From positions 8,223,127 through 8,287,126 of the forward strand of contig OX422185.1 in assembly GCA_949130485.1 (NCBI GenBank): 64,000 nucleotides of DNA, written 5' to 3'. This DNA comes from Agelas oroides (taxonomy: Eukaryota; Porifera; Demospongiae; Agelasida; Agelasidae). The position numbers and the translations under genes were made by a program. The number at the start of each line of letters is the position of its first letter. The first letter of the stretch is position 1. This document shows positions 1 to 64,000 of this stretch, piece by piece. Under the pieces are notes generated by a model, which saw nothing but the letters and a program-made list of their open reading frames with translations, made no database searches and was not told the origin of the DNA.

Positions 1-237
1 GGCTCTACTTGACCGTACTACACTATACCATTGCTCTACCTGGCTCTACTATGTTCTACCATGGCTCTACTACCCTCTACTTGACTCGACTACACCCTAC
101 CATAGCCCTAGTTCAGCTCTACTTCACTCTACTACACTCTACCATGTCTCTACTTGGCTCGACTTGACTGTACTACACTCTACCATGGCTCAACGTGGTT
201 GTCCTCGACTCTACTACATTCTACCATTGCTCTACTT

Positions 238-858
238 GGCTCGACTTGACTGTACTACACTCTACCATGGCTCAACGTGGTTGTCCTTGACTGTACTACA
301 TTCTACCATGGCTCTACTTGATACTACTTGACTACATATACTACACACTATCTTGGCTCTACTACATTCAACCATTGGTCTGCTTGATTCTTCTTGACTC
401 TACTACACTCTACCATGGCTCTACTTGGCTCTACTTGGCTCTACTTGGCTCTACTTGACTCTAGTACACTCTACCATGGCTCAACTCCATTGTACCAAGG
501 CTCTACTTGACACTACATGACTCTACTACATTCTACCATGGCTCTACCTGGCTCGACTTGACTGTACTACACTCTACCATGGCTCAACGTGGTTGTCCTT
601 GACTGTACTACATTCTACCATGGCTCTACTTCAATCTACTTGACTACATATACTACACACTATCTTGGCTCTACTACATTCAACCATTGGTCTGCTTGAT
701 TCTTCTTGACTCTACTACACTCTACCATGGCTCTACTTGGCTCTACTTGGCTCTACTTGGCTCTACTTGACTCTAGTACACTCTACCATGGCTCAACTCC
801 ATTCTACCAAGGCTCTACTTGACACTACATGACTCTACTCCATTCTACCATGGCTCTA
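238..858. repeat. 312 bp higher-order doublet inside the satellite
   Basis: Two copies, about 238-549 and 550-858, follow each other directly. Both contain the unusual words GGCTCGACTTGACTG, CAACGTGGTTGTCC, GACTACATATACTACAC and TTGGTCTGCTTGATTCTTC in the same order, each 312 bp apart. A few substitutions separate the copies. This is a local duplication of about ten basic units. Confidence 0.85.
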
Positions 859-3800
859 CTGGACTCTACTACGCTGTACCATGGCTCTACTTTGCTCTAC
901 TTGAATCTACTACACTATACCATTGCTCTACTTGGGTCTACTTCTCTCTACTACCTTCTACCATGGCTCTAATACATTCTACCATAGCTCTACTTGACTC
1001 TGTATGACCCTCCTACATTCTACCATGGATCTACTTGACTCTACTTGACTCTACTACATTCTAGCATGACTCTACTTGACTCAACTACACTCTACCATGG
1101 TTGTACGTGGCTCTCCTTGGCCCTACTACACTGTACCATGGCTCTACTTGGCTCTACTTGAGTCTACTCCACACCACCGTGGCTCTGCTTGGTTCTACTT
1201 GTCTCTACTACACTCTACCATGGCTCTACTTGGCTCTTCTTGACTGTAATACACCCTACCTTGGCTTTACTACATTCTATACCATGGCTCTACTTGACTC
1301 TACTTGAATCTACTACAGTCTACCATGGCTCTACCTGGCTCTACTTGACTGTACTACATTCTACCATGGCTCTACTTCGCTCTAGTTGACTGTACTACAC
1401 TCTACCATAGCTCTACGTGGCTCTCCTTGGCTCTACTACACTCTACCATGGCTCTACTTAGATCTACTTCACTCTATTACACCCTACCTTGACTCTACCA
1501 CATTCTACTGTGCCTCTAGTTGACTCGGCTCTAGTTGACTCTACTGCACACTAAGGTACTTGGCTCTCCTTGACTCTACTACACACTATCTTGGCTCTAC
1601 TACATTCTACCATGGCTCTAATCGACTCTACTTGACTCTACTACATTCTACCATGGCTCTACTTGGCTCTACTTGACTCTACTACACTCTACCATGGCTG
1701 TCCTTGCCTCTAATTGACTCTACTACACCCAACCATGGCTCAACTTGGATCTCTTTGATTCTGTTACACTCTACCATGGATCTACTCCATTGTACCAGGG
1801 CTCTACTTGACGTTACTTGACTGTAGGACATTCTACCATGGCTCCACTTGACTCCACTACACTGACCATAGCTCTACTTGAATCTATATGACTCTACTAC
1901 ATTCTACCATGGCTGAATATGCCTCTACTTGACCCTACTACACTCTATACCATGGCTCTACGTTGCTCACTTTGGCTCTACTACAACCTACCATGGTTCT
2001 ACCTGGCTCTACTACATTCTACTCTGCCTCTACTTGACTCTACATGACTCTACTACATTCTACCATGCCTCTACTTGACTCTACTTGCCTCTGTTATACT
2101 CTACCATAGCTCTACATGGCTCTACTACACTCTACCTTGGCTCTCCTACATTCCGTTAGAGTCTACCACATTCTACCATGGTCCTCCTTGGCTCTACTTG
2201 CCACTACTACACTTTAGCATTGCACTAACTGGTTCTACTACATTCTCCACCTTGGCTCTACTACACTCCGTTAGAGTCTACCACATTCTACCATCGTCCT
2301 CCTTGGCTCTACTTGCCACTACTACACTTTAGCATTGCACTAACTAGTTCTACTACATTCTCCCATGGCTACACCTGACTCTACTTGACTCTACTACACT
2401 CTACCATGGCTCTACTTGGCTCTAGTTGACTCTACTGCACTCTATCTTGGATCTACTACATTCTACCATGGCTCTAATCGACTCTACTTGATTCTACTAC
2501 AATCTACCATGGCTCTACCTGGCTCTGCTACTTTCTACCACACCTCCATTTGACTCTACATGAGTCTACTACATTCTACCATGGTTCTACTAGGCTCTAC
2601 TTGACTTAACTACACTCTACCTTGGCTCTACTGCACTCTACCATGGCTCTACTTGGCTCTACTTGACTCAGCTACACTCTACCTTGGCTCTACTACATTC
2701 TACCATGACTCTACTTGAATCTACGTGACTCTACTACACTCCACCATGGCTCTACCTGGCTCTACTACATTCTACTATGACTCTACTTGACTCCACATGA
2801 CTCTACTACACACTACCATGCTTCTACTAGGCTCTACTTGACTCAACTACACACTACCTTGGCACTATTACACTCTACCATGGCTCTACTTGGCTATACT
2901 TGATTCAACTACACTCTACCTGGCTCTACTAAATTCTACCATGCCTATACTGACTCTACATCACTCTACTACATTCTGCAATGGCTCTACTTGACTCTAC
3001 GTGACTCTGCTATACTCTACCATGGCTCTACTTGGCTCTACTTGACTCCACTACATTCTACCATGCCTCTACTTGACTCTATTTGCCTCTGTTATGCTCT
3101 TCCATGGCTCAACCTGGCTCTACTACACTCTACCTTGGCTCTACTACACTCTGTTACAGTTTACTACATTCTACCTTGGCCCTCGGCTCTACTTGCCACT
3201 ACTACACTTTAGCATTGCTCTAACTGGTTCTACTGCATTCTACCATGCCTCTACTTGGCTCTACATGACTCTACTACATTCTCCCATGGCTTTACTTGAC
3301 TCTACTTGACTCTACCACACTCTACCATGGCTCTACTTGGCTCTAGTTGACTCTACTGCACACTAAGGTACTTGGCTCTCCTTGACTCTACTACACACTA
3401 TCTTGGATCTACTACATTCTACCATGGCTCTAATCGACTCTACTTGACTCTACTACACTCTACCATGGCTCAACTTGGCTCTACTTGATTCTACTACACT
3501 CTACCATGGCTGTCCTTGCCTCTAATTGACTCTACTACACCCAACCATGGCTCAACTTGGATCTCTTTGACTCTGTTACACTCTACCGTGGATCTACTCC
3601 ATTGTACCATGGCTCTACTTGACGCTACTTGACTGTAGGACATTCTACCATGGCTCCACTTGACTCTACTACACTGACCATATCTGTACTTGAGTCTATA
3701 TGACTCTACTACATTCTCCCATGGCTGAATATGACTCTACTTCACCCTACTACACTCTATACCATGGATCTACATTGCTCTCTTTGGATCTACTACACAC

Positions 3801-6800
3801 TACCATGGTTCTACTAATCTCTACTTGACTCTACTACACTCTACCATGGCTCTCCTTGCCTCTACTTGACTCTACCACACCCAACCATGGCTCAACTTGG
3901 CTCTCCTTGACTCTATTACACTCTACCATGGCTCTACTCCATTGTACCATGGCTCTACTTGAGTCTAGTTGACTCTACTACACTCTACCATGGCTCTCCT
4001 TGCCTCTATTTGACTCTACTACATCCAACCATGACTCAACTTGGCTCTCCTTGACTCTGTTACACACTACCATGGCTCTACTCCATTGTACCATGGCTCT
4101 ACTTGACGCTACTTCACTGTATGAGATTCTAACATGGCTCCACTTGACTCTACTACACTGACCATAGCTCTATTTGACTCAATATGACTGTACTACATTC
4201 TACCATGGCTGAATATGACTCTACTTGACCCTACTACACTCTATACCATGGCTCTACGTTGCTCACTTTGGCTCTACTACACACTACCATGGTTCTACTA
4301 GGTTCTACTTGACTCAACTACACTCTACCTTGGCTCTACTACACTCTACCATGGCTCTACTTGGCTCTACTTGACTCAACTACACTCTACCTTCGCTCTA
4401 CTACATTCTACCATGACTCTACTTGAAACTACGTGACTCTACTACACTCTTCCATGGTTCTACCTGGCTCTACTACATTCTACTATGCCTCTACTTAACT
4501 CTACATGGCTCTACTACATTCTACCATGCCTCAACTTGATTCTACCTGCCTCTGTTATACTCTACCATGGCTCTACTTGGCTCTACTACACTCTACCTTG
4601 GCTCTACTACAATCCGTTATAGTCTACTACATTCTACCATGGCCCTCCTTGGCTCTACTTGCCACTACTACACTTTAGCATTGCACTAACAGGTTCTACT
4701 ACATACTCCCATGGCTATACTTGACTCTACTTGACTCTACTACACTCTACCATGGCTCTACATGGCTCTAGTTGACTCTACTGCACTCTATCTTGGATCT
4801 GCTACATTCTACCATGGCTCTAATCGACTCTACTTGACTCTACTCCAACCTATCATGGCTCTACCTGGCTCTGCTACTTTCTACCACGCCTCCATTTGGC
4901 TGTACATGAGTCTACTACATTCTACCATAGTTCTACTAGGCTCTACTTGACTCAACTACACTCTACCTTGGCTCTACTACACTCTACCATGGCTCTACCT
5001 GGCTCTACTTGACTCAGCTACACTCTACCTTGGATCTACTATAGTCTACCATGACTCTACTTGAATCTACGTGACTCTACTACACTCTACCATGGCTCTA
5101 CCTGGCTCTACTACATTCTACTATGCCTCTACATGACTCTACATGACTCTACTACACACAACCATAGTTCTACTAGGCTCTACTTGACTCAACTACACAC
5201 TACCTTGGCTCTATTACACTCTACCATGGCTCTACTTGACTATACTTGACTCAACTACACTCTACCTGGCTCTACAAAATTCTACCATGCCTCTACTTGA
5301 CTCTACATGACTCTACTACATTCTGCAATGGCTCTACTTGACTCTACGTGACTCTGCTATACTCTACCATGGCTGTACTTGGCTCTACTTGACTCCACTA
5401 CATTCTACCATGCCTCTACTTGACTCTACTTCCCTCTGTTATACTCTACCATGGCTCAACCTGGCTCTACTACACTCCGTTAGAGTCTACTACATTCTAC
5501 CTTGGCCCTCGGCTCTACTTGCCACTACTACACTTTAGCATTGCTCTAACTGGTTCTACTGCATTCTACCATGCCTCTACTTGACTCTACATCACTCTAC
5601 TACATTCTCCCATGGCTATACTTGACTCTACTTGACTCTACTACACTCTACCATGGCTCTACTTGGCTCTAGTTGACTCTACTGCACACTAAGGTACTTG
5701 GCTCTCCTTGACTCTACTACACTCTATCTTGGATCTCCTACATTCTACCATGGCTCTAATCGAACCTACTTGACTCTACTACACTCTAGCATGGCTCAAC
5801 TTGGCTCTACTTGACTCTACTACACTCTACCATTGCTGTCCTTGCCTCTACTTGACTCTACTACACCCACCCATGGCTCAACTTGGATCTCTTTGACTCT
5901 GTTACACTCTACCGTGGATCTACTCCATTGTACAAGGGCTCTACTTGACGTTACTTGACTGTAGGACATTCTACCACGGCTCCACTTGACTCTACTACAC
6001 TGACCATAGCTCTACTTTACTCTATATGACTCTACTACATTCTACCATGGCTGAATATGAATCTTCTTCACCTTACTACACTCTATACCATGGCTCTACG
6101 TTTCTCTCTTTGGATCTACTACACACTACCATGGTTCTACTAAGCTCTACTTGACTCAACTTGACTCTAATACACTCTACCATGGCTCTACTTGACTCTA
6201 CTTGACTCTACTACACTCTACCATGGCTCTCCTTGCCTCTACTTGACTCTACTCCACCCAACCATGGCTCAACTTGGCTCTCCTTGAATCTATTACACTC
6301 TACCATGGCTCTACTCCATTGTACCATTGCTGAACTTGACTCTACTTGACACTACTACACTCTACAATGGCTCTCCTTGCCTCTATTTGACTCTATACTA
6401 CATCCAACCATGGCTTAACTTGGCTCTCCTTGACTCTGTTACACTCTACCATGGCTCTACTCCATTGTACCATGGCTCTACTACATTCTACTATGCCTCT
6501 ACTTGATTCTACATGACTCTACTACATTCTACCATGCCTCTACTTGACTCTACTTGCCTCTGTTATACTCTACCATGGCTCTACTTGGCTCTACTACACT
6601 CTACCTTGGCTCTACTACACTCCGTTAGTGTCTACTACATTCTACCATGGTCCTCCTTGGCTCTACTTGCCACTACTACACTTTAGCATTGCACTAACTG
6701 GTTCTAATACATTCTCCCATGGCTACACTTGACTCTACTTGACTCTACTTCACTCTACCATGGCTCTACTTGGCTCTAGTTGACTCTACTGCACACTAAG

Positions 6801-9800
6801 ATACTTGGCTCTCCTTTACTCTATTACACTCTATCTTGGATCTACTACATTCTACCATGGCTCTAATCGACTCTACTTGACTCTACTACAATCTACCATG
6901 GCTCTACCTGGCTCTGCTGATTTCTACCATGCCTCCACTTGACTCTATATGAGTCTACTACATTCTACCATGGTTCTACTAGGCTCTACTTGACTCAACT
7001 ACACACTACCTTGGCTCTACTACACTCTACCATGGCTCTACTTGGCTATATTTGACTCAACTACACTCTACATGGCTCTGCTAAATTCTACCATGCCTCT
7101 ACTTGACTCTACATGACTCTACTACATTCTGCAATTGCTCTACTTGACTCTACGTGACTCTGCTATACTCTACCATGGCTCTACTTGACTCTACTTGACT
7201 CCACTACATTCTACCATGCCTCTACTTGACTCTACTTGCCTCTGTTGTACTCTACCATGGCTCAACTACACTCCGTTAGAGTCTACTACATTCTACCTTG
7301 GCCTTCGGCTCTACTTGCCACTACTTCACTTTAGCATTGCTCTCACTGGTTCTACTGCATTCCACCATGCCTCTACTTGACTCTACATGACTCTACTACA
7401 TTCTCCCATGGCTATACTTGACTCTACTTGACTCTACTACACTCTACCATGGCCCTACTTGGCTCTAGTTCACTATACTACACTCAATGATGGCTCTACT
7501 TGGCTATGCTTGACTCTACTACACACTATCTTGGCTCTACTACATTCTACCATGGCTCTACTTGGCTCTACTTGACTCAACTACACTCTACCTTGGCTCT
7601 ACTACACTCTTCCATGGCTGTACTTTCCTCTGCTTGACTCAACTACACTGTACTTGGCTCTACTAAATTCTACAATGCTTCTACTTGACTCTACATGACT
7701 CTACTACATTCTGCAATGACTCTACTTGACTCTACGTGACTGTGCTATACTCTACCATGGCTCTACTTGGATCTACTTGACTCCACTACATTCTTCCATG
7801 CCTCTACTTGACTCTACTTGCCTCTGTTATACTCTACCATGGCTCTACCTGGCTCTACTACACTCTACCTTGGCTCTACTACACTCCGTTAGAGTCTACT
7901 ACATTCTACCTTGGCCCTCCTTGGCTCTACTTGCCACTACTACACTTTAGCATTGCTCTAACTGGTTCTACTGCATTCGAACATGCCTCTACTTGACTCT
8001 ACATGACTCTACTACATTCTCCCATGGCTATACTTGACTCTACTTGACTCTACTATACTCTACCATGGCCCTACTTGGCTCTAGTTCACTATACTACACA
8101 CAATGATGGCTCTACTTGGCTATCCTTGACTCTACTACACACTATCTTGGCTCTACTACATTCTACCATGGCTCTAATCAACTCTACTTGACTCTACTTC
8201 ACTCTACCATGGCTCTACTTCACTCTACTTGACTCTACTACACTCTACCATGGCTCAACTTGGCTCTGCTTGACTCTACTACACTCTACCATGGCTGTCC
8301 TTGCCTCTACTTGACTCTACTACACCCAACCATGGCTCAACTTGGATCTCTTTGACTCTGTTACACTCTACCGTGGATCTACTCCATTGTACCAGGGCTC
8401 TACTTGACGCTACTTGACTGTAGGACATTCTACCATGGCTCCACTTGACTCTACTACACTGACCATAGCTCTACTTGAATCTATATGACTCTACTACATT
8501 CTACCATGGCTGAATATGACTCTACTTCACCTTACTACACTCAATACCATGGCTCTACGTTGCTCTCTTTGGATCTACTACACACTACCATGGTTCTACT
8601 AAGCTCTACTTGACTCTACTTGACTCTACTTGACTCTACATGCCTCTACTACACTCTACCATGGCTCTCCTTGCCTCTACTTGACTCTACTACACCCAAC
8701 CATGGCTCAACTTGGCTCTCCTTGAATCTATTACACTCTACCATGGCTCTACTCCATTGTACCATGGCTGTACTTGACTCTACTTGACTCTACTACACTC
8801 TACCATGGCTCTCCTTGCCTCTATTTGACTCCATACTACATCCAGCCATGGCTCAACTTGGCTCTCCTTGACTCTGTTACACTCTACCATGGCTCTACTC
8901 CATTGTTACAGTACCATGGCTCTACTTGATGCTACTTGACTGTAGGAGATTCTAACATGGCTCCACTTGACTCCACTACACTGACCATAGCTCTATTTGA
9001 CTCTATATGACTGTACTACATTCTACAATGGCTGAATATGACTCTACTTGACCCTACTACACTCTATACCATGGCTCTACGTTGCTCACTTTGGCTCTAC
9101 TACAACCTACTATGGTTCTACCTGGCTCTACTACATTCTACTATGCCTCTACTTGACTCTACATGACTCTACTACATTCTACCATGCCTCTACTTGACTC
9201 TACTTGCCTCTGTTATACTCTACCATGGCTCTACTTGGCTCTACTACACTCCGTTAGAGTCTACTACATTCTACCATGGTCCTCCTTGGCTCTACTTGCC
9301 ACTACTACACTTTACCATTGCACTAACTGGTTCTACTACATTCTCCCATGGCTACACTTGACTCTACTTGACTCTACTACACTCTACCATGGCTCTACTT
9401 GGCTCTAGTTGACTCTACTGCACACTAAGATACTTGGCTCTCCTTTACTCTTCTACACTCTATCTTGGATCTACTACATTCTACCATGGCTCTAATCGAC
9501 TCTACTTGACTCTACTACACTCTACCATGGCTGTCCTTGCCTCTACTTGACACTACTACACCCAACCATGGCTCAACTTGGCTCTCTTTGACTCTGTTAC
9601 ACTCTACCGTGGATCTACTCCATTGTACAATGGCTCTACTTGATACTACTTGACTGTAGGACATTCTACCATGGCTCCACTTGACTCTACTACACTGACC
9701 ATAGCTCTACTTGAGTCTATAAAACTCTACTACATTCTACCATTACTCAATATGACTCTACTTGACCCTACTTCACTCAATATCATGGCTCTACGTTGCT

Positions 9801-12474
9801 CTCTTTGGATCTACTACACACTACCATGGTTCTACTAGGCTCTACTTGACTCAACTACACACTACCTTGACTCAACTACACTCTACCTTTGCTCTACTAC
9901 ATTCTACCATGACTCTACTTGGAACTACGTGACTCTACTACACACCACCATGGTTCAACCTGGCTCTACTACATTCTACTATGCCTCTACTTCACTCTAC
10001 ATGACTCTACTACATTCTACCATGCCTCTAGTTGACTCTACTTGCCTCTGTTATACTCTACCATGGCTCTACTTGGCTCTACTACACTCCGTTAGAGTCT
10101 ACTACATTCTACCATTGCCTGATCCTTTGCTCTACTTGCCACTACTACACTTTAGCATTGCTCTAATTATAACTAGATCTACTACATTCTCCCATGCCTA
10201 TACTTGACTCTACTTGACTCTACTACACTCTACCATGGGTCTACTTGACTCTACTTGACTCAACAACACTCTACCATGGGTCTACTTGGCACTAGTTGAC
10301 TCTACTGCACACTAAAATACATGGCTCTCCTTGACTCTACTACACTCTATCTTGGATCTACTACATTCTACCATGGATCTAATCGACTCTACTTGCCTCC
10401 ACTACACCCTACCATGGCTATACCTGGCTCTACTACTTTCTACCATGCCTCCACCTGACTCTACATGAGTCTACTACATTCTACTATGGTTCTACTAGGC
10501 TCTACTTGACTCAACTACACTCTACCTTGGATCTACTACACTCTACCATGGCTCTACTTGACTCTACTTGACTCAACTACACTCTACCTTGGCTCTACTA
10601 CACTCTACCATGGTTCTACTTGGCTCTACTTGACTGAACTACACTCTACCTGGCTCTACTACATTCTACTATTCCTCTACTTGACTCTACATGACTCTAC
10701 TACATTCTGCAATGTCCCTACTTGACTCTACATGACTCTGCTATACTCTACCATGGCTCTACTTGGCTCTACTCGACTCTACTACATTCTACCATGCCTC
10801 TACTTCACTCTACTTGCCTCTGTTATACTCTACCATGGCTGTACTTGGCTCTACTACACTCTACCTTGGCTCTACTACAATCCGTTAGAGTCTACTACAT
10901 TCTACCATGGCCCTCCTTGGCTCTACTTGCCACTACTACACCTTAGCATTGCACTAACTGGTTCTACTACATTCTCCCATGGCTATACTTGACTGTACTT
11001 GACTCTACTACACTCTACCATGGCTCTACTTGGCTCTACTTGACTCAACTACACTCTACCTTGACTCTACTACACTCTACCATTGCTCTACTTGGCTCTA
11101 CTTGACTCAACTACACTCTACCTGGCTCTACTACATTCTCCCATGCCTCTACTTGACTCTACATGACTCTACTACATTCTGCAATGGCTCTACTTGACTC
11201 TACGCGACTCTGCTATACTCTACCATGGCTCTACTTGACTCTACTTGACTCTACTACATTCTACCATGCCTATACTTGACTTTACTTGCCTCTGTTACAC
11301 TCTACCATGGCTCTCCCTGGCTCTACTACACTCTACCTTCACTCTACTACACTCCATTAGAGTCTACTACATTGTACCTTGGCCCTCCTTGGCTCTACTT
11401 GCCACTACTACACTTTAGCATTGCTCTAACTGGTTCTACTGCATTCTACCATGCCTCTACTTGACTCTACATGACTCTACTACATTCTCCCATGGCTATA
11501 CTTGGCTCTACTTGACTCTACTAAACTATACCATTGCTCTACCTGACTCTACTTGTCTCCAGTACATTCTGCCATGGCCCTACTACATTCTTTCATAGCT
11601 CTACTTGACTCTCGATGACTGTACTACATTCTACAAAGGCTCCACTTGACTTTACTTGACTCTACAACAGTTAAGCATGGTTTTACGTGGCTCTTCTTGG
11701 CTCTAGTTATCACTACAACAAGCTCCACTACATTCTACAATGGCTCTACCTCACTCTATTTGACTCTACTACACTTTACCATGACTCTACCGGGCTCTAC
11801 TACATTCTACCATGCCTCTACATGACTCTACATGACTCTACCACATTCCACCAAGGCTCTACTTGACTCCATATGAGTCTACTACATTCTACCATGGCTC
11901 TACTTGACTCTGCTACACTGTACCATGGCTCTACTTGACTCTACTTCACTCTTCTACATTCGACCATGGTTCTACCTGACTCGACGTGACGGTACTACAT
12001 TCTACCATTCCTCTACTTGTCTCTACATCACTCCATTACATTTTACCATAGCTTTACTTCACTCTACTTGACTCTACTACAATCTCCCATGGCTCTACTT
12101 GACTCTATACTTGACTCTACTACACTCTACCTTGGCTCTACTACATTCTACCATGACTCCACTTGAAACTATGTGACTCTATTACACTCTACCATGATTC
12201 TACCTGACTCTACTACATTCTACTATGCCTCTACTTGACTCTACATGAATCTACTACATTCTACCATGCCTCTTCTTGACTTTACTTGCCTCTGTTATAC
12301 TCTACCATGGCTCTACTTGGCTCTACTACACTCTACCTTGGCTCTACTACACTCCGTTAGAGTCTACTACACTGTACCATGGCCCTCCTTGGCTCTACTT
12401 GCCACTACTACACTTTAGCATTGCTCTAACTGGTTCTACTACATTCTCCCATGGCTATACTTGACTCTATTTGA

Positions 12475-15108
12475 CTCTACTGCACTCTACCATGGCTCTA
12501 CTTGGCTCTAGTTGACTCTACTGCACACTAAGATACTTGGCTCTACTTGACTCTACTACACCCAGCCAATGCTCAACTTGGCTCTCCTTGACTCTATTAC
12601 ACTCTACCACGGCTCTACTCCATTGTACCATGGTTCTACTTGACTCTACGTGACTCTACTACACTCTACCATGGCTCTCCTTGCCACTACTTGACTCTAC
12701 TACACCCAACCAGTGCTCAACTTGGCTCTCCTTGACTCTAATACACTCTACCATGGCTCTACTCCATTGTACCATGGCTCTACTTGACGCTACTTGACTG
12801 TAGGACATTCTAACATGGCTCCACTTGACTCTACTACACTGACCATACCTCTACTTGACTCTATATCACTCTACTACATTTTACCATGGCTGAGTATGAC
12901 TCTACTTGACCCTACTACACTCTATACCATGGCTCTACGTTGCTCTCTTTGGCTCTACTACACACTACCATGGTTCTACTAGGCTCTACTTGACTCAACT
13001 ACACTCTGCCTGGGCTCTACTACAATCTACCATGGCTCTACTTGGCTCTACTTGACTCAACTACACTCTACCTTGGATCTACTACATTCTACCATGACTC
13101 TACTTGAAACTACGTGACTCTACTACACTCTACCATGATTCTACCTGGCTCTACTACATTCTACTATGCCTCTACTTGACTCTACATGACTCTACTACAC
13201 TCTACCTTGGCTCTTCTACATTCTACCATGACTCTACTTGAAACTACGTGACTCTACTACACTCCACCATGGTTCTACCTGGCTCTACTACATTCTACTA
13301 TGCCTCTACTTGACTCTACATGACTCTACTACGTTCTACCATGCCTCTAATTGACTCTACTTGCCTCTGTTATACTCTACCATGGCTCTCCTTGGCTCTA
13401 CTACACTCTACCATGGTCCTCCTTGGCTCTACTTGCCACTACTACACTTTAGCATTGCTCTAACTGGTTCTACTACATTCTCCCATGGCTATACTTGAGT
13501 CAACTTGACTCTACTACACTCTACCACGGCTCTACTTGACTCTAGTTGACTCTACTGCACACTAAGATACTTGGCTCTACTTGACTCTACTACACCCAGC
13601 CAATGCTCAACTTGGCTCTCCTTGACTCTATTACACTCTACCATGGCTCTACTCCATTGTACCATGGTTCTACTTGACTCTACGTGACTCTACTACACTC
13701 TACCATGGCTCTCCTTGCCACTACTTGACTCTACTACACCCAACCAGTGCTCAACTTGGCTCTCCTTGACTCTAATACACTCTACCATGGCTCTACTCCA
13801 TTGTACCATGGCTCTACTTGACGCTACTTGACTGTAGGACATTCTAACATGGCTCCACTTGACTCTACTACACTGACCATACCTCTACTTGACTCTATAT
13901 CACTCTACTACATTTTACCATGGCTGAGTATGACTCTACTTGACCCTACTACACTCTATACCATGGCTCTACGTTGCTCTCTTTGGCTCTACTACACACT
14001 ACCATGGTTCTACTAGGCTCTACTTGACTCAACTACACTCTGCCTGGGCTCTACTACAATCTACCATGGCTCTACTTGGCTCTACTTAACTCATCTACAC
14101 TCTACCTTGGATCTACTACATTCTACCATGACTCTACTTGAAACTACGTGACTCTACTACACTCTACCATGATTCTACCTGGCTCTACTACATTCTACTA
14201 TGCCTCTACTTGACTCTACATGACTCTACTACACTCTACCTTGGCTCTACTACATTCTACCATGACTCTACTTGAAACTACGTGACTCTACTACACTCCA
14301 CCATGGTTCTACCTGGCTCTACTACATTCTACTATGCCTCTACTTGACTCTACATGACTCTACTACGTTCTACCATGCCTCTAATTGCCTCTACTTGCCT
14401 CTGTTATACTCTACCATGGCTCTCCTTGGCTCTACTACACTCTACCATGGTCCTCCTTGGCTCTACTTGCCACTACTACACTTTAGCATTGCTCTAACTG
14501 GTTCTACTACATTCTCCCATGGCTATACTTGAGTCAACTTGACTCTACTACACTCTACCACGGCTCTACTTGACTCTAGTTGACTCTACTGCACACTAAG
14601 ATACTTGGCTCTACTTGACTCTACTACACCCAGCCAATGCTCAACTTGGCTCTCCTTGACTCTATTACACTCTACCACAGCTCTACTCCATTGTACCATG
14701 GTTCTACTTGACTCTACGTGACTCTACTATACTCTACCATGGCTCTCCTTGCCACTACTTGACTCTACTACACCCAACCAGTGCTCAACTTGGCTCTCCT
14801 TGACTCTAATACACTCTACCATGGCTCTACTCCATTGTACCATGGCTCTACTTGACGCTACTTGACTGTAGGACATTCTAACATGGCTCAACTTGACTCT
14901 ACTACACTGACCATACCTCTACTTGACTCTATATCACTCTACTACATTTTACCATCTATACCATGGCTCTACGTTGCTCTCTTTGGCTCTACTACACACT
15001 ACCATGGTTCTACTAGGCTCTACTTGACTCAACTACACTCTGCCTGGGCTCTACTACAATCTACCATGGCTCTACGTGGCTCTACTTGACTCAACTACAC
15101 TCTACCTT
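12475..15108. repeat. 1034 bp higher-order unit, about three copies
   Basis: Marker words such as CACCCAGCCAATGCTC occur near 12560, 13594 and 14628, spaced by 1034 bp. A block with the rare word GACTGTAGGACATTC starts near 12794, 13828 and 14862, again 1034 bp apart. Copies 1 and 2 are nearly identical. The third is shortened, lacking about 35 bp around 14955. Boundaries are approximate because all flanks are the same satellite family. Confidence 0.85.
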
Positions 15109-17339
15109 GGATCTACTACATTCTATCATGACTCTACTTGAAACTACGTGACTCTACTACACTCTACCATGGCTCTACCTGGCTCTACTACATTCTGCTA
15201 TGACTCTACTTGACTCTACATGACTCTACTACACACTACCATGGTTCTACTAGGCTGTACTTGACTCAACTACACTCTACCTGGCTCTACTACATTCTAC
15301 CATGCCTCTACTTGACTCTACATGACTCTACTACATTCTGCAATGGCTCTACTTGACTCTACGTGAATCTGCTATACTCTACCATGGTTGTACTTAGCTG
15401 TACTTGACTCTACTACATTCTACCATGCCTCTACTTGACTCTACTTGCCTCTGTTATACTCTACCATGGCTCTCCTTGCCTCTACTTTACTCTACTACAT
15501 CCACCCATGGCTCAACTTGGCTCTCATTGATGATGTTACACTCTACCGTGGATCTACTCCATTGTACCATGGCTCTACTTGATCCTACTTGACTGTAGTA
15601 CATTCTACCATGGGTCAACTTGACTGTACTACACTCTACCATAGCTCTACTTGACTCTACGTGACTCTACTACACTCTACCATGGCTCTCCTTGCCTCTA
15701 CTTGACTCTACTACACCCAACCATGGCTCAACTTGGCTCTCGTTGACTGTGTTACACTCTACAGTGGATCTACTCAATTGTACCATGGCTCTACTTGACG
15801 CTACTTGACTGTAGGACATTCTACCATGGCTCCACTTGACTCTACTACACTGACCATAGCTCTACTTGACTCTATATGACTCTACTACATTCTACCATTG
15901 GTGAATATGAGTCTACTTGACCCTACTACGCTCTATACCATGGCTCTACGTTGCTATCTTTGGCTCTCCTACACACTACCATGGTTCTACTAGGCTCTAC
16001 TTCACTCAACTACACTCTACCTTGACTGTACTACACTCTACCATGGCTCTACTTGGCTCTACTTAACTCTTCTACATTCGACCATGGTTCTACCTGACTC
16101 GACTTGACGCTACTACATTCTACCATTCCTCTACTTGTCTCTACATGACTCCACTACATTTTACCATAGCTTTACTTGACTCTACTTGACTCTACTACAC
16201 TCTACCATGGCTCTACTTGACTCTACTTGACTCTACTACACTCTACCTTGGCTCTACTCCATTCTACCATGACTCTACTTGAAACTACGTGACTCTACTA
16301 CACTCTACCATGGTTCTACCTGGCTCTACTACATTCTACTATGCCTCTACTTGACTCTACATGACTCTAGTACGTTCTACCATACCTCTAGTTGACTGTA
16401 ATTGCCTCTGTTATACTCTACCATGGCTCTACTTGGCTCTACTTGACTCTACCTTGGCTCTACTACACTCCATTAGAGTCTACTACATTCTACGACGATC
16501 CTCTTTGGGTCTACACTTTAGCATTGCACTAACTGGTTCTACTACATTCTCCCATGGCTATACTTGACTCTACTTGACTCTACTACATTCTTCCATGGCT
16601 CTACTTGGCTCTAGTTGACTCTACTGCACATTAAGATACTTGGGTCTCCTTGACTGTACTACACTCTATCTTGGATCTACTACATTCTACCATGGCTCTA
16701 ATCGACTCTACTTGACTCTACTACCCTCTACAATGGATCTACCTGGCTCTACTACTTTCTACCGTGTCTCCACTTGACTCTACATGACTCTACTACATTC
16801 TACTATGGTTCTCCTTGACTCAACTACACTCTACCTTGGCTCTACTACACTCTACCATGGATCTACTTGGCTCTACTTCACTCAACTACACTGTACCTTG
16901 GCTCTACTACATTCTACCATGACTCTACTTGAATCTACGTGACTCTACTACACTCTACCATGGCTCTACCTGACTCTACTACATTCTACTATGACTCTAC
17001 TTGACTCTACATGACTCTACTACACAATACCATGGTTCTACTAGGCTGTACTTGACTCAACTACACTCTACCTGGCTCTACTACATTCTACCATGCCTCT
17101 ACTTGACTCTACATGACTCTACTACATTCTGCAATCGCTCTACTTGACTCTACGTGACTCTGCTATACTCTACCATGGCTCTACTTGGCTCCACTGTACT
17201 CTACTACATTCTACCATGCCTCTACTTGACTCTACTTGCCTCTGTTATACTCTACCATGGCTCTACCTCGCTCTACTACACTCTACCTTGGCTCTACTAC
17301 ACTCCGTTACAGTCTACTACACTCTACCATGGCTCTACT

Positions 17340-19800
17340 TGACTCTACTTGACTCTACTACATTCTACCATGGCTGTCCAAGCCTCTACTTGACTCTACT
17401 ATATCCAACCATGGTTCAACTTGGCTCTTCTTGACGGTGTTACACTCTACCGTGGATCTACTCCATTGTACCATTGCTCTACTTGACGCTACTTGACTGT
17501 AGTACATTCTACCATGTGTCAACTTGACTCTACTACACTCTACCATAGCTCTACTTGACTCTACTTGACTCTACTACACTCTACCATGGCTCTCCTTGCT
17601 TCTACTTGACTCTACTACACCCAACCATGGCTCAACTTGGCTCTCGTTGACGGTGTTACACTCTACCGTGGATCTACTCCATTGTACCATGACTCTACTT
17701 GACGCTACTTGACTGTAGTACATTCTACCATGGGTCAACTGGACTCTACTACACTGTACCATAGCTCTACTTGACTCTACTACACTCTACCATGGCTCTC
17801 GTTGCCTCTACTTGACTCTACTACACCCAACCATGGCTCAACTTGGCTCTCGTTGACTGTGTTACACTCTACCGTGGATCTACTCCATTGTACAATGACT
17901 CTACTTGACGCTACTTGACTGTAGTACATTCTACCATGGGTCAACTGGACTCTACTACACTCTACCATAGCTCTACTTGACTCTACTTGACTCTACTACA
18001 CTCTACCATGGCTCTCCTTGCCTCTACTTGACTCTACCATGGCTCAACTTGGCTCTCGTTGACTGTGTTACACTCTACAGTGGATCTACTCAATTGTACC
18101 ATGGCTCTACTTGACGCTACTTGACTGTAGGACATTCTACCATGGCTCCACTTGACTCTACTACACTGACCATACCTCTACTTGACTCTATATGACTCTA
18201 CTACATTCTACCATTGTTGAATATGACTCTCCTTGACCCTAGTACACTCTATACCATGGCTCTACGTTGCTATCTTTGGCTCTACTACACACTACCATGG
18301 TTCTACTAGGCTCTACTTCACTCAACTACACACTACCTTGACTGTACTACACTCTACCATGGCTCTACTTGGCTCTACTTGACTCTTCTACATTCGACCA
18401 TGGTTCTATCTGACTCGACTTGACGCTACTACATTCCACCAATCCTCTACTTGTCTCTACATGGCTCCACTACATGTTACCATAGCTCTACTTCACTCTA
18501 CTTGACTCTACTACATTCTACCATGGCTCTACTTGGCTCTACTTGACTCTACTACATTCTACCATGCCTCTACTTGACTCTACTACATTCTACCATGCCT
18601 CTACTTGACTCTACTTGCCTCTGTTATACTCTACCATGGCTCTACCTGGCTCTACTACACTCTACCTTGGCTCTACTACACTCCGTTACAGTCTACTACA
18701 CTCTACCATGGCTCTACTTGACTCTACTTGACTCTACTACATTCTACAATGGCTGTCCGTTCCTCTACTTGCCTCTACTACACCCAACCATGGCTCAACT
18801 TGGCTCTCCTTGACGGTGTTACACTCTACCGTGGATCTACTCCATTGTACCATGGCTCTACTTGACACTACTTGACTGTAGTACATTCTACCATGGGTCA
18901 ACTTGACTCTACTACACTCTACCATAGCTCTACTTGACTCTACTTGACTCTACTACACTCTACCATGGCTCTCCTTGCTTCTACTTGACTCCACTACACC
19001 CAACCATGGCTCAACTTGGCTCTCGTTGATGGTGTTACACTCTACCATGGATCTACTCCATTGTACCATGGCTCTACTTGACGCTACTTGACTGTAGTAC
19101 ATTCTACCATGGGTCAACTTGACTCTACTACACTCTACTATAGCTGTACTGGGCTATACTTGACTCAACTACACTCTACCTGGCTCTACTAAATTCTACC
19201 ATGGCTCTACTTGGCTCTACTTGACTCTACTACATCCTACCATGCCTCTACTTGACTCTACTTGCTTCTGTTATACTCTACCATGGCTCTACCTGGCTCT
19301 ACTACACTCTACCTTGGCTCTACTACACTCCGCTACAGTCTACTACACTCAACCATGGCTCTACTTGACTCTACTTGACTCTACTACATTCTACCATGGC
19401 TGTCCTTGCCTCTACTTGACTCTACTACATCCAACCATGGCTCAACTTGGCTCTCCTTGACGGTGTTACACTCTACCGTGGATCTACTCCATTGTACCAT
19501 GGCTCTACTTGACGCTACTTGACTGTAGTACATTCTACCATGGGTCAACTTGACTCTACTACACTCTACCATAGCTCTACTTGACTCTACTTGACTCTAC
19601 TACACTCTACAATGGCTCTCCTTGCCTCTACTTGACTCTACTACACCCAACCATGGCTCAACTTGGCTCTCGTTGACGGTGTTACACTCTACCGTGGATC
19701 TACTCCATTGTATCATTGGTCTACTTGACGCTACTTGACTGTAGTACATTCTACCATGGGTCAACTTGACTCTACTACACTCTACCATAGCTCTACTTGA
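17340..19800. repeat. 206-216 bp reiterated sub-blocks
   Basis: Blocks carrying the words GGTGTTACACTCTACCGTGG and CATTCTACCATGGGTCAACT recur at about 17358, 17574, 17780, 18737, 19384 and 19600. Adjacent copies are 206 or 216 bp apart, about seven basic units each. The same block type is carried into the 3 kb higher-order repeat that follows, so this stretch may show its building material before the larger amplification. Confidence 0.75.
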
Positions 19801-22800
19801 CTCTACGTGACTCTACTACACTCTACCATGGCTCTCCTTGCCTCTACTTGACTCTACTACACCCAACCATGGCTCAACTTGGCTCTCGTTGACTGTGTTA
19901 CACTCTACAGTGGATCTACTCAATTGTACCATGGCTCTACTTGACGCTACTTGACTGTAGGACATTCTACCATGGCTCCACTTGACTCTACTACACTGAC
20001 CATAGCTCTACTTGACTCTATATGACTCTACTACATTCTACCATTGGTGAAGATGACTCTACTTGACCCTACTACACTCTATGCCATGGCTCTACGTTGC
20101 TATCTTTCGCTCTACTACACACTACAATCGTTCTACTAGGCTCTACTTCACTCACCTACACTCTACCTTGACTGTACTACACTCTACCATGGCTCTACTT
20201 GGCTCTATTTGACTCTTCTACATTCAACCATGGTTCTACCTGACTCGACTTGACGCTACTACATTCTACGATTCCTCTACCTGTCTCTACATGACTCCAC
20301 TCCATTTTACCATAGCTTTACTTGACTCTACTTAACTCTACTACACTCTACCATGGCTCTACTTCACTCTACTACACTCTACCTTGGCTCTACTACATTC
20401 TACCATGACTCTACTTGAAACTACGTGACTCTACTACACTCTACCATGGTTCTACCTGACTCTACTACATTCTACTATGCCTCTACTTGACTCTACATGA
20501 CTCTACTACGTTCTACCGTGCCTCTAATTGACACTACTGGCCTCTGTTATACTCTACCATGGCTCTCCTTGGCTCTACTACACTCTACCATGGCCTTCCT
20601 TGGCTCTACTTGCCACTACTACACTTTAGCATTGTTCTAACTGGTTCTACTACATTCTCCCATGGCTATACTTGACTCTACTTGACTCTACTACACTCTA
20701 CCATGGCTCTACTTGGCTCTACTTGACTCTACTACACCCAACCAATGCTCAACTTGGCTCTCCTTGACTCTATTACACTCTACCATGGCTCTACTCCATT
20801 GTACCATGGTTCTACTTGACTCTACGTGACTCTACTACACTCTACCATGGCTCTCCTTGCCTCTACTTGACTCTACTACACCCAACCATGGCTCAACTTG
20901 GCTCTCCTTGACTCTAATACACTCTACCATGGCTCTACTTCGTTGTACCATGGCTCTACTTGACGCTACTTGACTGTAGGACATTCTAACATGGCTCCAC
21001 TTGACTCTACTACACTGACCATACCTCTACTTGAGTCTATATCACTCTACTACATTTTACTATGGCTGAATATGACTCTACTTGACCCTACTACACTCTA
21101 TACCATGGCTCTATGTTGCTCTCTTTGGCTCTACGTTGCTCTCTTTGGCTCTACTACACACTATCTTGGTTCTCCTAGGCTCTACTTGACTCAACTACAC
21201 TCTGCCTGGGCTCTACTACAATCTACCATGGCTGTACGTGGCTCTACTTGACTCAACTACACTCTACCTTGGATCTACTACATTCTATCATGACTCTACT
21301 TGAAACTACGTGACTCTACTACACTCTACCATGACTCTACCTGGCTCTACTACATTCTACTATGCCTCTCCTTGACTCTAGATGACTCTACTACATTCTA
21401 CCATGCCTCTAATTGACTCTACTTGCCTCTGTTATACTCTACCATGGCTGTACTTGGCTCTACTACACTCTACCTTGGCTCTACCACACTCCATTAGAGT
21501 CTACTACATTCTACCACGGTCCTCCTTGGGTCTACACTTTAGCATTGCACTAACTGGTTCTACTACATTCTCCCATGGCTATACTTGACTCTCCTTGACT
21601 CTACTACATTCTACCATGGGTCTACTTGGCTCTAGTTGACTCTACTGCACATTAAGATACTTGGGTCTCCTTGACTGTACTACACTGTATCTTGGATCTA
21701 CTACATTCTACCATGGCTCTAATCGACTCTACTTGACTCTACTACCCTCTACAATGGCTCTACCTGGCTCTACTACTTTCTACCATGTCTCCACTTGACT
21801 CTACATGACTCTACTACATTCTACTATGGTTCTACTAGGCTCTACTTGACTCAACTACACTCTACCTTGGCTCTACTACACTCTATCATGGCTCTACTTG
21901 GCTCTACTTGACTCAACTACACTCTACCTTGGATCTACTACATTCTACCATGACTCTACTTGAATCTACGTGACTCTACTTCACTCTACCATGGCTCTAC
22001 CTGGCTCTACTACATGCTACTATGACTCTACTTGACTCTACATGACTCTACTACACACTACCATGGTTCTGCTAGGCTGTACTTGACTCAACTACACTCT
22101 ACCTGGCTCTACTACATTCTACCATGCCTCTACTTGACTCTACATGACTATACTACATTCTGCAATGGCTCTACTTGACTCTACGTGACTCTGTTATACC
22201 CTACCATGGCTCTACTTGGCTGTACTTGACTCTACTACATTCTACCATGCCTCTACTTGACTCTACTTGCCTCTGTTATACTCTACCATGGCTCTACCTG
22301 GCTCTACTACACTCTACCTTGGCTCTACTACACTCCGTTACAGTCTACTACACTCTACCATGGCTCTACTTGACTCTACTTGACTCTACTACATTCTACC
22401 ATGGCTGTCCTTGCCTCTCCTTGACTCTACTACATCCAACCATGGTTCAACTTCGCTCTCCTTGACGGTGTTACACTCTACCGTGGATCTACTCCATTGT
22501 ACCATGGCTCTACTTGACGCTACTTGACTGTAGTACATTTTACCATGGGTCAACGTGTCTCCACTACACTCTACCATGGCTCTACTTGACTCTACTTGAC
22601 TCTACTACATTCTACAATGGCTGTCCTTGCCTCTACTTGACTCTACTACACCCAACCATGGCTCAACTTGGCTCTCGTTGATGGTGTTACACTCTACCTT
22701 GGATCTACTCCATTGTACCATGGCTCTACTTGATGCTACTTGACTGTAGTACATTCTGCCATGGGTCAACTTGACTCTACTACACTCTACCATAGCTCTA

Positions 22801-25800
22801 CTTGACTCTACGTGACTCTACTACACTCTACCATGGCTCTCCTTGCCTCTACTTGACTCTACTACACCCAACCATGGCTCAACTTGGCTCTCGTTGACTG
22901 TGTTACACTCTACAGTGGATCTACTCAATTGTACCATGGCTCTACTTGACGCTACTTGACTGTAGGACATTCTACCATGGCTCCACTTGACTCTACTACA
23001 CTGACCATAGCTCTACTTGACTCTATATGACTCTACTACATTCTACCATTGGTGAAGATGACTCTACTTGACCCTACTACACTCTATGCCATGGCTCTAC
23101 GTTGCTATCTTTCGCTCTACTACACACTACAATCGTTCTACTAGGCTCTACTTCACTCACCTACACTCTACCTTGACTGTACTACACTCTACCATGGCTG
23201 TACTTGGCTCTACTTGACTCTTCTACATTCGACCATGGTTCTACCTGACTCGACTTGACGCTACTACATTCTACGATTCCTCTACCTGTCTCTACATGAC
23301 TCCACTCCATTTTACCATAGCTTTACTTGACTCTACTTAACTCTACTACACTCTACCATGGCTCTACTTCACTCTACTACACTCTACCTTGGCTCTACTA
23401 CATTCTACCATGACTCTACTTGAAACTACGTGACTCTACTACACTCTACCATGGTTCTACCTGACTCTACTACATTCTACTATGCCTCTACTTGACTCTA
23501 CATGACTCTACTACGTTCTACCGTGCCTCTAATTGACACTACTGGCCTCTGTTATACTCTACCATGGCTCTCCTTGGCTCTACTACACTTTAGCATTGTT
23601 GTAACTGGTTCTACTACATTCTCCCATGGCTATACTTGACTCTACTTGACTCTACTACACTCTACCATGGCTCTTCTTGGCTCTACTTGACTCTACTGCA
23701 CACTAAGATACTTGGCTCTACTTGACTCTACTACACCCAACCAATGCTCAACTTGGCTCTCCTTGACTCTATTACACTCTACCATGGCTCTACTCCATTG
23801 TACCATGGTTCTACTTGACTCTACGTGACTCTACTACACTCTACCATGGCTCTCCTTGCCTCTACTTGACTCTACTACACCCAACCATGGCTCAACTTGG
23901 CTCTCCTTGACTCTAATACACTCTACCATGGCTCTACTTCGTTGTACCATGGCTCTACTTGATGCTACTTGACTGTAGGACATTCTAACATGGCTCCACT
24001 TGACTCTACTACACTGACCATACCTCTACTTGAGTCTATATCACTCTACTACATTTTACTATGGCTGAATATGACTCTACTTGACCCTACTACACTCTAT
24101 ACCATGGCTCTATGTTGCTCTCTTTGGCTCTACGTTGCTCTCTTTGGCTCTACTACACACTATCTTGGTTCTCCTAGGCTCTACTTGACTCAACTACACT
24201 CTGCCTGGGCTCTACTACAATCTACCATGGCTCTACGTGGCTCTACTTGACTCAACTACACTCTACCTTGGATCTACTACATTCTATCATGACTCTACTT
24301 GAAACTACGTGACTCTACTACACTCTACCATGACTCTACCTGGCTCTACTACATTCTACTATGCCTCTCCTTGACTCTAGATGACTCTACTACATTCTAC
24401 CATGCCTCTAATTGACTCTACTTGCCTCTGTTATACTCTACCATGGCTGTACTTGGCTCTACTACACTCTACCTTGGCTCTACCACACTCCATTAGAGTC
24501 TACTACATTCTACCACGGTCCTCCTTGGGTCTACACTTTAGCATTGCACTAACTGGTTCTACTACATTCTCCCATGGCTATACTTGACTCTACTTGACTC
24601 TACTACATTCTACCATGGGTCTACTTGGCTCTAGTTGACTCTACTGCACATTAAGATACTTGGGTCTCCTTGACTGTACTACACTGTATCTTGGATCTAC
24701 TACATTCTACCATGGCTCTAATCGACTCTACTTGACTCTACTACCCTCTACAATGGCTCTACCTGGCTCTACTACTTTCTACCATGTCTCCACTTGACTC
24801 TACATGACTCTACTACATTCTACTATGGTTCTACTAGGCTCTACTTGACTCAACTACACTCTACCTTGGCTCTACTACACTCTATCATGGCTCTACTTCG
24901 CTCTACTTGACTCAACTACACTCTACCTTGGATCTACTACATTCTACCATGACTCTACTTGAATCTACGTGACTCTACTTCACTCTACCATGGCTCTACC
25001 TGGCTCTACTACATGCTACTATGACTCTACTTGACTCTACATGACTCTACTACACACTACCATGGTTCTGCTAGGCTGTACTTGACTCAACTACACTCTA
25101 CCTGGCTCTACTACATTCTACCATGCCTCTACTTGACTCTACATGACTATACTACATTCTGCAATGGCTCTACTTGACTCTACGTGACTCTGCTATACCC
25201 TACCATGGCTCTACTTGGCTGTACTTGACTCTACTACATTCTACCATGCCTCTACTTGACTCTACTTGCCTCTGTTATACTCTACCATGGCTCTACCTGG
25301 CTCTACTACACTCTACCTTGGCTCTACTACACTCCGTTACAGTCTACTACACTCTACCATGGCTCTACTTGACTCTACTTGACTCTACTACATTCTACCA
25401 TGGCTGTCCTTGCCTCTCCTTGACTCTACTACATCCAACCATGGTTCAACTTCGCTCTCCTTGACGGTGTTACACTCTACCGTGGATCTACTCCATTGTA
25501 CCATGGCTCTACTTGACGCTACTTGACTGTAGTACATTTTACCATGGGTCAACGTGTCTCCACTACACTCTACCATAGCTCTACTTGACTCTACTTGTCT
25601 CTACTACACTCTACCATAGCTCTACTTGACACTACTTGTCTCTACTACACTCTACCATGGCTCTCCCTGCCTCTACTTGACTCTACTACACCCAACCATG
25701 GCTCAACTTGGCTCTCGTTGACGGTGTTACACTCTACCGTGGATCTACTCCATTGTACCATGGCTCTACTTGACGCTACTTGACTGTAGTACATTCTACC

Positions 25801-28800
25801 ATGGGTCGACTTGACTCTACTACACTCTACCATGGCTCTCCTTGCCTCTACTTGACTCTACTACACCCAACCATGGCTCAACTTGGCTCTCGTTGACTGT
25901 GTTACACTCTACCATGGATATACTCAATTGTACCATGGCTCTACTTGACGCTACTTGATTGTAGGACATTCTACCATGGCTCCACTTGACTCTACTACAC
26001 TGACCATAGCTCTACTTGACTCTATATGACTCTACTACATTCTACCATTGGTGAATATGACTCTACTTGACCCTACTACACTCTATACCATGGCTCTACG
26101 TTGCTATCTTTGGCTCTACTACACACTACCATGGTTCTACTAGGCTCTACTTCACTCAACTACACACTACCTTGACTGTACTACACTCTACCATGGCTCT
26201 ACTTGGCTCTACTTGACTCTTCTACATTCGACCATGGTTCTACCTGACTCGACTTGACGCTACTACATTCTACCATTCCTCTACTTGTCTCTACATGACT
26301 CCATTACATGTTACCATGGCTCTACTTGACTCTACTTGACTGTACTACACTCTACCTTGGCTCTACTTGGCTCTACTTGACTCTACTACATTGTACCATG
26401 CCTCTACTTGACTCTACTTGCCTCTGTTATACTCTACCATGGCTCTACCTGGCTATACTACACTCTACCTTGGCTCTACTACACTCCGTTACAGTCTACT
26501 ACACTCTACCATGGCTCTACTTGACTCTACTTGACTCTACTACATTCTACAATGGCTGTCCTTGCCTCTACTTGACTCTACTACACCCAACCATGGCTCA
26601 ACTTGGCTCTCGTTGATGGTGTTACACTCTACCTTGGATCTACTCCATTGTACCATGGCTCTACTTGATGCTACTTGACTGTAGTACATTCTACCATGGG
26701 TCAACTTCACTCTACTACACTCTACCGTAGCTCTACTTGACTCTACTTGACTCTACTACACTCTACCATGGCTCTCCTTGCCTCTACTTGACTCTACTAC
26801 ACCCAACCATGGCTCAACTTGGCTCTCCTTGACTCTAATACACTCTACCATGACTCTACTTCGTTGTACCATGGCTCTACTTGACGCTACTTGACTGTAG
26901 GACATTCTAACATGGCTCCACTTGACTCTACTACACTGACCATACCTCTACTTGAGTCTATATCACTCTACTACATTTTACTATGGCTGAATATGACTCT
27001 ACTTGACCCTACTACACTCTATACCATGGCTCTATGTTGCTCTCTTTGGCTCTACGTTGCTCTCTTTGGCTCTACTACACACTATCTTGGTTCTCCTAGG
27101 CTCTACTTGACTCAACTACACTCTGCCTGGGCTCTACTACAATCTACCATGGCTCTACGTGGCTCTACTTGACTCAACTACACTCTACCTTGGATCTACT
27201 ACATTCTATCATGACTCTACTTGAAACTACGTGACTCTACTACACTCTACCATGACTCTACCTGGCTCTACTACATTCTACTATGCCTCTCCTTGACTCT
27301 AGATGACTCTACTACATTCTACCATGCCTCTAATTGACTCTACTTGCCTCTGTTATACTCTACCATGGCTGTACTTGGCTCTACTACACTCTACCTTGGC
27401 TCTACCACACTCCATTAGAGTCTACTACATTCTACCACGGTCCTCCTTGGGTCTACACTTTAGCATTGCACTAACTGGTTCTACTACATTCTCCCATGGC
27501 TATACTTGACTCTACTTAACTCTACTACATTCTACCATGGGTCTACTTGGCTCTAGTTGACTCTACTGCACATTAAGATACTTGGGTCTCCTTGACTGTA
27601 CTACACTGTATCTTGGATCTACTACATTCTACCATGGCTCTAATTGACTCTACTTGACTCTACTACCCTCTACAATGGCTCTACCTGGCTCTACTACTTT
27701 CTACCATGTCTCCACTTGACTCTACATGACTCTACTACATTCTACTATGGTTCTACTAGGCTCTACTTGACTCAACTACACTCTACCTTGGCTCTACTAC
27801 ACTCTATCATGGCTCTACTTGGCTCTACTTGACTCAACTACACTCTACCTTGGATCTACTACATTCTACCATGACTCTACTTGAATCTACGTGACTCTAC
27901 TTCACTCTACCATGGCTCTACCTGGCTCTACTACATGCTACTATGACTCTACTTGACTCTACATGACTCTACTACACACTACCATGGTTCTGCTAGGCTG
28001 TACTTGACTCAACTACACTCTACCTGGCTCTACTACATTCTACCATGCCTCTACTTGACTCTACATGACTATACTACATTCTGCAATGGCTCTACTTGAC
28101 TCTACGTGACTCTGTTATACCCTACCATGGCTCTACTTGGCTGTACTTGACTCTACTACATTCTACCATGCCTCTACTTGACTCTACTTGCCTCTGTTAT
28201 ACTCTACCATGGCTCTACCTGGCTCTACTACACTCTACCTTGGCTCTACTACACTCCGTTACAGTCTACTACACTCTACCATGGCTCTACTTGACTCTAC
28301 TTGACTCTACTACATTCTACCATGGCTGTCCTTGCCTCTCCTTGACTCTACTACATCCAACCATGGTTCAACTTCGCTCTCCTTGACGGTGTTACACTCT
28401 ACCGTGGATCTACTCCATTGTACCATGGCTCTACTTGACGCTACTTGACTGTAGTACATTTTACCATGGGTCAACGTGTCTCCACTACACTCTACCATGG
28501 CTCTACTTGACTCTACTTGACTCTACTACATTCTACAATGGCTGTCCTTGCCTCTACTTGACTCTACTACACCCAACCATGGCTCAACTTGGCTCTCGTT
28601 GATGGTGTTACACTCTACCTTGGATCTACTCCATTGTACCATGGCTCTACTTGATGCTACTTGACTGTAGTACATTCTGCCATGGGTCAACTTGACTCTA
28701 CTACACTCTACCATAGCTCTACTTGACTCTACGTGACTCTACTACACTCTACCATGGCTCTCCTTGCCTCTACTTGACTCTACTACACCCAACCATGGCT

Positions 28801-31800
28801 CAACTTGGCTCTCGTTGACTGTGTTACACTCTACAGTGGATCTACTCAATTGTACCATGGCTCTACTTGACGCTACTTGACTGTAGGACATTCTACCATG
28901 GCTCCACTTGACTCTACTACACTGACCATAGCTCTACTTGACTCTATATGACTCTACTACATTCTACCATTGGTGAAGATGACTCTACTTGACCCTACTA
29001 CACTCTATGCCATGGCTCTACGTTGCTATCTTTCGCTCTACTACACACTACAATCGTTCTACTAGGCTCTACTTCACTCACCTACACTCTACCTTGACTG
29101 TACTACACTCTACCATGGCTGTACTTGGCTCTACTTGACTCTTCTACATTCGACCATGGTTCTACCTGACTCGACTTGACGCTACTACATTCTACGATTC
29201 CTCTACCTGTCTCTACATGACTCCACTCCATTTTACCATAGCTTTACTTGACTCTACTTAACTCTACTACACTCTCCCATGGCTCTACTTCACTCTACTA
29301 CAGTCTACCTTGGCTCTACTACATTCTACCATGACTCTACTTGAAACTACGTGACTCTACTACACTCTACCATGGTTCTACCTGACTCTACTACATTCTA
29401 CTATGCCTCTACTTGACTCTACATGACTCTACTACGTTCTACCGTGCCTCTAATTGACACTACTGGCCTCTGTTATACTCTACCATGGCTCTCCTTGGCT
29501 CTACTACACTCTACCATGGCCCTCCTTGGCTCTACTTGCCACTACTACACTTTAGCATTGTTGTAACTGGTTCTACTACATTCTCCCATGGCTATACTTG
29601 ACTCTACTTGACTCTACTACACTCTACCATGGCTCTACTTGGCTCTACTTGACTCTACTGCACACTAAGATACTTGGCTCTACTTGACTCTACTACACCC
29701 AACCAATGCTCAACTTGGCTCTCCTTGACTCTATTACACTCTACCATGGCTCTACTCCATTGTACCATGGTTCTACTTGACTCTACGTGACTCTACTACA
29801 CTCTACCATGGCTCTCCTTGCCTCTACTTGACTCTACTACACCCAACCATGGCTCAACTTGGCTCTCCTTGACTCTAATACACTCTACCATGGCTCTACT
29901 TCGTTGTACCATGGCTCTACTTGATGCTACTTGACTGTAGGACATTCTAACATGGCTCCACTTGACTCTACTACACTGACCATACCTCTACTTGAGTCTA
30001 TATCACTCTACTACATTTTACTATGGCTGAATATGACTCTACTTGACCCTACTACACTCTATACCATGGCTCTATGTTGCTCTCTTTGGCTCTACGTTGC
30101 TCTCTTTGGCTCTACTACACACTATCTTGGTTCTCCTAGGCTCTACTTGACTCAACTACACTCTGCCTGGGCTCTACTACAATCTACCATGGCTCTACGT
30201 GGCTCTACTTGACTCAACTACACTCTACCTTGGATCTACTACATTCTATCATGACTCTACTTGAAACTACGTGACTCTACTACACTCTACCATGACTCTA
30301 CCTGGCTCTACTACATTCTACTATGCCTCTCCTTGACTCTAGATGACTCTACTACATTCTACCATGCCTCTAATTGACTCTACTTGCCTCTGTTATACTC
30401 TACCATGGCTGTACTTGGCTCTACTACACTCTACCTTGGCTCTACCACACTCCATTAGAGTCTACTACATTCTACCACGGTCCTCCTTGGGTCTACACTT
30501 TAGCATTGCACTAACTGGTTCTACTACATTCTCCCATGGCTATACTTGACTCTACTTGACTCTACTACATTCTACCATGGGTCTACTTGGCTCTAGTTGA
30601 CTCTACTGCACATTAAGATACTTGGGTCTCCTTGACTGTACTACACTGTATCTTGGATCTACTACATTCTACCATGGCTCTAATCGACTCTACTTGACTC
30701 TACTACCCTCTACAATGGCTCTACCTGGCTCTACTACTTTCTACCATGTCTCCACTTGACTCTACATGACTCTACTACATTCTACTATGGTTCTACTAGG
30801 CTCTACTTGACTCAACTACACTCTACCTTGGCTCTACTACACTCTATCATGGCTCTACTTCGCTCTACTTGACTCAACTACACTCTACCTTGGATCTACT
30901 ACATTCTACCATGACTCTACTTGAATCTACGTGACTCTACTTCACTCTACCATGGCTCTACCTGGCTCTACTACATGCTACTATGACTCTACTTGACTCT
31001 ACATGACTCTACTACACACTACCATGGTTCTGCTAGGCTGTACTTGACTCAACTACACTCTACCTGGCTCTACTACATTCTACCATGCCTCTACTTGACT
31101 CTACATGACTATACTACATTCTGCAATGGCTCTACTTGACTCTACGTGACTCTGCTATACCCTACCATGGCTCTACTTGGCTGTACTTGACTCTACTACA
31201 TTCTACCATGCCTCTACTTGACTCTACTTGCCTCTGTTATACTCTACCATGGCTCTACCTGGCTCTACTACACTCTACCTTGGCTCTACTACACTCCGTT
31301 ACAGTCTACTACACTCTACCATGGCTCTACTTGACTCTACTTGACTCTACTACATTCTACCATGGCTGTCCTTGCCTCTCCTTGACTCTACTACATCCAA
31401 CCATGGTTCAACTTCGCTCTCCTTGACGGTGTTACACTCTACCGTGGATCTACTCCATTGTACCATGGCTCTACTTGACGCTACTTGACTGTAGTACATT
31501 TTACCATGGGTCAACGTGTCTCCACTACACTCTACCATAGCTCTACTTGACTCTACTTGTCTCTACTACACTCTACCATAGCTCTACTTGACACTACTTG
31601 TCTCTACTACACTCTACCATGGCTCTCCCTGCCTCTACTTGACTCTACTACACCCAACCATGGCTCAACTTGGCTCTCGTTGACGGTGTTACACTCTACC
31701 GTGGATCTACTCCATTGTACCATGGCTCTACTTGACGCTACTTGACTGTAGTACATTCTACCATGGGTCGACTTGACTCTACTACACTCTACCATGGCTC

Positions 31801-34800
31801 TCCTTGCCTCTACTTGACTCTACTACACCCAACCATGGCTCAACTTGGCTCTCGTTGACTGTGTTACACTCTACCATGGATATACTCAATTGTACCATGG
31901 CTCTACTTGACGCTACTTGATTGTAGGACATTCTACCATGGCTCCACTTGACTCTACTACACTGACCATAGCTCTACTTGACTCTATATGACTCTACTAC
32001 ATTCTACCATTGGTGAATATGACTCTACTTGACCCTACTACACTCTATACCATGGCTCTACGTTGCTATCTTTGGCTCTACTACACACTACCATGGTTCT
32101 ACTAGGCTCTACTTCACTCAACTACACACTACCTTGACTGTACTACACTCTACCATGGCTCTACTTGGCTCTACTTGACTCTTCTACATTCGACCATGGT
32201 TCTACCTGACTCGACTTGACGCTACTACATTCTACCATTCCTCTACTTGTCTCTACATGACTCCATTACATGTTACCATAGCTCTACTTCACTCTACTTG
32301 ACTCTACTACATTCTACCATGGCTCTACTTGACTCTACTTAACTGTACTACACTCTACCTTGGCTCTACTTGGCTCTACTTGACTCTACTACATTCTACC
32401 ATGCCTCTACTTGACTCTACTTGCCTCTGTTATACTCTACCATGGCTCTACCTGGCTATACTACACTCTACCTTGGCTCTACTACACTCCATTACAGCCT
32501 ACTACACTCTACCATGGCTCTACTTGACTCTACTTGACTCTACTACATTCTACAATGGCTGTCCTTGCCTCTACTTGACTCTACTACACCCAACCATGGC
32601 TCAACTTGGCTCTCGTTGATGGTGTTACACTCTACCTTGGATCTACTCCATTGTACCATGGCTCTACTTGATGCTACTTGACTGTAGTACATTCTACCAT
32701 GGGTCAACTTCACTCTACTACACTCTACCGTAGCTCTACTTGACTCTACTTGACTCTACTACACTCTACCATGGCTCTCCTTGCCTCTACTTGACTCTAC
32801 TACACCCAACCATGGCTCAACTTGGCTCTCCTTGACTCTAATACACTCTACCATGACTCTACTTCGTTGTACCATGGCTCTACTTGACGCTACTTGACTG
32901 TAGGACATTCTAACATGGCTCCACTTGACTCTACTACACTGACCATACCTCTACTTGAGTCTATATCACTCTACTACATTTTACTATGGCTGAATATGAC
33001 TCTACTTGACCCTACTACACTCTATACCATGGCTCTATGTTGCTCTCTTTGGCTCTACGTTGCTCTCTTTGGCTCTACTACACACTATCTTGGTTCTCCT
33101 AGGCTCTACTTGACTCAACTACACTCTGCCTGGGCTCTACTACAATCTACCATGGCTCTACGTGGCTCTACTTGACTCAACTACACTCTACCTTGGATCT
33201 ACTACATTCTATCATGACTCTACTTGAAACTACGTGACTCTACTACACTCTACCATGACTCTACCTGGCTCTACTACATTCTACTATGCCTCTCCTTGAC
33301 TCTAGATGACTCTACTACATTCTACCATGCCTCTAATTGACTCTACTTGCCTCTGTTATACTCTACCATGGCTGTACTTGGCTCTACTACACTCTACCTT
33401 GGCTCTACCACACTCCATTAGAGTCTACTACATTCTACCACGGTCCTCCTTGGGTCTACACTTTAGCATTGCACTAACTGGTTCTACTACATTCTCCCAT
33501 GGCTATACTTGACTCTACTTGACTCTACTACATTCTACCATGGGTCTACTTGGCTCTAGTTGACTCTACTGCACATTAAGATACTTGGGTCTCCTTGACT
33601 GTACTACACTGTATCTTGGATCTACTACATTCTACCATGGCTCTAATCGACTCTACTTGACTCTACTACCCTCTACAATGGCTCTACCTGGCTCTACTAC
33701 TTTCTACCATGTCTCCACTTGACTCTACATGACTCTACTACATTCTACTATGGTTCTACTAGGCTCTACTTGACTCAACTACACTCTACCTTGGCTCTAC
33801 TACACTCTATCATGGCTCTACTTCGCTCTACTTGACTCAACTACACTCTACCTTGGATCTACTACATTCTACCATGACTCTACTTGAATCTACGTGACTC
33901 TACTTCACTCTACCATGGCTCTACCTGGCTCTACTACACTCTACCTTGGCTCTACTACACTCCGTTACAGTCTACTACACTCTACCATGGCTCTACTTGA
34001 CTCTACTTGACTCTACTACATTCTACCATGGCTGTCCTTGCCTCTCCTTGACTCTACTACATCCAACCATGGTTCAACTTCGCTCTCCTTGACGGTGTTA
34101 CACTCTACAGTGGATCTACTCCATTGTACCATGGCTCTACTTGACGCTACTTGACTGTAGTACATTTTACCATGGGTCAACGTGTCTCCACTACACTCTA
34201 CCATAGCTCTACTTGACTATACTTGTCTCTACTACACTCTACCATAGCTCTACTTGACTCTACTTGTCTCTACTACACTCTACCATGGCTCTCCCTGCCT
34301 CTACTTGACTCTACTACACCCAACCATGGCTCAACTTGGCTCTCGTTGACGGTGTTACACTCTACCGTGGATCTACTCCATTGTACCATGGCACTACTTG
34401 ACGCTACTTGACTGTAGTACATTCTACCATGGGTCGACTTGACTCTACTACACTCTACCATGGCTCTCCTTGCCTCTACTTGACTCTACTACACCCAACC
34501 ATGGCTCAACTTGGCTCTCGTTGACTGTGTTACACTCTACCATGGATATACTCAATTGTACCATGGCTCTACTTGACGCTACTTGATTGTAGGACATTCT
34601 ACCATGGCTCCACTTGACTCTACTACACTGACCATAGCTCTACTTGACTCTATATGACTCTACTACATTCTACCATTGGTGAATATGACTCTACTTGACC
34701 CTACTACACTCTATACCATGGCTCTACGTTGCTATCTTTGGCTCTACTACACACTACCATGGTTCTACTAGGCTCTACTTCACTCAACTACACACTACCT

Positions 34801-35400
34801 TGACTGTACTACACTCTACCATGGCTCTACTTGGCTCTACTTGACTCTTCTACATTCGACCATGGTTCTACCTGACTCGACTTGACGCTACTACATTCTA
34901 CCATTTCTCTACTTGTCTCTACATGACTCCATTACATGTTACCATAGCTCTACTTCACTCTACTTGACTCTACTACATTCTACCATGGCTCTACTTGACT
35001 CTACTTGACTGTACTACACTCTACCTTGGCTCTACTTGGCTCTACTTGACTCTACTACATTCTACCATGCCTCTACTTGACTCTACTTGCCTCTGTTATA
35101 CTCTACCATGGCTCTACCTGGCTCTACTACACTCTACCTTGTCTCTACTACACTCCGTTACAGTCTACTACACTCTACCATGGCTCTACTTGACTCTACT
35201 TGACTCTACTACATTCTACAATGGCTGTCCTTGCCTCTACTTGACTCTACTACACCCAACCATGGCTCAACTTGGCTCTCGTTGATGGTGTTACACTCTA
35301 CCTTGGATCTACTCCATTGTACCATGGCTCTACTTGATGCTACTTGACTGTAGTACATTCTACCATGGGTCAACTTCACTCTACTACACTCTACCATAGC
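19384..35400. repeat. ~3 kb higher-order repeat, six tandem copies alternating as a ~6 kb dimer
   Basis: A recognisable block begins at about 19384, 22389, 25388, 28310, 31350 and 34016, with spacings of 3005, 2999, 2922, 3040 and 2666 bp. A second block begins at 20970, 23969, 26891, 29931 and 32894. Copies two and four share private variants, and copies three and five share others, so an AB dimer of 5.92-6.02 kb has itself been duplicated. The last copy is shortened by internal loss near 33.93 kb. Translations of equivalent stretches are almost identical, which indicates recent amplification or gene-conversion-like homogenisation. Confidence 0.9.
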
Positions 35401-38400
35401 TCTACTTGACTCTACTTGACTCTACTACACTCTACCATGGCTCTCCTTGCCTCTACTTGACTCTACTACACCCAACCATGGCTCAACTTGGCTCTCGTTG
35501 ACGGTGTTACACTCTATCGTGGATCTACTCCATTGTACCATGGATCTACTTGACGCTACTTGACTGTAGTACATTCCACCATGGGTCAACTTGACTCTAC
35601 TACACTCTACCATAGCTCTACTTGACTCTACTTGACTCTACTACACTCTACCATGGCTCTCCTTGCCTCTACTTGACTCTACTACACCAAACCATGGCTC
35701 AACTTGACTCTCCTTGACTCTAATACAGTACCATGGCTCTACTCCGTTGTACCATGGGTCTACTTGACGCTACTTGACTGTGGGACATTCTAACATGGCT
35801 CCACTTGACTCTGCTACACTGACCATACCTCTGCTTGACTCTATATCACTCTACTACATTTTGCCATGGTTGAATATGACTCTACTTGACCCTACTACAC
35901 TCTATACAATGGCTCTACATTGCTCTCTTTGGCTCTACTACACACTACCATGGTTCTACTAGGCTCTACGTGACTCAACTACACTCTGCCTGGGCTCTAC
36001 TACACTCTACCATGGCTCTACTTGGCTCTACTTGACTCAACTACACTCTACCTTGGATCTACTACATTCTACCATGACTCTACTTGAAACTACGTGACTC
36101 TACTACACTCTACCATGATTCTACCTGGCTCTACTACATTCTACTATGCCTCTACTTGACTCTATATGACTCTACTACATTCTACCATGGCTTTACTTGA
36201 CTCTACTACACTGTACCATGGCTCTACTTCACTCTACTTGACTCTTCTACATTCGACCATGGTTCTACCTGACTCGACATGATGGTACTACATTCTACCA
36301 TTCCTCTACTTGTCTCTACATGACTCCGCTACATTTTACCATAGCTTTACTTGACTCTACTTGACTCTACTACACTCTACCATGGCTCTACTTGACTCTA
36401 CTTGACTCTACTACACTCTACCTTGGCTCTACTACATTCTACCATGACTCTACTTGAAACTACTTGACTCTACTACACTCTACCATGGTTCTACCTGGCT
36501 CTACTACATTCTACTATGCCTCTACTTGACTCTACATGACTCTACTACATTCTACCATGCCTCTACTTGACTCTACTTGCCTCTGTTATACTCTACAACG
36601 GCTCTACTTGGCTCTACTACACTCTACCTTGGCTCTACTACAATCCGTTAGAGTCTACTACATTCTACCATGGCCCTCCTTGGCTCTTCTTGCCACTACT
36701 ACACTTTAGCATTGCACTAACTGGTTCTACTACATTCTCCCATGGGTACACTTGACTCTACTTGACTCTACTACACTCTACCATGGCTCTACTTGGCTCT
36801 ATTTGACTCTACTGCACACTAAGGGACTTGGCTCTCCTTGACACTACTACACTCTATCTTCGATCTACTACATTCTACCATGGCTCTAATCGACTCTACT
36901 TGACTCTGCTACAATCTACCATGGCTCTACTACTTTCTACCATGCCTCCACTTGACTCTACATGAGTCTATTACATTCTACCATGGTTCTACTAGGCTCT
37001 ACTTGACTCAACTACACTCTACCTTGGCTCTACTACACTCTATCATGGCTCTACTTGGCTCTACTTGACTCAGCTACACTCTAACTTGGCTCTACTACAT
37101 TCTACCAGGACTCTACTTGAATCTACGTCACTCTACTAAACTCTACCATGGCTCTACCTCTCTCTACTAAATTCTACCATGCCTCTACTTGACTCTACAT
37201 GACTCTACTACATTCTGCAAAGACTCTACTTGACTCTACGTGACTCTGCTATACTCTACCATGGCTCAACCTGACTCTACTACACTCTACCTTGGCTCTA
37301 CTACACTCCGTTAGAGTCCACTACATTCTACCTTGGCCCTCGGCTCTACTTGCCACTACTACACTTTAGCATTGCTCTAACTGATTCTACTGCATTTTAC
37401 CATGCCTCTACTTGACTCTACATGACTCTACTATATTCTCCCATGGCTATACTTGACTCTACTTGACTCTACTACACTCTACCATGGCTCTACTTGGCTC
37501 TAGTTCACTATACTACACACAATGATGGCTCTACTTGGCTATCGTTGACTCTGCTTCACACTATCTTGGCTCCACTACATTCTACCATGGCTCTAATTGA
37601 CTCTACTTGACTCTACTACACTCTACTGTGGCTCTACTTGACTCTACTTGACTCTACTACACTCTACCATGGCTGTCCTTGCCTGTACTTGACTCTACTA
37701 CACCCAAACATGGCTCAACTTGGCTCTCTTTGACTCTGTTACATTCTACCGTGGATCTACTCCATTGTACCATGGCTCTACTTGACGCTACTTGACTGTA
37801 GGACATTCTACCATGGCTCCACTTCACTCTACTACACTGACCATAGCTCTACTTGAGTCTATATGACTCTACTACATTCTACCATTCCTGAATATGACTC
37901 TCCTTGATCCTACTACACTCAATACAATGGCTCTACGTTGCTCTCTTTGGATCTACTACACACTACCATGGTTCTAATAGGCTCTACTGGACTCAACTAC
38001 ACTCTACCTTGACTCAACTACACTCTACCTTTGCTCTACTACATTCTACCATAACTCTACTTGAAACTACGTGACTCTACTACACTCTACCATGGTTCTA
38101 CCTGGCTCTACTACATTCTACTATGCCTCTACTTGACTTTACATGACTCTACTACATTCTACCATGCCTCTAGTTGACTGTACTTGCCTCTGTTATACTG
38201 TACCATGGCTCTACTTGGCTCTACTACAATCTACCTTGGTTCTGCTACACTCCGTTAGAGTCTACTACATTCTACCATGGTCCTCCTTTGCCCTACTTGC
38301 CACTACTACACTTTAGCATTGCTCTAACTGGTTCTACTACATTCTCCCATGGCAATACTTGACTCTACTTGACTCTACTACACTCTACCATTGGTCTACT

Positions 38401-39975
38401 TGACTCTACTTGACTCTACTACACTCTACCTTGGATCTACTACATTCTACCATGACTCTACTTTAAACTACGTGGCTCTACTACACTCTACCATGATTCT
38501 ACCTGGCTCTACTACATTCTACTATGCCTCTACTTGACTCTACATGACTCTACTCCATTCTACCATGCCTCTAATTGACTCTACTTGCCTCTGTTATACT
38601 CTACCATGGCTCTACTTTAGCATTGCACTACCTGGTTCTACTACATTCTCCCATGGCTATACTTGACTCTACTTGACTCTACTACACTCTACCATGGCTC
38701 TACTTGGCTCTAGTTGACCCTACTGCACTCTAAGATACTTGGCTCTCCTTCACTCTACTACAATCTATCTTGGATCTACTACATTCTACCATGGCTCTTA
38801 TCGACTCTACTTGACTCTACTACCCTCTACAATGGCTATAACTGACTCTACTACTCTCTACCATGTCTCCACTTGACTCTACATGAGTCTACTACATTCT
38901 ACTATGGTTCTACTAGGCTCTACTTGATTCAACTACACTCTACCTTGGCTCTACTACACTCTACCATGGCTCTCCTTGGCTCTACTTGACTCAACTACAC
39001 TCTACCTTGGCTCGACTACATTCTACCATGACTCTACTTGAAGCTACGTCACTCTACTACACTCTACCATGGCTCTACCTGGCTCTACTACATTCTACTA
39101 TGACTCTACTTGACTCTACATGACTCTACTACACACTACCATGGTTCTACTAGGCTGTACTTGACTCAACTACACACTACCTTGGCTCTACTACACTCTA
39201 CCATGGCTCTACTTGGCTCTACTTCACTCAACTACACTCTACCTGGCTCTACTACATTCTACCATGCCTCTACTTGACTCTACATGACTCTACTACATTC
39301 TGCAATGGCTCTATGTGACTCTACATGACTCTGCTAATCTCTACCATGGCTCAACTTGGCTCTCCTTGACTCTAATACACTCTACCATAGCTCTACTCCG
39401 TTGTACCATGGCTCTACTTCACGCTACTTGAATGTATGACATTCTAACATGGCTCCACTTGAGTCTACTACACTGACCATACCTGTACTTCACTCTATAT
39501 CACTCTACTACATTTTACCATGGCTGAATATGACTCTACTTGACCCTACTACACTCTATACCATGGCTCTACGTTGCTCTCTTTGGCTCTACTACACACT
39601 ACCATGGTTCTACTAGGATCTACTTCACTCAACTACACTCCACCATGGCTGTCCTTGCCTCTACTTGACTCTACTACACCCAACCATGGCTCAACTTGGC
39701 TCTCGTTGACGGTGTTACACTCTACCATGGCTCTACTCCATTGTACCATGGTTCTTCTTGACTCTACGTGACTCTACTACACTCTACCATGGCTCTCCTT
39801 GCCTCTACTTGACTCTACTACACCCAACCATGGCTCAACTTGGCTCTCCTTGACTCTAATACACTCCACCACGGCTCTACTCCGTTGTACCATGGCTCTA
39901 CTTGACGCTACTTGAATGTCGGACATTCTAATATGGCTCCACTTGACTCTACTACACTGACCATACCTCTACTTG

Positions 39976-40700
39976 ACTCTATATGACTCTACTACTACTT
40001 TCTACCATTGGTGAATATGACTCTACTTGACCCTACTACACTCTATACTATGCCTCTACGTTGATATCTTTGGCTCTACTACACACTACCATGGTTCTAC
40101 TAGGCTCTACTTCACTCAACTACACTCTACCTTGACTGTACTACACTCTACCATGGCTCTCCTTGCCTCTACTTGACTCTACTACACCCAACCATGGCTC
40201 AACTTGGCTCTCGTTGACGGTGTTACACTCTACCGTGGATCTACTCCATTGTACCATGGCTCTACTTGACGCTACTTGACTGTAGTACATTCTACCATGG
40301 GTCAACTTGACTCTACTACACTCTACCATAGCTCTACTTGACTCTACTTGACTCTACTACACTCTACCATGGCTCTCCTTGCCTCTACTTGACTCTACTA
40401 CACCCAACCATGGCTCAACTTGGCTCTCGTTGACTGTGTTACACTCTACCGTGGATCTACTCAATTGTACCATGGCTCTACTTGACGCTACTTGACTGTA
40501 GGACATTCTACCATGGCTCCACTTGACTCTACTACACTGACCATAGCTCTACTTGACTCTATATGACTCTACTACTACTTTCTACCATTGGTGAATATGA
40601 CTCTACTTGACCCTACTACACTCTATACTATGGCTGTACGTTGATATCTTTGGCTCTACTACACACTACCATGGTTCTACTAGGCTCTACTTCACTCAAC
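39976..40700. repeat. 580 bp local duplication in the satellite
   Basis: The unusual phrase CTACTACTACTTTCTACC, followed by ATTGGTGAATATGACTC, occurs at about 39990 and again 580 bp later at about 40570, with matching sequence after each. This is another, smaller higher-order step. Boundaries are approximate. Confidence 0.6.
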
Positions 40701-41534
40701 TACACTCTACCTTGACGGTACTACACTCTACCATGGCTCTACTTGGCTCTACTTGACTCTTCTACATTCGACCATAGTTCTACCTAACTCGACTTGACGC
40801 TACTACATTCTACCATTCCTCTACTTGTCTCTACATGACTCCACTACATGTTACCATAGCTCTACTTCACTCTACTTGACTCCACTACATTCTACCATGG
40901 CTCTACTTGACTCTACTTGACTGTACTACACTCTACCTTGGCTCTACTACATTCTACCATGACTCTACTTGAAACTATGTGACTCTACTACATTCTACCA
41001 TGCCTCTACTTGACTCTACATGACTCTACTACATTCTACCATGGCTCTACTTGACTCTACATGACTCTACTGCATTCTCACCTGCTATACTTGACTCTAC
41101 ATGTCTCTAGTACATTCTACAATGGCTCTACTACATTCTACCTGACTCTACTTGTCTCCAGTACATTCTACCATGACCCTACTACATTCTTTCATATTTC
41201 TACTTGACTCTCGATGACTCTACTACATTCTACAAAGGCTTCACTTGACTTTACTTGACTCTACAACACTTATGCACGGTTCTACGTGGCTCTTCTTGGC
41301 TCTACTTAACACTACAACAAGCTCTACTACATTCTACAATGGCTCTACTTCACTCTATTTGACTCTACTACACTCTACCATGGCTCTACCGGGCTGTACT
41401 ACATTCTACAATGCTTCTACATGACTCTACATCACTTTACTACATTCTACCATGGCTCTACTTGACTCCATATGAGTCTACTACATTCTACTATGGCTCT
41501 ACTTGATTTTACTTGACTCTACTACATTCTACCA

Positions 41535-43797
41535 TGGCTTTACTTGACTCTACTACACTGTACCATGGCTCTACTTCACTCTACTTGACTCTTCTACATT
41601 CGACCATGGTTCTACCTGACTGGACTTGACGTTACTACATTCTACCATTCCTCTACTTGCCTCTACATGACTCCACTACATTTTACCATAGCTTTACTTG
41701 ACTCTACTTGACTCTACTACACTCTACCATGGCTCTACTCGACTCTACTTGACTCTACTACACTCTACCTTGGCTCTACTACATTCTACCATGACTCTAC
41801 TTGAAACTACGTGACTCTACTACACTCCACCATGGTTCTACCTGGCTCTACTACATTCTACTATGCCTCTACTTGACTCTACATGACTCTACTACGTTCT
41901 ACCATGCCTCTAATTGACTCTACTTGCCTCTGTTATACTCTACCATGGCTCTCCTTGGCTCTACTACACTCTACCATGGTCCTCCTTGGCTCTACTTGCC
42001 ACTACTACACTTTAGCATTGCTCTAACTGGTTCTACTACATTCTCCCATGGCTATACTTGAGTCAACTTGACTCTACTACACTCTACCACGGCTCTACTT
42101 GACTCTAGTTGACTCTACTGCACACTAAGATACTTGGCTCTACTTGACTCTACTACACCCAACCATGGCTCAACTTGGCTCTCCTTGACTCTAATACACT
42201 CTACCATGGCTCTACTCCGTTGTACCATGGCTCTACTTGACGCTACTTGACTGTAGGACATTCTAACATGGCTCCACTTGACTCTACTACACTGACCATA
42301 CCTCTACTTGACTCTATATCACTCTACTACATTTTACCATGGCTGAATATGACTCTACTTGACCCTACTACACTCTATACCATGGCTCTACGTTGCTCTC
42401 TTTGGCTCTACTACACACTACCATGGTTCTACTAGGCTCTACTTGACTCAACTACACTCTGCCTGGGCTCTACTACAATCTACCATGGCTCTACTTGGCT
42501 CTACTTGACTCAACTACACTCTACCTTGGATCTACTACATTCTACCATGACTCTACTTGAAACTACGTGACTCTACTACACTCTACCATGATTCTACCTG
42601 GCTCTACTACATTCTACTATGCCTCTAATTGACTCTACTTGCCTCTGTTATACTCTACCATGGCTCTACTTGACTCTACTACACTGTACCATGGCTCTAC
42701 TTCACTCTACTTGACTCTTCTACATTCGACCATGGTTCTACCTGACTGGACTTGACGTTACTACATTCTACCATTCCTCTACTTGCCTCTACATGACTCC
42801 ACTACATTTTACCATAGCTTTACTTGACTCTACTTGACTCTACTACACTCTACCATGGCTCTACTCGACTCTACTTGACTCTACTACACTCTACCTTGGC
42901 TCTACTACATTCTACCATGACTCTACTTGAAACTACGTGACTCTACTACACTCCACCATGGTTCTACCTGGCTCTACTACATTCTACTATGCCTCTACTT
43001 GACTCTACATGACTCTACTACGTTCTACCATGCCTCTAATTGACTCTACTTGCCTCTGTTATACTCTACCATGGCTCTCCTTGGCTCTACTACACTCTAC
43101 CATGGTCCTCCTTGGCTCTACTTGCCACTACTACACTTTAGCATTGCTCTAACTGGTTCTACTACATTCTCCCATGGCTATACTTGAGTCAACTTGACTC
43201 TACTACCCTCTACCACGGTTCTACTTGACTCTAGTTGACTCTACTGCACACTAAGATACTTGGCTCTACTTGACTCTACTACACCCAACCATGGCTCAAC
43301 TTGGCTCTCCTTGACTCTAACACACTCTACCATGGCTCTACTCCGTTGTACCATGGCTCTACTTGACGCTACTTGACTGTAGGACATTCTAACATGGCTC
43401 CACTTGACTCTACTACACTGACCATACCTCTACTTGACTCTATATCACTCTACTACATTTTACCATGGCTGAATATGACTCTACTTGACCCTACTACACT
43501 CTATACCATGGCTCTACGTTGCTCTCTTTGGCTCTACTATACACTACCATGGTTCTACTAGGCTCTACTTGACTCAACTACACTCTGCCTGGGCTCTACT
43601 ACAATCTACCATGGCTCTACTTGGCTCTACTTGACTCAACTACACTCTACCTTGGATCTACTACATTCTACCATGACTCTACTTGAAACTACGTGACTCT
43701 ACTACACTCTACCATGATTCTACCTGGCTCTACTACATTCTACTATGCCTCTAATTGACTCTACTTGCCTCTGTTATACTCTACCATGGCTCTACTT
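41535..43797. repeat. 1126 bp higher-order doublet
   Basis: Two copies, about 41535-42660 and 42661-43786, share rare variants such as CCTGACTGGACTTGACG and GAGTCAACTTGACTC in the same order, 1126 bp apart. Only a few substitutions separate them. The internal part resembles the 1034 bp unit near 12.5-15.1 kb, so the two families are related. Confidence 0.85.
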
Positions 43798-46740
43798 GGC
43801 TCTACTACACTCTACCTTGGCTCTACTACACTCCATTAGAGTCTACTACATTCTACCACGGTCCTCCTTGGGTCTACACTTTAGCATTGCACTAACTGGT
43901 TCCACTACATTCTCCCATGGCTATACTTGACTCTACTTGACTCTACCACATTCTACCATGGCTCCACTTGGCTCTAGTTGACTCTACTGCACACTAAGAT
44001 ACTTGGCTCTCCTTGACTCTACTACACTCTATCTTGGATCTACTACATTCTACCATGGCTCTAATCGACTCTACTTGACTCTACTACCTTCTACAATGGC
44101 TCTACCTGGCTCTACTACTTTCTACCATGTCTCCACTTGACTCTACATGACTCTACTACATTCTACTACGGTTCTACTAGGCTCTACTTGACTCAACTAC
44201 ACTCTACCTTGGCTCCACTACACTCTACCATGGCTCTACTTGGCTCTACTTGACTCAACTACACTCTACCTTGGCTCTACTACATTCTACCATGACTCTA
44301 CTTGAATCTACGTGACTCTACTACACTCCACCATGGCTCTACCTGGCTCTACTACATTCTACTATGACTCTACTTGACTCCACATGACTCTACTACACAC
44401 TACCATGCTTCTACTAGGCTGTACTTGACTCAACTACACTCTACCTGGCTCTACTACATTCTACCATGCCTCTACTTGACTCTACATGACTCTACTACAT
44501 TCTGCAATGGCTCTACTTGACTCTACGTGACTCTGCTATACTCTACCATGGCTCTACTTGGCTCCACTTGACTGTACTACATTCTACCATGCCTCTACTT
44601 TACTCTACTTGCCTCTGTTATACTCTACCATGGCTCTACCTGGCTCTACTACACTCTACGTTGGCTCTACTACACTCCGTAAAAATCTACTACACTCTAC
44701 CATGGCTCTACTTGACTCTACTTGACTCTACAACATTCTACAATGGCTGTCCTTGCCTCTACTTGACTCTACTACACCCAACCATGGCTCAACTTGGCTC
44801 TCCTTGACGGTGTTACATTCTACCGTGGATCTACTCCATTGTACCATGGGTCTACTTGACGCTACTTGACTGTAGTACATTCTACCATGGGTCAACTTGA
44901 CTCTACTACACTCTACCATAGCTCTACTTGACTCTACTTGACTCTACTACACTCTACCATGGCTCTCCTTGCCTCTACTTGACTCTACTACACCCAACCA
45001 TGGCTCAACTTGGCTCTCGTTGACGGTGTTACACTCCACCGTGGATCTACTCCATTGTACCATGGCTGTACTTGACGCTACTTGACTGTAGTACATTCTA
45101 CCATGGGTCAACTTGACTCTACTACACTCTACCATAGCTCTACTTGACTCCACTTGACTCTACTACACTCTACCATGGCTCTCCTTGCCTCTACTTGACA
45201 CTACTACACCAAACCATGGCTCAACTTGGCTCTCGTTGATTGTGTTACACTCTACCGTGGATCTACTCAATTGTACCATGGCTCTACTTGACGCTACTTG
45301 ACTGTCGGACATTCTACCATGGCTCCACTTGACTCTACTACACTGACCATAGCTCTACTTGACTCTATATGACTCTACTACATTCTACCATTGGTGAATA
45401 TGACTCTACTTGACCCTACTACACTCTATACCATGGCTCTACGTTGCTATCTTGGCTCTACTACACACTACCATGGTTCTACTAGGCTCTACTTCACTCA
45501 ACTACACTCTACCTTGACTGTACTACACTCTACCATGGCTCTACTTGGCTCTACTTGACTCTTCTACATTCGACCATGGTTCTACTTCTCTCGACTTGAC
45601 GCTACTACATTCTACCTTGGCTCTACTACGTTCTACCATGAGTCTACTTGAAACTACGTGACTCTACTACATTCTACCATGCCTCTACTTGACTCTACAT
45701 GACTCTACTACATTCTACCATGCCTCTACTTGACTCTACTTGCCTCTGTTATGCTCTACCATGGATCTACTTGGCTCTACTACACTCTACCTTGTCTCTA
45801 CTACACTCCGTTAGAGTCTACTACATTCTACCATGGCCCTCCTTGGCTCTACTTGCCACTACTACACTTTAGCATTCGTCTAACTGGCTCTACTACATTC
45901 TACTATGCCTCGACTTGACTCTACACGACTCTATTACATTCTCACCTGCTATACTTGACTCTACATGTTTCTACTATATTCTACAATAGCTCTACTAAAT
46001 TCTACCTGACTCTACTTGTCTCCAGTACATTCTACCATGACCCTACTACATTCTTTCATAGCTCTACTTGACTCTCGGTTACTCTACTACATTCTACAAT
46101 GGCTCCACTTGACTTTACTTGACTCTACAACACTTATGCATGGTTCTACGTGGATCTTCTTGGCTCTACTTAACACTACAACAAGCTCTACTACATTCTG
46201 CAATGGCTCTACTTCACTCTATTTGACTCTACTACACTCTACCATGGCTCTACCGGGCTCTACTACATTCTACCATGCCTCTACATGACTCTACATGACT
46301 CTACTACATTCTACCATGGCTCTACTTGACTCCATATGAGTCTACTACATTCTACTATGGGTCTACTTGATTTTACTTGACTCTACTACATTCTACCATT
46401 CCTCTACTTGTCTCTACATGACTCCACTACATTTTACCATAGCTTTACTTGACTCTACTTGACTCTACTTGACTCTTCTACACCCTACCATGACTCTACT
46501 TGACTCTACTTGACTCTACTACACTCTACCTTGGCTCTACTACATTCTACCATGAATCTACTTGAAACTACGTGACTCTACTACACCCTACCATGGTTCT
46601 ACCTGGCTCTACTACATTCTACTATGCCTCTACTTGACTCTACATGACTCTACTACGTTCTACCATGCCTCTTATTGACTCTACTTGCCTCTGTTATACT
46701 CTACCATGGCTCTCCTTGGCTCTACTACACTCTACCTTGG

Positions 46741-47706
46741 CTCTACTTGACTCCATATGAGTCTACTACATTCTACTATTGCTCTACTTGATTTTACTTG
46801 ACTCTACTACATTCTACCATGGCTCTATTTGACTCTACTACACTGTACCATGGCTCTACTTGACTCTACTTGACTGTTCTACATTCGACCATGGTTCTCC
46901 CTGACTCGACTTGACGCTACTACATTCTACCATTCCTCTACTTGTCTCTACATGACTCCACTACATTTTACCATAGCTTTACTTGACTCTACTTGACTCT
47001 ACTACACTCTACCTTGGCTGTACTACATTCTAACATGACTCTACTTGAAACTACGTGACTCTACTACACTCTACCATGGTTCTACCTGGCTCTACTACAT
47101 TCTACTATGCCTCTACTTGACTCTACATGACTCTACTACGTTCTACCATGCCTCTAATTGACTCTACTTGCCTCTGTTATACTCTACCATGGCTCTCCTT
47201 GGCTATACTACACTCTACCTTGGCTCTACTTGACTCCATATGAGTCTACTACATTCTACTATTGCTCTACTTGATTTTACTTGACTCTACTACATTCTAC
47301 CATGGCTCTATTTGACTCTACTACACTGTACCATGGCTCTACTTGACTCTACTTGACTGTTCTACATTCGACCATGGTTCTACCTGACTCGACTTGACGC
47401 TACTACATTCTACCATTCTTCTACTTGTCTCTACATGACTCCACTACATTTTACCATAGCTTTACTTGACTCTACTTGACTCTACTACACTCTACCTTGG
47501 CTCTACTACATTCTAACATGACTCTACTTGAAACTACGTGACTCTACTACACTCTACCATGGTTCTACCTGGCTCTACTACATTCTACTATGCCTCTACT
47601 TGACTCTACATGACTCTACTACGTTCTACCATGCCTCTAATTGACTCTACTTGCCTCTGTTATACTCTACCATGGCTCTCCTTGGCTCTACTACACTCTA
47701 CCTTGG
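46741..47706. repeat. 483 bp higher-order doublet
   Basis: Copies at about 46741-47223 and 47224-47706 both begin with CTCTACTTGACTCCATATGA and contain TTGCTCTACTTGATTTTAC, TCGACTTGACGCTACTAC and CATTCTAACATGACTC in the same order, offset by 483 bp. Few differences are visible. Confidence 0.85.
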
Positions 47707-50650
47707 CTCTACTACACTCTACCATGGCCCTCCTTGGCTCTACTTGCCACTACTACACTTTAGCATTGCTCTAACTGGTTCTACTACATTCACCCATGGC
47801 TATACTTGACTCTACTTGACTCTACTACACTCTACCACGGCTCTCCTTGGCTCTAGTTGACTCTACTGCACACTAAGATACTTGGCTCTACTTGACTCTA
47901 CTACACCCAACCAATGCTCAACTTGGCTCTCCTTGACTCTATTACACTCTACCATGGCTCTACTCCATTGTACCATGGTTCTTCTTGACTCTACGTGACT
48001 CTACTACACTCTACCATGGCTCTCCTTGCCTCTACTTGACTCTACTACACCCAACCATGGCTCAACTTGGCTCTCCTTGACTCTAATACACTCTACCACG
48101 GCTCTACTCCATTGTACCATGGCTCTACTTGACGCTACTTGACTGTCGGACATTCTAATATGGCTCCACTTGACTCTACTACACTGACCATACCTCTACT
48201 TGACTCTATATCACTCTGCTACATTTTACCATGGCTGAATATGACTCTACTTGACCCTACTACACTCTATACCATGGCTCTACGTTGCTCTCTTTGGCTC
48301 TACTACACACTACCATGGTTCTACTAGGCTCTACTTGACTCAACTACACTCTGCCTGGGCTCTACTACAATCTACCATGACTCTATACTTGAAACTACGT
48401 GACTCTACTACACTCTACCATGATTCTACCTGGCTCTACTACATTCTACTATGCCTCTACTTGACTCTACATGACTCTACTACATTCTACCATGCCTCTA
48501 ATTGACTCTACTTGCCTCTGTTATACTCTACCATGGCTCTACTTGGCTCTACTACACTCTACCTTGGCTCTACTACACTCCGTTAGAGTCTACTACATTC
48601 TACCACGGTCCTCCTTGGGTCTACACTTTAGCATTGCACTAACTGGTTCTACTACATTCTCCCATGGCTATACTTGACTCTACTTGACTCTACTACATTC
48701 TATCATGGCTCTACTTGGCTCTAGTTGACTCTAATGCACACTAAGATACTTGGCTCTCCTTGACTCTACTACACTCTATCTTGGATCTACTACATTCTAC
48801 CATGGCTCTAATCGACTCTACTTGACTCTACTACCCTCTACAATGGCTCTACCTGGCTCTACTACTTTCTACCATGTCTCCACTTGACTCTACATGACTC
48901 TACTACATTCTACTACGGTTTTACTAGGCTCTACTTGACTCAATTACACTCTACCTTGGCTCTACTACACTCTACCATGGCTCTACTTGGCTCTACTTGA
49001 CTCAACTACACTCTACCTTGGCTCTACTACATTCTACCATGACTCTACTTGAATCTACGTGACTCTACTACACTCTACCATGGCTCTACCTGGCTCTACT
49101 ACATTCTACTATGACTCTACTTGACTCTACATGACTCTACTACACACTACCATGGTTCTACTGGGCTGTACTTGACTCAACTACACTCTACCTGGCTCTA
49201 CTACATTCTACCATGCCTCTACTTGACTCTACATGACTCTACTACATTCTGCAATGGCTCTACTTCACTCTACGTGACTCTGCTATACTCTACCATGGCT
49301 CTACTTGGCTCTACTTGACTCTACTACATTCTACCATGCCTCTACTTGACTCTACTTGCCTCTGTTATACTCTACCATGGCTCTACCTGGCTCTACTACA
49401 CTCTACCTTGGCTCTACTACACTCCGTTACAGTCTACTACACTGTACCATGGCTCTACTTGACTCTACTTGAGTCTACTACATTCTACCATGGCTGTCCT
49501 TGCCTCTACTTGACTCTACTACATTCTACCATGGCTGTCCTTGCCTCTACTTGACTCTACTACACCCAACCATGGCTCAACTTGGCTCTCGTTGACGGTG
49601 TTACACTCTACCGTGGATCTACTCCATTGTACCATGGCTCTACTTGACGCTAGTTGACTGTAGTACATTCTACCATGGGTCAACTTGACTCTACTACACT
49701 CTACCATAGCTCTACTTGACTCTACTTGACTCAACTACACTCTACCTTGACTGTACTACACTCTACCGTGGCTCTACTTGGCTCTACTTGACTCTTCTAC
49801 ATTCGACCATGGTTCTACCTGACTCGACTTGACGCTACTACATTCTACCATTCCTCTACTTGTCTCTATATGACTCCATCACATTTTACCATAGCTCTAC
49901 TTCACTGTACTTGACTCTACTACATTCTACCATGGCTCTACTTGACTCTACTTGACTGTACACTCTACCTTGGCTCTACTAAATTCTACCATGACTCTAC
50001 ATGAAACTACATGACTCTACTACACTCTACCATGCCTCTACTTGACTCTACATGACTCTACTACATTCTACCATGCCTCTACTTGACTCTACGTGCCTCT
50101 GTTGTACTCTACCATGGCTCTACTTGGCTCTACTACACTCTACCTTGGCTCTACTACACTCCGTTAGAGTCTACTACATTCTACCTTGGCCCTCCTTGGC
50201 TCTACTTGCCACTACTACACTTTAGCATTGCTCTAACTGGTTCTACTACATTCTCTCATAGCTATACTTGACTCTACTTGACTCAACTACACTCCACCTT
50301 GGCTCTACTACACTCTTCCATGGCTCTACTTGGCTCTACTTGACTCAACTACACTCTACCTTGGCTCTACTACATTCTACCATGACTCTACTTGAAACTA
50401 CGTGACTCTACTACACTCTACCATGGTTCTACATGTCTCTACTACATTCTACAATAGCTCTACTACATTCTGCCATAGCTCTACTTGACTCTCTATGACT
50501 CTACTACATTCTACGATGGCCCTACTTGACTCTACAACACTCTACCATGGTTCTTCGCAGCACTTGTTGGCTCCACTACACTCTACCATGGCTCTACTTT
50601 GCTCTATCTTGGCTCTACTACACTCTACCATGGCTCTAATTGGCTCTACT

Positions 50651-53600
50651 TGACTCTACTACACTCTACAATGGCTCTACGTGGCTCTACTACATTCTAC
50701 CATGCCTCTACCTGACTCTATATGCGTCTACTACATTCTGCAAAGGGCCTACTTGACTCTCCTTGACGCTACTGCAGTCTACCATGGCTCTACTCGGCTC
50801 TACTTGACTCTACTATACACTACCATGGCTCTACTTGGCTCTACTTGACTATATTACACTGTAGCATGGCTCTAACTGCATGGCTCTACTTCATTGTACC
50901 ACGCCTCTACTTGGCTCTGCATGAGTCTACTACATTCTACCTTGGCTCTACCTGGCTCTACTTCATTCTACTACACTCTACCATGGCTCTTCCTGGCTGT
51001 ACTACATTCTACCATGTCTCGACTTCACTCTACATGACTCTACTACATTTTACGATGGCTGTACAGTCCACTGCACCCTACCATGGCTCTACCTGGATCT
51101 CCTACATTCTACCATGCCTCTACTAGACTCTATATGTGTCTACTAAATTCTACCATGGCTCTACTTCAATCTACGTGACTCTACTGCACACTCCCTTGGC
51201 TCTACTACACTCTACCTTTGCTCTACTACATTCTACCATGGTTCTACTTGACTCTACTTGACTCTACTACACTCTACGATGGCTCTACTACATTCTAGCA
51301 TTGCTCTACTTGACTCTACATGACTCTACTACATTCTACCATGGCTCTGCCACATTCTACCATAGCTCTACTTGACTCTGTATGACTCTACTACATTCTA
51401 CCATGGCTCCACTTGACTCTACTTGACTTTACTGCACTCCACCATCGCTCTACCTGACTATACTACATTCTACCATGCTTCTACTTGACTCTACATGACT
51501 CTACTACATTCTAACATGGCTCTACTTGACTCTACTTGACTCTACGACACTCTACCATGCCTCAACTTGGCTCTACTTGACTCTACTACACCCTACCATG
51601 GCTCTACTGGGCTCTATTTCACTCTTGTATACCCTACCATGGCTCTGCTCCATCCTACCATGGCTCTATACTTGACTCTACTACACTGTATCATGGCTCT
51701 TCTTGGCTCTACTCAAGTCTACTACACTATCTACCTGGCTCTACTTATTGTCTCTACTACATTCTACCATAGCACTAGCACATTCTACCATAGCTCTACT
51801 TGACTCCATATGACGCTACTACATTCTACCATGGCTCTACTTGACTCTACTCGAATCTACTACATTGTACCATGGCTGTACTTGGCTCTACTTGATTGTA
51901 GTACACACTACAATGGCTCTACCTGGCTCCCCTTGGATCTACTAAACTCTACCTTGGCTCTACTTGGCTCTACTTGACTCTACTACACTCTACTCTGGCT
52001 CTACTACATTCTACCATGGCTCAACATGACTCTAATTGACTGTACTATACACTACCATGGCTCTACCTGGCTCTACTACATTCTAGCATGCCTCTACTTG
52101 ACTCTTCTACACTCTGCCATGGCTCTACTTAGCTCTACTTAACTATACTACAATCTACCATGGCTCTATTTGGCTCTACTTGACTCTACTACACTCTACC
52201 ATGGCTCTAGTCCATTGTACCAGGACTCTACTTGACACTACATGACTGTACTACATTCTACCATACTTGACTGTACTACACTGAACCATGGCTCTACTTC
52301 ATTCTACTTAATTCTCCTACATTCTAATATAGTTCTACTCGTCTGTACTTGACTGTACTACATTCTACCATGGGTCAACTTGAGTGTACTTGACTCTACT
52401 ACACTATACCATGGCTCTACATGACTCTACTTGACTCTACTACACTCTACCATCGCTCTACTTGACTCTACTACACACTACCATGGCTCTACTTGGCTCT
52501 ACTTGACTCTACTACACTCTACCATAGCTCTTCCTGGTTCTACTACATTCTACCATGCCTCTTCTTCACTCTACATGACTCTACTACACTCTACCATGAC
52601 TCTAGTTGACACTGCTGCACTCTACCATGCCTCTACTAGCCTTCGTTTGACTCTACTACACACTACAATGGCCGTACAAGGCTCCACTTGATTCTACTTG
52701 ACTCTACTACACACCATCTTGGCTCTACTACACTCTACCTTGGCTGTACTAAATTCTACCATGGATCTACTTGACTCTACTCTACCATGGCTCTTCCTGG
52801 CTCTACTACATTCTACCACGCCTCTCCTTGACGCTACATGACTCTACTACACTCTACAATGGCTCTACGTGGCTCTACTACATTCTACCATGCCTCTACC
52901 TGACTCTATATGCGTCTACTACATTCTGCAAAGGGCCTACTTGACTCTCCTTGACGCTACTGCAGTCTACCATGGCTCTACTCGGCTCTACTTGACTCTA
53001 CTATACACTACCATGGCTCTACTTGGCTCTACTTGACTATATTACACTGTAGCATGGCTCTAACTGCATGGCTCTACTTCATTGTACCACGCCTCTACTT
53101 GGCTCTGCATGAGTCTACTACATTCTACCTTGGCTCTACCTGGCTCTACTTCATTCTACTACACTCTACCATGGCTCTTCCTGGCTGTACTACATTCTAC
53201 CATGTCTCGACTTCACTCTACATGACTCTACTACATTTTACGATGGCTGTACAGTCCACTGCACCCTACCATGGCTCTACCTGGATCTCCTACATTCTAC
53301 CATGCCTCTACTAGACTCTATATGTGTCTACTAAATTCTACCATGGCTCTACTTCAATCTACGTGACTCTACTGCACACTCCCTTGGCTCTACTACACTC
53401 TACCTTTGCTCTACTACATTCTACCATGGTTCTACTTGACTCTACTTGACTCTACTACACTCTACGATGGCTCTACTACATTCTAGCATTGCTCTACTTG
53501 ACTCTACATGACTCTACTACATTCTACCATGGCTCTGCCACATTCTACCATAGCTCTACTTGACTCTGTATGACTCTACTACATTCTACCATGGCTCCAC

Positions 53601-55056
53601 TTGACTCTACTTGACTTTACTGCACTCCACCATCGCTCTACCTGACTATACTACATTCTACCATGCTTCTACTTGACTCTACATGACTCTACTACATTCT
53701 AACATGGCTCTACTTGACTCTACTTGACTCTACGACACTCTACCATGCCTCAACTTGGCTCTACTTGACTCTACTACACCCTACCATGGCTCTACTGGGC
53801 TCTATTTCACTCTTGTATACCCTACCATGGCTCTGCTCCATCCTACCATGGCTCTATACTTGACTCTACTACACTGTATCATGGCTCTTCTTGGCTCTAC
53901 TCAAGTCTACTACACTATCTACCTGGCTCTACTTATTGTCTCTACTACATTCTACCATAGCACTAGCACATTCTACCATAGCTCTACTTGACTCCATATG
54001 ACGCTACTACATTCTACCATGGCTCTACTTGACTCTACTCGAATCTACTACATTGTACCATGGCTGTACTTGGCTCTACTTGATTGTAGTACACACTACA
54101 ATGGCTCTACCTGGCTCCCCTTGGATCTACTAAACTCTACCTTGGCTCTACTTGGCTCTACTTGACTCTACTACACTCTACTCTGGCTCTACTACATTCT
54201 ACCATGGCTCAACATGACTCTAATTGACTGTACTATACACTACCATGGCTCTACCTGGCTCTACTACATTCTAGCATGCCTCTACTTGACTCTTCTACAC
54301 TCTGCCATGGCTCTACTTAGCTCTACTTAACTATACTACAATCTACCATGGCTCTATTTGGCTCTACTTGACTCTACTACACTCTACCATGGCTCTAGTC
54401 CATTGTACCAGGACTCTACTTGACACTACATGACTGTACTACATTCTACCATACTTGACTGTACTACACTGAACCATGGCTCTACTTCATTCTACTTAAT
54501 TCTCCTACATTCTAATATAGTTCTACTCGTCTGTACTTGACTGTACTACATTCTACCATGGGTCAACTTGAGTGTACTTGACTCTACTACACTATACCAT
54601 GGCTCTACATGACTCTACTTGACTCTACTACACTCTACCATCGCTCTACTTGACTCTACTACACACTACCATGGCTCTACTTGGCTCTACTTGACTCTAC
54701 TACACTCTACCATAGCTCTTCCTGGTTCTACTACATTCTACCATGCCTCTTCTTCACTCTACATGACTCTACTACACTCTACCATGACTCTAGTTGACAC
54801 TGCTGCACTCTACCATGCCTCTACTAGCCTTCGTTTGACTCTACTACACACTACAATGGCCGTACAAGGCTCCACTTGATTCTACTTGACTCTACTACAC
54901 ACCATCTTGGCTCTACTACACTCTACCTTGGCTGTACTAAATTCTACCATGGATCTACTTGACTCTACTCTACCATGGCTCTTCCTGGCTCTACTACATT
55001 CTACCACGCCTCTCCTTGACGCTACATGACTCTACTACACTCTACAATGGCTCTAC
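50651..55056. repeat. 2188 bp tandem duplication, apparently identical copies
   Basis: Copy 1 is 50651-52838 and copy 2 is 52839-55026. The 30 bases at the start of each copy occur a third time at 55027-55056, after which the sequence diverges. Every stretch I compared between copies matches exactly, including rare words such as GCAAAGGGCCTACTTGACTC and CTAGCCTTCGTTTGAC, and the translated frames are identical. This contrasts with the divergence of neighbouring units. It is either a very recent unequal exchange or an assembly duplication. Confidence 0.92.
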
Positions 55057-55365
55057 TGAACTCTACTACCTATACTATTTCTCTACCATGGCTCTACTTG
55101 ACTCTACTACACTATACCATTGCTTTGCTTAGCTCTACTTGTCTCTACTAAATTATACCATGGCTCTACCACATTCTACCATGCATAGCTCTACTTGACT
55201 CTATATGACTCTGCTACTTTTCTACCATGGCTCCACTTGACTCTACTTGATCCTACTACACTCTACCATGGCTTCCACTTGACTCAACCACACTCTACCT
55301 TGGCTCTACTACATTCTACCATGGCTCTACTTGAGTCTACTTGACTCTACTACACTATACCTACC

Positions 55366-55716
55366 AGCGGTGATCGCCAGTATGCCGCGAGAGTATCGCA
55401 TGAGACAGCCCGTGTGATCGCATGGTACACCAAGCCCATACCACGAGAACGGGAATGAACGTGGTTCCGCGATATTCCGTGGAATTTTGCGGTACAATAC
55501 GCAATCCAACTGTGAAATATCGTTGCATGCATTAGCTGTTGGCAAGACCTGAAGACTAGATTCTCATACACAGTCGTCAGCTGCCAACTCCAAAAGTTCA
55601 CTTGTAATAAATTTGTCACAGGAAAATGTAATGGTTGGGGTAGGTACAGTTGAAGTTACAGTAGCAGCTCAGCCTGAACTCAACTTGAAAACAAAACTAT
55701 AGCTAGCTGCATAGTC
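55366..55716. other. Unique DNA between the satellite and the BEN-like gene
   Basis: The sequence changes sharply from satellite to non-repetitive DNA, and the first about 140 bases are richer in G+C with several CpG. I recognise no convincing coding exon. The short minus-strand open frames here have no family look. It includes an imperfect palindrome at 55467-55492 and would contain the 3' untranslated end of the minus-strand gene that stops at 55717. No AATAAA is visible on the minus strand in this stretch. Confidence 0.6.
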
Positions 55717-56159
55717 CTAATTCCTTCTCCGTTCATACCAAGTCCTATCATTCAGTTTCCCTAATATTTCTTTCCATCTCTTTACTTCCCTTGGAGATCC
55801 AGGAGCATTTTCGGCTGGATAAAAGTAACGGTAGTGAATATGATCTATAGGGGAAGAGAGAAGTCAGATTAAAGCATACAATCCAAACAGCAGCCAAGCA
55901 TTTAGTACTAGCTGGACAGTAGTATACAACTTTAACTTACAGCGTATTCCCTTGAGATAATCTTGGTTCAGTTTCACCTTGTCCTTCGCTTCTGTGCAGC
56001 ATACTTGATCAGGCCTTTCTCTAAGCTCTTCTTTGAAAATCTCACAGAAAAGTTTTTTCGCAAGCTCGAGATCACCTCCACTACTGTCTTCCAACTCTCG
56101 GACCACCTTAAACTGCAGCTGTGGCACCCAAATCCTCAAATTTGAGGAAGTGGGGTACC
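55717..56159 (-). CDS. Possible BEN-domain protein, last two exons
   Basis: Two exons join cleanly. The first ends at 55941 before a GTAAGTT donor; the second runs 55844-55717 after a pyrimidine-rich CTATAG acceptor and ends in TAG. The 5' border is uncertain: there is no ATG in this frame, so I assume an acceptor near 56160 and further exons upstream that I could not find. The joined protein contains LELAKKLFCEIFKEELRER, then KLNQDYLKGIRYHIHYR, then VKRWKEILGKLNDR. This helical pattern (A-x-x-L-F-x-x-I-F, L-N-x-x-Y-L-x-x-I, and a W about 27 residues further on) is what BEN domains show; these bind DNA or chromatin in animal transcriptional repressors. The family call rests on pattern memory only. 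The intron is 96 bp. The frame is open throughout, so the exons look functional. A sponge-specific helical domain is the alternative. Confidence 0.5.
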
Positions 56160-56733
56160 CTAAGTAGCACCCAGCAGTACCTAACGGAAAAAGTTACCCC
56201 TGTTTAGGAATATAAATTTAATACTGCTAAATTGGCAAATTAAAAAAAAATACACATCATCCAAAACAAATTATATTCTTAACAATACAATGGGTTCAGA
56301 TTTCAAAATCATGAAAATGATGAAACCGTAACATTGGGAGTGTTTAGCGTACATGTCAAAAGCTCAAGAACTAGCCTTGTTCCCAGGACCTCCTCACTTT
56401 AAGAATGGAAAGAGGAGAAGATCCCCGATTTGCGAACGCGTTTCTAGAATGAAGTTGGCTGTGATAGCTCACGTGAACATTATTTTCACAGGTTCTATCA
56501 ATTCCACAAACGTGTTTACATGTCTGTGTATACACATTTTGAAAAGTTCTATAATGCATTATTTCAGTGTATACACATTTTGAAAATAATGTCTGCTATA
56601 CATGTGTAACCTCAAGAAACATTAGAAGTGTAAAAAGTGTTCACAGGCATTGGATGTTACAAATCCAAATAGGGTTCACAGGGCAAACATATCTGCAATA
56701 TAACTTTCACAAGTGTAAAAACATGTTCAGCTA
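56160..56733. other. AT-rich intergenic stretch with a possible repeat remnant
   Basis: I see no convincing gene. The part around 56374-56450 has the phrase CCTTGTTCCCAGGACCTCCT, of a style seen in dispersed repeats of marine invertebrates, but I cannot name an element. A CACGTG E-box core lies at about 56470-56475. The 56640-56730 part already contains scattered GTTCACA words and leads into the 60 bp minisatellite. Missing upstream exons of the BEN-like gene could lie here. Confidence 0.4.
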
Positions 56734-57769
56734 GTGTTCACAATTCAGAAAATGTTCACAAATGTCGATTGATCACATGCTTAGTAACTCTAAACAGTGT
56801 TAAACAGTGTTAAACAGTGTTCACAATTCCAGAAAACGTTCACAAATGTCGATTGATCACATACTTACATGTACTCCAAACAGTGTTCACAATTCCAGAA
56901 AAACATTCACAAATGTCGATTGATCACATACTTACTCTAAACAGTGTTCACAATTCCAGAAAACGTTCACAAATGTCGATTGATCACATACTTACATGTA
57001 CTCCAAACAGTGTTCACAATTCCAGAAAAACATTCACAAATGTCGATTGATCACATACTTACTCTAAACAGTGTTCACAATTCCAGAAAACGTTCACAAA
57101 TGTCGATTGATCACATACCTACTCTAAACAGTGTTCACAATTCCTGAAAACATTCACAAATGTCGATTCTACTCTAAACAGTGTTCACAATTCCTGAAAA
57201 CATTCACAAATGTCGATTGATCACATACTTACTCCAAACAGTGTTCACAATTACAGAAAACGTTCACAAATGTCGATTGATCACATACTTACTCCAAACA
57301 GTGTTCACAATTACAGAAAACGTTCACAAATGTCAATTGATCACATACTTACATGTACTCCAAACAGTGTTCACAATTCCAGAAAAACATTCACAAATGT
57401 CGATTGATCACATACTTACTCTAAACAGTGTTCACAATTCCAGAAAACGTTCACAAATGTCGATTGACCACATACTTACATGTACTCCAAACAGTGTTCA
57501 CAATTCCAAAAAAACATTCACAAATGTCGATTGATCACATACTTACTCTAAACAGTGTTCACAATTCCAGAAAACGTTCACAAATGTCGATTGATCACAT
57601 ACTTACTCTAAACAGTGTTCACAATTCCAGAAAACGTTCACAAATGTCGATTGATCACATACTTACTCTAAACAGTGTTCACAATTCCAGAAAACGTTCA
57701 CAAATGTCGATTGATCACATACTTACTCCAAACAGTGTTCACAATTACAGAAAACGTTCACAAATGTCA
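56734..57769. repeat. 60 bp minisatellite, about 17 units
   Basis: The unit begins AAACAGTGTTCACAATTCC, continues AGAAAACGTTCACAAATGTC and ends GATTGATCACATACTTACTC. Unit starts lie at about 56812, 56878, 56939, 57005, 57066, 57126, 57176, 57236, 57296, 57362, 57423, 57489, 57550, 57610, 57670 and 57730, so spacings are 60, 61 or 66 bp with one shortened 50 bp unit. The 66 bp form carries an inserted CATGTA-type stretch and tends to alternate with the 61 bp form, giving a 127 bp dimer. Each unit holds two GTTCACAA-like words about 19 bp apart and one TGATCA palindrome. A 10 bp step (TAAACAGTGT) is tripled at 56791-56820. Open frames here of up to 119 codons on the plus strand come from the unit being a multiple of three and have no support as genes. 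Confidence 0.95.
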
Positions 57770-57948
57770 AATTATAATACCTCCTGATGCTTAGCTACTT
57801 GTATACCATCATATAGCAGGTACAAAGGCAAGTTTTATCAGGTGTGTTGACAAAAGTGTTTTAACACGATAGCTGTAGTAATGTACAGAAACAACTGCAA
57901 AGGTTAAACACGAGTTTACATAAAACTGGAGTTAACACAATACTGAAG
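57770..57948. other. 3' flank of the P-loop/PHD gene
   Basis: This AT-rich unique stretch lies between the stop codon at 57949 and the minisatellite. It should hold the 3' untranslated region of the minus-strand gene. No AATAAA or ATTAAA is seen on the minus strand here, so the poly(A) site may lie inside the minisatellite or use a variant signal. Confidence 0.4.
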
Positions 57949-58121
57949 TTAGGGAGTCTTTGAACAAATACATGGTAGCCTTTGCTTTTTGCTTGGCCTT
58001 CGTTTGTATCCTAGACATTTCCAGTGGTACCAGCGGGTACACAGGTCACAACCAACCCACAGATTGTCCTCCCCCTCTTGAAATTTCTGCTTGCACACTT
58101 GGCACTGGTCTTCGTCTATAG
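57949..58121 (-). other. Last exon encoding the PHD finger
   Basis: The exon supplies C880-x2-C883, C898-x2-C901, H906-x2-C909 and C924-x-C926, a C4HC3 zinc-binding set with the W-x-G-C-D-x-C and W-Y-H-x-x-C phrases typical of PHD fingers, which read histone H3 tails. The last pair is C-x-C instead of the usual C-x2-C. The protein ends four residues later. Two acceptors six bases apart are possible, so residues A874 and I875 may be absent. Confidence 0.85.
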
Positions 58122-61100
58122 CTAGAATGGAATAGGAAATATTCTTTAACATACAAGTTGAAAGAGCTTGACTGTTATGGTATATACCTAAATCTTGATG
58201 ACCTGTCTGTCTTTGTTTGGCAACTCTCAGTGACTGCCGCTTTGAAAGTGTCTTCAGAAATTCATTAACTTCTATAAGAAATGAGGCAAAGAACATCAAA
58301 GATTGTAGTACATAATGGTGGTAACACTGTATACACACCAACAGCTCTCCTTGACATGCGGATTCCTGGGACACTCAGTTGTTTCTTCCTTAGCAAGCGG
58401 TAGCATTTTATTGGAGTGCTTACAGAAGGAAGGGAACGTTGATGGCGCTGTTTACACTTATGCAGCAAACGTCTATTTCCCGGTGACAATGACAGATGAT
58501 AAATGGCACGAGCCTGGTAATCATCATCACCTATGCAGAATATTCAATACATAATCATGTGCTATGGAAGTAGACCTAGTTATTGGCTGCATGATGATAA
58601 ACAAAAACTTTTGTAGAAACACAAATTGTGATATATTGTTCCTACAGTCTATTTAGTGAGGTGACAAAGACATTTACATGGTAAGTACTTACATGACTGT
58701 GTCAGGACATGGCCATGAGTGATGTTAGCCTCCTTGCGTTTAGCAACTGTTTAAAAATCGAAATGACTGTGAATATCTGTTGACAATATTACAATGACAT
58801 TTCTCAGCAAACCTGGCATAACAGCGCCACTGAACAATGTACGCTTGCATGCCACACCCTTATCGCTTTCATTCCCTGTAGCTAAAAGCAAAAAGCAACA
58901 CCATAGTGCACACAATTAAGCGTTGGAAAAAGGAAAATTCACCTGTGTCTTCCATGGACATCTTTTGCAAACTTTCAGATGTTGCCTCACCAACTGGGAG
59001 CACACTGGCTGCACCAATTGATACAGAATGAACAACTAGTGGGCTGACTGATATAGTTGGATAGTGAGTTTCAGGAATAAGAGGTGATTGTTCAGGATTG
59101 GGGCTGTTGTGGATCAACACTGGTGTGCCACAGATGGAGGAAGCTCCAGGGGTAATAGAACCTATATACATACATTATAAATGTGAGAAAGAAGTGATGA
59201 ATTTGTATATGCATGACAATGTGAACAGCTTACCTTGTTTCCTTTTCTTTTTGTTTCTCTTGCTCTTCTTCTTTTTCTTCTTCTTTGCTGTAGTGTACAT
59301 TCAAGGAAATGCAGATTTTAAAATTTATTTCCTTTTTTTTTTAATGAGCCTAACTGCACCCCAAGTGGATAGAAAATGGTAACCTGAATGCAGATGAATT
59401 GAATGCAGGTGGATAAATCAGCTTGTCCTGTCATGAATAAGTCATCAAGCTAACCCACTAGCTACGCATAGTGTGGAAGCCTGGCTAGATTAGGGCAAAA
59501 GTGGAACAGGGAACGGGGAATCAGGGTTAGGTGCACAACCCAGCTTCCAACAATAAGCATAGCCATTGCATGTAGAGTGAAATGAAGCTTACATGAACAC
59601 TGTCTAAGACCAACAACAGGTGCTAATTGGTGGTAATTGAAGCCATGTATAGGCGAGATGATACAAAGGAAGCCAGCTAGCTGGGCAGAAGATGGCCATG
59701 CTACTATTGTATGATTTATATCTGAGTTGTGTGTGAATATAACATTCAACCATAAGTATACCTTTCAATTCATGACAGCATGATGTAAATTCCCAAAGTC
59801 CAGTGCTTGAGTCTGGATGTAAAGGTACATTCTTGAAATGAACAGATTACTGTAAATAGGTTTATGGATGTCATGTATACCTTCCATGTTGTCGTCTTCT
59901 TGTATTGTGAGGTGCACTTCATGCACTACAGTAAAATGTAGTACATCACTCATTTTGCATAGATGATTTTCATTATTTATACCTGATTTTTCAGCTGTGG
60001 CATGATCAGGACTCACTCCTAAAGAGGGTGAACATGCATGCAATTGTAGATATTGGAGGCCTGTTGTATATATCCTGTACTATACATCACTGTCATATAT
60101 ACCTTCAACCTCATCATCCTGTAAGTCTGGTGTCATCTTCTGCCCATCCTGAAGCATGTCAAAGATCTCCTGTGGGAATTCATCAGCAGGAACACACACA
60201 CAAGTCAAACATCGAACGCTACCCTCATCATTCCGGTCAATCGTCGTCTTGGCGGACCCAACAACATTAAAATATTGCTTCTTGCGGGTGTCGCATCTTG
60301 GGTGACCACGTAGTCTTTGGCGGATTTTACTTTCTCCATCATGCTGGATGTTGTACTTATCAATTGCTCGCACAAACTCCTTGAGGCTGATAGCAACGCC
60401 TTGATATCGTGTCTTGTCAGCTGTTGATGGATGACCAGTGTGAGTTGTGTAGGACACACTAGGGTTGACAACCTGCAATACCTGTGAAACAATCAAATTT
60501 AACACTGAGCCTCACTTATAGAATGTGATCATGGTTACCTCTGAAAGGGGGGCAGCTTGTACAAATGCCAATGTTAGAGTTCCCAGTGTCATCTCTTTAG
60601 GAGCTTGCTGGCCCTGCAACTCGAGCACCTCGGGAGCAATGACCTCTTGAAAGTACTCCCAGACTGCTTCTGCATTCACCTTCTTGTAACATGCAATGCT
60701 GACTAGCTGTATATCAATTTTATTACATAATAAACCATCTGAGAGACTTCACTAATTAGCATGAATCCTCACCTTCTGTGCACACAAAATGGTCAGAGCA
60801 TACTGGGTTGCCAGTCTTGATTCCAGTTTCCCAACAGCACTCGTAAGGAGACTGTCCCGCATGTTGCAGACAGTGTCCTCATCAACCCCTTCAAGCCATT
60901 TCCCAACAGCAAGGAGCTTGGGGAATGCTGCTGGAGCATCCTGCAGCAATTGGTGAAGCACCCTAAGCTCCACGTGGGATGCTTGAAATTTGAAGGGGAT
61001 TAACACTGCTCGCACAAGGTACCTGTGTAAACAGTCGTGTATGGCACAGGGTGAAAAGGGAAACAAAATGTGATATTTCATTGGCTTTTGCCCGCATATC

Positions 61101-63546
61101 CCATTTAGGATACAGCATGCTTATCAAACATTTGGCTGTATATCCTATACAGGATATGTGTATAACAGCCATTGAAATATTATGTACACAAGGCAAATGC
61201 ATTCTTCATCCAGTAAGAAAGACAACAAAATTGTTTTGAATTGATCTACAAAGAGTACCTGGCCTCAGCAAGGGATAACTGTTCCATGACGTGTTCATTC
61301 GCTGTTATTAGTGGTGTGCATCGTGCATGGAACTGGCGGTGCTCAGTTCCCATTCCTGCCCCACCAAACGCATTGATCAGGAACTGTTTCACCAGCTCTG
61401 CATTCTCAGGATCGTCGTATGCAAATGGCAATGCCCCGCTAAGGTACCTTCTGGCCATACTGTCAGTTAGGCATGTTTGATATCCCTTAGGGTAATTGCA
61501 GCAGGCTGCCAGAGATAGCTTCACAGCAATACTCTTGCCTCGACTGACCTGTCCATATGCTATGTGGATTGCCACAGATCCACACATGGTCTGGATACTC
61601 TCATAGCATAGAGAGAGGACAGCACCGCCTATACATATAAAGTGATTTCCAATATAAATTACTTGATTGTCTTTTGGATTATGCAGGATCTGTAATTTTA
61701 GTATACTGACACTCACTTAGCATGAATACAGCACTGATAAAATTATCACCACACGCTCCATACATGCCCTTCAAAACCCTCCTTAGGGGGTGGTGGACAT
61801 TTGGAAAGGTGCTGAGTGGGGCAGAGATTTTGTCCACATGGAGTTTCCGAAGAATCTCTGGGATCCAAACGTATTCTTGCTGCTCAACAGGGATTAGGGT
61901 CCCATCACTGCTGAACTGCAGCTCTGGCCCAATGACGATTACGTCCGAACCAGGTTGTCGCCCAGTGCATGTAACTGGTTTATACTGAGTGACACCTGAG
62001 TCATCAGATTCAGAATCAGAACCTGTTGAACTAAACATTGAAACAATGCAGTATTGTAAATTTTGTCACTTGCATTTGTCATAATTGTTTTGTGAAAATT
62101 TAATAAGGACTGCTACATAACAATGCAGGAAATGACATAATGCATTCGTAATAATGTGGTTCAAGAAGAATTAAAATTTGAATGATTTCAAGTGTGAATG
62201 ATCAATGATGGTGTGTGGATTTTACCCACTGGCAGTGGTGTAACTAGGGTGCATACATTGGTGTGGCTTTAATATGAAAGTGTACAAAGCAAGTGAATGT
62301 AGGGGGGTCTGGGGGCATGCTCCCTGAGGAACATTTTGATATCTAGCTATATGCTCTGAGATTGCTTCTGGTGGCTTCTGAGACTGCCTTTACTCATTCT
62401 TGAGAAAGTACATTTTCTGTTGCTGAGGGTCTGCTGTGAAGCTCTTTTTATAGCTGAACAGCATCTCATTGCAAGACGGACGGGACTCCAACGTTGAAGC
62501 AGCCATCTAAAGTCAAGCACTAGATCGCCTAGGAACGATGAATGCGTGCATTATTATGTCACGCACAATCAGCCACTCCTACGTGGCACTTTAGTTAATT
62601 GAACTATATGACCGAACCCTTGGATACACTGCTGCCCACTGCATGGGTAATGTATGTACTAGTTTGTATTATACCTGCAGGTGAAGTAAACCATCTTTAA
62701 TGGCCTGTAAGTCTTTCCATTGCTGTAAACTTACTGTAAACGACTCAAAGTTTAAAGTTTATTGCAATGGAAAGACTTACAGGCCATTAAAGATGGTTGA
62801 CTTTTAATGCAGTACTGCAAATAGCCACAACAATAATTATTTTAGTGTTGCTGCAATTTGCAGTGGTGCAGTGCAGCAATGCACTTAGTAAAATGTCAAA
62901 TCTGTGTTCATCATGCACTGCCCAATTACAATTTATCACGCCCATTTGGGCAGTGATACCCCCATATTTTAGGCATAGGAATAAAGATGAAAAAAGATTT
63001 TGGTACAACAATTTAACCATAGTAACCATGCATAGTAAGTACTGCAATCATCCTTCGCAAAAACAGCTCATGCATGTGCTTGGCGGAATACACAGACCTA
63101 GCTATACAACTAGGCATAAAACTTCAAAACTTACAACAGTTCCTCCCATTTCTGCATCAGCATTTCCTTGATCTGAGAGGGTGACAACTGACAGCTCAGT
63201 ACGCTGTCGGGCATTGCAGCTCCCAGTGTTGCGCGCAGTTGGTCGCTATTGCAGATGTGGTACCACGGCAGGAAACACGATCTGAATATCAGATTACCAT
63301 GGACAGTAATGCAAGTATCGAGCAGTTGTAAAGACAGTGTATTGACACTGACCCTTCTGTAATTCTCTTCCCACTCGGTTGCGTCACCTTCACAATGAAG
63401 CCGGCGTAATCTGGAAGCTGTTCTGGACTGCGCACAAACTTAGTGAACTTCATTGCAAAATTAGTCAAAGGAACGAATCTTCTACTCTCTCCTTTCCCCT
63501 TCCAGTATCCCATGCGAGAATCGTACTGCACAAGATCCTTCCCCAT
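57949..63546 (-). CDS. Predicted 17-exon P-loop (SF3/DUF927-like) ATPase with C-terminal PHD finger
   Basis: Exons read by eye: 63546-63353, 63281-63135, 62030-61717, 61628-61259, 61022-60773, 60706-60539, 60481-60103, 60018-59983, 59925-59881, 59812-59762, 59287-59234, 59161-58943, 58875-58813, 58746-58693, 58530-58339, 58271-58188, 58121-57949. All introns are GT-AG and every phase fits, giving 930 residues. The ATG has G at -3 and +4, and an in-frame TAG lies upstream. In order: an N-terminal region like that preceding DUF927-type ATPases (about 1-113); an acidic serine patch (115-125); Walker A GQVSRGKS (244-251), a Walker B-like FAYDD (287-291) and LITAN (325-329), the SF3 motif-C or sensor-1 position; a helical region to about 481; a lysine-rich patch (652-669); and a PHD finger (880-926). 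Expected role: an ATP-driven nuclear, chromatin-reading protein. The reaction and partners are unknown. The donor of exon 15 is the least certain join, and two acceptors are possible for exon 17. Confidence 0.8.
59234..59287 (-). other. Lysine-rich mini-exon, likely nuclear localisation signal
   Basis: The 54 nt exon has an acceptor after TACACTACAG and a GTAAGC donor. It encodes 18 residues of which 15 are lysine or arginine, including seven lysines in a row. It enters and leaves in phase 1, so it can be included or skipped without changing frame. A basic stretch of this kind is a classic nuclear import signal or nucleic-acid contact. On the plus strand it appears as a low-complexity CTT-rich stretch, so it would be easy for gene predictors to mask. 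Confidence 0.6.
61259..61628 (-). other. Exon encoding the P-loop ATPase core
   Basis: This single 370 nt exon (residues 219-342) carries all three nucleotide-binding signatures. G244 to S251 forms the Walker A loop. D290 and D291 follow a hydrophobic stretch, as in Walker B. N329 follows a hydrophobic stretch, as in motif C of superfamily 3 helicases. R342, spanning the exon end, could serve as an arginine finger, but this is speculation. Spacing between A and B is about 40 residues and between B and C about 38, which is compatible with an SF3 or D5-like core and shorter than in most AAA+ proteins. Confidence 0.7.
62236..62350. repeat. Probable dispersed-repeat remnant in intron 2
   Basis: The phrases TGGTGTAACTAGGGTGC and GGGGGGTCTGGGGGCATGCT are of a kind that recurs in dispersed, mostly non-autonomous elements of marine invertebrates. 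I recall the style and cannot name the family. No terminal repeats or coding capacity are visible. It helps explain why this intron is 1.1 kb while most others are below 100 bp. Confidence 0.45.
62684..62803. repeat. Long near-perfect hairpin in intron 2
   Basis: Arms 62684-62723 and 62764-62803 are inverted copies of 40 nt with one mismatch, of which 35 nt are perfect (62689-62723 against 62764-62798). Between them is a 40 nt spacer whose outer part adds about seven more pairs after a small internal mismatch, leaving a terminal loop of about 20 nt. No clear target-site duplication flanks it. It could be a foldback element or a small-RNA precursor within the intron. Confidence 0.85.
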
Positions 63547-63615
63547 GTCGATCGACACACTAGGAAACTGAACAGCGCACGTCTAGACCCGCCGACAAGC
63601 CGTACCATCTCAATC

Positions 63616-63627
63616 TGCGCATGCGCA
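63616..63627. promoter_or_regulatory. Perfect NRF1 (alpha-Pal) palindrome in the promoter
   Basis: TGCGCATGCGCA is an exact match to the palindromic NRF1 site. It lies 70-81 bp upstream of the ATG of the P-loop/PHD gene, inside the roughly 200 bp that separate it from the next gene. CpG-containing NRF1 sites near the start are common in promoters of broadly expressed animal genes. No TATA box stands out on the minus strand. Binding in this organism is inferred from the motif alone. Confidence 0.65.
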
Positions 63628-63746
63628 ATAGTCACGCCTATAAGTATGAATAAACCACTTTTCAACTTCACCGGGGAATAAATTATGCGGTTAAATGTGT
63701 ACAAACAAGAAACACAAGTATAAGAAATGAACAGTTACAATATATG

Positions 63747-64000
63747 TTATGGTTTCTTAGGCAGAATGGGTTTACGACCAAACTGATAGCATCTAGCAGT
63801 GTACAGATTACGTCTCAGTACCATTCGGTGCAAATAAAACAAGTGGTGATTCTTAGTCATTGAACATAATATGCGCTTATATCTACCAACCCATGCAAAA
63901 GTCTGTTCTCCACTTTGGGTATTGAAGTGGGGATGAGTTTCCTTAAACTGAAGTGGACTAAACTGTTCCCTACAAGTTGCACTGATGTGGTTTGGAAAAT
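63747..64000 (-). CDS. KDZ-like transposase-family protein, C-terminal exon (partial)
   Basis: An open frame enters from the right edge and ends with TAA at 63749-63747, giving 83 residues. It includes HFNTQSGEQTFAWVGRYKR, then MTKNHHLFYLHRMVLRRN and a basic end GRKPILPKKP. The N-T-x-x-x-E-Q-x-F-x-W phrase, followed by an H-H-L-F-Y-L-H-R-M phrase, is what I remember from the C-terminal part of KDZ-type transposase relatives common in sponges and cnidarians. No break is visible in the part shown. It may belong to a DNA transposon or to a domesticated copy; the window does not decide. Its stop lies 201 bp upstream of the start of the P-loop/PHD gene, on the same strand. Confidence 0.5.
   Translation of the reverse strand, partial: FPNHISATCREQFSPLQFKETHPHFNTQSGEQTFAWVGRYKRILCSMTKNHHLFYLHRMVLRRNLYTARCYQFGRKPILPKKP

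Follow-up and report, generated by a model that had tools for sequence, protein, structure and literature searches.

What is a putative ATPase joined to a PHD finger doing in the genome of the sponge Agelas oroides, and does the exon chain that encodes it belong to the host or to something that moves within it? The window analyzed here, 64,000 nucleotides of contig OX422185.1 (assembly GCA_949130485.1, forward-strand positions 8,223,127 to 8,287,126), had been read in a preliminary description as holding a chain of 17 exons in one frame. In our gene model the chain runs on the minus strand from an ATG at 63546 to a stop at 57949; the single frame is borne out, but the exons number 16 (Table 1). 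The 15 introns are all GT-AG, and the last nine, which are consecutive, are all in phase 1. The motifs named earlier (Walker A GQVSRGKS, FAYDD, LITAN, a lysine-rich patch and a C4HC3 finger) are all present, and the ATPase and PHD parts do fall in a single open frame of 915 amino acids. What escaped the preliminary description is a larger repeated unit, an 11.9-kb transposon, that encloses this chain. The chain is the second gene of a mobile DNA element, hereafter gene 2, and no ordinary host gene.

Table 1. Features of the element in window coordinates; positions above 64000 are window-equivalent and lie past the window end. Homologue counts refer to 26 diverged loci.
Feature	Position	Strand	Basis or remark
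Left terminus, GAGAAGATCCCCGATTTGCGAACG	56415..56438	.	core CCCSGATTTGCGAACG common to right end
Tandem array, 60-bp unit x 15.7, iteron-like, TTCACAAATG and GTTCACAA motifs	56811..57768	+	TRF
Gene 2 exon 16, C-terminal PHD finger C4HC3, stop at 57949	57949..58121	-	Pfam PF00628
Gene 2 exons 8-15, linker, lysine-rich exon 10	58188..60018	-	GT-AG, phase 1, in frame; coding status uncertain
Exons 12-15	58881-58813, 58746-58693, 58530-58339, 58271-58188	-	
Exons 8-11	60018-59983, 59925-59881, 59287-59234, 59161-58943	-	
Gene 2 exon 7, region C2	60103..60481	-	homologues at 11/26 loci
Gene 2 exons 5-6, C-terminal part of ATPase region	60539..61022 (61022-60773, 60706-60539)	-	
Gene 2 exon 4, putative ATPase core: Walker A GQVSRGKS, Walker B FAYDDP, LITAN	61259..61628	-	
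Gene 2 exon 3	61717..62030	-	homologues at 19/26 loci
Gene 2 exon 2	63135..63281	-	homologues at 10/26 loci; junction 63218 inside
Gene 2 exon 1, start codon, GYWKGKG...FVPLTNF	63353..63546	-	model; homologues at 3/26 loci
Gene 1 C-terminal exon, putative KDZ transposase	63747..64000, on to 64259	-	Pfam KDZ
Gene 1 exon with candidate CxC5 cluster	near 67486-68142		Pfam CxC5
Right terminus	68340 (C3:8291466)		

The element is a KDZ-class DNA transposon of 11.9 kb that begins at 56415 and continues past the window end to window-equivalent 68340. Most of this unit is repeated on C8, C9 and C17 in copies that are 93-99% identical, and a 2-kb piece of it gives near-identical matches at the same three places. 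In a comparison of flanking DNA, homology to the C9 copy begins at 56415 and homology to the C17 copy at 56412; the C9 match ends at 68277, and the C17 copy is interrupted by inserts. The ends are short, imperfect inverted repeats sharing the core CCCSGATTTGCGAACG, which, with one mismatch tolerated, matched 24 times in the genome as against once for the reversed pattern. Two of these core matches bracket the window copy, 11.9 kb apart. The inverted-end matches comprise nine pairs (C3, C5, C10, C11, C12, C13, C17, C18 and C20) and six singles, and the long copies on C8 and C9 have retained one end each. Exact 8-bp target duplications are present at C17 (AGTAGGAT), at C11 (CTCCTTAT) and at the C10/C20 site (CTCGCGGC); the two 8-bp flanks at C18 differ by one mismatch, and comparison of the flanks of the window copy found no matching 8-bp duplication. 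The duplications thus have the 7-8 bp length of KDZ transposons, given in the available text of PMC12730594 as 8 bp for Zisupton and Dileera and 7 bp for Kyakuja. In the short copies on C10, C18 and C20 the left end is fused to the interior of exon 2, with the junction at window position 63218. These copies retain part of exon 2 and so derive by deletion from an element that bore gene 2, which means that gene 2 was inside the element before the deletion occurred. Given the repeated unit with inverted ends, an ordinary host gene was rejected. The genome around the element is that of an animal, as Wnt-family matches at three places and one further weak match indicate, and so small a number of Wnt genes suits a sponge.

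Which transposase would serve such an element? Gene 1 sits upstream of gene 2 on the same strand, and its C-terminal exon matches the Pfam KDZ family (PF18758) with an E-value of 9.1e-6 and 26.0 bits, 0.6 under the cut-off of 26.6. This exon has relatives elsewhere in the genome, and paralogues retrieved with it reach the PF18758 cut-off, for example at C5:501365 and C9:2776. A second part of gene 1 gives a candidate CxC5 match (PF18718; E 4.5e-5, 24.0 bits, 2.9 bits under the cut-off of 26.9). The PF18758 match and the paralogues found with it point to a KDZ DDE transposase domain of the kind that marks a KDZ transposon.

Does the order KDZ, ATPase, PHD recur beyond this copy? A search of the sponge's own genome with exon 4 returned 33 matches at E<=0.01, falling at 32 loci; the 33 ATPase, 108 KDZ and 150 PHD rows entering the neighbor count merged to 32, 87 and 150. 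Within 10 kb of the ATPase and on its strand, KDZ matches are upstream at 12/32 loci and downstream at none of the 32; those on the other strand are upstream at 3/32 and downstream at 0/32. With 150 of the 185 PHD candidates of the genome search scored, PHD matches in the same 10-kb range and on the ATPase strand are downstream at 13 of the 32 loci and upstream at none, on the other strand downstream at 1/32 and upstream at 0/32, and both neighbors occur together at six loci, three of them outside the set of four near-identical copies. The chance expectation per class is about 0.05 loci for KDZ and 0.09 for PHD neighbors. With the four near-identical copies left out, 9/28 loci have a KDZ match upstream and, on the same 150 of 185 scored candidates, 9/28 have a PHD match downstream. 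Independent cases are nevertheless fewer than the counts, because certain paired loci nearly duplicate one another (identical scores at C1:5781931 and C21:4599136, for example), and one of the 13 downstream PHD matches, on C5, has an E-value of 7.3, which is chance level on its own. The C17 copy stands outside the 12 because its inserts place the transposase 14 kb off. The remaining 20 of the 32 loci show no same-strand KDZ match in the 10 kb upstream. Moreover, a distant paralogous ATPase subfamily (39 of the 59 rows outside the main ATPase set, merged to 35 loci) has no same-strand KDZ or PHD match within 10 kb, its one KDZ and one PHD match within that distance both being on the other strand; the ATPase is therefore not confined to the KDZ-ATPase-PHD arrangement.

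Exon homology was scored separately at 26 diverged loci (L030-L055, with L051 and L054 being one place) with about 1.5 kb on each side, and with flanks of that length a missing exon is no evidence of absence. In addition to the counts in Table 1, exon 5 has homologues at 6/26 loci, exon 6 at 5/26 and the PHD exon at 3/26, one of the last on the other strand.

What kind of ATPase does gene 2 encode? No Pfam or NCBIfam family matched its ATPase part. In ten aligned relatives G31 and K32 of Walker A, D72-D73-P74 of Walker B, N111 of LITAN and R124 are invariant, so the motifs are more than chance. An entry to more distant homology came from L053, a member of the distant subfamily that is itself not beside a KDZ match, which matches a Gloeothece plasmid primase-polymerase at a tblastn E-value of 1e-11 and a Nostoc plasmid protein at 4e-4. 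Profile comparison by hhalign, with E-values that refer to one pair compared, aligned the ATPase family to these two plasmid proteins at 99.3% (E 8.8e-21, 321 columns; reversed control 0.1%), the seven KDZ-linked members by themselves at 98.0% (E 1.5e-13, 391 columns; reversed control 0.3%, E 0.21; unrelated protein 0.5%) and the window protein alone at 81.5% (E 1.1e-5, 374 columns), with reversed controls of 0.2-0.3% for the last two comparisons. Exon 1 of gene 2 aligns to GEIGFWKK...FEPACNF of the Nostoc protein, and exon 5 also aligned to the plasmid helicases. These profile alignments establish homology between the first 430-450 residues of the gene 2 protein and the helicase part of cyanobacterial plasmid primase-helicases, and ATP-driven unwinding is predicted from this relationship.

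A PHROG primase/helicase profile matches two of the ten members (best E 0.012), as does the generic Pfam ATPase_2 (best E 0.0091). Region C2 alone is not significant against the plasmid proteins (1.2%). The best PDB profile match, 5dgk, which we take to be the SCC helicase Cch and which is annotated as an active helicase, has an E-value of 0.1 and covers the Walker A region only; exons 4-5, searched against the PDB as a single sequence, brought up nothing beyond chance matches (E 0.5 and above), and an AlphaFold model of exon 4 alone was set aside at a pLDDT of 49.7. The preliminary description had called the ATPase SF3/DUF927-like and proposed a Pfam check for DUF927, SF3 and D5. The DUF927-like character, as opposed to an ordinary AAA ATPase, stands through the profile link to plasmid primase-helicases, and in the Pfam scan itself DUF927 (PF06048) stayed under the cut-off (no match for the window protein; two of ten members, best E 0.1). 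The SF3/D5 part is not borne out: no SF3 or D5 family was among the Pfam matches of the window protein and its relatives, and SF3 membership was rejected on present evidence, with the proviso that HMMER filters drop most weak matches and a remote SF3/D5 relation could still exist.

Searches outside the sponge with the plasmid helicase as query found only the same two plasmids (Gloeothece and Nostoc) among plasmids, and in genome contig and viral contig collections patterns matched with no relative confirmed. Phage matches to the helicase were weak; the archaeal phage primase H18 shows PriCT-2 and DUF927 (E 0.025). Pfam detected no primase/polymerase domain in the scanned parts of genes 1 and 2, and we found no known case of primase-free helicase activity for the plasmid primase-helicase (DUF927-like) family.

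At the other end of the chain, the PHD finger is a match to Pfam PF00628 with an E-value of 7.2e-8 and 32.8 bits against a cut-off of 24. Its ligands are C4HC3, with the last pair spaced C-x-C; the usual spacing of that pair is C-x2-C. Among solved structures, 18 distinct sequences match it at E<=0.01, with the ALFIN-like, TAF3, BPTF and KDM5B fingers at their head. We take most of these to be H3K4me3 readers, and by likeness to them the gene 2 finger is predicted to read histones, specifically H3K4me3.

Are the two ends joined by true coding sequence? Copies on C8, C9 and C17 were compared with the window copy, omitting gaps and, in C9, 27 missing codons. Exons 1-7 have pN/pS values of 0.53, 0.47 and 0.22, respectively, and exon 16 shows two differences in total across the three copies; on these small counts the core and the PHD finger look constrained. 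In linker exons 8-15 the same comparison found no coding constraint: nonsynonymous differences number 15, 7 and 6 and synonymous differences 1, 0 and 0, which sum to 28 against 1, and these exons change at rates near those of introns. Under the gene 2 model, the C8 copy has three stops, the C9 copy one and the C17 copy none. Searching 27 loci with the linker by tblastn yielded a single match, at chance level (E 7.9), and no linker exon was alignable. By eye, a lysine-rich stretch can be made out at least two times where the linker would lie in the C5 relative. Whether exons 8-15 are true coding sequence is uncertain from these alignments.

The tandem array sits directly downstream of gene 2, in the stretch that separates its PHD exon from the left end of the element. 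TTCACAAATG occurs 17 times in the window, 16 times within the array and once at 56755, and was not found in 64001-68340. A diverged copy of the element on C23 carries an array of 48-49-bp units, and the two arrays have in common the 15-mer AACATTCACAAATGT, present 6 times in the window array and 11 times in the C23 array; in a shuffled-unit control the longest match was 12, and 0 of 500 shuffles reached 15. Such a subterminal array could provide transposase sites or iterons.

How might these parts work together? We hypothesize that gene 2 is the helper gene of a two-gene KDZ transposon, bringing a plasmid-type motor and a histone reader to bear on element DNA, a reading to which we give an even chance of being right. 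The KDZ transposase of gene 1 would presumably cut and join the element at its inverted ends, leaving the 8-bp duplications. The gene 2 protein, if made from a single fused mRNA, would combine a helicase part without primase, a lysine-rich linker and a C-terminal PHD finger; it would most likely form a ring on element DNA, plausibly at the iteron-like array, and would open or remodel the donor DNA or the ends for the transposase. The PHD finger would tether the complex to nucleosomes, probably H3K4-methylated ones, and this tethering would bias where or when the element inserts. To our knowledge, cut-and-paste elements of eukaryotes are generally assumed to require little beyond a transposase, and how they find favorable chromatin is mostly an open question. 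Here a KDZ family keeps a second gene of helicase and histone-reader type across diverged lineages in one genome. If confirmed, this would mean that a transposon of an animal carries a replication motor of bacterial type, and chromatin-guided insertion would become testable in it.

A stronger form of the helper hypothesis, which we think unlikely, is a two-part eukaryotic DDE transposon resembling Tn7 or Mu, in which a captured plasmid-type replication helicase would sit as a ring at the array and the PHD finger would pick insertion sites by reading H3K4 methylation. If true, such a protein, uniting a DNA motor with a histone reader, would be a new kind of target selector. An alternative that we hold possible but doubtful is that gene 2 encodes a replication helicase loading at the subterminal repeats, that the element copies itself by a replicative or extra-chromosomal route and that the PHD finger merely keeps contact with chromatin. 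The homology of gene 2 to plasmid primase-helicases and the 60-bp array directly downstream of it are what such a helicase would predict. In the accessible portions of PMC7581432, PMC5862659 and PMC7693054, DUF927 domains are found in mobile-element helicases, one of them proven, with Cch described as MCM-like, and in those of the first two, related Rep helicases bind iterons directly downstream of their own genes. However, the scanned parts of both genes yielded no primase/polymerase domain, and 8-bp duplications with inverted ends fit ordinary DDE integration. It may also be, with rather low probability, that the ATPase and the PHD finger are separate transcripts of one transposon and that their fusion is an artifact of exon joining. 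The intron-like evolution of exons 8-15, with 28 nonsynonymous differences to 1 synonymous, and the failure of the linker to align to relatives are in line with this, but nine consecutive phase 1 GT-AG introns in an open frame, the same-strand PHD downstream of the ATPase at 13/32 loci (150 of 185 candidates scored) and the recurrence of a lysine-rich stretch in the C5 relative argue for one chain.

Two further readings would take gene 2 away from the transposition reaction. As an anti-silencing factor, gene 2 would place its PHD finger on the element's own chromatin and its motor would sustain transposase expression, by analogy with the TET/JBP dioxygenases carried by fungal KDZ elements; we consider this improbable, because the homology is to DNA helicases and not to known nucleosome remodelers. 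The least probable reading, to which we give hardly any weight, is a host gene, domesticated or passenger, with no role in transposition. Its introns, the core pN/pS values below 1 and the many ATPase loci that lack a KDZ neighbor would suit a host gene, but gene 2 lies inside a unit bounded by terminal inverted repeats (TIRs) at several places and its gene order recurs in diverged families. The earlier suggestion of a host-like gene with mobile-element ancestry is accordingly right about the mobile link and wrong about the host-like status, as the inverted ends, the duplications at sibling copies, the KDZ partner and the internally deleted copies indicate.

Compared with known systems, this element is closest to the KDZ (Kyakuja-Dileera-Zisupton) transposons, which it resembles in its KDZ transposase domain, a candidate CxC-type cysteine cluster and 8-bp duplications, and from which it differs in carrying gene 2, with its PHD finger and its homology to plasmid-type helicases. 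Other KDZ elements carry other extra modules: TET/JBP dioxygenases in fungi, proposed to counter silencing in the available sections of PMC12730594, and an F-box in fish Zisupton, as far as the accessible text of PMC12062965 goes. In the open-access literature, that is, outside Repbase and most subscription journals, we found no description of an element combining KDZ, helicase and PHD.

The gene 2 protein resembles the plasmid primase-helicases of Gloeothece (NC_014504, WP_013325793.1) and Nostoc (NZ_CP091920, WP_237997490.1) over 391-515 columns from near residue 7, and in both Walker A, Walker B and the sensor asparagine follow one another in the same order. At its N-terminus the Gloeothece protein carries a Prim-Pol domain (E 1.3e-6), and it also has a DUF927 match under the cut-off (E 0.0047); the sole match of the Nostoc protein is a weak Toprim (E 0.032); in contrast, gene 2 is without the primase and has a linker and a PHD finger added. 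Set against the DUF927/Cch MCM-like helicase (5dgk), the ATPase part of gene 2 scores below every curated cut-off and is eukaryotic and transposon-borne, with a PHD exon adjoining. The bacterial transposons Tn7, Mu and IS21 pair a DDE transposase with an ATPase (TnsC, MuB and IstB, respectively), and these ATPases belong to other AAA+ families. The likeness to them is one of logic only, a transposase accompanied by a separate ATPase that may choose the target.

The element is embedded in satellite DNA with a 41-bp unit, which picks up again to the right of the element (sequence pieces L015 and L016), and a satellite that is ~70% similar is found close to the copy of the element on contig C8. 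Short copies of the element lie near contig ends. Because those on C10, C18 and C20 have the same target duplication, with C18 differing by one base, they seem to represent a single insertion that spread along with a subtelomeric block.

At the diverged ATPase locus on C23, the ATPase exon is on one strand and a PHD-like stretch and the tandem array are on the other, an orientation that would fit an inversion of the element's left portion. Six KDZ matches have an opposite-strand PHD match upstream, no more than 10 kb away, and such pairs may represent a second arrangement of the genes, in divergent orientation. The gene-2-type ATPase has a distant subfamily with 35 loci in the Agelas oroides genome; five of its copies have equal scores, and open frames of 380-451 aa are present at some of the loci. 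No same-strand KDZ or PHD match was observed within 10 kb of these loci, and the subfamily may be part of another kind of mobile element.

Locations of satellite DNA, element copies and related sequences
Feature	Location	Size or remark
Satellite array, 41-bp unit	window 34-55361	~55 kb; remainder of window outside element
Short element copies	C10:49793, C18:49859, C20:61414, C5:11622358	~50-60 kb from contig ends
Diverged ATPase locus (L047)	C23:3237961-3241140	
Distant ATPase subfamily, examples	C6:10166717, C7:10403473, C11:8711326, C19:697734, C19:1222405	
KDZ matches with opposite-strand upstream PHD	C5:8131258, C21:4698580, C9:2725, C1:9842050, C22:3374153, C3:9235091	
Related helicase parts, plasmid proteins	L057:1782-5768, L058:1761-5237	cyanobacterial primase-helicases

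The related plasmid helicase family is hardly covered by Pfam, and the modules that precede the helicase part differ between the two cyanobacterial plasmids: one has a Prim-Pol at this position, the other a stretch that matches Toprim weakly.
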